This document shows, in pieces, positions 1 to 64,000 of a stretch of 64,000 bases of DNA (position 1 is its first letter; the number at the start of each line of letters is the position of its first letter). Source of the stretch: Candidatus Halobonum tyrrellensis G22 (GTDB lineage Archaea; Halobacteriota; Halobacteria; Halobacteriales; Haloferacaceae). The translations under genes were made by a program, and so were the position numbers. The stretch lies in NCBI RefSeq assembly GCF_000495475.1, contig NZ_ASGZ01000057.1, positions 1 to 64,000 on the forward strand, in the 5' to 3' direction. The notes below the pieces were generated by a model. The model saw only the letters and a program-made list of their open reading frames with translations, had not been told where the DNA came from and made no database searches.

Positions 1-275
1 GGCTCCCCGGGGACGCCCGGGTCGTGGTCTGTTCGCCCCTGACCGACGACGCGGCCGCGGCGGCGGTCCGACGGCTGACCGCCCACGGTCACCGGGTCGC
101 GGTCGTCTCGCCCGACCCGACGGCGGGCGCGGCGGCCGACGGCGACCCGCACGAACGGTTCGCGAGCGCGGAGCGCGACCGTCGGCTGGCGGCGCTCCGC
201 GGCCGTGGACTCGCCGTCGCGGACCTCGAATTCGACGCCGACCCCGTCGCCGCGCTCCGGGGGTGGGCGCCGTGA
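1..275 (+). CDS. DUF58 family protein, C-terminal fragment
   Basis: This is the last ~90 codons of a gene that begins before the window, read in the frame starting at base 3. The residues VVVCSPLTDD, followed by an Ala-rich helix and GHRVAVVSPDP, resemble the end of the vWA-like fold of DUF58 proteins. Those usually sit next to MoxR-type AAA ATPases in haloarchaea. The stop overlaps the start of the next gene (GTGA), so the two are probably translationally coupled. The family call rests on a short fragment and on gene order. Confidence 0.6.
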   Translation, partial: LPGDARVVVCSPLTDDAAAAAVRRLTAHGHRVAVVSPDPTAGAAADGDPHERFASAERDRRLAALRGRGLAVADLEFDADPVAALRGWAP

Positions 276-778
276 GTTCGGAGGGTCGACCGGGTCGACT
301 CGGACTCCTCGTCGCGCTCGCGGCCGGCGGACTCGCCGCGGGCACGCTCGCCGCGGCGGGGTTCGTCCCGCCCGCGCTCCTCTCGGTGGTCGCGACGGGG
401 TCGCTCGCGGTCGGCGCGGCCCGACCGGCGCGCCGTCCCGTCTCGCTGGGCGGGCTGGCGCTCGGTCTCGGAGTCGTTCTCGCGGGTCTGCTCGGCGCGT
501 CGGCGCTCCCGCTTCTGGTCGCGACCGGCGCGGGCGCGCTCGCGTACGACGCCGCCGACCGCGCGGCGACGCTCCGCGCCGGGTCGCGGCCGACGACCGA
601 CACGCGCGACGCCGAGGCGACCGGGTCGCTGCTCGCGCTCGTGGTCGTCCTCGTCGCCGGCGGCGGGGCGTACCTCGCCACGCTCGCGGTCGGCGAGGGG
701 TCGCCGCTCGCCGTGTTCGCGCTGCTTGCGGGCGGGGTCGTGCTCACGCTCGCCGTCGGGCGGCCCGACGCGGCGTAG
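272..778 (+). CDS. Multi-pass membrane protein, DUF7519-like
   Basis: This is a 168-residue protein of Ala, Gly, Leu and Val rich hydrophobic segments, with about five or six predicted membrane passes separated by short Arg/Asp loops. I chose the GTG at 272 because it overlaps the TGA of the upstream DUF58 gene; an upstream start at 263 is possible. In haloarchaea a small membrane protein of this kind commonly closes the MoxR-DUF58 operon. Its function is unknown. The DUF7519 label is from memory and is the uncertain part. Confidence 0.6.
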   Translation: MSSEGRPGRLGLLVALAAGGLAAGTLAAAGFVPPALLSVVATGSLAVGAARPARRPVSLGGLALGLGVVLAGLLGASALPLLVATGAGALAYDAADRAATLRAGSRPTTDTRDAEATGSLLALVVVLVAGGGAYLATLAVGEGSPLAVFALLAGGVVLTLAVGRPDAA

Positions 779-844
779 CGAAGCGAGAAGAGAAGGGGAG
801 GGGAGAGAAACCGCCGACCGCGCCGACCGCCTCGCTTCCCGAGA

Positions 845-910
845 CTACTCGGGCTTCAGGCCGCCGTCCTGGACGCGCATCACGGCCTCGCCGTCCGCGA
901 GGTTCGGCGC
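845..910 (-). repeat. Duplicate of the radA 3' end
   Basis: Bases 845-910 repeat 1065-1130, which are the stop codon and last 21 codons of radA, with one mismatch (848 versus 1068), in the same orientation and exactly 220 bp away. The copy has no upstream part of the gene. The next 154 bases do not match the corresponding part of radA, so this is a duplicated gene tail and not a tandem 220-bp duplication. Confidence 0.95.
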
Positions 911-1064
911 CACCTTTTGTGCTGCGTTCGCTCGCGTCGCTCGCTCACTCGACAAACGGTGGATCAAAAACGCTCCTCGCTCGCTTCGCGCTGGCTCCGC
1001 CAGCGCGCCGCTCGCTCGTCGGTCCGCTCGGTCGCACGCTCCCTCGCGGGGAGGAGAGCGCGCG
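911..1064. other. GCGAGCG-rich spacer between the two radA tails
   Basis: This non-coding spacer is dominated by short repeats of the form CGCTCGCTCG and a small inverted repeat around CGCTGGCTCCGCCAGCG (about 990-1006). It contains AT-richer islands CACCTTTTGTG and GGATCAAAAACG. No convincing gene is present. Similar GAGCGAGCG-type repeats fill the DNA between repeated tRNA-Arg ends near 58.9 kb. Confidence 0.6.
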
Positions 1065-2102
1065 CTATTCGGGCTTCAGGCCGCCGTCCTGGACGCGCAT
1101 CACGGCCTCGCCGTCCGCGAGGTTCGGCGCGTCCACGAGTCGGACGATCCGCTTGTCGCCCTTCGACTTCCGGAGGTAGATCCGGAACGTCGACTTGTGG
1201 CCGAGGATGTTGCCGCCGATGGGCTGGGTCGGGTCGCCGAAGTACGAGTCGGGGTTGGAGGCGACCTGGTTGGTCACCAGCACCGCGACGTTGTGGAGGC
1301 TGCCGACCTTGTCGATGTCGTGGAGGTGTTTGTTGAGCTTCTGCTGCCGTTCGGCGAGTTCGCCCCGGCCGACGTACTCCGCGCGGAAGTGCGCGGTGAG
1401 CGAGTCGACGCACATCAGCCGGATCGGGTACTCGCTGTCGGCGTGTTCGCCCACCAGATCGTTCGCCTTCTCCGCGAGCAGCATCTGGTGGTTGGCGTTG
1501 AACGCCTTCGCGACGTGGATCTGGTCGAGGAACGCCTCGATCAGTGCCTCCATCGCCTCCTCGTCGCCGACGCCGCCCTCGACGTCCAGTTCGCGCCGGT
1601 CGAACTCCGCGGCGAGGATCTCGTCGTCGAGTCCGCGGACCATGTCGTCGATCCGCTCGGGGCGGAACGTGTCCTCGGAGTCGATGAAGATGCAGCCGCC
1701 CTCCAGGCCGCCCTGCTCGCGCCCGAGTTGGACGTTGACGGCCATCTGGTGGGTCACCTGCGACTTACCCGAGCCGAACTCGCCGTACACCTCGGTGATC
1801 GACTGGGTCTCGAGCCCGCCGCCGAGCAGGTCGTCGACCTCGTCGATCTGCCACGACAGCTTGCCGATCTGCTCGCGGCGTTCGAGGACGGCCGCGCCCG
1901 TCTCGAACCCGCCGACGTCCGCGGCGTCGCGCGCCGCGTTGATGATGTCGGCCGCCGTCGAGTCGCCGATGTCCGCCGTGTTCCCCATGTCGCCGGGGCT
2001 GGCCACCGCGATCGCCTGGTAGCTGTCGAACCCCGCCTCGACCAGTTTGTCCGCCGTCGCCGGTCCCACGCCCGGGAGACTCTCGAGGTCGTCTTCTGCC
2101 AT
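1065..2102 (-). CDS. radA: DNA repair and recombination protein RadA
   Basis: This is the archaeal Rad51/RecA-family recombinase, which forms filaments on single-stranded DNA and catalyses strand exchange. The 345-residue length fits halophilic RadA. Residues 1-60 hold the helix-hairpin-helix region ([13 protein letters not shown]). Walker A is GEFGSGKS at about 107-114, and the Walker B region is [11 protein letters not shown]. The C-terminus carries the DxxxLPDGEA-type segment [15 protein letters not shown] took the ATG at 2102 ([11 protein letters not shown]) because it matches the family N-terminus; the frame stays open further upstream. The gene is complete, but its final 66 bp are repeated 220 bp downstream. 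Confidence 0.97.
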
Positions 2103-2415
2103 GTACTCCACGCTTGTGCTCCTCCGCACATAAACCCTCGTTAACAGCGTGGTGGAAGTATAACACGCAGCGGGCGACGACGCGTTCGTCCGGCGTTGGC
2201 GAGGGTTCAAGCGGGAACGAGCGGAGGAACCCGGGGTGTTCGGTGTCGGTCGAACGGGTCGAGCGGACGACCGACGGGGACGCTCGCCCGGCGTCGACGA
2301 TCGGGCGGGACCGCGTCGAACGTACACTGGCGGTCGCGCTCCTGTGAGAGGGCGTCACGACTGTCGCGTCGGTCGACGGAAAAGTTCAATCTAGAATATT
2401 ATTCAAAAATACAAC
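2103..2415. other. Divergent intergenic region, no gene seen
   Basis: These 313 bp separate the divergent radA and asparagine-synthase-like genes. On the minus strand a TTTATG element about 30 nt before the radA ATG could be its TATA box. The part nearest 2380-2415 becomes AT-rich and belongs to the promoter of the plus-strand gene. I saw no credible small ORF or RNA. Confidence 0.5.
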
Positions 2416-2423
2416 TAATTTAA
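2416..2423 (+). promoter_or_regulatory. TATA-like element of the asparagine-synthase-like gene
   Basis: The motif TAATTTAA lies in an AT-rich patch (2390-2425) that is rare in this genome. Initiation about 27 nt downstream would fall near 2447-2451. This favours leaderless translation from the second ATG at 2451 over the first ATG at 2442. Confidence 0.55.
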
Positions 2424-2441
2424 CCGGTTGCTTTCCATCCG

Positions 2442-4286
2442 ATGCCGTATATGACTGGAATCGCCGGTGGCACGGTTCCCAGTGGGGCTCTCGACGCGAT
2501 GACGGGGTCGATCGAACACGAGGAGTGGTACGAGACGGAACGCTTCGAGAGCGGCGGCTGTGCGATAGGGTTCGTCCACCACGGCGACCGGGACCCGGCC
2601 GGTCACGTGAGCTGGCGAGACGGGGAGCGGGCGGGGGCCGTCCACGGGGTGGTGTCGAACCAGAACGGGTGGGGGCTCGACGCGAACGAACTGCTGGAGG
2701 CGGCGTTGGAGCGCCCCCGGGAGGTGGTCCCCGCTCTCGATGGACCGTTCCTGATCGCGTGTTACGACGGGGCGGTCGGCCGGGTCGTGCTCGCGACCGA
2801 CAAGATCGGTGCCCGGCCGTGTTACTACACGGTCGGCGACGGGGGAGTGGTGTTCGGCTCCGAGGTCAAGGCCCCGCTGGTGCGGGTCGACGACCCGACG
2901 GTGGACGTGGCGGCGGTGGGCGACATGGTGATGCTGGGCCACGTCTGGGGGGAGAAGACGCTCGTGGAGGAGGTCCGTGCGCTCCCCCCGTCGACCATCC
3001 TCGAGCACGAGGCCGGCGAGGTGGAGCGGACACGCTACTGGACGCCCTCGTTCGAGGAGGCGGAGCCGGGTGACGGCTACGTCTCCGACCTCGCGACCCG
3101 CTACCGGGACGCGGTCGCCGACATGGCGGGGACGGTCGACGGCGAGGTCGGACTGTGGCTCTCCGGGGGCCTCGACAGCCGCGCGATGGCGACCGAACTC
3201 GAACGGACCGTCGGGAGCGACGGCGGCGTCGACGCGCTCCGGACGTACACGTACGACTCCAACCCGGCCGCGGGCGGGAACCCCGAACTCGCCGGCCGCG
3301 TCGCCGACGCACTCGGCGTCGCGAACCAACAGGTCCCCCTCGACGGTCGGCGGTTCGCCGACGTCATGGAGTCGGCGATCGACGCGACCGACGGGATGGT
3401 ACGGTGGAACACGCTGCTCAACCTCTCGGCGGTCCACAACCTCGACGCCGACGCCCCGGGGGTCGTCGTCGAAGCCGCCGGCCAGGGCGAACTCCTCGGC
3501 GAGCACCTCACCCGCTACCAGTTCACCGAGTTCGAGACTGCGGCCGAGGGGCTCTACCACCGCCAGCGCGCCCTCCCGCGGGAGACGTTCGACGACCTCC
3601 TCGACGCGGACGTCGACCCGCGTGCGCCGTTCGAGCGGTCGGCGCGCGAGAGCGACGAGCCGACGATGCGGCGCAGGATGCTCGACGCCCACTTCCGGAA
3701 CCACTACGCGCGCTTCGTCCTCGCGAGCAACCCGATGGCCCGGCGCGCGGTCGGAACCCGGACGCCGTTCGCGAACGGCGCGTTCCTCGACCACGTCGCC
3801 GGGCTCCCGACCGCCTATCGGATGGGAACGGTCCCGCTCACCGACGGGAGCGTGCCTAACGGCGCGAGCGAGCCGAAGCTCCTGCTGAGCCGGACGCTGA
3901 ACCCCGAACTCGCGGCGATCCCCTACGAGCGGACCCGTCTCCCGCCGCGGTACCCGTACCCCGCCCACGTCGGCGGGTTCGTCGTCACGACCGGGCTCCG
4001 GCGCCTCGTCGACCGGGCGACCGACCGGAACCGGAGTCTCGGCGCGGTCTGGTACCGGACCGACCCGGACCTCCGCACCTACGTCGACGACCTCCTGTGC
4101 GGCGCGGGTGAACGCCCCTTCTTCGACCCGGAGACGATACGGGACCTCCGGCGCGAACACCTCGCGGGCGAGGCGAACCACGTCTCCGCGCTCGCATCGG
4201 TCTCGACCGTCGAGGCGTGGCTACGGAATCACGTCGACGGGCGGGAGGCGACGACGTCGCGCCACACGACCGCGGCGCGCACGTAG
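2442..4286 (+). CDS. Asparagine synthase-related protein, Thr in place of catalytic Cys
   Basis: The protein is up to 614 residues. The N-terminal half resembles class II glutamine amidotransferase domains (LDGPFLIACYDG, ATDKIGARPCYY, FGSEVKA). The C-terminal half is an asparagine-synthase ATP-pyrophosphatase domain with the PPi loop LSGGLDSR at about residue 240. True AsnB starts Met-Cys-Gly; here the equivalent is Met-Thr-Gly-Ile-Ala, so the usual nucleophile is absent. With the start at 2451 the Thr would become N-terminal after Met removal. The substrate is unknown: it may be an ammonia-dependent amidotransferase or an acyl-adenylate-forming enzyme like beta-lactam synthetase, not a housekeeping asparagine synthetase. 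It is monocistronic with its own promoter. Confidence 0.8.
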   Translation: MPYMTGIAGGTVPSGALDAMTGSIEHEEWYETERFESGGCAIGFVHHGDRDPAGHVSWRDGERAGAVHGVVSNQNGWGLDANELLEAALERPREVVPALDGPFLIACYDGAVGRVVLATDKIGARPCYYTVGDGGVVFGSEVKAPLVRVDDPTVDVAAVGDMVMLGHVWGEKTLVEEVRALPPSTILEHEAGEVERTRYWTPSFEEAEPGDGYVSDLATRYRDAVADMAGTVDGEVGLWLSGGLDSRAMATELERTVGSDGGVDALRTYTYDSNPAAGGNPELAGRVADALGVANQQVPLDGRRFADVMESAIDATDGMVRWNTLLNLSAVHNLDADAPGVVVEAAGQGELLGEHLTRYQFTEFETAAEGLYHRQRALPRETFDDLLDADVDPRAPFERSARESDEPTMRRRMLDAHFRNHYARFVLASNPMARRAVGTRTPFANGAFLDHVAGLPTAYRMGTVPLTDGSVPNGASEPKLLLSRTLNPELAAIPYERTRLPPRYPYPAHVGGFVVTTGLRRLVDRATDRNRSLGAVWYRTDPDLRTYVDDLLCGAGERPFFDPETIRDLRREHLAGEANHVSALASVSTVEAWLRNHVDGREATTSRHTTAART

Positions 4287-4386
4287 GCGTCGGGGGACGG
4301 TTCGCCGACCCCGTGCGTTCCCTCCCGGCGGGGGGCCGTACGAGCGTCCCATCCATGCGGGAGCGAGGAGAGGATAGGGATTCGGT

Positions 4387-5016
4387 TCACCCCCACGGAT
4401 GTCCGCCGCGGCTGTCGGGCCACAGCGGGTACCAGTACTCCTTGTCGGGTTCGAGATCGAGTTCGCCGTCGAGCACCGATTCGAGTTTGAACTCCAGTTT
4501 CTGGTCGTGTTCGCCCCCGTCCGGCGCGAACGGGTAGTAGGCGCCGCGCCGGAACGAGTACACCCAGTAGGCGTGGTCGGCGGTTCCGGCCGCATCGCCG
4601 CCGGTGCGACCCCGTTCGAAGCCGAAGACGGCCGCGAGCAGCCGCGAGCCGTACCCGCGTTCGACGAACTCGTCGGCGGCGAAGTGGACCGAGGTGACCA
4701 GGTCCTCGGGGTCGTCGTCGGCGAGGACGACCCAGTGGTAGCCGTGGTCGTCGGCGTACCGGCGGAACTCGGTGCCGGTCTCCTCCGCGCCCGCGTCGAG
4801 GATCGTCTCGACGGCGTCGACGGTGTCGGCGAAGTCGGTGGAGTCGACCGAGGAGAAACAGAGCGCCGCCTCGCCCACCGAGCGGAAGCCGAGGTCCGCC
4901 TCCATCGTGACGTACGCCGTGCTCATCCCGAAGAGGTCCTCGGGGTCCGCCTCGCGGGCGGCGTCGGTCTCGGCGCGGATGCCGAGTGCCGCCTTCACGG
5001 AGTCGAAGATGCCCAT
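4387..5016 (-). CDS. pspAB: PspA-associated protein PspAB (probable)
   Basis: This is a soluble 209-residue acidic protein starting MGIFDSVKAALGIRAETDA, with the characteristic stretch DLFGMSTAYVTMEADLGF and a Trp/Tyr-rich C-terminal part. From memory it matches the haloarchaeal family called PspAB, thought to work with the PspA/Vipp1 membrane-stress protein. No pspA gene lies in this window, so context does not test this. It is transcribed divergently from srp54 across a 263-bp gap. There is no signal peptide or membrane segment. Confidence 0.7.
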   Translation of the reverse strand: MGIFDSVKAALGIRAETDAAREADPEDLFGMSTAYVTMEADLGFRSVGEAALCFSSVDSTDFADTVDAVETILDAGAEETGTEFRRYADDHGYHWVVLADDDPEDLVTSVHFAADEFVERGYGSRLLAAVFGFERGRTGGDAAGTADHAYWVYSFRRGAYYPFAPDGGEHDQKLEFKLESVLDGELDLEPDKEYWYPLWPDSRGGHPWG

Positions 5017-5248
5017 GGGTGCGATCGGGCCCGGGGCGTATTGGTCCCGGCGGTCGCCGCGCGCCGTCGCGTCCGCCGTCGGCGCCGTCCGGCCGCCCGA
5101 ACCCCTTCGGTTCCGGTGGAACTCGTCGGTCCGGCGGGGGTCGTCGCCCTCCGCGGTGGTCCGTGTCGGTCCGGCTCGGCTCGGCCGGCTCGGTCCAGAT
5201 CCGACCGGTCGGGTCGCGCCCCCGGCGGAGCGGCCGGACGAACAAAGG

Positions 5249-5255
5249 CTTTACC
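5249..5255 (+). promoter_or_regulatory. TATA box of srp54
   Basis: CTTTACC sits about 27 nt before the ATG at 5280 in otherwise G+C-rich DNA. This is the spacing expected for a leaderless haloarchaeal transcript. No Shine-Dalgarno sequence precedes the ATG. Confidence 0.6.
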
Positions 5256-5279
5256 GGGCGGACCGCGTAGCCCGGGCAA

Positions 5280-6671
5280 ATGGTACTCGACGACCTCGGG
5301 AGTTCCCTCCGGGGGACGATGGACAAACTCCGCGGGAAGTCCCGCCTCTCCGAGGAAGACGTCGAAGAGGTAGTCCGCGAGATCCAGCGCTCGCTGCTGT
5401 CGGCCGACGTCGACACCTCGCTCGTGATGGAGCTGTCGAACAGCATCGAGACCAGGGCCTTAGAGGAGGAGCCGCCGGGCGGCACGACGGCGCGCGACCA
5501 CGTGCTCAAGATCGTCTACGAGGAGATGGTGGACCTGATCGGCGAGTCCACCGAGATCCCGCTTGAGAACCAGACGATCCTGCTCGCGGGACTGCAGGGG
5601 TCGGGCAAGACCACCTCGGCGGCGAAGATGGCGTGGTGGTTCTCGAAGAAGGGGCTCCGCCCCGCGGTGATCCAGACGGACACGTTCCGGCCGGGCGCGT
5701 ACGACCAGGCCAAGCAGATGTGCGAGCGCGCGGAGGTCGACTTCTACGGCGACCCCGACGCCGACGACCCCGTCCGGATCGCCCGCGACGGGCTGGAGGC
5801 CACCGCGGACGCGGAGGTCCACATCGTCGACACCGCGGGCCGACACGCGCTCGAAGACGACCTGATCGCCGAGATCGAGGAGATCGACGGCGTGGTCGAC
5901 CCCGACCGCTCGCTGCTCGTGCTCGACGCCGCGATCGGCCAGGGGGCGAAAGACCAGGCCAAGCAGTTCGAGTCGTCGATCGGCATCGACGGCGTGATGA
6001 TCACCAAGCTCGACGGGACCGCGAAAGGCGGGGGGGCGCTCACCGCCGTCAACGAGACCGACTCCTCCATCGCGTTCCTCGGAACGGGCGAGACGGTCCA
6101 GGACATCGAGCGGTTCGAACCCAACGGGTTCATCTCCCGACTCCTGGGGATGGGCGACCTCAAACAGCTCTCCGAGCGGGTCGAGCGCGCGATGGAGGAG
6201 ACCCAGGAGGCGGAGGAGGACTGGGACCCCGAGGAGATGATGGAGGGGGAGTTCACCCTCGAGGACATGCGCAACCAGATGCGCGCGATGGACCGGATGG
6301 GTCCGCTCGACCAGGTGCTCGACATGATCCCCGGGCTGGGCGGCGGGATGATGGACCAGCTTCCGGACGACGCGATGGACGTGACCCAAGACCGGATGCG
6401 CAAGTTCGAGGTGCTGATGGACTCGATGACCGACGAGGAGCTGGAACGGCCGAGCGTCATCGGCGCCGAGCGGAAGGCGCGGATCTGCCGCGGGTCGGGC
6501 GTCGACCCCGACCGGTTGGAGGAACTGCTCGAACAGCACGGGATGATGAAGCGCACGCTCGAACAGTTCTCGGGCATGGGCGACGGCGACATGCAGCGGA
6601 TGATGAAGAAGCTCGAACAGCAGGGCGGCGGTGGCGGCGGCATGGGCGGGATGGGGCCGTTCGGCGACTGA
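5280..6671 (+). CDS. srp54: Signal recognition particle protein SRP54
   Basis: This GTPase subunit of the SRP binds signal peptides as they emerge from the ribosome, binds 7S RNA, and docks with FtsY. In 463 residues it has the helical N domain (1-90), the G domain with GLQGSGKTT at about 104, DTAGRH and [10 protein letters not shown], and a Met-rich M domain (about 300-440). The C-terminal tail is Gly-rich ([11 protein letters not shown]). Length and domains are complete. It heads a co-directional run of genes that ends with its receptor, ftsY. Confidence 0.97.
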
Positions 6672-6843
6672 GTCGCCGTTCCGACCGGCCGGTCGTCCGC
6701 GTCGGAGCGGCCAGTCACCGTCGGGTCGAACCGCCCGCCCCGCTCGCGCCCGAGACGGGGTCGGCGTCCCCCGGGCCGGCGCTCGCGTCGACGAGCGGGA
6801 GGGTCGACGGCCCGGCGCGGCCGGACACGGGCGGATGGACAAG

Positions 6844-6850
6844 AATTTAT
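6844..6850 (+). promoter_or_regulatory. TATA box of the L39e-L31e-eIF6 operon
   Basis: AATTTAT lies about 30 nt before the ATG of L39e at 6878, in the AT-rich patch ACAAGAATTTATG. It should drive the L39e-L31e-eIF6 transcript as a leaderless mRNA. Confidence 0.65.
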
Positions 6851-6877
6851 GCCCCGACGGCTAACTCGACCGATACC

Positions 6878-7030
6878 ATGACCAAGAAGACGAAGTCGAA
6901 GAAGAAGCGGCTCGCCAAACTGGAGCGGCAGAACAGCCGCGTCCCGGCGTGGGTGATGATGAAGACCGACATGGAAGTCACGCGCAACCCGAAGCGACGC
7001 CACTGGCGGCGCTCGAACACCGACGAGTAG
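6878..7030 (+). CDS. rpl39e: 50S ribosomal protein L39e
   Basis: This is a 50-residue basic protein ([18 protein letters not shown]...[11 protein letters not shown]) lining the polypeptide exit tunnel in archaeal and eukaryotic ribosomes. The Arg/Lys richness contrasts with the acidic proteins around it, and the tail [14 protein letters not shown] is typical of the family. The ATG at 6878 follows a good TATA box. The stop codon directly abuts the L31e start. Confidence 0.96.
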
Positions 7031-7306
7031 ATGAGCGCCAACGACTTCGAGGAGCGGGTCGTCACCGTCCCCCTCCGCGACGCCAAGCAGGCGCCCAAAC
7101 AGGAACGCGGCGACCGCGCGATGGCGCTGGTCCGCCGGCACCTCGCCAAGCACTTCTCCGTCGAGGAGGACGAGGTACGGCTCGACCCCGCGGTCAACGA
7201 GACCGTCTGGGAACGCGGCCGACAGAACCCGCCGAGCAAGGTCCGCCTCCGCGCGGCGCGCTTCGACGAGGACGGCGACGTCGTCGTCGAGGCCGAACCC
7301 GCGTAA
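7031..7306 (+). CDS. rpl31e: 50S ribosomal protein L31e
   Basis: This 91-residue large-subunit protein sits near the tunnel exit, where SRP docks. It starts [19 protein letters not shown] and contains [14 protein letters not shown] and [19 protein letters not shown], all family hallmarks. The ATG is immediately after the L39e stop, so the two are co-translated. The acidic C-terminus ([13 protein letters not shown]) is a halophilic feature. Confidence 0.96.
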
Positions 7307-7316
7307 GCGGTCTCGC

Positions 7317-7982
7317 GTGCTCCGCGCTTCCTTCACTGGTTCGTCGTACGTCGGCGTCTACGCGCACGTCTCGGGCGACTGTCTGTTGGTCCGGCCGGAC
7401 GCCGACGACGACCTGGTCGAGTCGCTCGCCGCCGAGTTCGGACTGGAGCCGACGCGCACCACCGTCGGCGGCTCCGGCACCGTGGGCGCGCTCGCGGCGG
7501 GTAACGAGAACGGCACGCTCGTCTCCCGGCAGGCGACCGACCGCGAGATCGACACGATAGAAGACGCGACCGGCGACGCCGTCGCGCGCCTGCCCGGGCG
7601 GCTGAACGCCGCGGGCAACGTCGTCCTCGCGAACGACTACGGCGCGTACGTCCACCCCGAGGCGACCGACGAGGCCGTCTCCGTGGTCGCGGAGACGCTC
7701 GACGTGCCCGTCGAGCGGGGGTCGCTCGCCGACGTCAACACCGTCGGTACGGCCGCGGTGGCGAACAACGGCGGCGTGCTGTGTCACCCCCAGTCGCGCG
7801 AACCCGAACTGGAGGCGGTCGAGGACCACCTCGACGTGTACGCCGACCTCGGCACGGTCAACTACGGCGCGCCGCTCGTCGGGTCGGGACTCCTCGCGAA
7901 CGACGGCGGCTACGTCGTCGGCGAGGACACCACCGGCCCGGAGATCGGCCGCATCGAGGACACGCTCGGCTTCATCGACTGA
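7317..7982 (+). CDS. eif6: Translation initiation factor IF-6
   Basis: This 221-residue anti-association factor binds the 50S subunit and blocks joining to 30S; it is the homologue of eukaryotic eIF6. It shows the five-fold pseudosymmetric repeats of the family, for example [31 protein letters not shown] and [13 protein letters not shown]. The start is the GTG at 7317, 10 nt after the L31e stop. The L39e-L31e-eIF6 order is conserved in archaea. Confidence 0.96.
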
Positions 7983-8104
7983 GTCTCCCCGCCGCCCGCG
8001 CCCGGTACCCGCGGTTTTCGACGGGTCCGACTCCCCGACCGGCGCCCGCGGCGCGGATAGCCGAGTCGGAAGGTACTTCCGGCTCCCGGGTCGAATTCGG
8101 GCCA

Positions 8105-8281
8105 ATGAGCCAGTTCACCGTGAGCGGCGAGTTCCAGACGCGCGACGGACCCCGGGAGTTCTCCCGGGTCGTCGATGCGACCAACGAGAACGTGGCACGC
8201 GAGCACGTGCTCTCGCGGTTCGGCGCGGAGCACGGCCTCAAGCGCACCCAGGTGACGCTCAACGAGGTGACCGCCGAATGA
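8105..8281 (+). CDS. rpl18a: 50S ribosomal protein L18Ae (LX)
   Basis: This 58-residue protein (MSQFTVSGEFQTRDGPREFSR...) has the compact beta fold of archaeal LX/L18Ae, including the segment NVAREHVLSRFGAEHGLKR. It normally sits between eIF6 and prefoldin alpha, as here. Its TGA overlaps the ATG of pfdA (ATGA), indicating translational coupling. Confidence 0.94.
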   Translation: MSQFTVSGEFQTRDGPREFSRVVDATNENVAREHVLSRFGAEHGLKRTQVTLNEVTAE

Positions 8282-8757
8282 GCATGGGTGGCGGCGGTCC
8301 GGGTCAACAGCAGCTCCAGCAGCTCTCGCAGGAACTGCAGGCGCTCGACGAGGAGATCGAGGCGGTCGACGGCGACATCGAGGACGTCCGCCAGGAGCAG
8401 CGCGACATCGACGACGCCATCGAGGCGCTCGGCACGCTCGACACCGGGTCGACGGTGCAGGTGCCGCTCGGCGGCGGCGCGTACGTCCGCGCGGAACTGG
8501 AGGACATCGACGAGGTGGTCGTCTCCCTCGGCGGCGGCTACGCCGCAGAACAGGAGGAGGACGACGCCGTCGACACGCTCGAACGCAAGCGCGACGCGCT
8601 CGACGACCGGATCGAGGAGCTCCGCGAGGAGAAGTCGGAGCTGGAAGCCGAGAGCGACGAACTCGAACAGCAGGCCCAGCAGATGCAACAGCAGATGCAG
8701 CAACAGCAGATGCAACAGATGCAGCAGATGAGCGGCGAGGGCGACGAGGGCGAGTAA
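8278..8757 (+). CDS. pfdA: Prefoldin subunit alpha
   Basis: This chaperone subunit, with prefoldin beta, forms the jellyfish-shaped hexamer that delivers unfolded proteins to the thermosome. The 159 residues form two coiled-coil helices (about 10-55 and 95-145) around a beta hairpin (GSTVQVPLGGGAYVRAEL). The C-terminus is Gln/Met-rich (QQMQQQMQQQQMQQMQQM) before an acidic tail. The start ATG at 8278 overlaps the L18Ae stop. Confidence 0.95.
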   Translation: MSMGGGGPGQQQLQQLSQELQALDEEIEAVDGDIEDVRQEQRDIDDAIEALGTLDTGSTVQVPLGGGAYVRAELEDIDEVVVSLGGGYAAEQEEDDAVDTLERKRDALDDRIEELREEKSELEAESDELEQQAQQMQQQMQQQQMQQMQQMSGEGDEGE

Positions 8758-8761
8758 CGCG

Positions 8762-10066
8762 ATGTTCGACGGGCTGAAGGACAAGCTCTCCTCGTTCCGC
8801 AAGGACACCGCCGAGGACCTAGAGGAGAAGGCCGAGCGGGCCGACGAGGAGGACACCGACGCCGACGCGAGCGCGGACGCCGAGACGGACGCGGCGTCGC
8901 CGGCGACCGACGAGTCCTCCCCGGCGTCGGCGGAGTCGACGCCCGATTCGGGTCCGGGCTCCGCCGGTCCCGACGTGGGCGCGGGCGCCGTCGAGACCGA
9001 CCGCTCGGACGCGCCGTCCGACGCGGCCGACGAGTCCGGCCGTCAGCCCGACGAGCGGAGCGCCCCCGCCGAGGGGGACGAGGAGTCGACCGCGAACACC
9101 CCGGCGGCCGCCTCGGCGGTCACCGACCGCTCGGACGCCGACGAGTCCGAGTCGGAGCCGGAGGAGGAGGAGTCGGCCGCGAGCCGGTTCCAGCGGGCGA
9201 AGGCGTTCGCGACGGGCCGGATCATCATCGAGGAGGAGGACTTGGAGGAGCCGCTGTGGAACCTCGAGATGGCCCTGCTCGAATCCGACGTGGAGCTGAG
9301 CGTCGCCGAGGAGATGCTCGCGACCATCCGCGAGAAGATGCTCGGCGAGGCGCGCGCGCAGGTTGACACCACCGAGGAACTCGTCACGAACGCGCTCCAC
9401 GACGCGCTGCTCGACGTGATCAGCGTCGGGCAGTTCGACTTCGAGGAGCGACTGGCGCAGGCGGAGAAACCCGTCACCGTCGTGTTCACCGGCGTCAACG
9501 GCGTCGGCAAGACGACGAGCATCGCCAAGTTCACCCGGTGGCTCGACGCACGCGGCTACTCGTCGGTGATGGCGAACGGCGACACCTACCGGGCGGGCGC
9601 GAACGAGCAGATCCGCGAGCACGCCGACCGCCTCGACGGGAAACTTATCTCCCACGAGCAGGGCGGCGACCCGGCCGCGGTGCTGTACGACGCCGTCGAG
9701 TACGCCGAGGCGCACGACGTCGACGTGGTGCTCGGCGACACAGCGGGTCGGCTCCACACCTCGAACGACCTGATGGCGCAGTTGGAGAAGATCGACCGCG
9801 TCGTCGACCCCGACCTCACGCTGTTCGTCGACGAGGCGGTCGCGGGCCAGGACGCGGTCCAGCGCGCGAAGAAGTTCGACGAGGCGGCCGCCATCGACGG
9901 CGCGGTGTTGACGAAGGCCGACGCCGACTCCTCGGGCGGCGCCGCCATCTCCATCGCGTACGTCACGGGCAAGCCCGTCCTGTTCCTCGGTACGGGACAG
10001 GGGTACGACGACCTCCGGCGGTTCGACCCCGAGGCGCTCGTGGACGAACTCGTCGGCGGGGAGTAG
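8762..10066 (+). CDS. ftsY: SRP receptor FtsY
   Basis: This membrane-associated GTPase receptor for the SRP-ribosome complex has 434 residues. The first ~140 form an extremely acidic, low-complexity A domain (repeated DADE and DESS stretches). The NG domain follows, with GVNGVGKTT at about 243-251, GDTAGRLH, and [15 protein letters not shown] near the end. The A domain probably binds membrane or translocon under high salt. The start lies 4 nt after the pfdA stop, so the two are likely co-transcribed, and its partner SRP54 is 2 kb upstream. Confidence 0.96.
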
Positions 10067-10148
10067 CCCGGGCGGCCGACGCGGTTCACTTTCGCCCCGC
10101 TTCCGTCCCCTTTATCGCCGTCGCCGCCCCACCGCGAGTAGACGCACG

Positions 10149-10637
10149 ATGCCGGGCAATCCGAAGGGCGACCGTCGGGAGCGCGAACTCGTCAACAGGC
10201 TCGACGCCGCGGGGTTCGCGGTGATGCGCGCGCCCGCCAGCGGGTCGTCGACCGACCGCGAACTGCCGGACGTGCTCGCGGGCGACGGCCGGACGTTCTA
10301 CGCGGTGGAGGCCAAGTCGTCGTCGGGCGACCCCATCTACCTCCGGGGGGAGGAGGTGGAGGCGCTCGTCTACTTCGCGCGCAACTTCGGCGCCAACCCC
10401 AAGATCGGGGTCCGCTTCGACCGCGAGGACTGGTACTTCTTCCACCCCGACGAACTCCACGTGACCGACGGCGGTAACTACCGGGTGAAGCGGGAGTTCG
10501 CGCTCGATTCGGGGGAGACCATCGACGACCTGAAGGTCGCGAGCGAGGAGTCCGAGAGCGACCGCTCGGCGGCGGAGGTGCTCAACGCGGTCGAACAGGG
10601 CGTGCTCTCGGCGGACGAGGCGGCCGAGATGCTGTGA
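10149..10637 (+). CDS. hjc: Holliday junction resolvase Hjc
   Basis: This archaeal endonuclease cuts four-way DNA junctions made by RadA-driven recombination. The 162 residues keep the catalytic set: Glu in [10 protein letters not shown], Asp in DRELPDVL, and Glu-x-Lys in YAVEAKSS. There is a C-terminal acidic extension ([12 protein letters not shown]) beyond the usual ~130-residue core. A TTTATC element at 10111-10116 is a plausible promoter, so it may be transcribed separately from ftsY. Confidence 0.94.
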
Positions 10638-10685
10638 GTCTCCGCGTCGGCGCCTCGGCGCGTACGTCCCCCCTGGACGCCCGAC

Positions 10686-11348
10686 TCAGACCCCGACGAC
10701 CGCGTAGTCGGGCGCCTCGCCGTCGGGAAGCCGACGGAGCCGCGAGGCGGGGAAGCCGTATCGCCGCTCGCCCGCCACGTCGAGGCGGCCGTCGACCGGC
10801 CGCCGGCCGGCGACGTACACCGCCTCGACGACGGGTTCGTGCCCGCCGTAGTCGGCGTTCGACTCGAACTCGTCGATCGGCCGTCCGCTCTCGGTCCGCC
10901 GTTCGTCGGCGCGTTCGTCGGTGACGCGCGTGACGAGCAGGAGTTTGCTCGTCTCGCGGTCGCGAACGAACTCGCCGCGGTCGGGGCGGTGGATCCGACA
11001 GAGGTGACTGCCGTCATCGCCCACGGGGACGAACACGCGGGCGCCACAGACCGCGCAGGCGCCCGCCCGCTTGCCCGGCGGGGGGACGAGTCGCTCGTTC
11101 ACCTCGATGGCGACCCGGCGGAGGTGTTTACACCGCGCTCCCCTGAGCGCGTGGTCCGGGCAGGTGCACGACCGGTCGTCGAGGTCGACGACGTAGGTGG
11201 CGCCGTCGGTGTCCACGAGGTACGTGTCGTCGCGGAGCGCCCGCACCGTCATCGGCTCCCGGCGGGCCCGTTCCGCGCGGCCGGTGAGGCCGTCGGCGGG
11301 CAGGCTCCTACGGGCGGCGGACGCGGATGTGTATGCTGAGTGCGTCAT
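10686..11348 (-). CDS. SWIM zinc-finger protein
   Basis: In 220 residues, the core SWIM motif C-x-C-x9-C-x-H is CTCPDHALRGARCKHL at about 61-76. SWIM domains bind DNA or proteins, and in archaea they often occur with recombination or helicase proteins. A second Cys/His set (CAVCGA and LCRIHRP) suggests another zinc site. An internal start at 11252 (MTVRALRDD) would give a shorter protein without the Ala/Arg-rich leader. It converges on hjc across a 48-bp gap. The precise role is unknown. Confidence 0.8.
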   Translation of the reverse strand: MTHSAYTSASAARRSLPADGLTGRAERARREPMTVRALRDDTYLVDTDGATYVVDLDDRSCTCPDHALRGARCKHLRRVAIEVNERLVPPPGKRAGACAVCGARVFVPVGDDGSHLCRIHRPDRGEFVRDRETSKLLLVTRVTDERADERRTESGRPIDEFESNADYGGHEPVVEAVYVAGRRPVDGRLDVAGERRYGFPASRLRRLPDGEAPDYAVVGV

Positions 11349-11652
11349 CCCGTATCGACCGATACTACGCGCCCGAGCTACCTAAACCCTCGTTTCGGGT
11401 CGAAGGTAGAACGGCGGATATCGGGCGGCTCGGGCGGGTATAGCGGTCGAACGCAGAGGCGGTCGGGGTCGGATTCGGCCGGGCCTCGGCCCCCGAATAC
11501 GGCCGCTCTGCGGGGCCACGACGGCGGCCAGCGAACGACCCGCGGCGGCCGTCTCGCGGGCCGCTCCCGGGCAGTGACCGGCACCGGACGGAACGGGCGC
11601 GGCGCGTGGGTGCTTCGAAGCGCTTTTGCCACGGCCTGCGGAAGCCGTCGGC
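11349..11652. other. Divergent intergenic region, no gene seen
   Basis: These 304 bp separate the SWIM gene from a small membrane protein gene. A TTTAGG-like element near 11384-11390 on the minus strand could be the SWIM promoter. GCTTTTGCC at about 11620 may be the promoter of the plus-strand gene. Nothing else is recognisable. Confidence 0.45.
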
Positions 11653-11856
11653 ATGGATATCGACGCGGAGATGCGCCGGAAGATACTCGTCTCCCTCGGC
11701 GCCGTCGTCGTGTACATCGCCCTCCTCGTCGCGGTCGGGATCACCTACACGACCGACCATCTCCTCTCGCTGCCCGGTGCGTACCTCATCGTCGGCATCG
11801 TCGCGCTGTTCGTCGTCATGATGGCGGCCGCGGGGCTGTTCATCGACCGGCGCTGA
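11653..11856 (+). CDS. Small two-helix membrane protein
   Basis: This 67-residue protein starts with a charged MDIDAEMRRKIL and then two hydrophobic helices (about 11-30 and 40-60) ending FIDRR. I chose the ATG at 11653 because it lies ~30 nt after the TATA-like GCTTTTGC at about 11620 and removes an implausible Pro/Arg leader. Such small membrane proteins of unknown function are common in haloarchaea. The coding call rests on codon pattern and the promoter. Confidence 0.7.
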   Translation: MDIDAEMRRKILVSLGAVVVYIALLVAVGITYTTDHLLSLPGAYLIVGIVALFVVMMAAAGLFIDRR

Positions 11857-12005
11857 CGCGGCGGGGGCGTCGATCCGGTCGACGCCGCCCGCTCGGGGTC
11901 CGCTCGCCCGCGTCGTGCTCCGCTCTCGCCCCGTTCTCGGCGGTCGCTCTCCGGGTCGTCTCTCGCGTCTCGGTCGTTTCCGTCGTCTCGGTCGCTTCCG
12001 CCGTC

Positions 12006-13163
12006 TCAGGCGTCGGCGCGGCCGTCGTCCGTCCGCTCCGCGCGGTCGCGCCAGTCGGTGACCGTATCGGTCTCGGCGACCCGCTTCGCGTAGTACGACA
12101 GCGGGTGGGGGGCGACCGCGCGGTGGTTCCCCTCGTTCTCGCAGAGCCCGTACGCGCCGAGCGTCTCACAGGAGGGCGCGGGGTACTGCGCGCCCGACTC
12201 GTCGCGGAGGAAGCCGAACCGCCCCGCCACCTCGTCGGCGGGGAGGCCGGTCAACTCGGTCGTCTCCGCCGCGGTGAGACCCAACTCCGCGAGGAACGAC
12301 AGCAGCGCGAACCGGCCGACGGCGTCGAGTTCCTCGCCCGCCCGCGCCCGGTCGAGCAGGCGGGCGAGACACGGCGGGAACTGCTCGGGCGCGACCACGC
12401 TCACGTCGACGCGCGCGGTCCGGTCCGCGAGCAGGTCGCGCAGGTCGGATATCTCGGCTTCGAGGTCGGCCGCGACGGCGTCGTCGACGCCCTCGAACGG
12501 CAGTCCCTCCGCGACCCGTTCGCGGACCGCCTCCCGGAGCAGGCGGTACAGTTCCTCGCGCTCGACCCGCACCTCGCCGTCGAACAGTTCGCGGTTGACC
12601 AGCCGCCAGCCGTCGCCCCAGTCGGCGTCGACGTACCGGAGGTACGACCCGACGCCCAGCCGGAACCACCGGGGGACGGGACCGCCGTACCCCTCCTCCG
12701 CGCGGGTCGTCCCCGCGAGGTCGAACTCCCGGAGGAACGTGTCGAGGTCGGGACTCGCCCGCGTCGCGTTCGCCGAGTCGGCGGAGCCGACGGCGTCCGA
12801 CGCGCTCGCCTCGCCCGCGGTGCGCGCGCGGCCCTCGCGTCGCTCGCGTTCGGCGTCGGCGGTGAACCGCGCGTGGGCGGTCCGCGCCTCGGCGCCGGCG
12901 TACTTCTCGACGGCGGCGGGCGAGTCGAGCAGCGAGACGAGGATCCGGGCGATGGGGTACGACAGCAGTTCCTCGCGGTCGTCCCACGCGTCGGGCGTCT
13001 CGGGTTCGGTCGTCCCCTCGACGAGCGCCCGCTCGACCCGCTCGCGCCCGCGGTCGACCGCGGGGTCGCCCGCCGCGACGAGCTCCGTCAGGTCGACGTC
13101 CGCCCCGCGGACGGCGTCGCGGGCGCTCGACAGGAACGGGTACCGCGCCGACAGCGGGTCCAT
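12006..13163 (-). CDS. priL: DNA primase large subunit PriL
   Basis: This is the regulatory subunit of the archaeal/eukaryotic-type primase, which partners PriS to make RNA/DNA primers. In 385 residues the N-terminus (MDPLSARYPFLSSARD) and the C-terminal iron-sulfur domain are recognisable. Candidate cluster cysteines are FPPCLARL, the pair in PSCETLGAYGLCEN, and neighbouring residues near GNHRAVAPHPLSYY. The start is the ATG at 13163; the frame stays open upstream but without family similarity. A low-complexity acidic stretch is inserted near residues 105-145. PriS is not in the window. Confidence 0.9.
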   Translation of the reverse strand: MDPLSARYPFLSSARDAVRGADVDLTELVAAGDPAVDRGRERVERALVEGTTEPETPDAWDDREELLSYPIARILVSLLDSPAAVEKYAGAEARTAHARFTADAERERREGRARTAGEASASDAVGSADSANATRASPDLDTFLREFDLAGTTRAEEGYGGPVPRWFRLGVGSYLRYVDADWGDGWRLVNRELFDGEVRVEREELYRLLREAVRERVAEGLPFEGVDDAVAADLEAEISDLRDLLADRTARVDVSVVAPEQFPPCLARLLDRARAGEELDAVGRFALLSFLAELGLTAAETTELTGLPADEVAGRFGFLRDESGAQYPAPSCETLGAYGLCENEGNHRAVAPHPLSYYAKRVAETDTVTDWRDRAERTDDGRADA

Positions 13164-13376
13164 AGCTGTCTGTCCCTGTGTGAGCGGTTCGGTTAAGCGC
13201 GACGGTCCCCCCGGCGGTCGGCCGCGCCGGCGGCGACCCGCGTCGACCCGCGGCGTGGGGGTTCGTCCGCGACGGCGGCCGCCCGAGCGGCGCGGAGTAG
13301 AACGGCGCGGAGCCGTGCGGCGCGGCGCGGAGACCACGGGAGATAAGGTCCGGTACGCCCTGGATCGAACCCAGCA

Positions 13377-13964
13377 GTGCCCCGGTTCGCGTACCCCTGT
13401 CCCGGCTGCCGCACCACCAACAGCCTCCACGACGCCGACTGCGAGTTCGAGGGGACCGAGTGGAACAGCGTCGAGAAGGCGTACACGGACCTCCTGGTCG
13501 TGTTGACCGACGAGACCGTCACCGAGGAGGCGCTCAGACACGCGGTCCACGACGAGTGGTCGGGGCTCCACCGCGCCGCGCTCGACCTCCTGACGCGGGA
13601 GGGGCGGGTCCGCGAGACCGACGCGGGGCTCGAACTCCTCACCGCCGAGGCGTACCGCGAGTCGGTGTCCGAGCCCACGCGCGAGCCGATGGCGACCATC
13701 TACCGCGAGGGGTCGTACCCCGGCTGTCACGACAACGCGCTGTTCGCGGTCGTGGCGTGGTACGAGATGGTCGGGCTCTCGTGGGAGGAGACGCGCGAAC
13801 ACGCCGTCGAGTGGCTCCGGCAGTCGGGCGCGTGGGACCGCGGCGGCTTCGAGGAGGCGAGTCCGGAGGCGCTCGTCGACAGCAAACGCCACGTGTACGA
13901 GGCGGGCTACGGCTGGAAGGAGAAGGCGCAGGCCGCAAAGCGCGTCATCGACCGCCACCGGTAG
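13377..13964 (+). CDS. Unknown zinc-binding protein next to priL
   Basis: This 195-residue protein begins with a zinc-knuckle-like segment (YPCPGCRTTNSLHDADC). A winged-helix-like middle (TEEALRHAVHDEWSGLHR...LLTREGRVRETDAG) follows. The C-terminal helical part contains CHDNALFAVVAWYEMVGLSWEE and HVYEAGYGWKEK, which loosely recalls the helical C-terminal domains of primases; I cannot confirm that. The start is the GTG at 13377, ~32 nt after GGGAGATAAGG. It is divergent from priL, which may hint at a replication role, but I do not recognise the family with confidence. Confidence 0.75.
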   Translation: MPRFAYPCPGCRTTNSLHDADCEFEGTEWNSVEKAYTDLLVVLTDETVTEEALRHAVHDEWSGLHRAALDLLTREGRVRETDAGLELLTAEAYRESVSEPTREPMATIYREGSYPGCHDNALFAVVAWYEMVGLSWEETREHAVEWLRQSGAWDRGGFEEASPEALVDSKRHVYEAGYGWKEKAQAAKRVIDRHR

Positions 13965-14097
13965 CCCGACGGGCGCGGCTCGCGGCCGCTCACTCCGCGG
14001 TCGCCCCGTCACCGCGGAGGTACCGGGTCGCCCGTGCGCCGCTCCACCCGACCTCCCCGACCGGAAGCGATACGGCCGCGAGCGTCCACGTCCACCC

Positions 14098-15459
14098 GTG
14101 TCGACTCCCCGCGCCGCGACCGCATCCGAGGCCGAGGTCCCGACCGGGTCGCGCCGCGCGGTCGCGGTCGTGATCGGCGTCGTCTTCCTCGACCTGCTCG
14201 GATTCGGCGTCGTCATCCCGGTGCTCCCCTTCTACGTCCGGTCGTTCGGCGTCAGCGACGTGTTCATCGGTCTGCTGGCCGCGTCGTACTCGCTCGCGCA
14301 GTTCCTCGCCGCGCCGACGCTCGGACGGCTCTCCGACCGTCGGGGCCGCCGGCCCGTCATCACGCTGTCGGTCGTCGTCGCGGCGGTCGCGTGGACGGTG
14401 TTCGGGCTGGCGGCGGAGGTGGAGGCGGTCGCGGGCACGACGGCCGCGCTGGCGACGCTGTTCGCCTCGCGGACGCTCGCGGGCGCCGCGGGCGGCAACA
14501 TCGCCGCCGCGCAGGCGTACGTCGCCGACGTCACACCGCGCGAGCGGCGGGCGGGCGCGCTCGGCCTCGTGGGCGCGGCGTTCTCGCTGGGGTTCGTCTT
14601 CGGGCCGGCGCTCGGCGGCGTCGCCGCCAGCGACCCCGTCGTCGCCGCGGCGCGCGAGTTCCTCCCGTCGTTCGTCCCGGCGACGCGCTTCTCGCTGCCC
14701 AGCTTCCTCGCCGCGGGGCTGTCGGTGTCGGCGGCCGTCGCCGCGACGGTCGTCCTCCGGGAGCCGGAGCGGACGCGACCCGCGGCCGAGCGCGTCTCGC
14801 TGGTCGGCCAGTTCCGGAGCGCGCTCGCGGACGCCGACCTCCGGCCGCTCGTGACCGCGTTCTTCCTCGTCTCGCTGGCGTTCGCGGGGATTCAGGTGAT
14901 GTTCATCCCGTTCGCGGCCGACTTCTACGGCTACGACGCGACCGGCGCCGCGCTGTTTCTCACCTACATCGGCGTCCTCGGCACGGTGAATCAGGGAGTG
15001 CTCGTGGGGCGACTCGAACGCCGACTCGGCGCGGTCAGCCTGGCGCTCGCGGGCGGGGTCTCGCTGGCGGCCGCGCTCGCACTCCTCCCCTTCTCGCCCG
15101 ACGTGGGGCGGCTCCTCCCCGCCGTCGGCGGGCCGGCGTGGCTCACCGGCGGGCTGGTCGCGCTGCTGTTCGCCGGGTTCCTGCTGTCGTTCGGCAACGG
15201 CGCGCTCTCCGTCTCGCTGTCGACGCTGGTGTCGACGCGCGCGAGCGACGAGACGCAGGGCGCCGCCTTCGGCGTCACCCAGGGGGCGGGTAGCCTCGGC
15301 CGGACGGTCGGCCCGCCGCTCGCGGGCGTCGCGTACGTCCTCGCCTACTGGTCGCCGTTCGTCGCGGGCGCGGTGGTCCTCCTCCCGGTGCTCGCGTGGC
15401 TCGCCGCCGAGCGGCGGCGCGGCGCCGGCTCCGCCGACCGCGGGCCGCCCTCAGAGTGA
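14098..15459 (+). CDS. MFS transporter
   Basis: This 453-residue permease of the major facilitator superfamily has about 12 hydrophobic helices. Family signatures are FLDLLGFGVVIPVLPFY in helix 1 and motif A, GRLSDRRGRRP, between helices 2 and 3. A second stretch, SFGNGALSVSLSTLVS, precedes GVTQGAGSLGRTVGPPLAG. The motif set resembles the drug/H+ antiporter (TetA-like) group, so efflux is the best guess; the substrate is unknown. The start is the GTG at 14098. Its 3' end overlaps the convergent HAD gene by 9 bp. Confidence 0.9.
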   Translation: MSTPRAATASEAEVPTGSRRAVAVVIGVVFLDLLGFGVVIPVLPFYVRSFGVSDVFIGLLAASYSLAQFLAAPTLGRLSDRRGRRPVITLSVVVAAVAWTVFGLAAEVEAVAGTTAALATLFASRTLAGAAGGNIAAAQAYVADVTPRERRAGALGLVGAAFSLGFVFGPALGGVAASDPVVAAAREFLPSFVPATRFSLPSFLAAGLSVSAAVAATVVLREPERTRPAAERVSLVGQFRSALADADLRPLVTAFFLVSLAFAGIQVMFIPFAADFYGYDATGAALFLTYIGVLGTVNQGVLVGRLERRLGAVSLALAGGVSLAAALALLPFSPDVGRLLPAVGGPAWLTGGLVALLFAGFLLSFGNGALSVSLSTLVSTRASDETQGAAFGVTQGAGSLGRTVGPPLAGVAYVLAYWSPFVAGAVVLLPVLAWLAAERRRGAGSADRGPPSE

Positions 15460-16098
15460 GTCGAGCGCGTCGAGCACTGCCGCCGCCGCGTCGGGACCGT
15501 CGACTTCGAACGCGCGCCAGCCGCGGGCGCGCGCGGCCGCCACGTCCGCCTCGGGGTCGTCGCCCACCATCACCCGGTCGTCGGCGGGGAGGCGTTCCTC
15601 GGCGCGTACGAACGCCGCGGGGTCGGGCTTGTGCGCGCCCACCTCGTAGCTGGCGAGCGTCGCGTCGACGTAGCCGGCCAGCCCGACCCGCTCCAGTTTC
15701 CCGGCCTGCCACCCGGGGAGACCGTCGGTGAGCACGCCCACCGCGTAGCGGTCGTCGGCCGCCAGCCGGGCGAGTCGCTCGCGGAGCGCGGGCGACGTCT
15801 CGGCGGCCGCGAACTCCGCCTCGCGGAGCGCCGCGACGAACGCGTCGGGGTCGGCGTCGAGTTCGGCGAGCGCGCCGGTCGCCGCCCGCCGGTAGGGGTC
15901 GTCCGCGAGCGCCTCGAACGCCGCGACGAAGCGGTCGTCGTACGCGCTCCCCGGCGCGTCGGGGTCGACGCCCGCCTCGACGCAGGCGCGGTCGACGACC
16001 GCGGCGTAGTCGCCGACCGTCACGAGCGTGCCGTCGAGGTCGAACCAGACCGCCGTGTCGAACTCGACGGCGGCGGACGGGTCGCGGCTGTCGGCCAC
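15451..16098 (-). CDS. HAD family hydrolase
   Basis: This 215-residue phosphatase-like enzyme has motif I WFDLDGTLVTVG at about 17-28 and motif II VLTDG. The motif III Lys is in YEVGAHKPDPAAF, and motif IV is VMVGDDPEADV. A helical cap lies between motifs I and II. These features put it in the subfamily I haloacid dehalogenases, typically acting on small phosphorylated metabolites. The substrate is not deducible. It lies 78 bp downstream of PCNA on the same strand and may be read from the same transcript. Confidence 0.9.
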   Translation of the reverse strand: MADSRDPSAAVEFDTAVWFDLDGTLVTVGDYAAVVDRACVEAGVDPDAPGSAYDDRFVAAFEALADDPYRRAATGALAELDADPDAFVAALREAEFAAAETSPALRERLARLAADDRYAVGVLTDGLPGWQAGKLERVGLAGYVDATLASYEVGAHKPDPAAFVRAEERLPADDRVMVGDDPEADVAAARARGWRAFEVDGPDAAAAVLDALDSL

Positions 16099-16176
16099 GC
16101 CGGCCGGGCGGCCGGCGACGGCAAAAGCGTGGCGTCGGTGTGCGGGCCGGTCACCCGGTCGGCGGCGCCCGCGGCG

Positions 16177-16920
16177 TCAGTCGCTCTGGATCCGCGGTGC
16201 GAGCATGTACGTGACCTGGCCCATCCCCTCGCCGAACTCGTAGTGGAGTTTGACGGGGAACTCCTCGCCGAGTTCGACCCGCACCTCCGCGTCGCTCGGG
16301 ATGGCCTTGTTCATGTCCTTGAGGTAGTCGAGGCTGAACAGCGAGTCGGCGGGCCCCGACTGGAGGTCGATCAGGTCGTCGCGCTCCAGTTTGAGGTCGA
16401 CGTCGTCGGTGTCGCCCTCCGCCTCGATGAAGAACGCCTCCGCGTCGGTGTCGACGCGGAGGCGGATGTGGTCGCTCACCATGTCCGCGGCGGTGATCCC
16501 GCGGCCAATCTGTGCGCCCTCCAGGACGATCTCGGCGGGCAGGTCCAGATCCGGGATGTCCGGCTCCTCGCGGATCGAGTCGGGGTCGATCAGCGCGAGC
16601 GTGTAACTCAGCTCCTCGATCTGGATGTGGAGCTTGCGGGTCTCCTCGTCGAGTTCCAGTTGGACCAGGTCGCCCGAGTTGGCCATCCCGACGATGTCTT
16701 CGAGTCGGTTCAGGTTGACCCCGATGACGCCACCGTCGGCCTCGTACGACTCGAACGCGGCCGCTTCGAGCGCCAGGTCGACCATCCCGACGTTCGCCGG
16801 GTCGACCGCCCGGATGGCGAGTTCGTCCTCCTCGAGCCGGAGCTTGCACTCGTCGACCAGCACGCTCACCGAGTCGAGCGCGTCCCGGAGGGTGGACGCG
16901 CTCACGATGGCCTTGAACAT
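16177..16920 (-). CDS. pcn: DNA polymerase sliding clamp PCNA
   Basis: This 247-residue clamp forms a trimeric ring that tethers polymerases, ligase and FEN1 to DNA. The N-terminus [19 protein letters not shown], the interdomain segment [19 protein letters not shown] and the C-terminal [10 protein letters not shown] are diagnostic. The ATG at 16920 is supported by a TATA element 25-30 nt upstream, although the reading frame is open for another 77 codons. The strongly acidic surface is expected for a halophilic clamp. Confidence 0.97.
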
Positions 16921-16943
16921 GGACGCGGCTACGGCTGTCCCGG

Positions 16944-16951
16944 TAAAAAGA
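16944..16951 (-). promoter_or_regulatory. TATA box of PCNA
   Basis: On the minus strand TCTTTTTA lies about 27 nt before the PCNA ATG, in an AT-rich island within G+C-rich DNA. It supports the short (247-residue) PCNA start and leaderless transcription. Confidence 0.6.
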
Positions 16952-17246
16952 TACCCGGTTCTCGGCGTTCGCGGGCGCGTCGGTCGGCCGCTGTCCGGTT
17001 TCTCCCGCCCGTCACGCCCGGCCGGCGGTCCGTCCCACGGCGCTCTCGTCGCCGACGGCGCGGGGAGACTCTCGGCCATCGCCGTCGCCGCGAGCGACTC
17101 GAGCGTCTCGAACGGCGGGAGCGACACCCGGTCGTCGACGGGGTGCGTCACGTCTATCCCGGTGGGCGGCGTTCGACGGGGTATGCGACCGATTTCGTCT
17201 CCGTGCGCGGCGCTCGCGCGCCCGTTCGGGACGTCGGGGGGAGACC
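16952..17246. other. Divergent intergenic region between PCNA and rlmE
   Basis: These ~295 bp hold no clear gene. The PCNA frame stays open on the minus strand from 17151 and encodes [19 protein letters not shown], followed by Pro/Arg-rich sequence. It looks protein-like at first, but the PCNA TATA box lies inside it. A GGTATGCG stretch near 17180 may carry the rlmE promoter. Confidence 0.4.
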
Positions 17247-18035
17247 ATGTCCGGACGTGACGAGTACTACAACAAGGCGAAACAGCAGGGCTACCGCGCG
17301 CGGTCGGCGTACAAGCTGAAACAGATCGACGCCGAGGCGGACGTGCTCTCGGCGGGCGACACCGTCGTCGACCTGGGGGCGGCCCCCGGCGGGTGGCTCC
17401 AGGTCGCCGCCGAAGCCGCGGGCGCCTCGGGCCGAGTCGTCGGCGTCGACCTCCAGCGGATCGACGACCTGGAGGACCACCAGGCGTCGACCGTCCGCGG
17501 CGACATGACGGAGGAGCGAACCCGCGCGCGCCTCCGCGCCGAACTCGGCGCGAGCGAGAGCGACCGGCCCGCCGACGTCGTCGTCTCTGACATGGCGCCG
17601 AACATGACCGGCGAGTACTCGCTCGACCACGCGCGGTCGGTCCACCTCGCCCGGCAGGCGTTCGAGACGGCGCTCGACCTCCTGAAGCCGGGCGGCGACT
17701 TCGTCGTCAAGGTGTTCGACGGGCCGGACCTGGAGGCGTTCCGCGAGGACGTCGGACGCGAGTTCCAGTACGTCCGCGCGTACACCCCCGACGCCAGCCG
17801 GAAACAGTCGTCCGAGCGCTACCTCATCGCCAAGGGCCGGACCGACGCGCCCGTTCGTGAGGGCGAGACGCTGACGGTCGAGGTGACGGAGACGGGCGAC
17901 GAGGGCGACGGCATCGCGAAGGTCGACGGCTACACCCTGTTCGTCGCCGGCACCGAGGCGGGCGAGACCGTCGAGGCGCGCGTGACGGACCTGAAACCGC
18001 GGTTCGGCTTCGCCGAACGGGTCGACCGCGACTGA
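17247..18035 (+). CDS. rlmE: 23S rRNA 2'-O-methyltransferase RlmE with TRAM domain
   Basis: This 262-residue SAM-dependent enzyme methylates the ribose of the A-loop uridine (U2552 in E. coli numbering). Residues 1-190 are the FtsJ fold: [10 protein letters not shown] (first catalytic Lys), SAM motif [23 protein letters not shown] (catalytic Asp), VVKVFDGPD (Lys) and [10 protein letters not shown] (Glu). The last ~60 residues form a TRAM RNA-binding domain, an archaeal addition. It is monocistronic. Confidence 0.93.
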
Positions 18036-18038
18036 CGC

Positions 18039-18752
18039 TCAGTCGCTCGCGGCGGCGACGTCGGACCCGTCGTCCCGCCGGACGAAGCCGACGGCGGCGT
18101 ACACCAGCGGCGTGTCGATCACCGCGATCAGGAGTTTGAGGGCGTACTGCCCGACGATCAGCGACCAGACCACGCTCGTCGGGAGCGCCGTCCCGACACC
18201 GAAGACGGCGGGCGCGACGACGAACGCGACCAGCGTGAACACGACCGTGTCGATCAGTTGGCTGGTGGCCGTCGACCCGACGTTACGGAGCCACAGCGAC
18301 GCGCCGTCGGTCGCCTCGCGGATCCGGTGGAAGGCGATCACGTCCCAGTTCTGGCTCAGCACGTACGCACAGAGCGACCCCAACACGACGTTGCCCGAGA
18401 GACCGAGCACGGTGGCGAACGCGTCGGGGTCGACCGACCCCTGCGCCGCGGGGATCGCGATGGTCGCGAACACCAAGCCGAGGAGAACGAAGTTCATCGC
18501 GAACGCGACGTTGACCACCTGCTGGGCGTAGCGCTTGCCGTACAGTTCCGACAGGCAGTCGGAGGCGAAGAACGTCACCGCGTACGCGAGCGTCCCGCCG
18601 GGGGCGGTGACCGCCCCGAGGAGCGGCAGCCCCACCGAGAGGAGTTTCGCGGAGATGACCTGCGCGGTCACCAGCGCGGTGACGAACAGCGCGGTCAGCA
18701 CTACCGCCGCCAGCGGCACCCCGAGCGGTCGGGGGGCGCGTGCGGTGCTCAC
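18039..18752 (-). CDS. Queuosine-precursor transporter, VUT/YhhQ family
   Basis: This 237-residue membrane protein has about six helices. Family hallmarks are ALVTAQVISAKLL, YAVTFFASDCLSELYGKRYA, YVLSQNWDVIAFHRIRE and the helix SQLIDTVVFTLVAF. Bacterial YhhQ imports queuosine precursors such as preQ0. In archaea the same family may feed preQ0 into archaeosine synthesis, which is an inference. The GTG start overlaps the stop of the upstream RHH gene (GTGA), so the two form one translational unit. Confidence 0.88.
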   Translation of the reverse strand: MSTARAPRPLGVPLAAVVLTALFVTALVTAQVISAKLLSVGLPLLGAVTAPGGTLAYAVTFFASDCLSELYGKRYAQQVVNVAFAMNFVLLGLVFATIAIPAAQGSVDPDAFATVLGLSGNVVLGSLCAYVLSQNWDVIAFHRIREATDGASLWLRNVGSTATSQLIDTVVFTLVAFVVAPAVFGVGTALPTSVVWSLIVGQYALKLLIAVIDTPLVYAAVGFVRRDDGSDVAAASD

Positions 18753-18937
18753 GCCCCGCCCTCGTCGTCGCCGTCGAGACGGCCGTGGCGGGCGTCTATC
18801 TCGTCGAGCATATCCAGCGTCTTCCGGACCGACGCGCGGACCGCGTCGCTGCGGTTGACGAACTTGCCGTCGTCGCCGACGTGGTCGTCGAGGTCCGCGA
18901 GCAGTTCCGCGGGGATCTCGACGCTTATCTTGGGCAT
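18749..18937 (-). CDS. Ribbon-helix-helix (CopG/Arc-type) regulator
   Basis: This 62-residue protein starts MPKISVEIPAELLADLDDHV (beta strand then helix) and continues FVNRSDAVRASVRKTLDML, the standard ribbon-helix-helix layout that dimerises to bind DNA. The ATG at 18937 gives the exact domain; the longer in-frame leader has a poor sequence. It overlaps and precedes the transporter gene, so it may autoregulate that operon, possibly in response to the transported precursor. No operator is evident by eye. Confidence 0.88.
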   Translation of the reverse strand: MPKISVEIPAELLADLDDHVGDDGKFVNRSDAVRASVRKTLDMLDEIDARHGRLDGDDEGGA

Positions 18938-19087
18938 ACCCGGAGATTCCCCCGCGACTAGTTGAATCTTATCGAACGCGGCGAACGGCCGTCCGCCGCC
19001 GCACGCGGGGGTGTCGACGGCCACGGACGCGGCGTACCGGTGAGGGAGGTGGACGGGCGGAGAGAAAGGAGAGCGCGGGCGGCCGCG

Positions 19088-20401
19088 CTACTCGGGCAGG
19101 TCGACCGAGACGGTGTGCTCGCCGGGCCCGTACGTCCGGGTCGTGTAGTCCAGCAGTTCCTGTTCGTCCGCGGTCGCCTCGCTGAACTCGCCGCCGGGCA
19201 GCGAGTGGACCGCGAGCGACAGCGTGAGTTCACAGCCGTCGGCGACGGTGAACGTCACGTGCGCCCGCCCGTCGTCGAGGACGACGTGGCCGTAGCTCTC
19301 CAGACAGTCCCGTACGTCCTCGCTGGCCCACGCCGACCCGCGGTCGGTGACCCCCTCGTCGGTGTTGCCCCAGGCGTAGCGGAGCAGGCGGTCCTGTTCG
19401 GCGTACAGCCCCTCCTCGCCGAGTTCCTCGATTGGCTCGCCCGCGACGAAGTCCACCTGGTAGCTCGTCGGCTCGCTTCCGCCGTCTCCGCCGCCGGAGA
19501 GGAGTTCCGCGGTCACGTCGCTCCACGCCACGCTCCCCTCGGCGGCGACGTTCGCGGGGTCGAGCGCGTCCGCGTCGAGCACCTGCGCGGGCGACAGCAT
19601 CGGCCACTCGTCGATACCGAGGAGTTCGCCGAGGCTGGGACCGGTCTCCGGCGGCCGGCCCGGCCCCTCGAACGACCCCTCCCAGTCGGGGACGGGGTCG
19701 GGGTCGCCAACCAGGATGCGGACCACCATCCCGAATATCTCGTGGGGCGGGCAGTTCGCGTCGTACAGCCCGGGTTCGGTGAACTCGTACAGCCAGAAGC
19801 CGCCGCCGCTGATGATCGGCGACGAGACGGGGGGAACGCCGTCGGGAACCCGCTGTTGGCGGCCGAACCCGGGGTGGTAGAAGGTGACGGCGTGGTCGGG
19901 CGTGACGAGGTTGAACCGGACGATGTCTCCGGGCTGGACGTGGAGGCCGACCGGGTCGAAGTAGAAGTACGGCGGTCGCATCTCCCCCTCGCCGGGGAAA
20001 CTGATCAGACACGACACCTCGTGGTCGGGCTGTAACTCCGCGGGCAACTCCTCGTCGCCGTTGGGGGAACTGTAGCCGTAGTAGGGGTCGATACGCCGCT
20101 CGTGACCGTCGGTGTGGCTCGCGGCGACACCCCTGGCGGCGGGTTCCGACTCGGCCGTCGCGGTTCCGCTCGCCAGCGAGGCGGCCGCGCCGACGCCGAC
20201 CGCCTTCAGTATCGACCGCCGGCCGACGCTGAGTCGCTCGACCGCCTCGACCAGGGCCGACCCGTCGAACTCGGTTCGCGCCGCGTCCGTCGCCGCTTCC
20301 GCGTCCGTCACCGCCTCCGCGTCCGCCGTCCGCGGTGTTCGCTCCGCGCGGTCCGTCCGATCCGCCGCACCGTCGGTGGCTCCCGATTGGTCTGGTGACA
20401 T
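19088..20401 (-). CDS. Tat-exported cupredoxin with novel C-terminal domain
   Basis: The 437 residues divide into three parts. An acidic leader (1-58) precedes a twin-arginine signal, GRRSILKAVGVGAAASLASG, with RR at 61-62. A cupredoxin domain (about 110-235) carries copper ligands in PDHAVTFYHPGF (His) and NCPPHEIFGM (Cys, His, Met). A C-terminal domain (312-437, YQVDFVAGEPIEELGEEG to YGPGEHTVSVDLPE) is shared with the proteins at 35.9-36.9 kb and 61.1-63.8 kb. It is probably an extracellular electron-transfer or copper protein. The ATG at 20401 gives a ~60-nt leader from the TATA box; a longer start at 20494 is less likely. The gene lies directly downstream of tatCt on the same strand. Confidence 0.85.
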   Translation of the reverse strand: MSPDQSGATDGAADRTDRAERTPRTADAEAVTDAEAATDAARTEFDGSALVEAVERLSVGRRSILKAVGVGAAASLASGTATAESEPAARGVAASHTDGHERRIDPYYGYSSPNGDEELPAELQPDHEVSCLISFPGEGEMRPPYFYFDPVGLHVQPGDIVRFNLVTPDHAVTFYHPGFGRQQRVPDGVPPVSSPIISGGGFWLYEFTEPGLYDANCPPHEIFGMVVRILVGDPDPVPDWEGSFEGPGRPPETGPSLGELLGIDEWPMLSPAQVLDADALDPANVAAEGSVAWSDVTAELLSGGGDGGSEPTSYQVDFVAGEPIEELGEEGLYAEQDRLLRYAWGNTDEGVTDRGSAWASEDVRDCLESYGHVVLDDGRAHVTFTVADGCELTLSLAVHSLPGGEFSEATADEQELLDYTTRTYGPGEHTVSVDLPE

Positions 20402-20484
20402 GGGTTCGTGGGGTCGAAGCGCCGGTGCCGAGCCGACCGACCGACCGGCGCGCGCCTCTCCCGAGTGAACGATCGTGTACGACA

Positions 20485-20493
20485 GCTTAAACA
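20485..20493 (-). promoter_or_regulatory. TATA-like element of the cupredoxin gene
   Basis: On the minus strand GTGTTTAAG lies ~85 nt before the chosen ATG at 20401, within GAACGTGTGTTTAAGC. It implies a short 5' leader. Its presence shows that the cupredoxin gene can be transcribed independently of tatCt. Confidence 0.5.
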
Positions 20494-20620
20494 CACGTTC
20501 TAGGTTACATACCGGGATCGTTCCCGGCCGACCGGACGAATCGGTCGGGGAGACGACGGAACGTGGCCGGTACCGGCGCCGGGAGGCAGGTTCGAAGGCG
20601 CGAGCGGGGCGCCGAGTCGG

Positions 20621-23362
20621 TCAGTCGCGTGCGGCGCCGACCGTCGGTTCGGCCAGGTCGCGGCGACCGCCCAGCGTGAGTACGAACAGCGCGCCGAGAC
20701 CGACGCCGTACGCCGCCATCAGCGGCACCGTCACGAGGAACATCGTGATCACGTCCGCGGGGGTGAACAGCGCCGCCACCAGCAGGAGGCCGACGGTGAC
20801 CTCCCGCCACCGCGAGCGCATCACCCGGTAGGGGACCCCCGCGGTGTTGAGTAGCACCATCAACACGGGGATGTCGACGAGCAGACCGATCCCGGCGGTC
20901 GTGAAGAAGACGAGCCAGAAGAAGTCGCTGATGCGGTAGCTGATCACCATCTCGGCGCGGAGCGCGTCGCCGACCAGCCACGAGATGACCGCGGGGGCGA
21001 CGTAGTAGGCGCCGAAGGCGAGTCCGCCCACAAGCCCCACGAGGAGCGCGGCGGCCCACCCGAAGATGACGCCGCGCCGCCCGCGAACGAATCCGCGTTC
21101 GCGGAGCGCGGGCCACGCGAAGAACGCCGCCACGGGGAGCGTGGCGATGCCGGCCAACAGCGTCGATATCTTCACCTCGAAGATGAGCGCCTCCACGGGG
21201 TGGAGCACGATCACCGCGAAGTTCTCCGCCTCCGGCCCGACCACCTGCTCGGGGAGGCGGCCGACGAACGCCTGCCGGACGACGCCGATGCCGCCGAGGT
21301 ACAGCGACGCGAACACCGCGACGAGGACGATACCGAAGACGGCCACGAGGACGAACGCCCGCGAGCGGAGCGCCGCGGCGATGAACGCCAGGTCCTCGTA
21401 GTAGCCGCCGATGTCGTCCTCGTCGGAGTCGCCGTCGGTCAGCCCCTCCAACAGCGTCCCGGTGGCGCGGGAGGTGCGGTCGCCGATGTCGTCGGCGGCG
21501 CCGGGGACGCCCTCGCCGCCGGCCGCCGACCCGCCCTCCTCCGACCGGGCGCCCCGGGCCGCCTCGGCGTCGTCGTACCGGTCGAGGACCGCTCGCGCCT
21601 TCGCGGAGTCGCCCGCGCTCGCGGCGCGGTCGGCGAGGAAGCTCGCCCGCCGCTCGGAGACGCCCGCGAAGACGGCGTCGGGCGCGCGACGCACCTCGTC
21701 GGCCGACAGCGCTTCGATATCCACGGCGTCGGGGTCGGTGCCGGCGACGTACGCGAAGTAGAGCGCCAGCCCGCCGCCCAGTAGCGCCGCGAGCGCCAGC
21801 CCCGCGGCCGCGAACAGTCCGAGCGCGGCGGTCCCCGCGACGGGGAGCGCGGCCGTGAGGGCGGCCGCGCTGGTGCCGAACTCCGCGAGCAGTCGGTCGG
21901 CGAGTCCCGGCCGCTCGACCAGCGCGTAGCCCGCGGCGAACACGACGACGGCGATCCCGAGCAGGACGTTCCACAGCGAGCCGAACCGGCCGCGCCAGTC
22001 GACGAACCCCGCCCCGCGTCGGACCGCGGCGAGACCGCCGCCGCTGTCGAGGAGGTCCTTCGGCGGGCCGGTGTCCGCGGGGGCGTCGCCCGTCGGGTCG
22101 GCGTCGCCGCCCGCGTGGACCTCGTCCCAGCGGTCGAGGATCGCCCGCGCCTTCGGTTTCTCGCCCGCCTCGATGGCGGACTCGGCGGCCGCGAGCGACT
22201 CCTCCTCGCTCATCGTCTCGAACGCCTCGGACGGCGCCGCGCGCACGCCGTCGGCGTCGAGCGCCGAGAGGTCGATCGCGGTCGGGTCGCCCGCCCGGCC
22301 GGTCGCACCCGCCGCGGCGTCGAGTTCCGCGTAGACGAAGTACGCCAGCGCGAGCAGGGCCACCACCAGCGCCGCGACCGCCGCGAGGAGGTACCGCGAC
22401 GTCTCCGTCACCGGGAGCATCCGGTAGGCGGTGACGTACCGCGCGAACCGGTTGACGACGCCCGGTCCCCGGTAGGCGTAAAACAGATAGACGGCGGCGG
22501 CCGCGGCCACCGCGACCGCACAGATGACGTTCCAGTGGCGGCGGAACGTCGCGCCGGCGTCGATCCGCTCGCTCCCCCGGCGGGCGGTGACGACCACCTT
22601 CGCGAAGTAGAGCGACGCGCCGTACAAAAGGAGGAGCGGCACCGCCCACATGATCTGCGTGAACGGGTCGGGCGGCGAGAAGAACGCGCCGAAGACGAAG
22701 ATGAGCACGACCGCGTAGCGCCACTTCTCGCGGAACGTCTCGTAGGGGATGATCTCGGCGTACGACAGCGCGGTGATCGCCAGCGGCATCTGGGCGGCGA
22801 AGCCGAACGAGAAGGTGAGAAGCAGGATGAACTGCGCCCACTTCACGATCGAGTAGTTGGGCTGGATCCCCGCCGACAGCGCGTTGTTCGCGAGGAACGC
22901 GAACATGAACGGGAAGAACACGAGGTAGCCGTACGCGACCCCGACCGCGAACAGGCCGACGGCGGCCAGGAAGATCAGCGCGAGTTTCCACCGCGCGACC
23001 GGCGTCTGCGGCCACGCGCCGCGTTCGCGGAGCGCGTCGCGGGCGAAGTAGATGAAGAGGGGTAACGCGAGGATGATCCCCACCGCGAGTCCGATCTTCG
23101 CTTGGAGGAGGACCACGTCGAAGGGGGTCTGTGCGATGATGTTCACCTCGCCGGCGGCGACGGCGTCCAGCCGCGCTTTCGTGACGCGCTTGAGGAACCC
23201 CCAGCCGATCTCCCGGAGGAAGTAGAACGAGCCCATGAGCCCGACGACGAAGACGATGAACACCTTCTGGAGGTCCTTCTGGGCGGCGCGGAGCATCGCG
23301 CCGGCGGTCTCCCGCCCCTCCGCCAGCGTCTGCTGGGTGTCCTCGTCGAGCGCGCTCGACAT
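20621..23362 (-). CDS. tatC2: Twin-arginine translocase TatCt (fused double TatC)
   Basis: This 913-residue fusion of two TatC proteins is specific to haloarchaea, which export most secreted proteins folded by Tat. The first TatC unit spans about 1-270, with glutamate/proline-containing helices near LLTFSFGFAAQMPLAI. Extra helices follow at about 285-345, and the second unit spans about 650-895 (ISDFFWLVFFTTAGIGLLVDIP). Between them are two copies of a ~60-residue soluble module, near 360 (IDLSALDADGVRAAPSEAF) and 544 (VDIEALSADEVRRAPDAVF), each ending KARAxLDRxD. The fusion is natural, not a frameshift. It is divergent from tatCo. Confidence 0.93.
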   Translation of the reverse strand: MSSALDEDTQQTLAEGRETAGAMLRAAQKDLQKVFIVFVVGLMGSFYFLREIGWGFLKRVTKARLDAVAAGEVNIIAQTPFDVVLLQAKIGLAVGIILALPLFIYFARDALRERGAWPQTPVARWKLALIFLAAVGLFAVGVAYGYLVFFPFMFAFLANNALSAGIQPNYSIVKWAQFILLLTFSFGFAAQMPLAITALSYAEIIPYETFREKWRYAVVLIFVFGAFFSPPDPFTQIMWAVPLLLLYGASLYFAKVVVTARRGSERIDAGATFRRHWNVICAVAVAAAAAVYLFYAYRGPGVVNRFARYVTAYRMLPVTETSRYLLAAVAALVVALLALAYFVYAELDAAAGATGRAGDPTAIDLSALDADGVRAAPSEAFETMSEEESLAAAESAIEAGEKPKARAILDRWDEVHAGGDADPTGDAPADTGPPKDLLDSGGGLAAVRRGAGFVDWRGRFGSLWNVLLGIAVVVFAAGYALVERPGLADRLLAEFGTSAAALTAALPVAGTAALGLFAAAGLALAALLGGGLALYFAYVAGTDPDAVDIEALSADEVRRAPDAVFAGVSERRASFLADRAASAGDSAKARAVLDRYDDAEAARGARSEEGGSAAGGEGVPGAADDIGDRTSRATGTLLEGLTDGDSDEDDIGGYYEDLAFIAAALRSRAFVLVAVFGIVLVAVFASLYLGGIGVVRQAFVGRLPEQVVGPEAENFAVIVLHPVEALIFEVKISTLLAGIATLPVAAFFAWPALRERGFVRGRRGVIFGWAAALLVGLVGGLAFGAYYVAPAVISWLVGDALRAEMVISYRISDFFWLVFFTTAGIGLLVDIPVLMVLLNTAGVPYRVMRSRWREVTVGLLLVAALFTPADVITMFLVTVPLMAAYGVGLGALFVLTLGGRRDLAEPTVGAARD

Positions 23363-23494
23363 ACGTGTACAGCGGACGCCTCGCAGTTATCAACCTTTTC
23401 ACCCCGCCGGGCCGTGCGGTACGTTGCCGTCCCACAGTCAGGCGTCGCCGCATCGGAAAAGGCCTATAACTACCCGCGGGTGTAGGTCGGGTAG

Positions 23495-24964
23495 ATGAGC
23501 GACGACTCGGACCCCGCCGAGGAGCCGACGCCCAGCGACGGCGCCGACGGCGGGTCCGGGTCGGACGAGGCGGACGCGGACCGGGAGGCGTCGTCCACCC
23601 CCGAACCCGAGGAGGAGCGAGACCGGGACCCGTCGGACCCCGACGCGGCGGAGGATACGGACGCCGCGGAGGACGTAGACGACGCCGACGGAGACGACGA
23701 CCCGGATCCGTCGGACTCCGACAAAGACGACGAGGACCCGACGGGAACGGAGGAGTGGACTACCGCCCACGACGACCCGGACGCCGTCATCGACCCGCGG
23801 GAGGTGGTCGGTCCGGACGCCGACGATAGTGGCGACCCGCGGGCGGACGGGGAGACGGACACCACCGACACGGAGCCGACCGTGGACGCCGACGACACGG
23901 ACGCCGACGGCGACGCGAACCCGCCCGCGGTCGGTCCGACCGAGGACCCGGATACGGCGACGGACGCGGGCGTCGGCGACGCGCCGACCGGCGTCGACGC
24001 GCCGTCGCCCGTCGAGGGCGACACCGGGCGCGCGCCCGGCCGGGCGGACCGCGGACCCGAGGAGGTGGTTCGTCCGGCGAACACGAACGCGGACGCGGGG
24101 GCGCCGGCCGACCAGCCGACCGCCACGGGCGACGGCGGCATCGAACAGACCGCGACCACGGCCGCCCAGAAGGGGATGGACGCGGTGAACGAGGGGTTCG
24201 ACTCGCTGGGCGGCGGCGGCCCCGACTCCGACGAGGAGATGCCGCTGACCGAGCACATCGAGGAGATGATGCGCCGGCTCAGCGTCGTGTTCGTCATCGG
24301 CGCCGTCGTCTCGCTCGCCGTGCTGTTCGTCGGGTCGGTGTCGCCGACGGTGCCGAGCGCCACGGAGATCATCCGCTTCTTCTGGGACACCCACATCGGC
24401 TTTCAGGAGTACACGCCGCACGTGTACGGCCCGCTGGAGTTCGTCCTCGCCAAACTCAAGGTGGCGGGCCTGGCCGGCCTGCTCGTCGGACTGCCGGTGT
24501 TCGTCTACCAGACGTACCTGTTCATGCGCCCCGGCCTGTTCCCGAACGAGCGCCGCTACTACCTCGCGGCCATCCCGACGAGTTTCGTCCTCGGGGTCGT
24601 CGGCGCGGCGTTCGCGCACGTCGCGGTCCTGCCGTTCGTCTTCGACTACTTCATCAGCTACACCCGCCAGAGCGCGATCCTCGCGTTCGGGCTGAACGAC
24701 ACGTTCAACCTGATCTTGCTGATGATGGGCTACTTCGCCATCGTGTTCCAGATCCCGCTGTTCATGCAGTTGGCGGTGATGATGAACGTCGTCTCGCGGG
24801 TGTGGATGGAACAGCGCCGCCTCCTCTTTTGGGGCGCGTTCCTCGGGCTGGCGTTCACGTTCATCGCCGCCGACCCGACCGGGTTCGCCTCCATCATCGT
24901 CGCGGCGACGATGATCGTCCTCTTCGAGGCGACGCTGCTCATCCTGCGGTGGACCGGGAACTGA
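23495..24964 (+). CDS. tatC1: Twin-arginine translocase TatCo with acidic extension
   Basis: The 489 residues comprise an extremely acidic Asp/Glu/Thr/Pro low-complexity segment of ~245 residues followed by a standard TatC (about 248-489, from MPLTEHIEEMMRRLS). TatC features are six helices, KVAGLAGLLVGLPVFVYQTYLF and ALNDTFNLILLMMGY-like text (FGLNDTFNLILLMMGY). TatC is the receptor for RR signal peptides, and the acidic tail is predicted cytoplasmic. The ATG at 23495 follows AAGGCCTATAAC near 23460. An internal start at 24240 (MPLTEHIE) would give a normal-length TatC. Confidence 0.92.
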   Translation: MSDDSDPAEEPTPSDGADGGSGSDEADADREASSTPEPEEERDRDPSDPDAAEDTDAAEDVDDADGDDDPDPSDSDKDDEDPTGTEEWTTAHDDPDAVIDPREVVGPDADDSGDPRADGETDTTDTEPTVDADDTDADGDANPPAVGPTEDPDTATDAGVGDAPTGVDAPSPVEGDTGRAPGRADRGPEEVVRPANTNADAGAPADQPTATGDGGIEQTATTAAQKGMDAVNEGFDSLGGGGPDSDEEMPLTEHIEEMMRRLSVVFVIGAVVSLAVLFVGSVSPTVPSATEIIRFFWDTHIGFQEYTPHVYGPLEFVLAKLKVAGLAGLLVGLPVFVYQTYLFMRPGLFPNERRYYLAAIPTSFVLGVVGAAFAHVAVLPFVFDYFISYTRQSAILAFGLNDTFNLILLMMGYFAIVFQIPLFMQLAVMMNVVSRVWMEQRRLLFWGAFLGLAFTFIAADPTGFASIIVAATMIVLFEATLLILRWTGN

Positions 24965-25009
24965 GACCGGCCCGCACCCGACTCGGGCGTCGGCGCCCTG
25001 CCCAACCGG

Positions 25010-25954
25010 TCAGTCGTCCGACGACGGGGAGGGGTACTCCCGCGAGAACAGGTCGTTCGTCTCTCCGTCCCCGCCCGCGTCGGGGTCGCCGCCGGCCGTC
25101 GGACCCGTCGCTCCGTCGGTGTCGTCGTCGGCCTCGGCGCTCGCGTCGGCGGGCGAGACGCTCCCCGTCCGGTAGCCCGACAGGTCGAGGGTGACGTGGT
25201 CGAACCCCAGGTCGCTCAGGTGCTCGCGGGCGGCGGCGGCGAAGTCGGGGTTCAGCGCCGCGTCGAGTTCCTCGGCGCCCACCTCGATCCGCGCGAGCCC
25301 GTCGTGGTCGCGCACGCGGAACTGCGAGAACCCCCACGTCCGGAGGAGCCGTTCGGCCTTCTCGATCCGGGTCAGCCGCTCTTCGGTCACTTCGAGCCCG
25401 GTCGGGATCCGCGAGGAGAGACACGCCATCGAGGGTTTCTCCGCCACGTCCAGCCCGTAGTCGGCGGCGATCTGTCGGACCTCGGCTTTCGTGATGCCGG
25501 CGTCGAGCAGCGGCGAGTAGACGTCGAGTTCGTCGACCGCCCGGAGACCGGGGCGGTGCCCCTCGCCGGGGTCGGAGGCGTTCGTGCCGTCACACACCGT
25601 CGAGAGGCCGCGCTCGCGCGCGGCCTCGTACATCCGCGAGAGCCGCATCGTCCGGCAGTGGTAACACCGGTCGTCGCCGTTGGCCACGAAGTCGGGGTCG
25701 TCGAGTTCCGAGAACGTCACGAGTTCGTGGCGCACCCCGACGTCGGCGGCGACCCGCTTCGCGTCGTCGAGTTCCTCCGCGGGGAGCGTCTCGCTGCGTG
25801 CGGTACACGCCACCGCGTCGTCGCCGAGCGCGTCGTGTGCGAGCGCGGCGACCACGCTCGAGTCCACGCCGCCGGAGAACGCGACGAGGACGCCGTCGCG
25901 CTCGGCGAGCGCCTCCCGCGCGGCCGCCGCCTTCGCCGCAACCTCGTCGTCCAT
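25010..25954 (-). CDS. larE: ATP-dependent sacrificial sulfur transferase LarE
   Basis: This PP-loop enzyme adenylates the pyridinium bis-carboxylate precursor and donates sulfur for the nickel-pincer (NPN) cofactor of lactate racemase-type enzymes. In 314 residues it has the PP-loop VAFSGGVDSSVV near 24, the Cys pair in DDRCYHCRTMRL, and the family segments VCDGTNASDPGEGHRPGL and KPSMACLSSRIP. After about residue 265 there is a low-complexity acidic tail. The ATG at 25954 removes an Arg-rich leader. LarB and LarC are not in the window. Confidence 0.9.
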   Translation of the reverse strand: MDDEVAAKAAAAREALAERDGVLVAFSGGVDSSVVAALAHDALGDDAVACTARSETLPAEELDDAKRVAADVGVRHELVTFSELDDPDFVANGDDRCYHCRTMRLSRMYEAARERGLSTVCDGTNASDPGEGHRPGLRAVDELDVYSPLLDAGITKAEVRQIAADYGLDVAEKPSMACLSSRIPTGLEVTEERLTRIEKAERLLRTWGFSQFRVRDHDGLARIEVGAEELDAALNPDFAAAAREHLSDLGFDHVTLDLSGYRTGSVSPADASAEADDDTDGATGPTAGGDPDAGGDGETNDLFSREYPSPSSDD

Positions 25955-26050
25955 GACCGTCCGGTGGGTCCGGCGGCGCAAAAGTCCCGCGCTCGGAACG
26001 GGCTGCGGGGCGCGAACGTTTTTCTAGCCGAGCGGCGAACGCGGTGGTGA

Positions 26051-28204
26051 ATGGAGTTCACGTCGGTTCCGGGCGTGGGCGAGAAGACGGCCGCCGCGCT
26101 CGCCGACCTCGACGGGGCCGAGGCGGCGCTCCGGGACGGGGACGTCGCTCGGCTCGCGCGGGCGGAGGGGCTCTCGGAGGGGCGAGCCGCCGCCATCGCC
26201 CGCGGCGCGATCCGCCGCCGCCACGACGACCCCGGGGGGTGGGCTGCGACCGACCGCGCGCAGGAACTCGCCGCCGACGCGCTCGGCCTGCTCCAGGAGC
26301 GGACGGTCACCGACTACGCGGCCAAGCGGCTGGAAACGCTGTACCCCAGCCCCACCCGCTCGCGGATCGAGGAGGTGCGCGAGTGGGCCGCCCGGGCGGT
26401 CGAGCGCGACCCCGACGAGGCCGTCCTCGCGGCGCTCGGCGGCGTCGAACCGCTGACGGAGCCGCGGGGGCTGCGGGTCCGCGAGCGGGCGGTCGCCACC
26501 GCCGACGCCGAGCGGTACGCCGAGGCGGAAGCGGCCTTCCCGGAACTGTCGGTCGAGGTGGTCGAGGACCGCCGCGGGCTGGCGGAGCTCGCGCGGTCGT
26601 ACTCCACCGTGGTCGCGCTCGACGAGGCGTTCGCCGGCGTCGACGTCGACGGCGACGTGCGGGTGCTCCCCGACGCCGAGGAGCACCCCGAGGAGGTGGT
26701 GCCCGAGCGGCTGCTCGCCTTCTTCGCGACGAACCGCGACCGCCTCCACGCCGCGGCGGACACCCACGAGGCCGCCGGACTCGACCCCGCCTGCGACCTC
26801 GACGTCCTGCGGGACGCGCTCGCGCGCGTGACCGACGACGGCGGCGTGGTCGGCGACGGCGAACTCGACCGGCTGTCGACGGCGGTCGACGACCTCGACG
26901 CGGCGGCGTCGACCGCGGCGTCGGTCGCCAACGACCGCCTGCGGGACGCCATCGGCGAGCGGAACGTCACCATCGAGGGTCGCGACTTCCTCTCGCTGGT
27001 CGAACAGGGGGCGCGCGTCGACTCGCTGCTCTCGCGGGAGCTCTCCGACGAGTACGACGAGGCCATCGGCGACGCGCGCACGCACATGGCCGACGCGCTC
27101 GACCTCGCGGAGGGGGAGGCGGAGTTCACCGAGCGGGTGTTCGCGGGCGAACCCACGTTCCCCGTCGAGTACAACGACGAACCCCTCTCGCGGCTGCGGA
27201 CCGAACTCAAGGCCGCCCGCGACCGCCGGGCCGCGAAGCTCAAGTCCGACCTCGCGGCCGACCTGGGGGCGCTCCGCGGCGACGTCGACGAGTTGGTGCG
27301 CGAGGCGCTCGAACTCGACGTGGAGCTCGCCGTCGCTCGGTTCGCCGACGACTTCGACTGCGTCGTCCCCGAGTTCGTCGAGAGCGAGGCCGCTACCACG
27401 GCTTCGGAGCGTGCGGACGCGCCGGCGGCCGCCGAACCCGGCGTGGCGACCGAGAGTGACGGACGGGGTCGCGGGGGGTTCCGGATCGAGGGCGGGCGGT
27501 CGCCGCTGCTCGACGTGCCGTTCGAGGAGGTGGACCCGGTCGACTACGAGGTGTCGGGGGTGACGCTGCTGTCGGGCGTCAACTCCGGCGGGAAGACGTC
27601 GACGCTCGACCTCGTCGGGCTGGTCGTCACGCTCGCGCACATGGGGTTGCCCGTCCCGGCCGAGTCGCTCCGGCTGCGGCGCGTCTCGGAGCTCCACTAC
27701 TACGCCAAGTCGCAGGGGACGCTCGACGCGGGCGCGTTCGAGTCGACGCTGCGGGACTTCGGCGACCTGGTCGACGGCGCGGCGGGGCGGCTCGTCCTCG
27801 TCGACGAACTCGAATCGATCACCGAGCCGGGGGCGTCCGCGAAGATCATCGCCGGGATTCTGGAGGCGCTCGACGACCAGGGGGCGACCGCGGTGTTCGT
27901 CTCCCACCTCGCCCGACAGATCCGCGAGGCGGCGGCGTTCGACGTGGCGGTCGACGGCATCGAGGCGGTCGGGCTGGAGGACGGCGAACTGGTGGTGAAC
28001 CGCTCGCCGCGGAAGGGCCACCTCGCGCGGTCGACGCCGGAACTCATCGTGGAGAAGTTGGCGCGGGAGGCGCGCGACGGCGAGGACCGGGCCGACCCGG
28101 CCTGCTCCGGCGATTCGGCGGGCGCGAGCGACCCCGGGGCGGGCGAGGCGGGCGAGTCGCCCGGCCGGGCGGGGTTCTACGACCGACTGTTGGGGAAGTT
28201 CTAG
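26051..28204 (+). CDS. MutS-like ATPase with N-terminal helix-hairpin-helix
   Basis: In 717 residues, an HhH motif (FTSVPGVGEKTAAALADLDG) opens the protein. A long helical region resembles the MutS core/lever, and the C-terminal MutS ATPase has Walker A GVNSGGKTSTLD at about 512-522, VDELESITEPG as Walker B, and AVFVSHLARQI. There is no MutS mismatch-recognition domain I, which places it with archaeal MutS2/MutS5-like proteins, not MutS1. A role in DNA branch processing or repair is an inference. A TTTTTCT element at 26018-26024 precedes the ATG by ~27 nt. It lies just upstream of orc1. Confidence 0.85.
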   Translation: MEFTSVPGVGEKTAAALADLDGAEAALRDGDVARLARAEGLSEGRAAAIARGAIRRRHDDPGGWAATDRAQELAADALGLLQERTVTDYAAKRLETLYPSPTRSRIEEVREWAARAVERDPDEAVLAALGGVEPLTEPRGLRVRERAVATADAERYAEAEAAFPELSVEVVEDRRGLAELARSYSTVVALDEAFAGVDVDGDVRVLPDAEEHPEEVVPERLLAFFATNRDRLHAAADTHEAAGLDPACDLDVLRDALARVTDDGGVVGDGELDRLSTAVDDLDAAASTAASVANDRLRDAIGERNVTIEGRDFLSLVEQGARVDSLLSRELSDEYDEAIGDARTHMADALDLAEGEAEFTERVFAGEPTFPVEYNDEPLSRLRTELKAARDRRAAKLKSDLAADLGALRGDVDELVREALELDVELAVARFADDFDCVVPEFVESEAATTASERADAPAAAEPGVATESDGRGRGGFRIEGGRSPLLDVPFEEVDPVDYEVSGVTLLSGVNSGGKTSTLDLVGLVVTLAHMGLPVPAESLRLRRVSELHYYAKSQGTLDAGAFESTLRDFGDLVDGAAGRLVLVDELESITEPGASAKIIAGILEALDDQGATAVFVSHLARQIREAAAFDVAVDGIEAVGLEDGELVVNRSPRKGHLARSTPELIVEKLAREARDGEDRADPACSGDSAGASDPGAGEAGESPGRAGFYDRLLGKF

Positions 28205-28231
28205 CCGGGCCGACCCGGGATCGACCGGTGC

Positions 28232-28295
28232 GAAACTGAAACTGGTACTCGAAGAGACCCGCCGAAGGGGCGGCGATACGACCACTTTCAGTTCC
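28232..28295. repeat. Inverted repeat upstream of orc1/cdc6
   Basis: GAAACTGAAACTGGT (28232-28246) and ACCACTTTCAGTTCC (28281-28295) are inverted copies matching at 13 of 15 positions, with a 34-bp spacer containing GAAGGGGCGG. CCGGTGCG also occurs beside both arms (about 28225 and 28294). They may be Orc1-binding (ORB-like) or regulator sites; neither is proven. Confidence 0.5.
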
Positions 28296-28314
28296 GGTGC
28301 GCTGTCGGGGAATC

Positions 28315-28320
28315 GTTAAG
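28315..28320 (+). promoter_or_regulatory. TATA-like element of orc1/cdc6
   Basis: GTTAAG lies about 29 nt before the ATG at 28349, right after the inverted repeat. Anything bound to the right-hand arm could therefore block transcription of orc1. Confidence 0.5.
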
Positions 28321-28348
28321 TGTCCGGACGCGACACCTCTCAGGTACG

Positions 28349-29473
28349 ATGCCCGGAGACGACGAGGGGATGTTGTCGTGGGACGAGTCGGTGTTCCGCG
28401 ACGAACACGTCTTCGAGGTGGACTACGTCCCCGAGACGTTCCGTCACCGGGAGACCCAACTGGAGTCGCTGAAGTACGCGCTCCGGCCCGCCGCGCGGGG
28501 GTCGCGCCCGCTCAACACCGTGGTGCGCGGGCCGCCCGGCACCGGCAAGACCACGTCGGTCCAGAAACTGTTCTCGGAACTGCGCGCCCAGACGGACGTG
28601 CGGGCGGTCCACGTCAACTGTCAGGTGGACTCGACGCGCTACGCGGTGTTCTCGCGGGTGTTCGAGGGGCTGTTCGACTACGAGCCGCCCTCGTCGGGCA
28701 TCTCGTTCAAGAAACTGTTCGGCCAGATCGCCGACCGCCTGGTCGAACGGGACGACGTGCTCGTGGTCGCGCTCGACGACGTGAACTACCTCTTCTACGA
28801 GAACGAGGCGTCGGACACGCTCTACTCGCTGTTGCGCGCCCACGAGGCCCACCCGGGCGCGAAGATCGGCGTGATCTGCATCTCGTCGGACCTGGCGCTC
28901 GACGTGGTCGACGGTCTCGACTCGCGCGTCCAGTCGGTGTTCCGCCCGGAGGAGGTGTACTTCCCGGTGTACGACGTCGACGAGATCGTCGACATCCTCC
29001 GCGAGCGCGCCGACCGCGGCTTCCACGACGGGGTGCTCGGCGCGCCCGAACTCGACCGGGTGGCCGACCTCACCGCGGAGTCGGGCGACCTCCGGGTCGG
29101 GATCGACCTGCTCCACCGCGCGGGGCTGAACGCCGAGATGCGCGCGTCGAAGACGGTGTCCGTCGACGACGTCGAGTCGGCGTACGACAAGTCGAAGTAC
29201 GTCCACCTCTCGCGGAGCCTCCGGGGGCTCTCGGACTCCGAGCGCGCGCTCGTGGCCGTCATCGCCGACAACGACGGCGAGCAGGCGGGCGCGGTGTACG
29301 AGGCGTTCCACGAGCGCACCGACCTGGGCTACACGCGCTACTCGGAGATCGTCAACAAACTCGACCAACTCGGCATCATCGAGACGGAGTACGCCGAGGT
29401 GGACGGGAGGGGACGCTCGCGGTCGCTCACGCTGGCGTACGACGCCGACGCCGTGGTCGACCGGCTGGAGTAG
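28349..29473 (+). CDS. orc1: Orc1/Cdc6 replication initiator
   Basis: This 374-residue AAA+ protein recognises archaeal origins and loads MCM. It has Walker A RGPPGTGKTTSV at about 59-70, Walker B VVALDDVNYLF, sensor 1 GVICISSDLAL and sensor 2 in LRVGIDLLHRAG. A C-terminal winged helix spans about 300-374 (YSEIVNKLDQLGIIE). Haloarchaea carry many paralogues, and only those beside ORB repeats mark origins. The inverted repeat immediately upstream makes a local binding site possible. The gene is complete. Confidence 0.93.
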   Translation: MPGDDEGMLSWDESVFRDEHVFEVDYVPETFRHRETQLESLKYALRPAARGSRPLNTVVRGPPGTGKTTSVQKLFSELRAQTDVRAVHVNCQVDSTRYAVFSRVFEGLFDYEPPSSGISFKKLFGQIADRLVERDDVLVVALDDVNYLFYENEASDTLYSLLRAHEAHPGAKIGVICISSDLALDVVDGLDSRVQSVFRPEEVYFPVYDVDEIVDILRERADRGFHDGVLGAPELDRVADLTAESGDLRVGIDLLHRAGLNAEMRASKTVSVDDVESAYDKSKYVHLSRSLRGLSDSERALVAVIADNDGEQAGAVYEAFHERTDLGYTRYSEIVNKLDQLGIIETEYAEVDGRGRSRSLTLAYDADAVVDRLE

Positions 29474-29511
29474 GCCGCCCGTTCGGCCGCTCCGCAGCCG
29501 TGTTCCGACGC

Positions 29512-29715
29512 TCACTCCTCGGCGGCGTAGTCGTGCCCGACCACGAGCGCCGTGACGTTGCCGACGACGAGTGCGGCGACCAGCGGCAGGTCGGCCGGCG
29601 CCAGCGGACCGACCGCCACCACGAGCAGATTCGCCGGCGCCATCGCGACGGCGAGCCGGAAGGCGACCCCCCGCACCGCGCCGAGGAGGGGCGGTGCGGC
29701 GGTGGCGGAGGACAT
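29512..29715 (-). CDS. Small hydrophobic protein
   Basis: This predicted 67-residue protein (MSSATAAPPLLGAVRG...VGHDYAAEE) has two hydrophobic segments (about 15-38 and 40-58). It lies between orc1 (convergent) and tyrS (divergent). No family is recognised. Support is limited to an intact frame with an ATG, sensible hydrophobicity and a charged C-terminus. Confidence 0.5.
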   Translation of the reverse strand: MSSATAAPPLLGAVRGVAFRLAVAMAPANLLVVAVGPLAPADLPLVAALVVGNVTALVVGHDYAAEE

Positions 29716-29906
29716 GGGTGCCCGAACCGACGTTGCGGGGCGGATTAGTACGAACCCGATAAACGACGAGGTGAGCCGGCTCGTCGGGCGCTACTCGCTC
29801 GCGTCCGCGGCCGGCCGTCCCGCCGGCGTGGGGCGCCCCGGGTCGTCCGTCGGGCGCCGTCACACACATCCGAAAGACGTAATCGGCGCACGGCGGATCT
29901 CCGAGT

Positions 29907-30944
29907 ATGAGTACGGACGCCTACGAGCGGCTCACCCGGAACGTCTCCGAGGTGGTCACCGAGGAGGAGGTACGCGCGCTGGCCGACGACCCCGAGGGCA
30001 AGCGGGTGTACGTCGGGTACGAGCCGTCGGGCGTCCTCCACATCGGGCACATGCTGACGGCGAACAAGCTGATCGACCTCCAGGAGTTGGGCTTCGAGGT
30101 GGTCGTCCTGCTCGCCGACGTTCACGCCTACCTCAACGACAAGGGGACGTTCGCGGAGATCCGCGACACCGCCGAGCGGATGCGCGAGCAGTTCGTCGCG
30201 TACGGGCTCTCCGAGGACCGCACCGAGTTCGTCCTCGGCTCGGAGTTCGAACTCGACGAGCCGTACGCCCTCGACCTCCACGAACTCGAACTGTCGACCA
30301 CGCTCAACCGCGCCCAGCGCGCGATGGCCGAGATCCAGGGCGGCGACACCGCGAAGGTGAGCCACGTGGTCTACCCGCTGATGCAGGCGCTCGACATCGT
30401 CTACCTCGATCTGGACCTCGCGGTCGGCGGGACCGACCAGCGGAAGGTCCACATGCTCCACCGCGAAGTCGTTTCCGGCATCGACGACGGCGAGAGCGAC
30501 CACCGCTACGAGGCGCGGCCGTGTCTCCACACGCCGATCATCGCCGACCTCACGACCGGCGTGGGGAAGATGTCGTCGTCGTCCGGCGTCTCGCTGTCGA
30601 TGGAGGACTCCACGGAGGCCATCGAGGAGAAGGTGAACGCGGCGTTCTGTCCGCCGACGCGCGACCCCGACCCCGACGGCGAGGGGAACGACCGCGAGAA
30701 CCCCGTCTTGGAGATATTCCGCTACCACGTGTTCCCGCGGTTCGAGACCGTCGTGGTCGAACGCCCCGAGGAGTACGGCGGCGACCTGAAGTACGACGAC
30801 TACGAGGCGCTCGCCGGCGACCTCGAGTCCGGCGAACTCCACCCCGCCGACGCGAAGGGCGCGCTCGCGGAGTACCTCGACGAGTTGATCGCGCCCGGCC
30901 GCGAGGTGCTCCGGGCGGCCGGAACCGACGCCGGCGACGAGTGA
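29907..30944 (+). CDS. tyrS: Tyrosyl-tRNA synthetase
   Basis: This class I aminoacyl-tRNA synthetase charges tRNA-Tyr. In 345 residues, the HIGH motif is at about 45-48 (GVLHIGHMLT) and KMSSS at about 221-225 (GVGKMSSSSG). The tyrosine pocket is represented by YVGYEPSG and PLMQALDIVYLDLDLAVGGTDQRK. The length and lack of an S4 domain fit the archaeal/eukaryotic type. The promoter region has only a weak TATA (GTAATC near 29879). It is monocistronic. Confidence 0.96.
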   Translation: MSTDAYERLTRNVSEVVTEEEVRALADDPEGKRVYVGYEPSGVLHIGHMLTANKLIDLQELGFEVVVLLADVHAYLNDKGTFAEIRDTAERMREQFVAYGLSEDRTEFVLGSEFELDEPYALDLHELELSTTLNRAQRAMAEIQGGDTAKVSHVVYPLMQALDIVYLDLDLAVGGTDQRKVHMLHREVVSGIDDGESDHRYEARPCLHTPIIADLTTGVGKMSSSSGVSLSMEDSTEAIEEKVNAAFCPPTRDPDPDGEGNDRENPVLEIFRYHVFPRFETVVVERPEEYGGDLKYDDYEALAGDLESGELHPADAKGALAEYLDELIAPGREVLRAAGTDAGDE

Positions 30945-31019
30945 CGGAAACTGCGGGACCGAGCGCTCACCGCCGGGCGGCGCGGCCCCGCGCCCGCGTC
31001 GACCGGGACCGCGACCCGG

Positions 31020-31199
31020 TCACGCGAAGCCGAACTGCTGCATCAGGTTGCTCGCGAACCCCTTGACCACCAGCCCGAGTCCGATCAGCATCAGCGCCAT
31101 CCCGCCGGCGACTATCAGCGAGTCGACGGCGATGACCACCAGTCCCGCCAGCAGCAGGACGAGACCGCCCACGCCGGCCGTTCCGAGTCTCTCGAACAT
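31020..31199 (-). CDS. Small membrane protein, DUF7470-like
   Basis: This 59-residue protein, [20 protein letters not shown] followed by a second helix ([18 protein letters not shown]), has two membrane segments separated by SLIVAG. I took the ATG at 31199, which removes an unlikely Arg/Pro-rich leader. It resembles a conserved haloarchaeal small membrane protein family (DUF7470 from memory). Function is unknown. It is divergent from eIF1A. Confidence 0.72.
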
Positions 31200-31312
31200 A
31201 CTCGGCGGTACCCCCGACGCGTGAAAACGCCGGCGGTCGGGCGGCGGGCGTGCGGCGGTCGGGCGGCGGGCGCGCGGAGCGTGGGACGGACGACGGGGGC
31301 GGCATGCGCTGA

Positions 31313-31319
31313 CTTTACA
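31313..31319 (+). promoter_or_regulatory. TATA box of eIF1A
   Basis: CTTTACA lies about 28 nt before the ATG at 31344. This fits a leaderless transcript and supports that start over the longer open frame that begins upstream at 31221. Confidence 0.6.
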
Positions 31320-31343
31320 TCGGACGCGTCGAACCCGGCGGGT

Positions 31344-31631
31344 ATGGGCGACGACGACTCCCGGACGACCGAACTCCGGATGCCCGACGACGACGAGGTG
31401 TTCGCCGAGGTGACGGAGATGCTCGGGGCGAACCGCGTCGAGGTCCGGTGTGCCGACGGCGCCGAGCGGACCGCGCGCATCCCCGGCCGGATGCAGAAGC
31501 GCGTCTGGATCCGCGAGGGCGACGTGGTGCTCGTCGAGCCGTGGGACTGGCAAGACGAGAAGGGCGACATCACCTGCCGCTACGAGCAGAGCGAGGCGGA
31601 ACAGCTCCGCGACGCAGGCCACCTCCGGTGA
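31344..31631 (+). CDS. eif1A: Translation initiation factor eIF-1A
   Basis: This 95-residue OB-fold factor binds the ribosomal A site during initiation. Family sequence includes [48 protein letters not shown] and [16 protein letters not shown]. It is complete and lacks the long tails of the eukaryotic protein. The next gene on the strand is rio1, as is common in archaea, where both act on the small ribosomal subunit. Confidence 0.96.
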
Positions 31632-31772
31632 GCCGCGGGGCGACGCCGAGCGACGGCCGTCCGGGCCGCGAGCGCCGGTCGCCGTGAGCGGGGGCGCTCG
31701 CCGTGGAGTCGGGAGCGCGACCCGCGGCCGGACTGGCGAGGCTTTTCATGGCCGGGGGTCGAAGGTGCGACG

Positions 31773-32720
31773 ATGAGCGGCGAACGCGGCGAGTTCGGCC
31801 TGACCGACCCCGAGGAGTCGGACGTCCCCGGCGACGAGTGGGAGGAACTGGACGTCTCGGACGACGAGGCCGACCGCATCGCCCGCCGCCAGGACCACGC
31901 GTTCAACCAGTTCCGCGAGCGGATCAAGAACACCGAGCAGTTCAAAGTCGAGGCGGCGGTGTTCGACGACGCGACGCTCGCTGCGCTGTACAAACTCGTC
32001 CAGGACGGCCACATCGCCGCGTTCGGCGGACCAGTCTCGACGGGGAAGGAGGCGAACGTCTACGAGGCGCTCGGCGACGACGACCACGAACTCGCGGTGA
32101 AGGTGTACCGGATCAACACCTCGAACTTCCGGCAGATGCGCGACTACCTCGAGGGCGACCCCCGGTTCGAGGGGATCGGCGGCGACAAGAAGGCGGTCGT
32201 GCTCGCGTGGGTCCGCAAGGAGTTCGCCACCCTCCGGCGGGCGAAGCGGGCGGGCGTGCGCGTCCCCGAACCGATCGCGGTCCAGCGGAACGTGCTCGTG
32301 ATGGACCTCGTCGGCCACGCCGACGACCGCGCGCGCCGGCTGGCCGAGGTGACCGTCGAGAACCCCGAGACGGCGTACGAGGTGGTCCGCGAGTACATGC
32401 GTCGGCTCTACTCGGCGGGGCTGATCCACGGCGACCTCTCGGAGTACAACCTGATCATCCACGAGGGCGAACTGTTCGTCATCGACCTCGGGCAGGCGAT
32501 CACCGTCCACCACCCGAACGCCGACGACTTCCTCGACCGCGACTGCCGGAACGTCGCCTCGTTCTTCTCCCGGCAGGGGCTGGACGTGACCGGCGACGAC
32601 CTCCACGAGTACGTTACCCGCCCGGAGCCGGAGCCGTCCGCGGACGCCGAGTCGGTCGAGGCGGAGTCGACCCACTCGGCGGGGTCGACGACCGGGACGG
32701 ACGCGACGGGCGAGGAGTAG
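31773..32720 (+). CDS. rio1: RIO1-type serine/threonine protein kinase
   Basis: This atypical kinase/ATPase takes part in late 40S/30S subunit maturation. In 315 residues there is the P-loop-like GGPVSTGKEANVYEA at about 88-102, the ATP-anchoring Lys in LAVKVYRI, catalytic HGDLSEYNLI and metal-binding VIDLGQAI. A low-complexity acidic tail fills the last ~30 residues. GGCTTTTCATGG about 27 nt before the ATG is a likely promoter. The eIF1A-rio1 order suggests linked roles in small-subunit function. Confidence 0.94.
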   Translation: MSGERGEFGLTDPEESDVPGDEWEELDVSDDEADRIARRQDHAFNQFRERIKNTEQFKVEAAVFDDATLAALYKLVQDGHIAAFGGPVSTGKEANVYEALGDDDHELAVKVYRINTSNFRQMRDYLEGDPRFEGIGGDKKAVVLAWVRKEFATLRRAKRAGVRVPEPIAVQRNVLVMDLVGHADDRARRLAEVTVENPETAYEVVREYMRRLYSAGLIHGDLSEYNLIIHEGELFVIDLGQAITVHHPNADDFLDRDCRNVASFFSRQGLDVTGDDLHEYVTRPEPEPSADAESVEAESTHSAGSTTGTDATGEE

Positions 32721-32765
32721 CGGGGCGTCGCGGCGGCCTGCGGCCGGCGGTCCGTCTCCCCGGCC

Positions 32766-33938
32766 TCACTCCGCCGCCCCGGACCCGAACCCCGTCCGCT
32801 CGGCGTCCGCGAGCGCCCGGTCGGCCGCCGCCTCGATGGAGAACTCCCGTACCACGTCGCCGTCGCGCACCAGCGGTTCGAGCAACGCCTCCGCGCCGTC
32901 GGGTCCGTCCCGGTCGCGGAGGCCGACCGCGTGGCCGCCGTCGGCGGTGCGGTACACCTCCTTCGCGCCCGAGAGCTTCCCGCGTTTCGCACAGGGTTCG
33001 CCCTCGACTTCGACGATGTCGAGCGCGAAGTCGACCGGGTCGGCGTTCGAGACGTAGCCGCCGACGCCGAAGCCGTCGGCCACGTCGCGCAACGCGCGGA
33101 GCTCCGCGGGGCCCAGCCCGCCGGAGACGAACACGTCGACGCCGTCCATCTCCCGGGCGTCGAGTTCCCACTCGACTTCCCGGAGGATGTGCCGGAAGTC
33201 GCCGCGGCGCGAGGCGGTGGTGTCGAGTCTGACGCCGTCGAGGTCGTCGCCGAGCGTCTCGACCGCCCGCACGACCTCGTCCTTCTCGTCGGAGTAGGTG
33301 TCACACAGCGCGACCCGCGGGGTGTCGGCGGGCACCGCCTCGTCGAACGCGCGCCACGCCGCCTCCTGTTCGCCCCGGCCGAAGCAGATGACGAGCGCGT
33401 GCGGCATCGTCCCCGACGCCTCCCGGTCGAGGAGTTCGCCCGCCGCGACGTGCGAGAAGCCGTCGAACCCCGCCAGCAGCGCGCTCCGCTCGATCATCCC
33501 CGCGATACTCGGGTGGACGTGCCGGGCGCCGAACGACAGCAGGTCCGACTCGGGCGCCGCGCGGCGACAGTTCAGGGCGGCGGTCGCCACCCCCGACGCG
33601 TGCGAGAGGAAGCCCAGGAGGGAGGTTTCGAACCGGGCGAACGAGCGGTACGGTCCCTCGAGCCGCATCACCGGGCCGCCGTCGAACAGCGTCCCCTCGG
33701 GGAGCGCGTCGACCGTCACCGCGTCGTCGAGCCCCGCCAGCAGCGCCGCGGCGTCCTTCACGCCCGCGAGCAGTTCGAACTCGCCGGCGGGGAACTGGTC
33801 GGCGGTCACCTCGGCGACCACGGTCGGGTTCCGCTCGGCGTGCCGGAGCGTCTCCTCGGTCCGGAGGAAGTACGCGTCGGTCGCGGAGCCGTCGCGGATG
33901 GTCTCCGGCGGGACGATGTCGAACTCGGGGGCGGCCAT
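32766..33938 (-). CDS. pncB: Nicotinate phosphoribosyltransferase
   Basis: This enzyme makes nicotinate mononucleotide from nicotinate and PRPP for NAD salvage. The 390 residues begin with the family N-terminus (TIRDGSATDAYFLRTEETLR). They include LEGPYRSFARFETSLLGFL, the barrel segment SFGARHVHPSIAG with its phosphoribosylation-type His, and VFVSGGLGPAEL. Length fits the archaeal type. It converges on rio1. Aspartate dehydrogenase at 45.4 kb is another NAD-biosynthesis gene. Confidence 0.93.
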   Translation of the reverse strand: MAAPEFDIVPPETIRDGSATDAYFLRTEETLRHAERNPTVVAEVTADQFPAGEFELLAGVKDAAALLAGLDDAVTVDALPEGTLFDGGPVMRLEGPYRSFARFETSLLGFLSHASGVATAALNCRRAAPESDLLSFGARHVHPSIAGMIERSALLAGFDGFSHVAAGELLDREASGTMPHALVICFGRGEQEAAWRAFDEAVPADTPRVALCDTYSDEKDEVVRAVETLGDDLDGVRLDTTASRRGDFRHILREVEWELDAREMDGVDVFVSGGLGPAELRALRDVADGFGVGGYVSNADPVDFALDIVEVEGEPCAKRGKLSGAKEVYRTADGGHAVGLRDRDGPDGAEALLEPLVRDGDVVREFSIEAAADRALADAERTGFGSGAAE

Positions 33939-34052
33939 ACTACAGTCGGTTACCGGCCGGAGTGAAAAGTGGCGCGTCCCGCGGGCCGTCCCGGCGTGCG
34001 GGTCGGCAGGGGCGGTGACCGGAGCGACCGCCCCGGCGTCCGGGCCGGCGGG

Positions 34053-34832
34053 TCAGGGTTCGTGGACGTGCCCGCACTCGGGGCACTTGACCTCCTCGCC
34101 GCGGACCTCCGCGCTCGCCTCGCGCACGTCGCGCATCACCGTCGAGATGCGGTCCTCGGCGGCGAGTTCCTCCTCGACGGCGAGGTCCACACCCTCGACT
34201 TCCAGGAGGAACTTCGCCACCTCGGTCACCTCGTACATCATGTCGTCGAGGTCCTCGGCGGTGAAGAAGCCGCACATCGCGCCGTAGAGGAACGTCGCGC
34301 CAGCCTTCCGCACCTTCTCCTCGAAGGAGGCGCGCGCCTGGTTCACGGCTTGGGGCGTGTACGTGTCGGTCATGAACGGCACCAGTCGGGGGAGGTTCTC
34401 GCCGATCTTGGTCATCTCGACGCCCGTCTCCGTCCGGAAGTCCGCACACAGCCGTGCGATGGCCCACTCCCGCGCGGTCACGTACGTCCGGTCGCGGAGG
34501 AACTCGTTGACCCGGTCGTACTCCGCGCGGTCCATCTTCTGGAACCGGTCGTACTTCCGGACGTCGCGGGGGACGTCCCCCGGCGCGTCCGCGCCCACGT
34601 CCGGTCCCGGGGGGGAGCCGTCGCTCGCCGCGTCCGCCCCCGACCGGTCGTCGGCCGCCTCGGCGTCCGCCCCGTCGCTCGGCTCCGCGGCCGCGCTCGC
34701 CCCCGTCGCCGTGGTCTCGTCTCCGTCCGCCCCCGCCGCGCCGGCGTCCGCCTCGCCGTCGGCGGGTGTCGCGTCGTCGGGGGTCTCGCCCGTCCGCTCC
34801 GTCGCGGGGTCGTCCCCGGCGTCGTCTGCCAT
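34053..34832 (-). CDS. DUF5806 family protein
   Basis: This 259-residue protein has an acidic, Ala/Asp/Pro-rich first ~90 residues. A conserved helical part follows (DVRKYDRFQKMDRAEYDRV, then EMTKIGENLPRLVPFMTDTY), and the C-terminus VKCPECGHVHEP is zinc-ribbon-like with only one CxxC. From memory it matches the haloarchaeal DUF5806 family of unknown function. The ATG at 34832 is used although the frame is open further upstream, where it runs antisense to other genes. Confidence 0.8.
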   Translation of the reverse strand: MADDAGDDPATERTGETPDDATPADGEADAGAAGADGDETTATGASAAAEPSDGADAEAADDRSGADAASDGSPPGPDVGADAPGDVPRDVRKYDRFQKMDRAEYDRVNEFLRDRTYVTAREWAIARLCADFRTETGVEMTKIGENLPRLVPFMTDTYTPQAVNQARASFEEKVRKAGATFLYGAMCGFFTAEDLDDMMYEVTEVAKFLLEVEGVDLAVEEELAAEDRISTVMRDVREASAEVRGEEVKCPECGHVHEP

Positions 34833-34956
34833 GGAGAGCCGTACCCGGCCCGCCCTCAAAAACCCGTTCCCGGGCGTCGGAGGCGGCCGCCCGGTCGCCG
34901 CGCCGGGGGCGGCGAGCGGCGGCACGCTTTTTGTCCGGCGCTTCCCACCGACCGGC

Positions 34957-35325
34957 ATGAAAATCCTGCTGGGGATCGGGGGGAGCGACGACTCGTTCAC
35001 CGCGCTCGAAACCACGGTGGAGCGCGCGCGGACGGCCGGCGACGACCTCACGGTCGCGGTGGTGGACAACCCCAGCGCCGACCGGACGTACGACGACGTC
35101 GAGGCGCGCGTCCGGTCGGTCCTCGCCGAGGCGGACCTCGACGCCGACGTGCGCCGCGTCGAGGGCGACGCCGGTAGCCGACTGGTCGACATCGCGGAGT
35201 CGGAGGGGTTCGACCGGATCGCCCTCGGGGGCGGGCGGCGCAGCCCGATGGGGAAGATATCGCTCGGCCAGATAGCCCAGTTCGTCCTGCTCAACTCGCA
35301 GGTCTCGGTGACCCTCGTCAGATGA
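34957..35325 (+). CDS. Universal stress protein family protein
   Basis: This 122-residue alpha/beta protein starts MKILLGIGGSDDSFTALETT, a UspA-type opening, and ends with the nucleotide-loop variant LGGGRRSPMGKISLGQIAQF. The classical G-2x-G-9x-G-S/T loop is modified, so ATP binding is uncertain. CGCTTTTTGTCC about 27 nt upstream of the ATG is a strong TATA-like element. Its TGA overlaps the GNAT start (ATGA), so the two genes are translationally coupled. Confidence 0.88.
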   Translation: MKILLGIGGSDDSFTALETTVERARTAGDDLTVAVVDNPSADRTYDDVEARVRSVLAEADLDADVRRVEGDAGSRLVDIAESEGFDRIALGGGRRSPMGKISLGQIAQFVLLNSQVSVTLVR

Positions 35326-35873
35326 GCGAGCGCGTCTATCCGGACGAGCCGACGGGTCGGTTCCCGGAGCCGCCGGTGCGGTTCGAGGACGCCGAGGGCC
35401 GCGATATCGAGGTGCGCGCGTACACCGGCGACGAGGCGGAGTTCGAGGCGCTCGTTGCGATGTACGAGGCGTTCGACCCGACGGACCGCGCGCAGGGTAT
35501 CCCGCCGAACGGCGAGTCGGCGGTCCGGTCGTGGCTGGAGACGATCCTCGGCGGCGACTGCCGGAACGTCGTCGCGTGGGACGGCGACGACGCCGCGGGC
35601 CACGCCACGCTGGTCCGCGACGACGGCTCGTTCGAACTCGCGATCTTCGTGCTCCAGGCGTATCAGGGCGCCGGCATCGGCACCCGACTGATCGAGGCGC
35701 TGCTCGCACACGGCGCGGCCACGGGCGTCGAGAAGGTGTGGCTCACCGTCGAGCGGTGGAACCGGCCCGCGGTCGCGCTGTACAAGAACGTCGGCTTCGA
35801 GACCAGCGACGCCGAGTCGTTCGAGTTGGAGATGACGGCGCGTCTGGTCGACTCGGTCGAAGACGAGGAGTGA
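35322..35873 (+). CDS. GNAT family N-acetyltransferase
   Basis: This 183-residue acetyl-CoA-dependent transferase has the acetyl-CoA motif A AYQGAGIGTRLIEALLAHG, preceded by the beta strand FELAIFVL. The C-terminal VERWNRPAVALYKNVGFE is typical of GNATs. The acceptor is unknown. Coupling with a Usp-type protein suggests a protein-acetylation or stress function, which is an inference. Confidence 0.9.
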   Translation: MSERVYPDEPTGRFPEPPVRFEDAEGRDIEVRAYTGDEAEFEALVAMYEAFDPTDRAQGIPPNGESAVRSWLETILGGDCRNVVAWDGDDAAGHATLVRDDGSFELAIFVLQAYQGAGIGTRLIEALLAHGAATGVEKVWLTVERWNRPAVALYKNVGFETSDAESFELEMTARLVDSVEDEE

Positions 35874-36929
35874 GTCCGCGAGGGGGTCGGTCCCCGAGTC
35901 CCCTCCTCGTCTCCCGGTCTCCTCGTCGCTCTCCGAGTCGTCCTTTCGTCTTCCCGTCTCCTCGTCGCTCTCCGAGTCGTCCGCGTCGTCGGGCAGGCTC
36001 ACCGTGATGGTGTGCTCGCCGGGACCGTACGTCTCGGTGGTGGCGTCGAGGAGAACCTGTTGGTCGACGGTGTCCATCGAGAACTCATCAGCAGGCATCG
36101 AGTAGGTCACCAGCGACAGCGTCACGCTCTCGCCGTCGGCGACGGTGAACGTCACGCTCGCGGTGCCGTCGTCGCGTTCGACGACGTGGCCGTACTCGAC
36201 GGCCGACCGGATGGACTCGTTGGCCCACGCGGAGTCCTTCTCGCTGATGGCCTCGCCCGTCTCGCCGAACGCGAACCGCAGCAGGCGGTCCTCGTCGGCG
36301 TACAGCCCCTCCTCGCCGAGTTCGTCGATGGGCTGACCCGCGACGAAGTCGACCTGGTAGTAGGTGTCGTTCGTCCCCGAGTCGTTGCCGCCGTCGCCGG
36401 GTTGTGCGGTGTCGTTACTCGGCTCCGCGAGCGGGAGGTAGTCCGTGTTGCTGTCGTTGATCCGGAGGGGCTCGTCGCAGAACCCGTCGCCGTCGGCGTC
36501 CGCACACGTCTGGCTGTAGCCCGTCCCCGCCTCGTTGACGTAGTAGTTGCCGCCGTGGCTGTCGCCGTCGACGATGTTCTCGCCGGACCGCGCGGAGACG
36601 TTCCACGTGTTGTTCCCCGAGACGGAGTCGCCGAGCGACTCGTTGGCGGGCACGGTGATCCGGTTGTCGTAGACGAGGTTCGACTCGCCAGCGATGCTCG
36701 TTCGCTCGGGGTAGAGTGAGTTGCCGCGGATCGTGTTCTCGCTCGACTCCGCGTCGATGGAGACCCGAACGCCGGTGCTGTTCCGGATCGTGTTGTCGTC
36801 GCTCGACCGGAACCGAGTCACGAGACCGTTGAACCCCGAGTCGGCGAACGTCGCCCCCGTCGCGTTGGCGAGCACGACACCCCTGTACTCCGACTGGACG
36901 GAGACGGTGTCCAAACCGGTGGGTCGGTC
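35874..36929 (-). pseudogene. Truncated NosD-like surface protein with shared C-terminal domain
   Basis: The reading frame begins right after the TGA of the upstream Usp gene, with no signal peptide and only a TTG as possible start. It encodes the last turns of a NosD-type beta helix (NLVYDNRITVPANESLG, ADADGDGFCDEPLRI, DSNTDYLPL), then the C-terminal domain YQVDFVAGQPIDELGEEGLY to YGPGEHTITVSLPDD. An acidic 13-residue repeat follows (DDSESDEETGRRK twice), after which the frame runs on without a stop through the antisense of the GNAT gene. The intact homologue at 61.1-63.8 kb shows what is missing at the 5' end. Both ends are broken, so I call it a decayed gene. Confidence 0.75.
35911..35988 (-). 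repeat. Two 39-bp tandem repeats in the NosD-like remnant
   Basis: A 27-nt core (35917-35943) recurs exactly at 35956-35982, an offset of 39 nt or 13 codons. Each unit encodes DDSESDEETGRR plus one variable residue. The in-frame period suggests an acidic linker that expanded by slippage while the gene was still coding. Confidence 0.85.
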
Positions 36930-37376
36930 TCACACCGAGAGGACGGGTTGGCTGGCGTACAGCAGGACGTACTCGGCGGCCTTCTCCAGCACCTCGGCGG
37001 GTCCGCCGCTCGTGGGCTCCCGCGGGACGACGAGGAAGTCGGCCTCGACGGCGTCTGCGGTGTCGAGGATCACCGACCCGGGGTGGCGGGACTTCCGCTG
37101 GGTGGAGAAGCCGTACGCGATGGAGGTGACCACCTCGACGCCCGCCGCCGCGCCGGTCTCGCGGACGGTGTCGGTGAACGACTCGGTGTCGTCGGCGACC
37201 TCACCCTCGTCGACCGCGTCGGTCTCGATGGCGCGGACCACCTCCTCACCGAGCACGTACACCGCGTGCACCTCCGCGCCGTAGCGGTCGGCGATGGCGA
37301 CCCCGTAGTCGACGGCGTCGAGCGACTCGTCGCTCCCGTCGACGGGGACCAGCACGCGTTCGACTTCGATGCTCAT
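36930..37376 (-). CDS. Universal stress protein
   Basis: This 148-residue UspA-fold protein has the opening ERVLVPVDGSDESLDAVDYG, ADRYGAEVHAVYVLG, and a C-terminus EFLVVPREPTS-type region (ADFLVVPREPTSGGPAEVL) in place of the canonical G-2x-G-9x-G-S/T loop. It may therefore not bind ATP. It is divergent from the next Usp gene across 150 bp. Its stop codon borders the NosD-like remnant. Confidence 0.9.
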   Translation of the reverse strand: MSIEVERVLVPVDGSDESLDAVDYGVAIADRYGAEVHAVYVLGEEVVRAIETDAVDEGEVADDTESFTDTVRETGAAAGVEVVTSIAYGFSTQRKSRHPGSVILDTADAVEADFLVVPREPTSGGPAEVLEKAAEYVLLYASQPVLSV

Positions 37377-37495
37377 GACCGCCACTGGGTCGGAGTGAGT
37401 GAAAGGTGTTCCCCTCGTCCCGGAGCCGATCCGGGGGCGGCGGCCGCCCGAGTCGCTCACTCGGCCCGCGGCGACGCGGCCGAACGGACGGGGAG

Positions 37496-37502
37496 CTTTA
37501 AG
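37496..37502 (+). promoter_or_regulatory. TATA box of the 37.5-kb Usp gene
   Basis: CTTTAAG sits about 27 nt before the GTG at 37527 and supports that start codon for a leaderless mRNA. Confidence 0.62.
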
Positions 37503-37526
37503 CGTCGACCGCCGGAAGGGATCGGC

Positions 37527-37979
37527 GTGTTCGACACCATCGTCATCGCCACGGACGGGTCCGACAGCGTGGGGCGGGCGGTGGACGTGGCGCTCGATCT
37601 GGCGGAGAAGTTCGACGCCGCGGTCCACGCGCTGTACGTCGTCGACTCGGGCGAGGTGGACTCCTCGCCGGAGGCGGTCCGGACGGACATGCGCAACGCA
37701 CTCCAGGAGCGCGGCGGGTCGGCGATCGTCGACGTACAGAAGCGCTCGGCGGGCGACGTGACCGCGGTCGTCCGCGAGGGTCGGCCGCCCAACGAGATCG
37801 GCGACTACGCCCGCGAGATCGACGCCGACCTGGTCGCCACGGGCACCCGGGGGCGGCACGGCGAGAACCGCTTCCTGATCGGTAGCGTCGCCGAACGGGT
37901 CGTCCGGACCTGTCCGGTTCCGGTGCTCACCGTCCGACAGTTGGAGGGGGACGGCGAGCCGACGACCCGCGGCGCCTGA
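37527..37979 (+). CDS. Universal stress protein, ATP-binding type
   Basis: The 150 residues start FDTIVIATDGSDSVGRAVDV and carry the canonical loop GTRGRHGENRFLIGSVAERV, followed by CPVPVLTVR. The nucleotide loop fits the G-2x-G-9x-G-S pattern, so this paralogue probably binds ATP, unlike its two neighbours. The GTG start at 37527 is set by the TATA box. It is soluble. Confidence 0.92.
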   Translation: MFDTIVIATDGSDSVGRAVDVALDLAEKFDAAVHALYVVDSGEVDSSPEAVRTDMRNALQERGGSAIVDVQKRSAGDVTAVVREGRPPNEIGDYAREIDADLVATGTRGRHGENRFLIGSVAERVVRTCPVPVLTVRQLEGDGEPTTRGA

Positions 37980-38096
37980 GCGGGGTGGACCGCGGCCGGT
38001 CCGGGGTCGGCTCGGACGGAGCGCGGTCGGACCCTGGCGAGCGCCCGAGACGACCCACAACACCGGAGTTTTCACGCCCGGTCGCGTCCGACCGGT

Positions 38097-39401
38097 ATGG
38101 ACGACGCACTCATCGACACGGACACCCTCTCGCTGGAGCGACGGTCGAAGCTCCCCGGGAAGGGATTCTTCTACCCCGACTCGCTCGACGAGGACCGCGC
38201 GGAGGAGCGCGCGAGGGAGGCGCTGTCGGGCGCGGAGGCGGTCGTCGTCACCGACTCCGACGCCGACGGACTGGGCTGTATCGCGCTGATCCGGGAGGCG
38301 TACGGCGCCGCGCTCGACCCCGACCCGTTCCTCGCCCGCCTCGAACGGACGGTGACGGACGCGGACGACGAGAGTGGCGACGGGGACGACCCGGTCGCCG
38401 CCGAGGCGAGCGGAGCCGTCGAAGCCGCCGAGGCGGACGGGGACGACGGGACGGACGAGGACCTGCCCGAGTCGTCGGTCGCGCTCCTCCCGTCGGGACC
38501 CCACTCGTTCGAGGAGGACCTCGGCTACGTCGCGGAGTATCTCGACCCCGGCACCGACGTGTTCGTCTGTGACATCTGCCCCGACGAGTTCGAGTACGTC
38601 GAGGCCGACCTGCGGACGGTCGTCGAGCGCGCGGGCGCGGTGCGGTGGTTCGACCACCACCAGTGGGACGACGACCTCGCGGCGGGGGTCGCGGGGCTGG
38701 ATATCGACCTCGTGGTGGGCGAGAGCGACGAGGAGTGTTCGACCGACGTGACGCTCCGGTCGCTCGACTACGAGTTCCCCGACCGGTTCCGCGAACTCGC
38801 CGCGGTCACCCGCGACCACGACCTCTGGCTCAACGAGGACGACCGGAGCGACGACCTCGCGGACTACGCCTACTGGACCGACGCCGAGGAGTACGCCGCC
38901 GTCGTCGGCGCGTACGGCGCGGACCTCCCGCCCGCGGCCGAGGCGTACGTCGCCGAGCGCCGCGTCGAGAAGGAGCGGCTGATCGCGAAGGCGGTCGAAC
39001 GCGCCGAGAGCCACGAGGTGGGCGCGTGGACGGTCGGCGTCACCTACGGTCGGTGTTCGCAGAACGAGGTGGCGGACGAACTCCGCGAGCGGGGAGCCGA
39101 CGCCGCGGTGGTCGTGAAACCGTCGGGGAGCGCCTCGATCCGCGGGTCGGAGTCGTTCGAGCGGTGTCACGAGGTGGCGCGGCAGGTGGACGGCGGCGGC
39201 CACCCCAAAGCCTCGGGCTGTAAGCCCGACGTGTACGACGACATGCTCGACTACGCCCGCCACTGGACCTCCGAGGGTCGCGCCACCAAGCGCGTCATCC
39301 TCGCGGCGTTCGAACGGGTCGCCGAACGGGCGGAGGCCGAAGCCGAAGCCGAGGCCGATGACGAGGCCGCCGCCGAGACTGCGGACGCCGGCGCGGAGTA
39401 A
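38097..39401 (+). CDS. DHH family phosphoesterase
   Basis: This 434-residue metal-dependent phosphoesterase of the RecJ/NrnA superfamily has motif I VTDSDADGLGCIALI, the DHH motif RWFDHHQW, and the DHHA1 signature QVDGGGHPKASGC. A low-complexity acidic insert lies at about 90-125 and an acidic tail at the C-terminus. Archaeal members act as nanoRNases, as exonucleases, or as GINS-associated nucleases; the sequence does not decide which. AGTTTTCACG about 27 nt upstream of the ATG is a likely promoter. Confidence 0.9.
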   Translation: MDDALIDTDTLSLERRSKLPGKGFFYPDSLDEDRAEERAREALSGAEAVVVTDSDADGLGCIALIREAYGAALDPDPFLARLERTVTDADDESGDGDDPVAAEASGAVEAAEADGDDGTDEDLPESSVALLPSGPHSFEEDLGYVAEYLDPGTDVFVCDICPDEFEYVEADLRTVVERAGAVRWFDHHQWDDDLAAGVAGLDIDLVVGESDEECSTDVTLRSLDYEFPDRFRELAAVTRDHDLWLNEDDRSDDLADYAYWTDAEEYAAVVGAYGADLPPAAEAYVAERRVEKERLIAKAVERAESHEVGAWTVGVTYGRCSQNEVADELRERGADAAVVVKPSGSASIRGSESFERCHEVARQVDGGGHPKASGCKPDVYDDMLDYARHWTSEGRATKRVILAAFERVAERAEAEAEAEADDEAAAETADAGAE

Positions 39402-39547
39402 CCCCGCCGAACGGGACCGACTCGAAACGATCCCGCCGGACGGGACCGACTCGACTGACCCGGTGTCGGTTCCGCGGCCCGCAGAGCTATCCGGCTCACG
39501 CCCGTACCCGTATTCGTTATGTCGACCCGACGAGAGGTGAGCGACGC

Positions 39548-40552
39548 ATGAGGGCAGTGGAAGTACCGGAGAAGGGCGGCGACTTCGAACACGTCGAACG
39601 CGACGTGCCCGACCCGGAGGCGGGGGAGGTTCGCGTCGAGGTGGAGGCGTGCGGGATCTGTCACAGCGACGTGTTCGTCAAGGAGACGGGCTACCCCGGC
39701 ATCGACTACCCCCGGATCCCCGGCCACGAGATCGCGGGCCGTATCGACGCGGTCGGCGACGACGTCGACCAGTGGGCCGAGGGCGACCGGGTGGGCGTCG
39801 GCTGGCACGGCGGCCACTGTTTCACCTGCGAGGCGTGCCGCCGCGGCGACTTCCAGCAGTGCGAGAACGCCGAGATCACCGGGATCACGTTCGACGGCGG
39901 CTACGCCGAGTACACCACCGCGCCCGCGGAGGCGGTCGCGGCGATCCCCGACGAGTTGGACGCCGTCGACGCCGCGCCGCTGCTGTGTGCGGGGATCACG
40001 ACGTTCAACGCGCTCCGGAACACCGACGCGGATCCGGGCGACCTCGTCGCGGTGCTCGGGGTGGGCGGACTCGGCCACCTCGGCGTCCAGTACGCACACG
40101 CCGCCGGCTTCGAGACGGTCGCGCTGTCTCACTCGGCCGACAAGGAGGAACTGGCGACGGACCTCGGCGCGGACCACTTCGTCGACACCGCCGAGACGGA
40201 CCCCGCGGAGGCGCTCGAAGAACTCGGCGGCGCGAGCGTCGTGCTCGCCACCGCGCCGGTCGCGGACGCCATCGAGGCGACGGTCGGCGGTCTCGGCACC
40301 GACGGCGAGGTGGTCATCGTGGGCGTCCCCGGCGACCCCGTCGAGGCCGACGTCCAGCAGTTGATCGGGGCTCGCCGGTCGGTCTCCGGGTGGGCGTCCG
40401 GCGACGCACGCGACTCCCAGGACACGCTGGAGTTCAGCGCGCTCCGCGAGATCACCCCCGAGGTCGAGACGTTCCCCCTCTCGGAGGTCGAGGAGGCGTA
40501 CGACCGGATGGTCGACAACGAGGCGCGGTTCCGGGTCGTCCTCGAACCCTGA
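39548..40552 (+). CDS. Zinc-dependent alcohol dehydrogenase
   Basis: This 334-residue medium-chain dehydrogenase has the catalytic-zinc segment CGICHSDVFVKETG, PGHEIAGRIDAVGDDV, the four-Cys structural zinc site HCFTCEACRRGDFQQC and the Rossmann motif VLGVGGLGHLGVQYA. ALSHSADKEELA follows the coenzyme strand, with no acidic residue at the end that would mark strict NAD specificity. It resembles YahK/AdhP-type enzymes. The substrate is unknown. Its own promoter region contains TTCGTTATGTCG near 39517. Confidence 0.92.
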   Translation: MRAVEVPEKGGDFEHVERDVPDPEAGEVRVEVEACGICHSDVFVKETGYPGIDYPRIPGHEIAGRIDAVGDDVDQWAEGDRVGVGWHGGHCFTCEACRRGDFQQCENAEITGITFDGGYAEYTTAPAEAVAAIPDELDAVDAAPLLCAGITTFNALRNTDADPGDLVAVLGVGGLGHLGVQYAHAAGFETVALSHSADKEELATDLGADHFVDTAETDPAEALEELGGASVVLATAPVADAIEATVGGLGTDGEVVIVGVPGDPVEADVQQLIGARRSVSGWASGDARDSQDTLEFSALREITPEVETFPLSEVEEAYDRMVDNEARFRVVLEP

Positions 40553-40657
40553 GTTCGGGGTCGGCGCGGACCCGACGACCGACGGTCGCCGGCGCCCGGT
40601 CGACCGGTCGACCGACGACGGCGCGACGTTTTGTCCGACCGGCGCCGACTCCCGGTC

Positions 40658-40825
40658 GTGCTCGTCCCGAACTTCTTCGTCTGTGAGGCGTGCGGAACCG
40701 TCCACGCCGCCCCGGAGCGGCCGCCCGCCTGCGGCGACTGCGGCGCCGACGCCCTCCGGCCCCTCTCGCGCGGGTCGGACGCCGACGCGGGCGCGTACTT
40801 CTCGGCGTCGCTCCGGGAGTCGTAG
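40658..40825 (+). CDS. Small zinc-ribbon protein
   Basis: This 55-residue protein contains FFVCEACGTVHAAPERPPAC and CGDCGADALRPLSR, giving two CxxC knuckles. The GTG at 40658 is preferred because GTTTTGTCC lies about 28 nt upstream; a TTG start at 40631 is also open. It has no further domains. Function is unknown, and such ribbons commonly serve in nucleic-acid or protein contacts. Confidence 0.65.
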   Translation: MLVPNFFVCEACGTVHAAPERPPACGDCGADALRPLSRGSDADAGAYFSASLRES

Positions 40826-40874
40826 TCGGCGGGTCACACCGACGCCCGGACCCGCGCTCGGCGACCGGCGCGGG

Positions 40875-41291
40875 TCACGCCGCGACGCGGGACCGACCGC
40901 CTGCGACTCGGCGGAGGACCCGGCCGGCCTGTATCGCGAGCATCGCCCCCGCGGTTCCGAGGAGGACACTGTTGAGCACGCCGAGCGGGACCCCCAGCCG
41001 CCGGACCACCGCTCAGGCGACGACGGGGAGGGCGAGGACGCCGACCAGCGGGGTTCGCTCGGGCAGGGTCGTCCGCCCGCCCCACGCGTCGAGTCGGCGG
41101 CCGGTCGAGGTGGCGACCAGTCCGGCCGCGACGCCGCTGACGGCGACGCCGGCGCCGACCGCCGGCCACGAGACGGACAGCCCGTTGGCGGCGTCGAGAA
41201 CCGGGACGAGGGAGACGAGCGCCGTCACCGCGAGGTCGCGGAGGAGCCGTCGGGTACTCGCCTCGAACACGGCGGCGTTCCACCTGACCAT
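40875..41291 (-). pseudogene. Membrane protein gene interrupted by an in-frame TGA
   Basis: On the minus strand the ATG at 41291 opens a hydrophobic protein (MVRWNAAVFEASTRRLLRDL...). It runs 92 residues to TGA at 41013-41015, and the same frame then continues for 45 codons (AVVRRLGVPLGVLNSVLLGT...GGRSRVAA) to TGA at 40875-40877. The joined product would have four membrane helices, with the stop inside the third (LALPVVA-stop-AVVRRLG). A Trp codon (TGG) there needs only one base change, so this looks like a recent nonsense mutation. Alternatively it is a 92-residue protein plus a small downstream ORF. Confidence 0.65.
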
Positions 41292-41379
41292 CGGCCGATT
41301 TCGTCGGCGGAGTTACATAAACGTCGGGTCGGCCGCGACGGCCGGGGGATTTGAGGGGCTCCGCGCCCTCGTCCGTCCG

Positions 41380-42750
41380 ATGAGTATCCCAGTCGACACG
41401 GAGTTCGACCGGTCGCGCGTCGCGTGGTGGCTGGTCGTCGCCCTGCTCGCGGCCGTCGTGGCGTACGTGCTCTACGCGTTCGTCGGCGTGTTCCTCCTCG
41501 GTCTGTTCGTCTACTACGCGACCAGGCCCATCTACCGTCAGATCGCCCGTCGGTCGAGTTCCCCCACCCTCACGGCGGCCGGGGCGCTCGTCGCCATCGC
41601 GCTCCCGATACTGCTGTTGATGGGGTACACGGTGCTGGTGGGCGTCGACCAGTTACAGGGGCTGCTCGCCGACAGCCCCGCGTACGTCGAGTTCCTCCAG
41701 CCGTACCTCGGGGAGACGGTGATCACCAGCGACCTCGGGTCGCTCGTCTCGTCGCTGCCGAGCCAGCTATCCGAGGTGTCGGCGGGGTCGGTGAGTTCGG
41801 TGGTGGGCGCCGCCGCGAGCTACGTCAGCGCGCTCGCGGCGGGGCTCATCTACCTGTTCGTCGTGCTCGCGCTCGCGTTCTTCCTGCTGCGCGACGACCA
41901 GCGGGCGGCGGCGTGGTTCCGCTCGCTCGTCGGCCGCGACTCGACCGCCCACGCGTACGCGACCGCGGTCGACCGCGACCTCCAGACGCTGTACTTCGGC
42001 AACATCCTCACCGCGTTCGCCATCGCCATCGTCGCCGCCATCACCTACAACGCGGTCGACCTGGTCGCGCCGGCGAGCATCGCGTTCCCCGCGGCGACGC
42101 TTCTGGGTCTGCTGACGGGCGTCGGCAGCCTCATCCCGGTCGTCGGGATCAAGGTCGTCTACGTCCCCATCGGGCTGTACCTCGGGGTGCAGGCGGCGCT
42201 GGACGACCCGGCGCTGCTGTGGTTCCCGGTGCTGTTTCTCGTCGTCGCGTTCGTCGTCGTCGACACCGTACCCGAACTCGTCTTGCGGCCGTACATCTCG
42301 GGCCGTGGTCTCCACGTCGGGATGGTGATGTTCGCGTACATCCTCGGCCCGGTCCTCTTCGGGTGGTACGGGCTGTTCCTCGCGCCGCTGCTGCTGGTCT
42401 TGGTGGTGCAGGCGGCCCGCCTCGTCCTGCCGGACCTCGTCCGCGGCGGGGAGGTGTCGCCCGCGACGCGCGACACTGCGGGGCTCCCGTCCGACGAGAC
42501 GCCGGGCGCGCCGCCCGCCGCCGACGACGGCGCGCCGGAGGTGGGTGAGAACCCGGCGGCGTCCGACGCGGCGGACTCCGTGGACTCGTCGGACTCGGCG
42601 ACCCCGGCAGACTCGTCGGACCCGGTCGACTCGCCCCGGGAGGGATCGACCGGCGACGCCGCCGGTAGCCGGGGCGACGACCGGACGGACCCGGTCGACG
42701 GCGGGACCGACGCGGACCGCTCGGACGACGAGCGCCGCGGGAGGGAGTAG
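41380..42750 (+). CDS. AI-2E family transporter (PerM-like)
   Basis: This 456-residue protein has two N-terminal helices (AWWLVVALLAAVVAYVLYAF), a soluble helical segment, and the family core with LAGLIYLFVVLALAFFLLRDD, TGVGSLIPVVGIKVVYVPIG, and VDTVPELVLRPYISGRG. Members export diverse solutes or act as antiporters; the AI-2 name is historical. The last ~100 residues are a cytoplasmic-type acidic Ser/Asp/Pro low-complexity tail. The ATG is at 41380. Confidence 0.9.
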   Translation: MSIPVDTEFDRSRVAWWLVVALLAAVVAYVLYAFVGVFLLGLFVYYATRPIYRQIARRSSSPTLTAAGALVAIALPILLLMGYTVLVGVDQLQGLLADSPAYVEFLQPYLGETVITSDLGSLVSSLPSQLSEVSAGSVSSVVGAAASYVSALAAGLIYLFVVLALAFFLLRDDQRAAAWFRSLVGRDSTAHAYATAVDRDLQTLYFGNILTAFAIAIVAAITYNAVDLVAPASIAFPAATLLGLLTGVGSLIPVVGIKVVYVPIGLYLGVQAALDDPALLWFPVLFLVVAFVVVDTVPELVLRPYISGRGLHVGMVMFAYILGPVLFGWYGLFLAPLLLVLVVQAARLVLPDLVRGGEVSPATRDTAGLPSDETPGAPPAADDGAPEVGENPAASDAADSVDSSDSATPADSSDPVDSPREGSTGDAAGSRGDDRTDPVDGGTDADRSDDERRGRE

Positions 42751-42817
42751 CCGCGCCGACCGGACGAGTTGACGGCGCGGACGGAACGGGTTCGGACGGC
42801 CGGCTCTCCGCCGGTCG

Positions 42818-43294
42818 TTACGCCGCGTCGCCGGCGGTATCGCCCCGCTCGCGCGTCCCCATCAGCCACTTGTGCGAGTAGTCGGTGCCGCACGAACAGT
42901 GGGCGTACGCGTGCATCACGTCGCCCTCCTCGTAGAGGCCGCCGACCTCCTCGTTCCGTGCCTCTCCGAACGCGAACAGGAACTCCACGTCGTGGTCCGC
43001 CTCGGGGTCCTCGACCGCGTTGGGGCACTCCCCGCCCCCGAGGTCGGGGTGGATCACGCCCTCCTCGTCCATCGCCTCCCGCGCGAACGCCATCGGGTCC
43101 ATCCCGGTGCCGGAGGCGAACGCCTGCCGGCCGTCGTCGCCGGGGACGACGAGGACGACGCCGTTGTCGACGCTCTCGCCCATGTTGGCTATCTTCCCCT
43201 GCGCGTCGAGGAAGTCGTGGGTGAGGAAGATGGCCACGTCGTCGAGTCGCTCGCCGGCGAGGAACTCGTCGAGTTTGCTCTCGCTGTCGCTCAT
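42818..43294 (-). CDS. DUF5807 family protein
   Basis: This 158-residue soluble acidic protein has the conserved beginning LDEFLAGERLDDVAIFLTHD, a middle with VVLVVPGDDGRQAFASGTGM, and a C-terminal Cys/His cluster (YAHCSCGTDYSHKWLMG) that could bind a metal. It fits the haloarchaeal DUF5807 family (from memory), whose function is unknown. It stands alone between convergent and co-directional genes. Confidence 0.78.
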   Translation of the reverse strand: MSDSESKLDEFLAGERLDDVAIFLTHDFLDAQGKIANMGESVDNGVVLVVPGDDGRQAFASGTGMDPMAFAREAMDEEGVIHPDLGGGECPNAVEDPEADHDVEFLFAFGEARNEEVGGLYEEGDVMHAYAHCSCGTDYSHKWLMGTRERGDTAGDAA

Positions 43295-43368
43295 ACCGCG
43301 GATGGTGCGTCGAGCCCTAAAAGGACTGCTCGTCGGACCGCCGGTGACGCCCGCGTCACCGCGCGTCG

Positions 43369-43809
43369 CTACCCCGAGTCGTCGTACAGCGAGTCGGCGA
43401 TGTCCTGGAGGCTACTGTTCGGCCGCTTCGACACCTCGTACACCGTCCGCTCGCCCGGGACGCGCAGGCCGTAGAGGTGGCCCGGGTCGACCGCGTCGAG
43501 GTCGACGGCGTCGTCGGGTTCCCTGTCGTGCTCGCGGCACCACTCGACGAGGCGGTTCTCCCCCTCTCCGGTGTTCTCGCGCACGAGCCGGCGGTTGTCG
43601 TACGCCCCGCGAACCAGCAGACCGGAGGCGTCGCCGGCCACGCGGGCGTGATAGCGCGTCCCGTCGAGCACCAGGCGTATCTCGTCGCCCGCCTCCACCC
43701 CGAGACCGTCGGGGAGGCGGAGACACGGGAGGCGGGTGCCGCCCGAGCGGGCGAGCCGTGCGCGGTGGGTGGTGACGCCGTCGGCGTCGCTGGCGATCCT
43801 GTCTGGCAC
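43369..43809 (-). CDS. Conserved haloarchaeal protein, DUF7112-like
   Basis: The 146 residues include RLPDGLGVEAGDEIRLVLDG, RYHARVAGDASGLLVRGAYD and LVEWCREHDREPDDAVDLD. The opening beta-rich half looks like a small barrel (AbrB-like or PilZ-like in feel), but no confident fold call is possible. It lies 30 bp downstream of rps6e on the same strand and may be co-transcribed. The DUF number is from memory. Confidence 0.7.
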   Translation of the reverse strand: MPDRIASDADGVTTHRARLARSGGTRLPCLRLPDGLGVEAGDEIRLVLDGTRYHARVAGDASGLLVRGAYDNRRLVRENTGEGENRLVEWCREHDREPDDAVDLDAVDPGHLYGLRVPGERTVYEVSKRPNSSLQDIADSLYDDSG

Positions 43810-43839
43810 GGGTAGTGGTAGGAGGGCGGCGAGGAAAGT

Positions 43840-44256
43840 TTACTCGTCGTCGTCGTCCGCGTCCGCATCCGCGTCGCCCTCGGACTCCTCGTCGTCGAGG
43901 GCGTCCGCGAGCGTCCCGCCGCCGACGCGCGCGTTGATCTGGACCGTCTCCTCGCTGACCTCGCGGCCGCGGACGGTGACGCGCTTGCGCTCGCCGTCGC
44001 GGGCGGGCGTGTAGCCGACGCCGCCGTCGAGCAGCAGTTCCTTCAGGCTGGTGCCGGGGACGTTCTCGCGCATCGGTCGGCCCGCGGTGTCGGAGCCGCC
44101 CGTCAGTTCGAGCGTCAGGCCGTCGGCGCCGATCGCCGTGCCGTCGACTTCGTCGCCGATCTCTCGGCCGAGGAAGCGGTTCGCGTCCTGTCCGTCCACG
44201 TCGAACTGCCGGGTGTCGCCGGTTTCGTCGCCGGCGACGACCATGAACTCTGCCAT
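43840..44256 (-). CDS. rps6e: 30S ribosomal protein S6e
   Basis: This 138-residue small-subunit protein found in archaea and eukaryotes has [50 protein letters not shown] and [18 protein letters not shown], all diagnostic. The C-terminus is a highly acidic Asp/Glu run (from about residue 118), an addition typical of halophiles. It lies upstream of the DUF7112-like gene. Confidence 0.96.
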
Positions 44257-44304
44257 TACGGGGACGGACTCGGCCGCGGGAGAAAAGGCCGTCGAAAGCT
44301 CGCA

Positions 44305-44339
44305 GGCGCGTTCGCGCCCCGCTCCGGGGCGTACGCGCC
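44305..44339. repeat. G+C-rich inverted repeat
   Basis: GGCGCGTTCGCGCCCCG and CGGGGCGTACGCGCC form an imperfect hairpin around CTC in the 87-bp gap between rps6e and the next gene, both on the minus strand. It could act at the 3' end of the upstream gene's mRNA, but it lacks a T tract, so a terminator role is uncertain. Confidence 0.4.
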
Positions 44340-44343
44340 GCCG

Positions 44344-45261
44344 CTAGCTCCCGGGACCGTCGACGGCCGCCTCGCGGGCGGCGCTCGCGCCGTGGGCGGC
44401 GTCCGTCCCGCCGACCGCGTCCGCGCCGCCGGCGACGACCGCCGGGTCGGGCGCGCCGCGGTACGCCCCGACGCCGACCGTCTCGTTGCCCGTCGCGGCG
44501 ACCCACCCGGGACCGCCGCCGCGGACCGCGACGCCGGCCGACTCCTCGAAGGAGTTGCCCGTCCAGCCGCCGGCGAACCACTCGTTGCGCCCCTCGTAGG
44601 TCACGAGCAGGTCGGCGGTCGCGTTCGCGGGCGCGTCGTACGAGAGGAAGTACCGCGTGCCGAACCGCCGGCAGGTGGCGCCCGGCGCCTCCAACTCGCC
44701 ACACTCCACGGTCGTCGCGTTCAGCCGCGGCGACAGCACCGGCTCGCTCCCCGCCGGGTCGCGGGTGTCGACCGGGTCGTCGCTCGCCCACCGCACCCCG
44801 ACGAGGTAGTAGTCGAGCGTCGTGACCGGCGTTCGGGTTCCGGTCCCGCTCGCGGGTCCGAGTCCGGGGGTCGCCGTCCCCTCGCCGGGGGTGAGGGGAC
44901 GGGGCGGCGGGCGGGTGTCGTAGTTCGGCTCCAACTCGTCGAACCGCAACGCGAGCATCGGCCCGTAGGTGGTGTTCTCGACGGCGAACTCCCAGTCGGG
45001 CGGCGCGTCGGTCACCGCGGCCGACCCGCCCGCGAGCGCGTCGCCCGCGGGGCTGGTGCCGTTTTCGACGGGTAACGGGAGGTACAGCGTGACGTTCGAC
45101 AGCGTCGCGGTCGGCTGGACGTACGCGCGGTACTCGTAGGTGTGGGCGTACGAGTCGGGGTTCGGCCGGAGGAACCCGTAGACGGCGACCCCGAACGCCC
45201 CGACCGCGACGAGAGCGACGGCGACCAGGACGACGACGACGAGTCGGAGACGGCGGTCCAT
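44344..45261 (-). CDS. Membrane-anchored extracellular protein, unknown
   Basis: This 305-residue protein has an N-terminal anchor helix (about 7-29, VVVVLVAVALVAVGAFGVAV) and then a long exterior part rich in Thr/Asn sequons (NVTL, NGTS, NTTY, NATT, NATA). Cys residues in ECGELEAPGATC may form a disulfide. The start at 45261 (MDRRLRLVV) puts positive charges before the helix. No known domain is recognised, and Ala/Gly/Asp-rich sequence fills the end. Confidence 0.75.
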   Translation of the reverse strand: MDRRLRLVVVVLVAVALVAVGAFGVAVYGFLRPNPDSYAHTYEYRAYVQPTATLSNVTLYLPLPVENGTSPAGDALAGGSAAVTDAPPDWEFAVENTTYGPMLALRFDELEPNYDTRPPPRPLTPGEGTATPGLGPASGTGTRTPVTTLDYYLVGVRWASDDPVDTRDPAGSEPVLSPRLNATTVECGELEAPGATCRRFGTRYFLSYDAPANATADLLVTYEGRNEWFAGGWTGNSFEESAGVAVRGGGPGWVAATGNETVGVGAYRGAPDPAVVAGGADAVGGTDAAHGASAAREAAVDGPGS

Positions 45262-45396
45262 GAGGGACGAGATGGGCGCGGACCGACAAAAGCGGTCCCT
45301 GGCCGACGCACGTCCGCCGGCGCACGGTCGCGGGCGGGTACCGACGACGCGCCGGCGGCACGTAGGCGACACGGCTAAGCCGCCCGCCGGAAACCC

Positions 45397-46185
45397 GTGT
45401 GTGTGTCACGGCCGCACACGCTGGGGCTGGTCGGGTACGGGCGGATCAACCGCGCGCTCGCGGCGTACGTCGCGGACGCGCCCGACTTCGAGGTCGAGTA
45501 CGTCCTCGTGCGGACGCCGACCGGCGACCTCCCGGACGGCGTGGAGACGACGGACCCGGCGGTTCTGACCGACCGCCCGGTCGACCTCGTGGTCGAGGGG
45601 GCGACCCCCGCCGCGGTCGGCGAGTTGGGGGAGCGAGCGCTCGAAGCCGCCGACCTGCTGGTGCTGTCGGGGTCGGCGTTCGTCGACCCCGACGTCGAGG
45701 CGCGGCTGACCGACGCGGCGGCGGCCAACGGCACCCGGGTGTACCTGCCGCACGCGGCGCTGCTCGGCATCGACGGCCTCTACGACGCCCGCGACGAACT
45801 CGACTCGGTGGCCGTCGACGCGACGAAGGCGCCCGACCACCTCGACTGGAGCTACACCGACGGCTCGCCCGACGACGTCGACGGCCGGACCGTCATCTAC
45901 GAGGGACCGACGCGCGGCCTCTGCGAGCGGTTCCCCCGCAACTTCAACTCCCACGCCGCGGTCGCGCTCGCGTCGCTCGGGCTGGACGACACCCGGTCGA
46001 GACTCGTCGCCGACCCCGAGGCTGAGGGGGCGACCCACGTCATCTCCGCGTCGGGCGAGGGGTTCGACCTGGAGATAACCCGCGAGAGCGACATCGAGGG
46101 GGTGACCGGCGACTACACGCTCGTGTCGCTGTGGGGGTCGGTCCGGCGCGTGCTCGACAGCGAAGGCGGGATCCGGTTCGTCTGA
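45397..46185 (+). CDS. nadX: L-aspartate dehydrogenase-like protein (NadX)
   Basis: This 262-residue protein has a Rossmann motif LGLVGYGRINRALAAY and the aspartate dehydrogenase C-terminal pattern (LLVLSGSAFVDP, TKAPDHLDWSY, YEGPTRGLCERFPRNFNSHA). The last segment carries the conserved Asn-Xaa-Asn and His. Such enzymes make iminoaspartate for NAD synthesis in organisms lacking NadB. A GTG at 45403 is an alternative start and fits a TATA-like GGCTAAG near 45373 equally well. Substrate assignment is by family. Confidence 0.82.
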   Translation: MCVSRPHTLGLVGYGRINRALAAYVADAPDFEVEYVLVRTPTGDLPDGVETTDPAVLTDRPVDLVVEGATPAAVGELGERALEAADLLVLSGSAFVDPDVEARLTDAAAANGTRVYLPHAALLGIDGLYDARDELDSVAVDATKAPDHLDWSYTDGSPDDVDGRTVIYEGPTRGLCERFPRNFNSHAAVALASLGLDDTRSRLVADPEAEGATHVISASGEGFDLEITRESDIEGVTGDYTLVSLWGSVRRVLDSEGGIRFV

Positions 46186-46261
46186 GCCGGGGGGCGGGGG
46201 GCCAGCGCGGGCGAGGCGGGCGGGACCGGGGTTTTACCTCCCCCGTCGGCCCACCCGAGGT

Positions 46262-47011
46262 GTGTCCCTCCCCGCGCTCCAGTCCGACCCCGCCGTGCCG
46301 TTCGGCGCCGCGATGGTCCTCGTCGGCGCCGTCGTCCTCGCCGTCTGCGCCCGGTACGTCTGGCGCGCGAGCGCGGTGGTTCGTGCGAGCGACGCGGACT
46401 CGCTCGACGGCGTCGCCGACGGGACGCTCGTCCGCGTCGCGGGCGAGACCCGCCGCGGCGACGCCGACCCGCTCGTCGCGCCGTTCAGCGGCGTCGACTG
46501 CGTCGCGCTCCGGTACGCCGTCGAGGAGCGCCGACTCTCGCCCGTCCTGCTCCCGTGGTACGTGACCGTCCACGAGACCGCCGGCGGCGACGGGTTCCGC
46601 GTGCGGACGGCGGCCGCGGCCGTCCCCGTCACCGCGCCCGCGGGGTCGGTCGTGCTCGACGAACGGACCGTCGCGACGGTCGGCCCGGACGACGACCCGC
46701 CCGAACGGGTCGCCCGGTGCGAACGCGCCGTGACGGCCGTCCCCGCCTCGACCGTCTGGCGCGACCCGCCCCGCCCGCTCGCACCGCTCGCCCGCGCGCT
46801 CTCGCTCGGGACGCGCCGGTACACCGAACGCCGGGCGTCGCCGGGCGACGAGGTGACGGTCGTGGGGCGCGCCGACGGGGCGGGCGTCGACCCGGTGGTC
46901 GTCTCCGACCGACCGCCCGGGGCGACGCTCTACCGGATGGCGCGGACCTCGCTCGCCGGGGTCGCGGCCGGTCTCGGGGGCGTCCTGCTGGGGGCGTTCC
47001 TGCTGGCGTAA
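46262..47011 (+). CDS. GIDE-domain membrane protein
   Basis: The 249 residues form a topology like the eukaryotic mitochondrial E3 ligase MULAN. There is an N-terminal helix (about 12-33), a central GIDE-like beta domain (GTLVRVAGETRRGDADPLVA, SGVDCVALRYAVEERR, APAGSVVLDE) and a C-terminal helix (ASLAGVAAGLGGVLLGAFLL-like). There is no RING finger. Archaeal and bacterial GIDE proteins have no established function. The GTG start at 46262 follows GGTTTTACC about 28 nt upstream. Confidence 0.75.
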   Translation: MSLPALQSDPAVPFGAAMVLVGAVVLAVCARYVWRASAVVRASDADSLDGVADGTLVRVAGETRRGDADPLVAPFSGVDCVALRYAVEERRLSPVLLPWYVTVHETAGGDGFRVRTAAAAVPVTAPAGSVVLDERTVATVGPDDDPPERVARCERAVTAVPASTVWRDPPRPLAPLARALSLGTRRYTERRASPGDEVTVVGRADGAGVDPVVVSDRPPGATLYRMARTSLAGVAAGLGGVLLGAFLLA

Positions 47012-47018
47012 CGCCGTC

Positions 47019-48050
47019 TCACGCCAGTCGAACCGGGTCGTCGACCCGCTCGACCGACACCCGGACCTCGTCGCCGACCGCGAACTCCGGGTCGCCCGCC
47101 TCCGGGCGCGTGACGAGTTTCGTCCCCCAGTCGCCGCGCGCGGCGAACAGCGACAGCCCCGTGACCCGCTCGCCGTTCGCACACACCGCGACGTCCCCCC
47201 ACGCCACGTCGCGTCCGTCGGCGGTTCCGACCCGTTCGCCGAGGAGTTCGACGCCGTCGGGCTCCGAACCGGCCGGGCCGTCCCCGCCGGCCGCCTCGCG
47301 GTCCGACGCCGCGGGCGGCCCGAACGTCCCGCCGGTGCCGTAGTGGGCGAGGCCGCCGTCGAGCGGGCGGCCGTCGGCCGACGCCAGCGCGGCGTACGCC
47401 GGGTCGGCGTCGCTCGCCGCCCCGTCGGGACCCGGCGCGTCGAGCAGGGCGTAGCTGTCGCCCGTCTCCACGACGGTCCCCCGGCCGTCCCACGCGACCG
47501 GCCGGACGGGTACGTCGACCGCGAGCGGGAGCGACCCCGACGCGCGGTACGGGTCGAGAGCCGGGTCGCGGAACTCGACGTGGACGTGGTCGTCGACCCA
47601 CGCGCCGAAGAAGCCCGAACGCACCGTCTCGCCCAGCGGGTCGCCGACGCCGACCCGGTCGCCCGCCGACACCGCGGGGTCGACGTGGAGCACCCGAGCG
47701 GTGTACGCGCCCGCGTCGAGCAGGATCAGGTGGTCGTGGTCGACCGCGTACGACCGGTCGGGACACCGCACCGTCCGCGTGTCGAGCACCTCGCCCGCGA
47801 CCGGCGAGTGGCCCACCCCGTCGGTCGGGTAGAGGTCGACCGCGCGCCCGCGGTCGTGAGCGGGGTACGGCGAGTTGTACAGCGAGAAGCGGGGGAACGG
47901 CGCGAGCGCGTCGGCCGGGAGCCCGACCGGGTCGGCGCCGGCCGACGCGTCCCCGACGGTCGCGTCCGCCGCGTCGGACCCCCCGGCACCGGCTCCACGA
48001 CCGCCGTCCGTGGCGTCGGTCGGCCCGCTCGCGGCCGTCCGGTCGTCCAT
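47019..48050 (-). CDS. M23-like (duplicated hybrid motif) domain protein
   Basis: In 343 residues, the segment PAHDRGRAVDLYPTDG, a beta-rich stretch (SPVAGEVLDTRTV, DDHLILLDAG-like text VDHDHLILLDAG) and DDHVHVEFRDP match the LytM/M23 zinc-peptidase fold, with possible metal ligands His, Asp and the HxH pair. There is no signal peptide or membrane helix, and the first ~40 residues are Ala/Gly/Asp low complexity. Archaea of this class have no murein, so the substrate cannot be peptidoglycan; it may be a non-catalytic or different hydrolase. It converges on the GIDE gene across 7 bp. Confidence 0.7.
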   Translation of the reverse strand: MDDRTAASGPTDATDGGRGAGAGGSDAADATVGDASAGADPVGLPADALAPFPRFSLYNSPYPAHDRGRAVDLYPTDGVGHSPVAGEVLDTRTVRCPDRSYAVDHDHLILLDAGAYTARVLHVDPAVSAGDRVGVGDPLGETVRSGFFGAWVDDHVHVEFRDPALDPYRASGSLPLAVDVPVRPVAWDGRGTVVETGDSYALLDAPGPDGAASDADPAYAALASADGRPLDGGLAHYGTGGTFGPPAASDREAAGGDGPAGSEPDGVELLGERVGTADGRDVAWGDVAVCANGERVTGLSLFAARGDWGTKLVTRPEAGDPEFAVGDEVRVSVERVDDPVRLA

Positions 48051-48102
48051 GCGTCCGGTGGGGGACGGAAGCGCTTAGGCTCCGCGGGTCCGACCCGCGG
48101 CC

Positions 48103-48894
48103 GTGATCCGGGTGTACCGCGGCCGGCGGGCGACCCGCGACGCCGACCTGAAAGCCACGGCCGCGGTGCTCGCGGCGGCCGCGGGGACGGGCGTCCCGGC
48201 GCTGCGCGTCTGGGCGCCGGGCAGACAACTCGCGTTCGGTCGGCGGGACGCGACCGAACCCGGCTACGAGCGCGCGAAGCGGGCGGCGCGCGAGCGGGGG
48301 TTCCCGCCGGTCGAGCGCTCGGTCGGCGGGCGCGCGGTGGCGTACGCCGGAACGACGCTGGCGTTCGCGCACGCGGTCCCGCTCGCCGACCCGCGGTCGG
48401 GGCTGGACGACCGTTACACGGCGGCGGTCGACACGCTCGTCGACGCGCTCGCGGGCGTCGGCGCCGACGTGGCCGCGGGCGAGCCGCCCGACTCGTTCTG
48501 TCCGGGCGCCCACTCGGTCCGTGCGGTCGGCGGCGGGAAGGTCGCGGGCGTCGCCCAGCGGGTGCGGCGAGGGGCGGCGCTGGTCGCGGGCTGCGTCGTC
48601 GTCGCCGAGCGGGCGGCGCTCCGGGACGTGCTGGTGCCGGTGTACGGCGCGCTCGGCGTCCCGCTCGACCCCGACTCCGTGGACTCGGTCGCGGACGCCG
48701 GCGGCCCCCGGAAGCCGGAGCGGGTCCGCGACGCTATCGAACGCGCGTTCGTCGCCGGGCGGACGGTCGAGCGGGCGGACGTACGCGAGGTTCCGCTCGA
48801 CGCGAGCGAGGGGTCGGCGGCTGGTGTCGACGGCGACAGCGGTGCCGGCGGCGACAGCAGCGACGGCGGCGACGAGACGGCGTCCGACGGGTGA
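48103..48894 (+). CDS. Lipoate-protein ligase A-like protein
   Basis: This 263-residue protein of the biotin/lipoyl-ligase fold has RVWAPGRQLAFGRRDA, SVGGRAVAYAGTTLAFAHAV and the lysine loop AVGGGKVAGVAQRVRRGA. It lacks the C-terminal accessory domain of bacterial LplA and ends in an acidic Gly/Ser tail. It may attach lipoate or octanoate to 2-oxoacid dehydrogenase or glycine-cleavage carriers, or act on another carboxylate. The start is the GTG at 48103, divergent from the M23-like gene. Confidence 0.8.
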   Translation: MIRVYRGRRATRDADLKATAAVLAAAAGTGVPALRVWAPGRQLAFGRRDATEPGYERAKRAARERGFPPVERSVGGRAVAYAGTTLAFAHAVPLADPRSGLDDRYTAAVDTLVDALAGVGADVAAGEPPDSFCPGAHSVRAVGGGKVAGVAQRVRRGAALVAGCVVVAERAALRDVLVPVYGALGVPLDPDSVDSVADAGGPRKPERVRDAIERAFVAGRTVERADVREVPLDASEGSAAGVDGDSGAGGDSSDGGDETASDG

Positions 48895-48997
48895 GGTGGC
48901 GCCCGGCGGGACCACGCGGGCGACACCGGCGGCTGCGTACGGCCGCCGCGACCCGCGACACTTACGGCCCGTCGCGGCGAGCGGCGGGTAGAGACAG

Positions 48998-50293
48998 ATG
49001 CTCTTTCGAGACGCCACGCTCGCGGACGGGCGGGTCCGGGACGTCCGGGTCGACGGCGGGGAGATAGCCGCCGTCGAGTCGGGGCTCGACCCGAACGGCG
49101 ACGAACGGGTCGTCGACGTCGGGGGACACCACCTCCTCCCGGGCGCCGTCGACGCGCACGTCCACTTCCGGGTGCCCGGCTACCCCCACAAGGAGGACTG
49201 GACCACCGGTTCGCGGTCGGCCGCCGCGGGCGGCGTGACCACGGTGGTCGACCAGCCGAACACCGACCCGCCGACGGTGACCGGCGCGGCGTTCGACGAC
49301 AAGGCCGGTCTGGCCGCCGACTCGCTGGTCGACTACGGTATCAACGGCGGCGTCACGCCCGAGTGGGACCCCGACTCGCTGTTCGACCGGCCGCTGTTCG
49401 CGCTCGGTGAGGTGTTCCTCGCCGACTCGACCGGCGAGATGGGTATCGAGGCGGACCTGTTCGCCGACGCCGTCGAACGCGCGGGCGCCGAGGGCGTCAC
49501 GGTGACCGTCCACGCCGAGGACGCCGACCTGTTCGACCAGTCCGCGCGCGACGGCGACGACGCCGACGCGTGGAGCGCCTACCGCACCCCCGAGGCGGAG
49601 GCGGCGGCGGTGGAACACGCGCTCGACGTCAGTTCGGACGCGGCCGCGGACGTCCACATCGCCCACACCTCGACGCCCGAGGGAGTCGACGCGGCGAGCG
49701 CGGGCGGCGCCACCTGCGAGGTGACGCCGCACCACCTGCTGCTCTCGCGGGACGACCTGAGCGAACTCGGAACGCTCGGCCGGATGAACCCGCCGTTGCG
49801 CGACGAAGCGCGCCGGGAGGCGCTGTTCGACCGGGTCGCCGACGGCACCGTCGACATCGTCGCCACCGACCACGCGCCCCACACGCGCGCCGAGAAGGAC
49901 GCCGACGTCTGGAGCGCGCCGTCGGGCGTCCCCGGCGTGGAGACGATGCTGCCGCTGCTGTTGAACGAGGCGCGCGAGGGCCGTCTCGGGGTCGAGCGGG
50001 TGCGCGACCTGACCGCCGCGACCCCCGCCGACGTGTTCGACCTGCCGCGGAAGGGCCGGGTCGAGACGGGCCGGGACGCCGACCTGGTGCTCGTGGACCT
50101 CGACGATCCCCGGCCGATACGCGGTTCCGACCTCCACTCCAACTGCGGGTGGACGCCGTTCGAGGGGCGCGACGGCGTGTTCCCGTCGCTGACGCTGGTC
50201 CGCGGGCGCGTCGCCTACGACGGCCGCGGCGACGACGAGGCGTTCGGCGACCCGGTCGGCGAGAACGTCCGGTCGGCGCCCGGCGGTCGGTAG
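48998..50293 (+). CDS. pyrC: Dihydroorotase
   Basis: This amidohydrolase of pyrimidine biosynthesis converts carbamoyl aspartate to dihydroorotate. In 431 residues, zinc ligands lie in DAHVHFRVPGYPHKEDW, the later HAED and AHTSTPEG, and the catalytic Asp in ATDHAPHTRAEK. The C-terminal composite domain (GRVETGRDADLVLVDLDDPR) is complete. ACACTTACGG near 48957 is a likely TATA region. It is the class I type, found as a single gene here. Confidence 0.93.
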   Translation: MLFRDATLADGRVRDVRVDGGEIAAVESGLDPNGDERVVDVGGHHLLPGAVDAHVHFRVPGYPHKEDWTTGSRSAAAGGVTTVVDQPNTDPPTVTGAAFDDKAGLAADSLVDYGINGGVTPEWDPDSLFDRPLFALGEVFLADSTGEMGIEADLFADAVERAGAEGVTVTVHAEDADLFDQSARDGDDADAWSAYRTPEAEAAAVEHALDVSSDAAADVHIAHTSTPEGVDAASAGGATCEVTPHHLLLSRDDLSELGTLGRMNPPLRDEARREALFDRVADGTVDIVATDHAPHTRAEKDADVWSAPSGVPGVETMLPLLLNEAREGRLGVERVRDLTAATPADVFDLPRKGRVETGRDADLVLVDLDDPRPIRGSDLHSNCGWTPFEGRDGVFPSLTLVRGRVAYDGRGDDEAFGDPVGENVRSAPGGR

Positions 50294-50359
50294 TCGGACG
50301 GTCCGTCCCCGCGGCGCCGGGGACGACGGCTTTTCCTCCGCGGCGACGCGACGACGCGT

Positions 50360-50896
50360 ATGGCCGGCAGTCACCCGCTCGTTGGCGTCGAGGAGTTCTG
50401 GGAGGAGGTCACGGACGAGACGGAGGCGACGGCGGCGGAGTACCGCGACGCCGGCTGGGAGGTGGTGACGCTCCACCCGGGCGACGTGACCGCGCTCCCG
50501 ACGGCGTCGGCCGACGCGGAGTCCGACCGGGTCGGTCTCGACGTGCTCGTCCCGAACGACGAGTTCGACGCGGTAGAGGACCTCGTCGCGGACGCGACGT
50601 TCGACGGGTACGACGCCTACCGCGCGGAGGAGGCGGACGTGGTGTTCCTCGTCGTCGCGATGACGGCCGCCGAGGCGGGAGCGGCGGTCGTCTTCCCGCT
50701 GTACTACGCCCGCTCGGAGGCGCGGACGATGCTCCGGCGGGCGGCCGAGGCGGGCGAGATGCGGACGTACGTCCGGCCGCTCGACGACGACCGGCGGGTG
50801 GTGTTCACCCACCGCGACCCGGAGAACCTCCTCCCCGAGGGGTTCGACGCCGAGTCGGGGGGCGACTCCGAGTCGAGGGCCGACTCCGAGGAGTGA
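50360..50896 (+). CDS. Conserved haloarchaeal protein, unknown
   Basis: This 178-residue soluble acidic protein starts MAGSHPLVGVEEFWEEVTDE. Its segments include EYRDAGWEVVTLHPGDVTAL, DVLVPNDEFDAVEDLV, DVVFLVVAMTAAEAGAAVVF and RTYVRPLDDDRRVVFTHRDP, which suggests an alpha/beta fold. It resembles a haloarchaeal family I remember as DUF7529, without certainty. GGCTTTTCCTCC about 30 nt upstream is a plausible promoter. The C-terminus is an acidic Ser/Glu tail. Confidence 0.75.
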   Translation: MAGSHPLVGVEEFWEEVTDETEATAAEYRDAGWEVVTLHPGDVTALPTASADAESDRVGLDVLVPNDEFDAVEDLVADATFDGYDAYRAEEADVVFLVVAMTAAEAGAAVVFPLYYARSEARTMLRRAAEAGEMRTYVRPLDDDRRVVFTHRDPENLLPEGFDAESGGDSESRADSEE

Positions 50897-51078
50897 GCGG
50901 GGGCCGGTCGGTCCGCGGTTCTCGGGGGCTGACACGGCGACGCCGTCGATCCGTCCGCCTCGAAACGCGGTTCCACGCGGGGCGCGGGCGTCGCACTACG
51001 GCGGCGCGCCCCGCGGCGGGAGTCAGCGCACGCGGTCGGTGGTCGCCCCCTCCCGTTTGAACCCTCGGCCGTCCCGCG

Positions 51079-51675
51079 CTACTCGAACCGAACCTCGTCG
51101 AGCGTCGTCGTCTCGCCAAACAGCCAGTCGGCGTGGTCGACCGCGTACGCCCGGTGGTCCGCCTCGATGTAGCCGAGGGCGTCCGCGACCACCACGGGTC
51201 GGTAGTCGCGGAGACCCGCGGAGCCGGCGGTGTGGAGGACGCAGACGTTGGCGAGCGTGCCGCAGATCAGGAGGTCGTCGACCCCGTGGCTGTCGAGCCA
51301 GCCGTCGAGGTCGGTGCGGTAGAAGGCGTCGTACGTGTGTTTCTCGACGACGTGGGCCGCGTCGTCGGTCGGGAGGTCGTCGACGAGGTCCGCCTCCCAC
51401 GTACCTTCCACGACGTGTTCCCCCCACCGCTCGAACTCGTCGTAGTAGTGGGTGTCGTCGAACTGCCCGGGCGGGTGGACGTCGCGGGTGTATATCACGG
51501 GGGTGCCGGCGTCGTGCGCCCGGCCGACGAGCGCGGCGACCGGGTCGATAGCGGCTTCGCTCGCGGGCGCGTGGAGGCTCCCGTCGGGGTGACAGAACCC
51601 GTTCTGCATGTCGACGACGACGACGGCGGTGCGGTCGGGGTCGAACGCCGCGGGGGGCGACGCTGCGTCGGACAT
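51079..51675 (-). CDS. Isochorismatase-family cysteine hydrolase
   Basis: The 198 residues carry the catalytic triad of nicotinamidase-like enzymes: Asp in AVVVVDMQNGFCHPDG, Lys in HVVEKHTYDAFYRTD and Cys in CGTLANVCVLHTA. Metal-binding positions are represented by YTRDVHPPGQFDD. It could be nicotinamidase (NAD salvage, together with the NAPRTase at 32.8 kb) or a related amidohydrolase. The ATG at 51675 removes an Arg-rich leader. Confidence 0.88.
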   Translation of the reverse strand: MSDAASPPAAFDPDRTAVVVVDMQNGFCHPDGSLHAPASEAAIDPVAALVGRAHDAGTPVIYTRDVHPPGQFDDTHYYDEFERWGEHVVEGTWEADLVDDLPTDDAAHVVEKHTYDAFYRTDLDGWLDSHGVDDLLICGTLANVCVLHTAGSAGLRDYRPVVVADALGYIEADHRAYAVDHADWLFGETTTLDEVRFE

Positions 51676-51872
51676 ACGCGGGCGTACGTCGGCCGCTCCC
51701 GTAAACGTCCGTGCGTCCGGCATGGTGAGTGCGGGCGGGCGGTCCGCGACGACGCTCCCCGGTCGACGGCCTTGGGGTCGTCGTCCGACGCACGCGACGA
51801 CGCTGCGGTCGGCGTACCACCATCGCACGCCCGTCGGACAAGGTACTTACACCCCCGGTGCCATTCGCGGAT

Positions 51873-53570
51873 ATGCGACGCTCGGCCCCGTCCCGTTCGG
51901 TGGTACGTGCCCTCTCGTTCGTCGTCGTCGTCTCGCTGGTTCTCTCGGCGACGTTCCCCGCGGCGCTCGCGGCGTCGGTGTCCGCGAACGGGTCCGCCGC
52001 GGTCGCGACGGCGTCGGCGGGTGAGGCGCCACAGGTAAACGCGCCGGACGACCCCGAGGAGGACGTGATCGGCTGGGAGAACGGCTACTGGTACAACGAG
52101 AGCATCGATGTCGACCAGTCGGACGGTCTCTCGGAGGCGGAGACCGAGGCGTTCGTCGCGCGGTCGATGGCGCGCGTCGAGTACCTCCGCGAGGCGGAGT
52201 TCAACCAGACCGTCCCGGTCGAGGTCATCTCCCGCGACGAGTACCGGAATAGCTCCGGGTCGGAGTCGACGAACACGACCGAGTTCGACCACTGGAACGA
52301 CCAGGTGTGGGAGGCGCTGTTCATCGTCGGCGAGTCGACCGGGTCGTCGTCCGCGCTCGGCGAGACCACCGGGTCGTCGGTCGCGGGCTACTACTCGCCG
52401 GTCGACGACGAGATCAAGGTGATCACGGACGACCCCGACACGCCGACGGTCAACAACGCCACGCTGGTCCACGAACTCGTCCACGCGCTCCAAGACCAGC
52501 GGTACGACCTGACCGACGCCGCCTACCGCGCCGACACCCAGGACGGCGAACTCGCGGTCGACGGGGTCGTCGAGGGCGAGGCCAACTACATCGAGGCGCG
52601 CTACTCCCAGCGCTGTGGCGACGAGTGGTCGTGCGTCAAACCGGCCGAGTCGGGCGGGAGCGGGAGCGGCGCCGACTTCAACCTCGGCGTCTACCTCACC
52701 ATCTTCAACCCCTACTCCGACGGGCCGGTGTACGTCGCCGACGTCGTCGAGGAGAGGGGGTGGGACGGGTTCGAACGGCGGTTCCGCAACCCCCCGAACT
52801 CGACCGAGCAGGTCATCCACGTGACCGACGAGGAGCCGGTTCCCATCGCGTTCAACAGCACGGCGCGCGACGGCTGGCAGACCTACTCGAGCCTCGGCGA
52901 GAACGGCTCCGACACGGCGGGTGAGGCGTCGATCTACGCGATGTTCTGGTACCAGGCGCGCGAGTACGGCGCGGACACGGTGAACCCGTCGGGGCTGTTC
53001 GAGACCACCTCCGAGTACGACGCGTACAACTACGACGCCGCGCCCTCGGCGGGGTGGGGGAACGACCGGGTGTTCCCGTACCACAACGGGACGGGCGAGG
53101 ACGCGGGGCACGGCTACGTCTGGGTGACCGAGTGGGACACCGAGTCGGACGCGACCGAGTTCCGGGAGACGTACGTGCGGATACTCGACGCTCACGACGT
53201 CGAGGAGACCGAAGAGGGGTACTACGAGATACCCGACGGCTCGTTCGCCGACACGTTCGCCATCGAGCAGAACGGCACCCGCGTCACGGTCGTCAACGGC
53301 CCCGACGCCGCGGCGGTGAGCGACATCCGGCCGTCGCTCTCGCCGACGAACGCGACGACGACCACCCGAGAGCCGACGGAGACGGAGACGACCGCGGCGG
53401 ACGACACGGCGACCCGGGAGCCGACGGAGACGGAGCCGACCACGACCGCCGACCCGACGACCAGCGAGACGCCGACCGGAGCCGAGACGACCACGACCGG
53501 CGCCGGGTTCGGGTTCGCCGTCGCGGCGCTTGCGGTCGCGCTCGCGGGCCTGCTCGCGCGCTTCCGCTGA
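51873..53570 (+). CDS. Hvo_1808 family surface protein, PGF-CTERM-type anchor
   Basis: The 565 residues begin with a Sec-type signal peptide (about 1-33). A large exterior domain contains the metalloprotease-like motif HELVHALQDQ at about 200, followed downstream by DGVVEGEANYIEARY, so a gluzincin-type zinc site with a distal Glu is plausible. A Thr/Glu/Pro-rich linker then leads to a C-terminal helix (GAGFGFAVAALAVALAGLLARFR) resembling the archaeosortase-processed PGF-CTERM tail. Many NxT/S sequons are present. The start ATG at 51873 lies ~27 nt after GTACTTACAC. A paralogue follows directly downstream. Confidence 0.85.
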   Translation: MRRSAPSRSVVRALSFVVVVSLVLSATFPAALAASVSANGSAAVATASAGEAPQVNAPDDPEEDVIGWENGYWYNESIDVDQSDGLSEAETEAFVARSMARVEYLREAEFNQTVPVEVISRDEYRNSSGSESTNTTEFDHWNDQVWEALFIVGESTGSSSALGETTGSSVAGYYSPVDDEIKVITDDPDTPTVNNATLVHELVHALQDQRYDLTDAAYRADTQDGELAVDGVVEGEANYIEARYSQRCGDEWSCVKPAESGGSGSGADFNLGVYLTIFNPYSDGPVYVADVVEERGWDGFERRFRNPPNSTEQVIHVTDEEPVPIAFNSTARDGWQTYSSLGENGSDTAGEASIYAMFWYQAREYGADTVNPSGLFETTSEYDAYNYDAAPSAGWGNDRVFPYHNGTGEDAGHGYVWVTEWDTESDATEFRETYVRILDAHDVEETEEGYYEIPDGSFADTFAIEQNGTRVTVVNGPDAAAVSDIRPSLSPTNATTTTREPTETETTAADDTATREPTETEPTTTADPTTSETPTGAETTTTGAGFGFAVAALAVALAGLLARFR

Positions 53571-53698
53571 GCGTCGGACCGACACGAGACCGACCTCCCG
53601 CACGGACGCCGCCGGAACGCGGACGCCGCGGACGCGCCGCCCCGCGGCCCCGACGATACGCCGACAACGCTTTTCCGTCCGCTCCCGTCGAGTCGTCC

Positions 53699-55093
53699 GT
53701 GCGACACGCAGCCGCAGCCGTCGCGGCGGCGCTCCTGTTCGTCCTCGCGGGCTGTGCCGCCCCCGCGGCCCAGCCGTCGCTCCGCGACGGGTGGCAGTGG
53801 CCCGAGGACCCGGCGACCGACCGGATCGGTTTCGAGGACGGCGTCTGGTACAACGAGAGCATCGACGTCGACCAGTCGGACGGGCTGACCGCGCGCGAGC
53901 GTCGGCTGTTCGTCGCGCGGACGATGGCGCGCGTCGAGCGGATACGCGGCCTGGAGTTCGACCGGCGGGTGCCCGTGGAGGTGATCGGCCGCGAGGAGTA
54001 CCGCACCCGTTCGGTGTTCACCGGCGGGCGGTCGGGCGCGTACCACGCCTGGCACAACCAGGTGTGGGAGGCCGCCCTCGTGGTCGGCGAGGGGGAGAAC
54101 GTGAGCGGCGCGTTCGACGCGCTCTACGGCGGGTCGGTCGCGGGCTACTACACGCCCGCGAACGACCGGATCGTGGTGGTCTCCGATTCGGCGCGGCCGT
54201 CGATGGACCGCGGGACGCTCGCGCACGAACTCGTCCACGCGCTTCAAGACCAGCGGTTCGGGATCGCCGGCGCGGGGTCGCGCGACGCCGCCCTCGCACA
54301 CGACGGGCTGACCGAGGGCGACGCGCGCTACGTCGAGACGCTGTACGAACAGCGCTGTGAGGCGAACTGGTCGTGTATCGCGACGCCCGCGTCGGCCGAT
54401 GCGGACAACTCGAACGGCTCCGACGGCTCGACCGCTTCGGTCGACCGGGGGCTGTTCACGTACATCTACCAGCCGTACGCCGACGGGCCGGGGTTCGTCC
54501 ACCGTCTGCGCGAGCGCGGCGGGTGGGCAGCGGTGAACGAGGCGTACGCCGACCCCCCCGCGAGCACCGAACAGACGATCCACCCCGAGCGCTACCCGGA
54601 GGAGGGGGTGGCGGCGGTGTCGGTCGCCGACCGCTCGGCCGCGGGCTGGTCGCGGTTCGACCTGCCGCGGACCACCGAGCGGCTGGGCGAGACCGGCGTG
54701 TACGCCATGTTCCGGGCGCAGGCGACGATAAACCGGTCGCACCTCCGGACTGACGACGTCGCCTACTCGCCGTACAACTACTCCCACCCGCTGTCGACCG
54801 GGTGGGCGGGCGACCGACTCGTCCCCTACCGCAGCGGGACGGGCGAGTCGGCCGAGTACGGCTACGTCTGGGCGCTCCGGTGGGACACCGCGGCCGACGC
54901 GACCGAGTTCGCCGACGGCTACCGCGCGACGCTCCGGTCGCTCGGCGCCGAGCGGGTGCGCGCGGGCGTGTTCGAGGTGCCCGACGGGCCGTTCGCCGAC
55001 GCGTTCCGAGTGGAGCGGCGCGGGCGGACCGTGGTGATCACGAACGCGCCGACAGCGGGCCAACTCGACGCGGTCCACGCGCCGGCGTCGTAG
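53699..55093 (+). CDS. Hvo_1808-like lipoprotein protease
   Basis: This 464-residue paralogue of the preceding gene has a lipoprotein signal (LLFVLAGCAAP, lipidated Cys near residue 20) in place of the C-terminal anchor. It keeps WYNESIDVDQSDGL, HELVHALQDQRF at about 178, DGLTEGDARYVETLYEQRC, and ends in FADAFRVERRGRTVVITNAP without the Thr-rich stalk. The start is the GTG at 53699, ~28 nt after ACGCTTTTCC. Tandem duplication followed by a switch of anchoring seems likely. Proteolytic activity is inferred from the motif only. Confidence 0.82.
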   Translation: MRHAAAAVAAALLFVLAGCAAPAAQPSLRDGWQWPEDPATDRIGFEDGVWYNESIDVDQSDGLTARERRLFVARTMARVERIRGLEFDRRVPVEVIGREEYRTRSVFTGGRSGAYHAWHNQVWEAALVVGEGENVSGAFDALYGGSVAGYYTPANDRIVVVSDSARPSMDRGTLAHELVHALQDQRFGIAGAGSRDAALAHDGLTEGDARYVETLYEQRCEANWSCIATPASADADNSNGSDGSTASVDRGLFTYIYQPYADGPGFVHRLRERGGWAAVNEAYADPPASTEQTIHPERYPEEGVAAVSVADRSAAGWSRFDLPRTTERLGETGVYAMFRAQATINRSHLRTDDVAYSPYNYSHPLSTGWAGDRLVPYRSGTGESAEYGYVWALRWDTAADATEFADGYRATLRSLGAERVRAGVFEVPDGPFADAFRVERRGRTVVITNAPTAGQLDAVHAPAS

Positions 55094-55174
55094 CGGACGC
55101 GGGGACGCCCGACGGAACCGACCGACGACCGCCGCGACCGGCGGGTTTACCGGCCGGCACGCCGACCCGCGGGT

Positions 55175-56272
55175 ATGGACGAGCGCGTACGGGAGCACGC
55201 GGCGGTGCTCGTGGGGTGGAGCGCACGGGTCGAGGCGGGCGACGACGTGGTCGTGAGCGTCGGCGAGGGCGCACACGACCTCGGGGTGGCGGTCGCGGCC
55301 GAACTCGGCGCGGTCGGCGCGAACGTCGTCACGACGTACGACTCCGCGGAGATGGACCGGGCGTACCTCCGCGCGCACGACGGCGAGTTCGCGACGCCGG
55401 AGCACGAACTCGCGCTGTACGAGACCGCCGACGCGGTGTTGCGCCTCGGGGGGTCGCGCAACACGGCCGCCACCGCGGACGTACCCGACGGGACCCGGCG
55501 GGCGGCGCGGCGTGTGGGCGAGGCGGTCCGCGAGGCGCGGATGGACACCGACTGGGTGAGCACGGTCCACCCGACGCGGGCGGCCGCCCAACGGGCGGGG
55601 ATGTCCTACGAGGCGTACCGCGAGTTCGTCTACGACGCCGTCCTCCGCGACTGGGAGTCGCTGGCCGACGAGATGGCGCGGGTGAAGGAGGCGTTCGACG
55701 GGGGGAGCGAGGTCCGGATCGAGACGGAGCGCACCGACCTGACGATGTCCATCGAGGGGCGCACCGCGGTCAACTCCGCGGCGTCGGTCGCGTACGACTC
55801 GCACAACCTGCCGTCGGGCGAGGTGTTCACCGCGCCCGCCGACCCCGAGGGCGAGGTGTACTTCGACGTGCCGATGACCATCGACGCCCGGCGCGTCGAG
55901 GGCGTCAGCCTCACCTTCGAGGGCGGCGAGGTGGTCGACTTCGCGGCCGACCGGGGCGAGGAGGCCGTCGCGTCGGTGCTCGACACCGACGCGGGTGCGC
56001 GCCGACTCGGCGAACTCGGGGTCGGGATGAACCGCGGCATCGACCGATTCACCGACTCGGTCCTGTTCGACGAGAAGATGGGCGGGACGGTCCACCTCGC
56101 GCTCGGCCGGGCGTACGACGCCTGCCTGCCCGACGGCGAGGCGGGCAACGACTCGGCGGTCCACGTCGACATGATCGCCGACGTGTCGGACGGCGGTCGA
56201 CTGCTCGTCGACGGCGAGACCCTCCAACGGGACGGCGTCTTCCGGTGGGAGGACGAGTTCGAGGGGGCGTGA
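55175..56272 (+). CDS. M29 family aminopeptidase
   Basis: This 365-residue zinc/cobalt metallo-aminopeptidase of the thermophilic M29 family has the family signatures NLPSGEVFTAPADPEGEVYF, LGVGMNRGIDRFTDSVLFDE and KMGGTVHLALGRAY. Their His/Glu/Asp residues are the known metal ligands. It is complete and cytosolic (no signal peptide), with role in peptide turnover. It is co-directional with its neighbours but spaced by 80-90 bp. Confidence 0.92.
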   Translation: MDERVREHAAVLVGWSARVEAGDDVVVSVGEGAHDLGVAVAAELGAVGANVVTTYDSAEMDRAYLRAHDGEFATPEHELALYETADAVLRLGGSRNTAATADVPDGTRRAARRVGEAVREARMDTDWVSTVHPTRAAAQRAGMSYEAYREFVYDAVLRDWESLADEMARVKEAFDGGSEVRIETERTDLTMSIEGRTAVNSAASVAYDSHNLPSGEVFTAPADPEGEVYFDVPMTIDARRVEGVSLTFEGGEVVDFAADRGEEAVASVLDTDAGARRLGELGVGMNRGIDRFTDSVLFDEKMGGTVHLALGRAYDACLPDGEAGNDSAVHVDMIADVSDGGRLLVDGETLQRDGVFRWEDEFEGA

Positions 56273-56361
56273 CGGCGCGACTCGCGACTCACACGCTCCC
56301 GTCGGGGCCGGCGAGCGCCCGAACCGCAACGGCTACGGGCCGCCTCACCGACCCGGCGGGT

Positions 56362-57306
56362 ATGAGCATGCAACTCGGCGTGGTCGGTCTCGGCCGGATG
56401 GGGCGGATCGTGGTCGACCGGGTGCTGGCGGCGGGTCACGACGTGGTGGCGTACGACCTCGACCCCGAGGCGACCGCCGCGGCCGTCGAGAGCGGCGCGA
56501 TGGCCGCCGACTCCATCGGCGACGTCTGCGACCGCCTCGACGACGAGGTCGGCGAATCCGCCGACGGCGACGACGCCGCCGACGCCGAGGGCAAGCGGAT
56601 CTGGATGATGGTGCCCGCGGGCGACGCGGTGGACACGACGCTGTCGAGGCTCGAACCCCACCTCACCGACCGGGACGTGGTGGTCGACGGCGGCAACTCC
56701 CACTTCTCCGACTCGGTCCGGCGCGCGGAGTCGTGCCCGGCGGCGTACCTCGACTGCGGCACCTCGGGCGGCCCCGCGGGCGCGGACCTCGGCTTCTCGC
56801 TGATGGTGGGCGGCCCCGAGTGGGCGTACGAGGCGATGACGCCCGTCTTCGACGCGGTGGCGACCGGACCCGAGGGTCACGACCGGATGGGACCGGCGGG
56901 GTCGGGTCACTACGTGAAGATGGTCCACAACGGCGTGGAGTACGCGCTGATGCAGGCGTACGGGGAGGGGTTCGAACTCCTCCACCGCGGCGAGTACGAC
57001 CTCGACCTGGAGTCGGTCGCGCGGACGTGGAACAACGGCGCCGTCATCCGGTCGTGGCTGCTCGAACTCTGTGAGGAGGCGTTCCGCGAGGAGGGTACCG
57101 ACCTCGGCGACGTGGCCGACCGGGTCGAGGGCGGGTCGACCGGGACGTGGACGGTACAGGAGGCGCTCGAACAGGAGGTGCCGATGCCGCTGGTGTACCA
57201 GGCGCTCGCCGAGCGGTTCGGCTCGCGCGACGACCGGTTCGCCCGGCGGCTGGCGAACCGCCTGCGCTACGGGTTCGGCCGCCACGAGGTTCAGCGGACG
57301 GAGTAG
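56362..57306 (+). CDS. gnd: 6-phosphogluconate dehydrogenase (short GndA/YqeC type)
   Basis: This 314-residue enzyme decarboxylates 6-phosphogluconate to ribulose 5-phosphate. The Rossmann motif GVVGLGRMGRIVV, VVDGGNSHFSDS, the substrate segment YLDCGTSGGPAGAD and the catalytic Lys region GSGHYVKMVHNGVEYALMQA are present. It is the short form (about 300 residues) used by haloarchaea and some bacteria. An acidic insert lies at about 55-78 (ESADGDDAADAEG). The ATG at 56362 is used; 56368 is equally possible. An Azf-like dehydrogenase lies 2.7 kb away. Confidence 0.92.
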   Translation: MSMQLGVVGLGRMGRIVVDRVLAAGHDVVAYDLDPEATAAAVESGAMAADSIGDVCDRLDDEVGESADGDDAADAEGKRIWMMVPAGDAVDTTLSRLEPHLTDRDVVVDGGNSHFSDSVRRAESCPAAYLDCGTSGGPAGADLGFSLMVGGPEWAYEAMTPVFDAVATGPEGHDRMGPAGSGHYVKMVHNGVEYALMQAYGEGFELLHRGEYDLDLESVARTWNNGAVIRSWLLELCEEAFREEGTDLGDVADRVEGGSTGTWTVQEALEQEVPMPLVYQALAERFGSRDDRFARRLANRLRYGFGRHEVQRTE

Positions 57307-57353
57307 CCGCCGCGGGACGACAGTGCTTTCGGGACGGTGAGCCACACCCCGGT

Positions 57354-57914
57354 GTGGCTTCCAGTTCGATACCGCGGCTCCTCGGCGTCGCCTGCTGTTG
57401 TCTGATCGTCGGCGTCGCGGCGGGTCCGGTCGTCGCGCCCGCCGCGACCGCTCTCCCGGGCGTCACCGACCGGACCGGCGCTACCGACCTCCGGGTCGTC
57501 GAGTTCGAGGTGTTGGCCGCCGGCTGTGCCTCGAACCTCGACACCGGCGGGGTCGGCGGAATGTACGAAACCGAGGGGTTCGTTCCGACGCGAACCGCGA
57601 ACGCGACCCTCTCGGCGTGGGTCGAGCGGACGTCCCCGGAGGGGGCTGACCTCAGCACCTTCCGCGTCCACGTCGACGTCGAGAGCGACGGCCCGACGAA
57701 CGGGACGTGTCGAACCGGCGTCCGCTACCGACTCGCGGTCGAACCGAGCGGCGGGGCCAGGGGTGGTCTCGGTCTCGACGCGTACGGAACGCGCGTCGTC
57801 TGGGTCGTCGACGGCGACCAGTGGCACTGTTCGTCGAGTTACACCGGCCGTATCGACGGCGACTGTTCGTCGCTCGGAGCCCCGCAGGATCCCGCGGCCG
57901 CTTCGACGGCGTGA
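57354..57914 (+). CDS. Exported protein, unknown
   Basis: The 186 residues begin with a signal peptide (SIPRLLGVACCCLIVGVAAG) and an exterior domain containing Cys pairs (AAGCASNLDTGG, NGTCRTGVRYR, WHCSSSYTGRIDGDCSS) that could form disulfides. Sequons NATL and NGTC are present. The GTG at 57354 starts 48 bp after gnd. No domain is recognised. It may be an extracellular beta-sandwich. Confidence 0.72.
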   Translation: MASSSIPRLLGVACCCLIVGVAAGPVVAPAATALPGVTDRTGATDLRVVEFEVLAAGCASNLDTGGVGGMYETEGFVPTRTANATLSAWVERTSPEGADLSTFRVHVDVESDGPTNGTCRTGVRYRLAVEPSGGARGGLGLDAYGTRVVWVVDGDQWHCSSSYTGRIDGDCSSLGAPQDPAAASTA

Positions 57915-58004
57915 CCGCCATCCGGTCCCCCGGTCGGCGGTCGCCCGCCCTCGGTCGCCGGGGGAATCACAACCCTTGTTATCCCCCACTTCGTAGCCGG
58001 CTTC

Positions 58005-58589
58005 ATGGTAGACCCGGTGGCAGTCGTGTTCGGGGCCGGCCTCGCGCTGGGGTTCGCCGCCCTGCACTTCGCCCGCGGGACCGGCTGGGAGCCGACCGCG
58101 GACGTCTCGAACGAGGTGCTCGAGCGGCGGGCCTCGACGGTGCCCGAGACGGACTTCCCCGAACCCGGTAACCGCGCGATCGGCGGCGGCGCCGCCGCGG
58201 GCGCGGTCCCGAGCGGCGAGGAGGGCGAACTCGAAGAGGGCGAGGAGGGCGGCGACGGCGGGTCGTCGAGTCCCGCGGACATCCCCGAAGACGAGGTGGA
58301 GTACTTCGAGGTGGAGTTCGCCAAACAGGGCGAGACGGTCGAACTCGCCAACAACGAGCCGATCCTCGACCAGGGCGAAGACGAGGGCTGGGACCTCCCG
58401 TACGCCTGCCGGCAGGGCCAGTGCGTCTCGTGTGCCGGTCAGATCACCTCCGGCGGCAACGCCGAGGACTACGTCGTCCACGACAACCAGCAGATGCTCG
58501 ACGAGACCGAACTCGACGACGGCTACACGCTGACCTGCGTCGCGTACCCGAAGGCCGACTTCTCGATCGAGACCGGCGAGGCGCCCTGA
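58005..58589 (+). CDS. [2Fe-2S] ferredoxin, membrane-anchored
   Basis: In 194 residues, an N-terminal hydrophobic helix (about 3-20, VAVVFGAGLALGFAALHFA) precedes a disordered acidic linker and a plant-type ferredoxin domain (about 95-190). The cluster ligands are YACRQGQCVSCAG (three Cys) and TLTCVAYP (fourth Cys), and the halophilic insertion HDNQQMLDETELDDGY is present. It is probably an electron carrier tethered to the membrane, a paralogue of the soluble halophilic ferredoxin. CTTGTTATCC at 57974-57983 is a TATA candidate. Confidence 0.92.
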   Translation: MVDPVAVVFGAGLALGFAALHFARGTGWEPTADVSNEVLERRASTVPETDFPEPGNRAIGGGAAAGAVPSGEEGELEEGEEGGDGGSSSPADIPEDEVEYFEVEFAKQGETVELANNEPILDQGEDEGWDLPYACRQGQCVSCAGQITSGGNAEDYVVHDNQQMLDETELDDGYTLTCVAYPKADFSIETGEAP

Positions 58590-58724
58590 CGCGGTTCGCT
58601 TCGCTCCCGCTCCCCCGGTTCCTTCTCGACCATTCGTCGCCGCTCGATGTGACCTCCGAGCCGCCGGACTGTCGCTCCCCGCTCCCGTAGCGGTCGGTCG
58701 CGAGGGGCAGGTGAGTTTTCCGAA

Positions 58725-58733
58725 GGCTTAACC
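58725..58733 (+). promoter_or_regulatory. TATA box of tRNA-Arg
   Basis: GGCTTAACC lies about 28-30 nt before the 5' end of the tRNA at 58759, the usual archaeal TATA spacing. Confidence 0.6.
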
Positions 58734-58758
58734 CGGGAGGTGTGATACGTGGACGTGA

Positions 58759-58831
58759 GGGCGGCTAGTTCAGCGGACAGAACGTTTGGTTCCGGACCAA
58801 AAGGTCGGGGGTTCAAATCCCTCGCCGCCCG
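58759..58831 (+). tRNA. tRNA-Arg (anticodon CCG)
   Basis: A cloverleaf can be drawn: acceptor GGGCGGC (58759-58765) pairs with GCCGCCC (58824-58830), with discriminator G at 58831. The D-arm is GTTC...GAAC. The anticodon stem TTTGG/CCAAA carries loop TTCCGGA (58790-58796), giving anticodon CCG at 58792-58794. The T-arm loop is TTCAAAT. No intron is needed. It decodes CGG, a frequent codon in this G+C-rich genome. Its last 22 nt are repeated downstream. Confidence 0.94.
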
Positions 58832-58876
58832 TGTTCCGTGTCGCGAACGGAGTGAGCGACCGAAGCCGTTCTGCAA

Positions 58877-58887
58877 GAGGGATTTGA
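58877..58887 (-). repeat. Inverted copy of part of the tRNA-Arg T-arm
   Basis: GAGGGATTTGA is the reverse complement of TCAAATCCCTC, which occurs in the tRNA (58813-58823) and in its downstream repeat. It is short, but its position between the two direct copies makes chance less likely. Confidence 0.5.
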
Positions 58888-58927
58888 GGTAGGGAGTGGA
58901 GCGAGCGCCAGCGAGCGGAACGACCGT

Positions 58928-58949
58928 GGTTCAAATCCCTCGCCGCCCG
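58928..58949 (+). repeat. Perfect 22-nt copy of the tRNA-Arg 3' end (att-like)
   Basis: These 22 bases equal 58810-58831, the T-loop through the discriminator base, at a distance of 118 bp. No rest of a tRNA precedes the copy. This is the standard layout of an attachment-site repeat left by an integrated element, or of a 3'-end duplication. Confidence 0.85.
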
Positions 58950-59060
58950 GTTTTCGCGAACTCTCGCGCGACAAGCGGAGCGACGAGCGCCGCGAGCAAG
59001 CAGACTCGCGCGGGCGTTGAACGACGGAACGAGCGAGCGCCGGCGGGCGACGTTCGGGTC

Positions 59061-59081
59061 GTTCGAATCCCTCGCTGGCCG
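59061..59081 (+). repeat. Degenerate third copy of the tRNA-Arg 3' end
   Basis: GTTCGAATCCCTCGCTGGCCG matches the tRNA 3' end at 18 of 21 positions. It directly abuts the stop codon (59082-59084) of the low-G+C gene, marking the left boundary of that islet. Confidence 0.7.
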
Positions 59082-59726
59082 TTACCTCTTGTTTCGATGC
59101 GGTGGAAGTAGACCGTCATCGGTGAGAAGTCGTCGAACTGTGTCGCCATCAAATATCAGTACCCCGTAGTTGGCCAGACACTCAACCCGGTCGAGTTCGT
59201 CCACCGAAGACGTAGTGAATAGTATCGTAAATGTTGGATCTATCTCAAACGCCTGTAATGAGGTAGCAATATCTGTCTGAAGGTTGGACCACTTCAGTTG
59301 GGCCACGGAGCTATTTCGTTTCTGTATCCTTACATACGCAGTGAATTCATCCGATTTGATCTGATACTCATTCGGAGGAATCATATTATGAAGAGGTGTT
59401 ATATCGTCGAGGTCATCATCTGCATAAATGGACTTAGATAGGTACTCTGCGAATAAATCCTCAGAAAGACTATTCAACTCCTTTTCGGACCACTCCGTCT
59501 CCGAGAGTGGGGGGAGTGATTCAGCCTGCGCTCGGACGGTCGCTACTGCCTGGTCAACCGAAACATTCGGCTCTTCCTCCTTTCCAGATAGTTGTTCCTT
59601 GTTGCTGGCTGTCTCCGATGCATCAAAGACGCTGGCACGAACAGAGGTCAGCGTGGTTATCGCGAGCTGTCTCACCGCTTCCTTTGCGAGAAATTTGCCG
59701 CCAGCCACCACAACTCCGCTCAGCAC
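59082..59726 (-). CDS. Unknown protein of the low-G+C islet
   Basis: This 214-residue protein starts at a GTG (59726) that overlaps the TAG of the upstream gene by one base. An N-terminal amphipathic/hydrophobic stretch (VVVAGGKFLAKEAVRQLAIT) is followed by a Ser/Glu-rich linker. A C-terminal alpha/beta part (FTAYVRIQKRNSSVAQLKWS, TFTILFTTSSVDELDRVECL, YGVLIFDGDTVRRLL) faintly recalls restriction-endonuclease-like or Mrr-type folds. That resemblance is too weak to call. Its codon use is unlike its neighbours. With the 73-residue partner it could be a toxin-antitoxin-like or defence pair, which is speculation. Confidence 0.7.
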   Translation of the reverse strand: MLSGVVVAGGKFLAKEAVRQLAITTLTSVRASVFDASETASNKEQLSGKEEEPNVSVDQAVATVRAQAESLPPLSETEWSEKELNSLSEDLFAEYLSKSIYADDDLDDITPLHNMIPPNEYQIKSDEFTAYVRIQKRNSSVAQLKWSNLQTDIATSLQAFEIDPTFTILFTTSSVDELDRVECLANYGVLIFDGDTVRRLLTDDGLLPPHRNKR

Positions 59727-59947
59727 TACTCTTCCTCCTTCCCGATCCGGGTGTTGATGAACTCTTTTACCCCCTCTTCAATGCGCGGCTGAACTACTTT
59801 GATTGTCTCTCTGACTACTTCGCGCCCGGCCTCCTTCCCGGCTTTCTTCGCTTCGTCCTTCACTTCGCTTCCTATATCCTTCCCCACCTCAACAGCGATC
59901 CCCGAGACTTGTTCGCCGATCTCTTGGGCGATTTCTCGCTTGGCCAT
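59726..59947 (-). CDS. Small amphipathic helical protein of the islet
   Basis: This 73-residue, Lys/Glu-rich, almost Pro-free protein (MAKREIAQEIGEQVSGIAVE...KEFINTRIGKEEE) is predicted to be one or two long amphipathic helices with repeating patterns such as KDEAKKAGKEAGREV. It is reminiscent of LEA-like or coiled-coil proteins. It is the first gene of a two-gene operon and overlaps the start of the next by one base. The ATG at 59947 lies ~30 nt after the TATA-like ATTATTTAC. No family is recognised. Confidence 0.7.
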   Translation of the reverse strand: MAKREIAQEIGEQVSGIAVEVGKDIGSEVKDEAKKAGKEAGREVVRETIKVVQPRIEEGVKEFINTRIGKEEE

Positions 59948-59972
59948 ATGAGCGTAGATAGATATTAGATGG

Positions 59973-59982
59973 TAAATAATAC
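59973..59982 (-). promoter_or_regulatory. TATA box of the islet operon
   Basis: On the minus strand TATTATTTAC is centred about 30 nt before the ATG at 59947, inside the AT-rich segment 59941-60012. It matches a haloarchaeal promoter, so the acquired genes are probably transcribed. Confidence 0.55.
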
Positions 59983-60042
59983 CACTCTCCCCGATATCAC
60001 ATATGGTAGCTTAAGAGTTTGAGGGCCGACGAGCGAGGTTCT

Positions 60043-60897
60043 TCACTCCGGCGGCCCGTCCCACTCCTCGCCGTCGTCTTCGGGTTCGTAGCCGATGGTC
60101 TCGCGGGCGTGGTCGGCGTCGTCGAGCCACCGTCGGCTGTTACCGCTCAGCCCGTAGAAGTGGTCCCACTCGACCGACTCGTCGCGGAGACAGCGGTCGA
60201 CCAGATGCGCGAGGTCGCGCCGGGACTGCCAGAGCGCCTTCATCCGCGCGACCTGCTCGTCGTACTCGTCGCTCCCCCGTTCCCAGTCGCCCCGATCGAC
60301 GCCGCGTTCGGCGTCGCCGTACGGGTGGTCGTACTCGGGGTCGCGGACCGCGCCGATCCGGAGCCCGTAAAAGCACACGCCGTGCGCCTCCGCCGCGAGG
60401 CGGCCGAGGTCCTCGCCGTACGCCTTCGTCACGCCGTACAGCGAGTCGGGGCGGTGGGGTTCGTCGTGGCCCGCGAGCACCTCGCCGTCGTGATAGCAGT
60501 CGGGTTCGTTCCGCACCTCGACCATGCCGACCGCGTGGTTCGAGGAGGCCCAGAGGACGCTGTCGAGTCCGGCGTCGACCGCCGCCTCGTAGACGTTGGA
60601 GATCCCTTCGAGGTTGTCGGCGAACGGTTCCGACCAGCCGACGTCGCGCGCCCCCGACCCGCCCATCCCGGGCACCCGCGCGAGGTGGACCACGGCGTCC
60701 TGTCCCTCGAAGTGGGGTCGGATCTCGTCGTACTCGCGGACGTCCGCGACGACCGTCTCGGCTCCGGCCGGCGGGTCGTCGAGTTCCTCCACGTCGAGCA
60801 GCGTGAACTCGTACGGCGAGTCGTCGCCCGCGAGGTGGTCGGTGACGGCGGTGCCGACGGGACCCGCCGGGCCGGTGACGAGCACGTTGGTGTCCAT
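60043..60897 (-). CDS. NAD-dependent epimerase/dehydratase, Azf/uronate-dehydrogenase-like
   Basis: This 284-residue extended short-chain dehydrogenase has NVLVTGPAGPVGTAVTDHL (nucleotide motif), AVVHLARVPGMGG, LWASSNHAVGMVEV and the catalytic Tyr-x3-Lys SLYGVTKAYGEDLG. The C-terminal VYGISDN-like stretch is FYGLSGNSRRWLDD. Haloarchaeal relatives include the glucose-6-phosphate dehydrogenase Azf and uronate dehydrogenases. The nearby 6-phosphogluconate dehydrogenase makes an Azf-like role attractive, but paralogues are common. The ATG at 60897 is chosen over a long Arg/His-rich leader. Confidence 0.85.
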   Translation of the reverse strand: MDTNVLVTGPAGPVGTAVTDHLAGDDSPYEFTLLDVEELDDPPAGAETVVADVREYDEIRPHFEGQDAVVHLARVPGMGGSGARDVGWSEPFADNLEGISNVYEAAVDAGLDSVLWASSNHAVGMVEVRNEPDCYHDGEVLAGHDEPHRPDSLYGVTKAYGEDLGRLAAEAHGVCFYGLRIGAVRDPEYDHPYGDAERGVDRGDWERGSDEYDEQVARMKALWQSRRDLAHLVDRCLRDESVEWDHFYGLSGNSRRWLDDADHARETIGYEPEDDGEEWDGPPE

Positions 60898-61097
60898 ACT
60901 CCCTCGGGGACGTTCGACACCGTAGTTCTGGTGCCCGTTCGGACCGCCGTGGAAGTGACGCCGTCCGTCGTCCCCGTCGCCGACCGCGTCCGGCGGACGC
61001 ATCCGAACGGTAGGACTCATCTAGTTGGTACGTTAACGATGCACAGGTAAGCGTCGACCCGGCCGACTGCCCGCGGTGCGGAGGAACAGTCTAGCTA

Positions 61098-61105
61098 GTT
61101 AATAC
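61098..61105 (+). promoter_or_regulatory. TATA box of the NosD/CARDB surface protein
   Basis: GTTAATAC lies about 27 nt before the ATG at 61129. A second AT-rich patch, TACGTTAACG, occurs at about 61029 and may belong to a distinct promoter. Confidence 0.55.
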
Positions 61106-61128
61106 GACGAGTTCCCGTCGACTACGAC

Positions 61129-63807
61129 ATGGTGACACACGACACGAGCCGGGCGCGCGGCGCGCTCGCACTCGCGGCGTCGGTCGTCCTCGTCGTCTCG
61201 GCGGCCGCTGCGGGCGTGAGCCTGACCGCGGTCGGGACCGCGAGCGCGGCGCCGACGGGGGTCACCGCGTGTACGACCATCGTCGAACCGGGCGCGTACG
61301 AGTTGCGCGCGAACCTCAGCGTCTTGGGTTCCACGTGTCTCACCGTCGAAGCGAGCGACGTGACCCTCGACGGGAACGGGTACGCGGTCGAGCGGACGTC
61401 CCCCGACGACTCCTCGTCGCTGCCGCCCGGGTACCGCGAGTCGGCGGCGGTGCTGGTCGGCGGGACCGAGTCTCTGACGAACGTCACGGTGACGAACGTC
61501 ACGGTCCGCGTCGAGAGTCTGGGGTCGGGCGAGGTCACCACGCGCGGAGTCGCGTTCCGGAACGTCTCGCGGAGCACGCTCGCGGACGTCCACCTCACCT
61601 CGCGGGTCTGGCCGACCGTCGAGGTGGTCGGCTCGAACAACACCGTCCGGAACGTCACCCGCGTGAGGGGGGTGTTCGAGGTCGTCGGCGACGACAACTT
61701 GCTCGTCGACAGCGTCGCGGGAACCGGCGACGATATCCGGTACGCTACGTCTATCACCGGCGACCGGAACCGGGTCGAGAACCTCACCAGCCTCGGCGAT
61801 CCCGGTCTCCGGGTCTCCGGGCGCGCGACGGTCGTCCACAACAGCACGTTCGGCGGCATCTACAGCCCTCCGGCGAACTTCACGGACGCGCCCGAGACCC
61901 GGTTCGTGAACAACACGGTCCGCTCCCGCGGTTCCGTCCGGTTCGCCAACAGCAGTTCCGTGGTGGTCCGAGCGAACACGGGCGGCGTCGTCCTGGTCGA
62001 CAGCGACGACAGTGAGGTGGTCGACAACGACCCCGCGTACCGACTCGCCCTCTTCGACACCGACGGCGCCGTCGTCCGCGGGAACCGCGTCGGGTCCGAG
62101 GGGATCGGTCTCTACGGGTCGGCGTCGAACCTGATCTACGACAACCTGGTCCGCGCGGACGACCCGGTCACCGTCGAGGCGCGCCCGAACGAGTCGGTCG
62201 GGGCGAACCGGTGGAACGTCACGCCACGGCCGGGCGAGAACGTCGTCGGCGGCGACACCGTCGCGGGCAACTTCTACGGAGACGACGACGGGTTCAGCCG
62301 GACCTGCGAGGACGCGGACGGCGACGGACTCTGCGACTCCCCGTACGAACTGGCCGAGAACAACACCGACTCCCACCCGTTGGTCGACCCGATCCGCGAC
62401 GTCCCGTCGCCGCCCCTCTTCGACATCGTGAGGCTGGACGTCCCCCGGCGAGTGGCGCCCGGCGAGACCGCGAGGGTGCGGATGAACGTCACGAACACCG
62501 GCGAGACCGCGGGCACCCAGACCGTCGGGTTCCGGGTCGACGTCGACGCCGACGGGACGCCCGACCCCGTGGGGCTGAACGAGACGATGACGCTCGCGCC
62601 CGGCGAGCGGCGGAACCTCACCTTCGCGTTCCCCACCGCCGGCGTCGAGCGGGGGGAGTACCGGTACGCGGCGTTCACCGACGACGAGCGCGTAGGGGGG
62701 CGACTCTCGGTCGAAGACCCGCCCGAGACGAACTTCACGGTCACCACCGCCGGCACGTCCGCGACCGTCGTGCGCGGCGACACGCTGACGACGACGGCGA
62801 CGATATGGAACGAAGGCGAGGCCACGGGAACACAGACCGTCGAGTACCGGTTCGACGTCGACCGGGACGGAACCCCCGAGTCGGTCGGGCTGAACCGGAC
62901 CGTGACGCTCGCTCGCGGTGAACACCGGCGGGTCGCGTTCGACTACCCGACCGCCGACCTCGACCCCGGGACGTACGTCCACGGCGTGTTCACCCGGAAC
63001 AGCAGTCTGACGTTCGAACTCGACGTGAGAGAGCCCGACCCGCCCGCGACCGACCTGTCGGTGTTCGCGCTCGACTCGCCGTCGGTCGTCGTGCGCGGGG
63101 AGACGGTCACGGCGGAGGCGAACGTCTCGAACTGGGGCGACTTGACGGGGACGTGGACCGTCGAGTACCGGATCGACGCCGACGGCGACGGAACCCCCGA
63201 ACCGGTCGGGGTGAACGAGACGGTGACGCTCGGACCCGGCGAGAGCAGACAGGTCGCCTTCGAGTTCCCCACCGACGGGCTCGACCCGGGGACGTACACG
63301 CACGGCGTCTTCGCCGCCGACGAGCGCGTGACGGCTGACCTCGTCGTCGCGGGTGCCGAGGCGACCCGCTACCAAGTCGACTTCGTCGCCGGCCACCCCA
63401 TCGAGAACCTCTCGGCCGACCGCCTGTACGCGAAACAGGACCGCCTGCTCCGGTTCGCGTTCGGCGTCGCCGGCGCGGGCGTCACCGACCGCGGCTCCGC
63501 GTGGCCGAGCGCGGAGGTCCGCGAGTGCGTCGACTACGGGCACGTCGTCGAGGAGAACGGCACCGCGTCGGTGTCGTTCGCGGTCGCCGACGGCTGTTCG
63601 AACGTGACGCTGTCGCTCGCGGTCCACTCGATGCCCGGCGCGACGTTCTCGGTGGACACCGTCGACCAGCAGGAACTCCTCGACGCGACGACCGGGACGT
63701 ACGGGCCGGGCGAGCACACCATCGCGGTCGGCCTGCCCGACGCGGACGACGACTCGACCGTGCCCGCCGCGCGACGGGTCGCGCCGCATACGTCGGTGAC
63801 CCCGTAG
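61129..63807 (+). CDS. Surface protein: NosD beta-helix, three CARDB-like repeats, novel C-terminal domain
   Basis: The 892 residues have a signal peptide (about 1-42), then a parallel beta-helix of the NosD/PbH1 type (about 45-420, many GNxxxVxN turns) closed by EDADGDGLCDSPYEL and NTDSHPLV. Three tandem ~104-residue repeats follow, starting near 428, 534 and 638. Each has the pattern RGDTLTTTATIWNEGEATGT...DPDG-containing strand...PGTYxHGVF and resembles CARDB adhesion modules. The last ~130 residues (from about 746, YQVDFVAGHPIENL) are the domain shared with the cupredoxin and the 35.9-kb remnant. It is rich in NxT/S sequons. There is no transmembrane anchor at the C-terminus. Confidence 0.85.
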   Translation: MVTHDTSRARGALALAASVVLVVSAAAAGVSLTAVGTASAAPTGVTACTTIVEPGAYELRANLSVLGSTCLTVEASDVTLDGNGYAVERTSPDDSSSLPPGYRESAAVLVGGTESLTNVTVTNVTVRVESLGSGEVTTRGVAFRNVSRSTLADVHLTSRVWPTVEVVGSNNTVRNVTRVRGVFEVVGDDNLLVDSVAGTGDDIRYATSITGDRNRVENLTSLGDPGLRVSGRATVVHNSTFGGIYSPPANFTDAPETRFVNNTVRSRGSVRFANSSSVVVRANTGGVVLVDSDDSEVVDNDPAYRLALFDTDGAVVRGNRVGSEGIGLYGSASNLIYDNLVRADDPVTVEARPNESVGANRWNVTPRPGENVVGGDTVAGNFYGDDDGFSRTCEDADGDGLCDSPYELAENNTDSHPLVDPIRDVPSPPLFDIVRLDVPRRVAPGETARVRMNVTNTGETAGTQTVGFRVDVDADGTPDPVGLNETMTLAPGERRNLTFAFPTAGVERGEYRYAAFTDDERVGGRLSVEDPPETNFTVTTAGTSATVVRGDTLTTTATIWNEGEATGTQTVEYRFDVDRDGTPESVGLNRTVTLARGEHRRVAFDYPTADLDPGTYVHGVFTRNSSLTFELDVREPDPPATDLSVFALDSPSVVVRGETVTAEANVSNWGDLTGTWTVEYRIDADGDGTPEPVGVNETVTLGPGESRQVAFEFPTDGLDPGTYTHGVFAADERVTADLVVAGAEATRYQVDFVAGHPIENLSADRLYAKQDRLLRFAFGVAGAGVTDRGSAWPSAEVRECVDYGHVVEENGTASVSFAVADGCSNVTLSLAVHSMPGATFSVDTVDQQELLDATTGTYGPGEHTIAVGLPDADDDSTVPAARRVAPHTSVTP

Positions 63808-63891
63808 CCGTCCGCGGGCGTTTCCGGCCGCGAGCGACGCCGACCCGCTCTCGACCGCGGGCCTGCGTCGTCAGCCGCCGTCGACCGCGGA

Positions 63892-64000
63892 CTACCGGGG
63901 TCGCGGGTCGAGACGCCCGCTCGGCCCGAACACGTTCTCGGGGTCGCGGTCGGTCTTCACGTCGCGGAGCCAGCCGTAGTTGTCGAGGTACAGCGCCCGC
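63892..64000 (-). CDS. C-terminal end of a FAD-linked (BBE-type) oxidoreductase
   Basis: The minus strand carries the last 36 codons of a gene that continues beyond the window: RALYLDNYGWLRDVK, then TDRDPENVFGPSGRLDPRPR and a stop at 63892-63894. The pattern NY...L...K...DPxNVF is the C-terminal signature of berberine-bridge-like FAD-linked oxidases. The assignment rests on this fragment only. It converges on the NosD/CARDB gene. Confidence 0.55.
   Translation of the reverse strand, partial: RALYLDNYGWLRDVKTDRDPENVFGPSGRLDPRPR

Follow-up and report, generated by a model that had tools for sequence, protein, structure and literature searches.

A predicted beta-sandwich module shared by many exported proteins of a haloarchaeon, copied between unrelated genes and possibly involved in cell-surface retention

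What kind of domain ends three otherwise unrelated genes of one archaeal contig, and what might it do for the proteins that carry it? The question is raised by a 64,000-nucleotide stretch of Candidatus Halobonum tyrrellensis G22 (contig NZ_ASGZ01000057.1, positions 1 to 64,000; hereafter, the window), in which a sequence-only reading had reported three copies of such a domain. All three lie in open frames at the places reported, and the observation is real. Their pairwise identity is 64-66% over 126-127 aa, and with the copy at 35985 as query the other two were matched at E-values of 8.5e-49 and 1.6e-47, which excludes a chance likeness.

Copy 1 (19088..19468, minus strand; stop codon at 19088-19090) forms the C-terminus of a Tat-exported cupredoxin protein. 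Its host gene (19088..20494, minus strand) encodes a Tat signal (RRSILKAVGVGAAASLASGTATA) without a lipobox, a plastocyanin/pseudoazurin-like cupredoxin and then the domain; the Pfam family Copper-bind was matched at E 7.5e-4, just under the cut-off, and the NCBIfam pseudoazurin model at E 8.7e-7, also below its cut-off. Copy 3 (63364..63741, plus strand) is C-terminal on a NosD/CARDB protein (61129..63807, plus strand) that comprises a Sec-type signal, a NosD beta-helix, three CARDB repeats, the domain and a 21-aa tail without a membrane helix. Copy 2 (35985..36366, minus strand) ends a NosD-like gene (35900..36929, minus strand) that had been called decayed, and the damage is evident: a UspA-like gene terminates at ~36930, and the NosD-like remnant starts immediately afterwards, lacks a signal sequence and has lost its original stop codon. 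The closest relative of this gene (L035) ends in ...SESDE-stop, unlike the window copy, which reads on. Because the stop codon has been lost, a 39-bp tandem duplication just 3' of the domain (35907..35982, minus strand) is read through.

With one copy as query, the source genome (3.68 Mb in 72 contigs) proved to contain 33 copies of this ~125-aa domain, three of them in the window; matches were counted at E ≤ 1, and the weakest had an E-value of 1.4e-16. Two subfamilies were recognized, one with the pattern YQVDFVAGxPIExLGEEGLYAxQDRLLRFAxG (subfamily 1; 22 full copies, including all three of the window) and one with YQVDFVAGxxxxLGESDDDFYGRQxRLIQYAHG...DTWINSL (subfamily 2; 10 copies). The one copy beyond them, on contig C35 (L034:2895-3167), is an isolated fragment of the C-terminal 91 residues in which the YQVDFVAG half is absent, and no matching frame was found within ~500 bases upstream. 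As a name, "C-terminal domain" suits ~25 of the 33 copies and fails as a general wording, since five are N-terminal, immediately following a Tat signal, and another two lie inside the protein. The usual dose is one copy per protein. Hosts belong to about 20 unrelated types. About ten are sugar enzymes (GH2 and GH3, two each, GH10, GH15, GH43, arabinofuranosidase-like and DUF1080); other enzymes are PhoD phosphatase, 5'-nucleotidase, M14 and S9 peptidases and a phytase-like protein, and the remainder comprises NosD-like beta-helices, the cupredoxin, VWA, FG-GAP (three), choice-of-anchor I and DUF7282 proteins. Thirty-three copies on so many unrelated host types argue for a generic role rather than recognition of the substrate of one enzyme. 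Gln4, Asp6 and Arg27 are among the polar residues that do not vary between copies, even where the hosts are unrelated.

The domain had been considered undescribed, and our comparisons agree. Neither Pfam (best E 0.016 over 32 copies scanned, none convincing) nor NCBIfam (best E 0.077 among the copies scanned) nor PHROGs provided a model, the only PHROGs match being that of one copy to an unannotated family at 0.003. No solved structure in PDB was convincingly related to it, and literature searches for its motif returned no match. The enzyme AaBglC (8zvk, E 0.004) showed two low-scoring repeats over ~70 columns, which we judged to be chance or a common strand pattern. A structure prediction by AlphaFold2, with the window copies and four relatives as input and copy 1 as the modelled sequence, was confident (pLDDT 88.5, pTM 0.83) and is mostly beta, plus two short helices, in line with the beta-sandwich that the sequence-only reading had raised as a possibility. 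Comparison of this model by VIA-align gave the best score for MXRA8 (Z 6.2 over 94 residues, rmsd 3.6) and values of Z 5-6 for numerous V-type immunoglobulin domains. Such middling scores suggest, for a predicted structure, the arrangement of a sandwich and not kinship with immunoglobulin domains. Foldseek returned nothing at E ≤ 0.001; its matches to LolA, Jagged and DLL4 were set aside for low TM-scores and large rmsd, and structure matches in BFVD likewise.

Two cysteines vary among the copies: copies 1 and 3 of the window have both and copy 2 has neither. Among 83 copies, 49 contain both, 32 neither, two only the second and none only the first, so that 81 of the 83 have or lack the pair as a whole. 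The simplest explanation of this joint occurrence is a disulfide, and the two cysteines probably form one, which would fit an extracytoplasmic location.

How did one domain reach so many unrelated proteins? Copies on unrelated hosts have DNA identities of 84-95%, with the similarity starting and stopping within ~40 bases of the domain edge. In the clearest case, a 5'-nucleotidase host and a DUF7282 host are 94.7% identical over 412 bp between unrelated flanks. Because the similarity stops at the domain edge, the coding module itself must have been copied, and the mobility proposed earlier is thereby borne out; these genes offer a clear example of sharp-edged domain copying at the DNA level. 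At fourfold-degenerate sites, close pairs are more alike than composition would predict and distant pairs about as alike as it predicts, which indicates that copying was spread over time. In a tree of the 83 copies, those of the source genome are strongly clustered (6 label changes, versus 25.6 in shuffles), pointing to an expansion specific to this lineage. For two pairs (L044/L046 and L058/L033) the entire gene, not the module alone, has been duplicated. No mobile-element signature was seen at the module edges: visual inspection revealed no target-site duplication, and a consistent terminal inverted repeat was likewise absent.

Every host with a readable N-terminus in the source genome (30 of 30) carries an export signal, ~24 of them Tat and ~6 Sec, just as the sequence-only reading had claimed for its three proteins; the other three of the 33 are the decayed window gene, a frame at a contig edge and the C35 fragment. 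A simple scan of the 33 host frames found neither a lipobox nor a transmembrane segment after the domain in any of them. Tat signals and membrane helices were compared over ~0.9 Mb, about a quarter of the genome, by crude regular-expression and hydropathy scans, not by trained predictors. Among Tat-exported domain hosts, none of 23 has a lipobox and none of 23 a C-terminal membrane helix, whereas 24 of 40 other Tat-like candidates possess a lipobox (Fisher p 4e-7); the true lipoprotein share among these 40 is higher, because several are membrane-protein false positives. The published share of haloarchaeal Tat substrates with a lipobox is 46-65% (PMC2945643). In contigs C2, C64 and C5, which were largely tiled and scanned more loosely, the domain is present in 13 of ~15 Tat proteins without an anchor (two of these 13 are truncated where a tile ends); the clear unanchored cases that lack it number only two, an 831-aa frame in L159 and a 363-aa frame in L156. 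As for Sec hosts, a C-terminal transmembrane segment is present in none of six and in both of the two clear Sec proteins without the domain.

Homologues of the host proteins show what may stand in place of the domain. The PhoD phosphatase of the source genome ends in it, and other relatives have a lamin-tail domain at the same terminal slot. A 66% identical homologue from another haloarchaeal family (L245:796-3027) has a dockerin-like C-terminus (Dockerin_1 at E 7e-4, just below the cut-off), and one homologue ends in a lamin-tail domain and a PGF-CTERM-like anchor. These ends imply that the domain of the PhoD protein sits in an attachment or docking slot. Within the family, homologues of the choice-of-anchor I host have no visible anchor (the query was slightly altered at its N-terminus and matched its own gene at 97% identity), nor do the nearest homologues of the cupredoxin; since both are anchorless, the domain has been added to these hosts and not swapped for an anchor. 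Several of the choice-of-anchor I homologues (L192, L193, L195, L196 and L201) have short Gly-, Asn-, Lys- and Arg-rich tails in place of an anchor, e.g. GNGRKNGRGNGRGS. In some Haloarculaceae (L092-L094, L096 and L097) the domain is followed by a hydrophobic C-terminal tail of the protein's own, and it is therefore not the sole anchor there. Judged by such sequences, the domain is no simple anchor replacement everywhere.

One relative was found outside the archaea. An LPXTG-type protein of Paenibacillus filicis (L062:5692-7134) shares the domain's motifs, but as a circular permutation with the C-terminal half in front. Its carrier resembles the haloarchaeal hosts in being exported and is anchored to the cell wall, and the shared motifs are VxFxxAxG, SLxSYxxP, TxTFGPGTHxLxVxLP and YYxxDFxxG; the permuted order, unlike these, was found in no archaeal copy. 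A duplicated profile extended the match across the junction and raised its score from 26.1 bits to 39.7; when the second half of the protein was shuffled 500 times, the scores were 26.1 +/- 0.9 bits with a maximum of 32.7. A single-sequence model of the bacterial domain was set aside (pLDDT 49). No further bacterial member was found in 398 Bacillota genomes, and no permuted copy in plasmids, phages or viral contigs. The permuted form may be common in Actinobacteria, an assumption that we do not use as evidence. By eye, the adjoining gene (L062:7166-7894) looks like one for a sortase. Here, a circularly permuted relative of the domain sits on a sortase-type surface protein of a bacterium.

To our knowledge, it is not settled how haloarchaea retain Tat-exported proteins that have neither lipobox nor membrane helix. 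We consider it an evenly balanced proposition that the domain is a lineage-expanded extracytoplasmic beta-sandwich module that keeps Tat and Sec proteins without lipid or membrane anchors at the cell surface. The module would have been copied onto unrelated exported proteins within the lineage, would bind a common component of the envelope (the S-layer glycoprotein, its glycans or a scaffold protein), and by this binding would retain its hosts after export. Retention is favoured because almost all unanchored Tat proteins of the three tiled contigs carry the domain, which in the sampled part of this genome is mutually exclusive with lipobox and C-terminal membrane helix, and also because the Paenibacillus relative belongs to an LPXTG-type protein with an adjoining sortase-like gene. 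An earlier suggestion of binding or sorting gains strength from this complementarity with lipid and membrane anchors and from the PhoD slot, and is still something that we infer rather than observe; the exclusion of lipoboxes would equally arise if the domain merely marked fully released enzymes. A bolder and distinctly more tentative version is a dedicated haloarchaeal retention system, in which one beta-sandwich tag and an envelope receptor would constitute a third route beside lipid anchors and archaeosortase, spread by module copying. Surface retention of Tat proteins of this kind is directly testable with one tagged domain.

Such a module would resemble the two anchors already known in haloarchaea in part only. 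The lipobox is likewise a generic device that holds Tat-exported proteins at the cell surface, but it consists of a short signal whose cysteine is lipidated, whereas the domain is folded and none of its 23 sampled Tat hosts has a lipobox. PGF-CTERM/archaeosortase anchors are also C-terminal on many exported haloarchaeal proteins and, as in the PhoD homologue above, a PGF-CTERM-like end can fill the same slot; however, they span ~28 residues with a membrane helix and a basic tail, while the domain has ~125 residues, is free of such a helix and is sometimes N-terminal.

The other readings differ from surface retention chiefly in what the domain would contact. It could act as a carbohydrate-binding module, targeting secreted hydrolases to polysaccharide substrates or the extracellular matrix, as the roughly ten glycoside hydrolases and related sugar enzymes among the hosts and the frequency of beta-sandwich folds in carbohydrate-binding modules suggest; but the cupredoxin, PhoD, 5'-nucleotidase, peptidases, FG-GAP and VWA proteins are equally hosts, and no CBM family appeared among the Pfam matches of the domain copies. 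Identity between copies reaches 90% or more even where the hosts are unrelated, so that no adjustment to a host's own substrate is seen, and we regard sugar binding as rather unlikely. Docking into an extracellular multi-enzyme complex, with an unseen scaffold protein as partner, is unlikely as well. Like type I dockerin, the domain is one portable module distributed over many different extracellular enzymes of one genome, and a dockerin-like end occupies its slot in the PhoD homologue; yet no scaffold was found, the two EF-hand loops of dockerin are absent from a domain predicted to be a beta-sandwich, and Dockerin_1 did not match any copy in the Pfam scan. A cohesin-like look of some hosts in other genomes (L059 and L061) was dropped, since neither Pfam nor PDB confirmed it. 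Both readings overlap with surface retention.

A domain without a specific partner, which stabilizes or spaces freely released proteins, would be compatible with Tat substrates of the released type, with the anchorless homologues of some hosts and with the small acidic sandwich domains that haloarchaeal secreted proteins commonly have. Its placement is flexible, but usually with a single copy per protein; moreover, the invariant Gln4, Asp6 and Arg27 on unrelated hosts exceed the needs of a spacer, and unanchored Tat proteins are covered almost completely, which makes this reading quite improbable. The C-terminal domain of type IX secretion is also of beta-sandwich size, mostly C-terminal and found on dozens of exported proteins, and the placement of ~25 of 33 copies together with dozens of clients per genome might recall a C-terminal signal for secretion or sorting that a dedicated export machinery recognizes. 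The five copies right behind a Tat signal and the two internal ones argue strongly against such a signal. Moreover, every readable host already has a Tat or Sec signal, haloarchaea have no outer membrane, and Pfam and NCBIfam scans gave no sequence match to the type IX domain; we therefore hold an export signal to be very improbable.

Finally, the domain was matched in 38 of 392 Halobacteriales genomes, and a search across the phylum Halobacteriota placed its members in Halobacteriales only. Other genomes have up to 10-12 copies, the 33 of the source genome being the highest number observed. One protein of genome G134 (L089:1015-2358) contains two tandem divergent copies, and a secreted protein on a contig from a viral collection (L098:3608-4540) reads as an Excalibur-like part followed by the domain.
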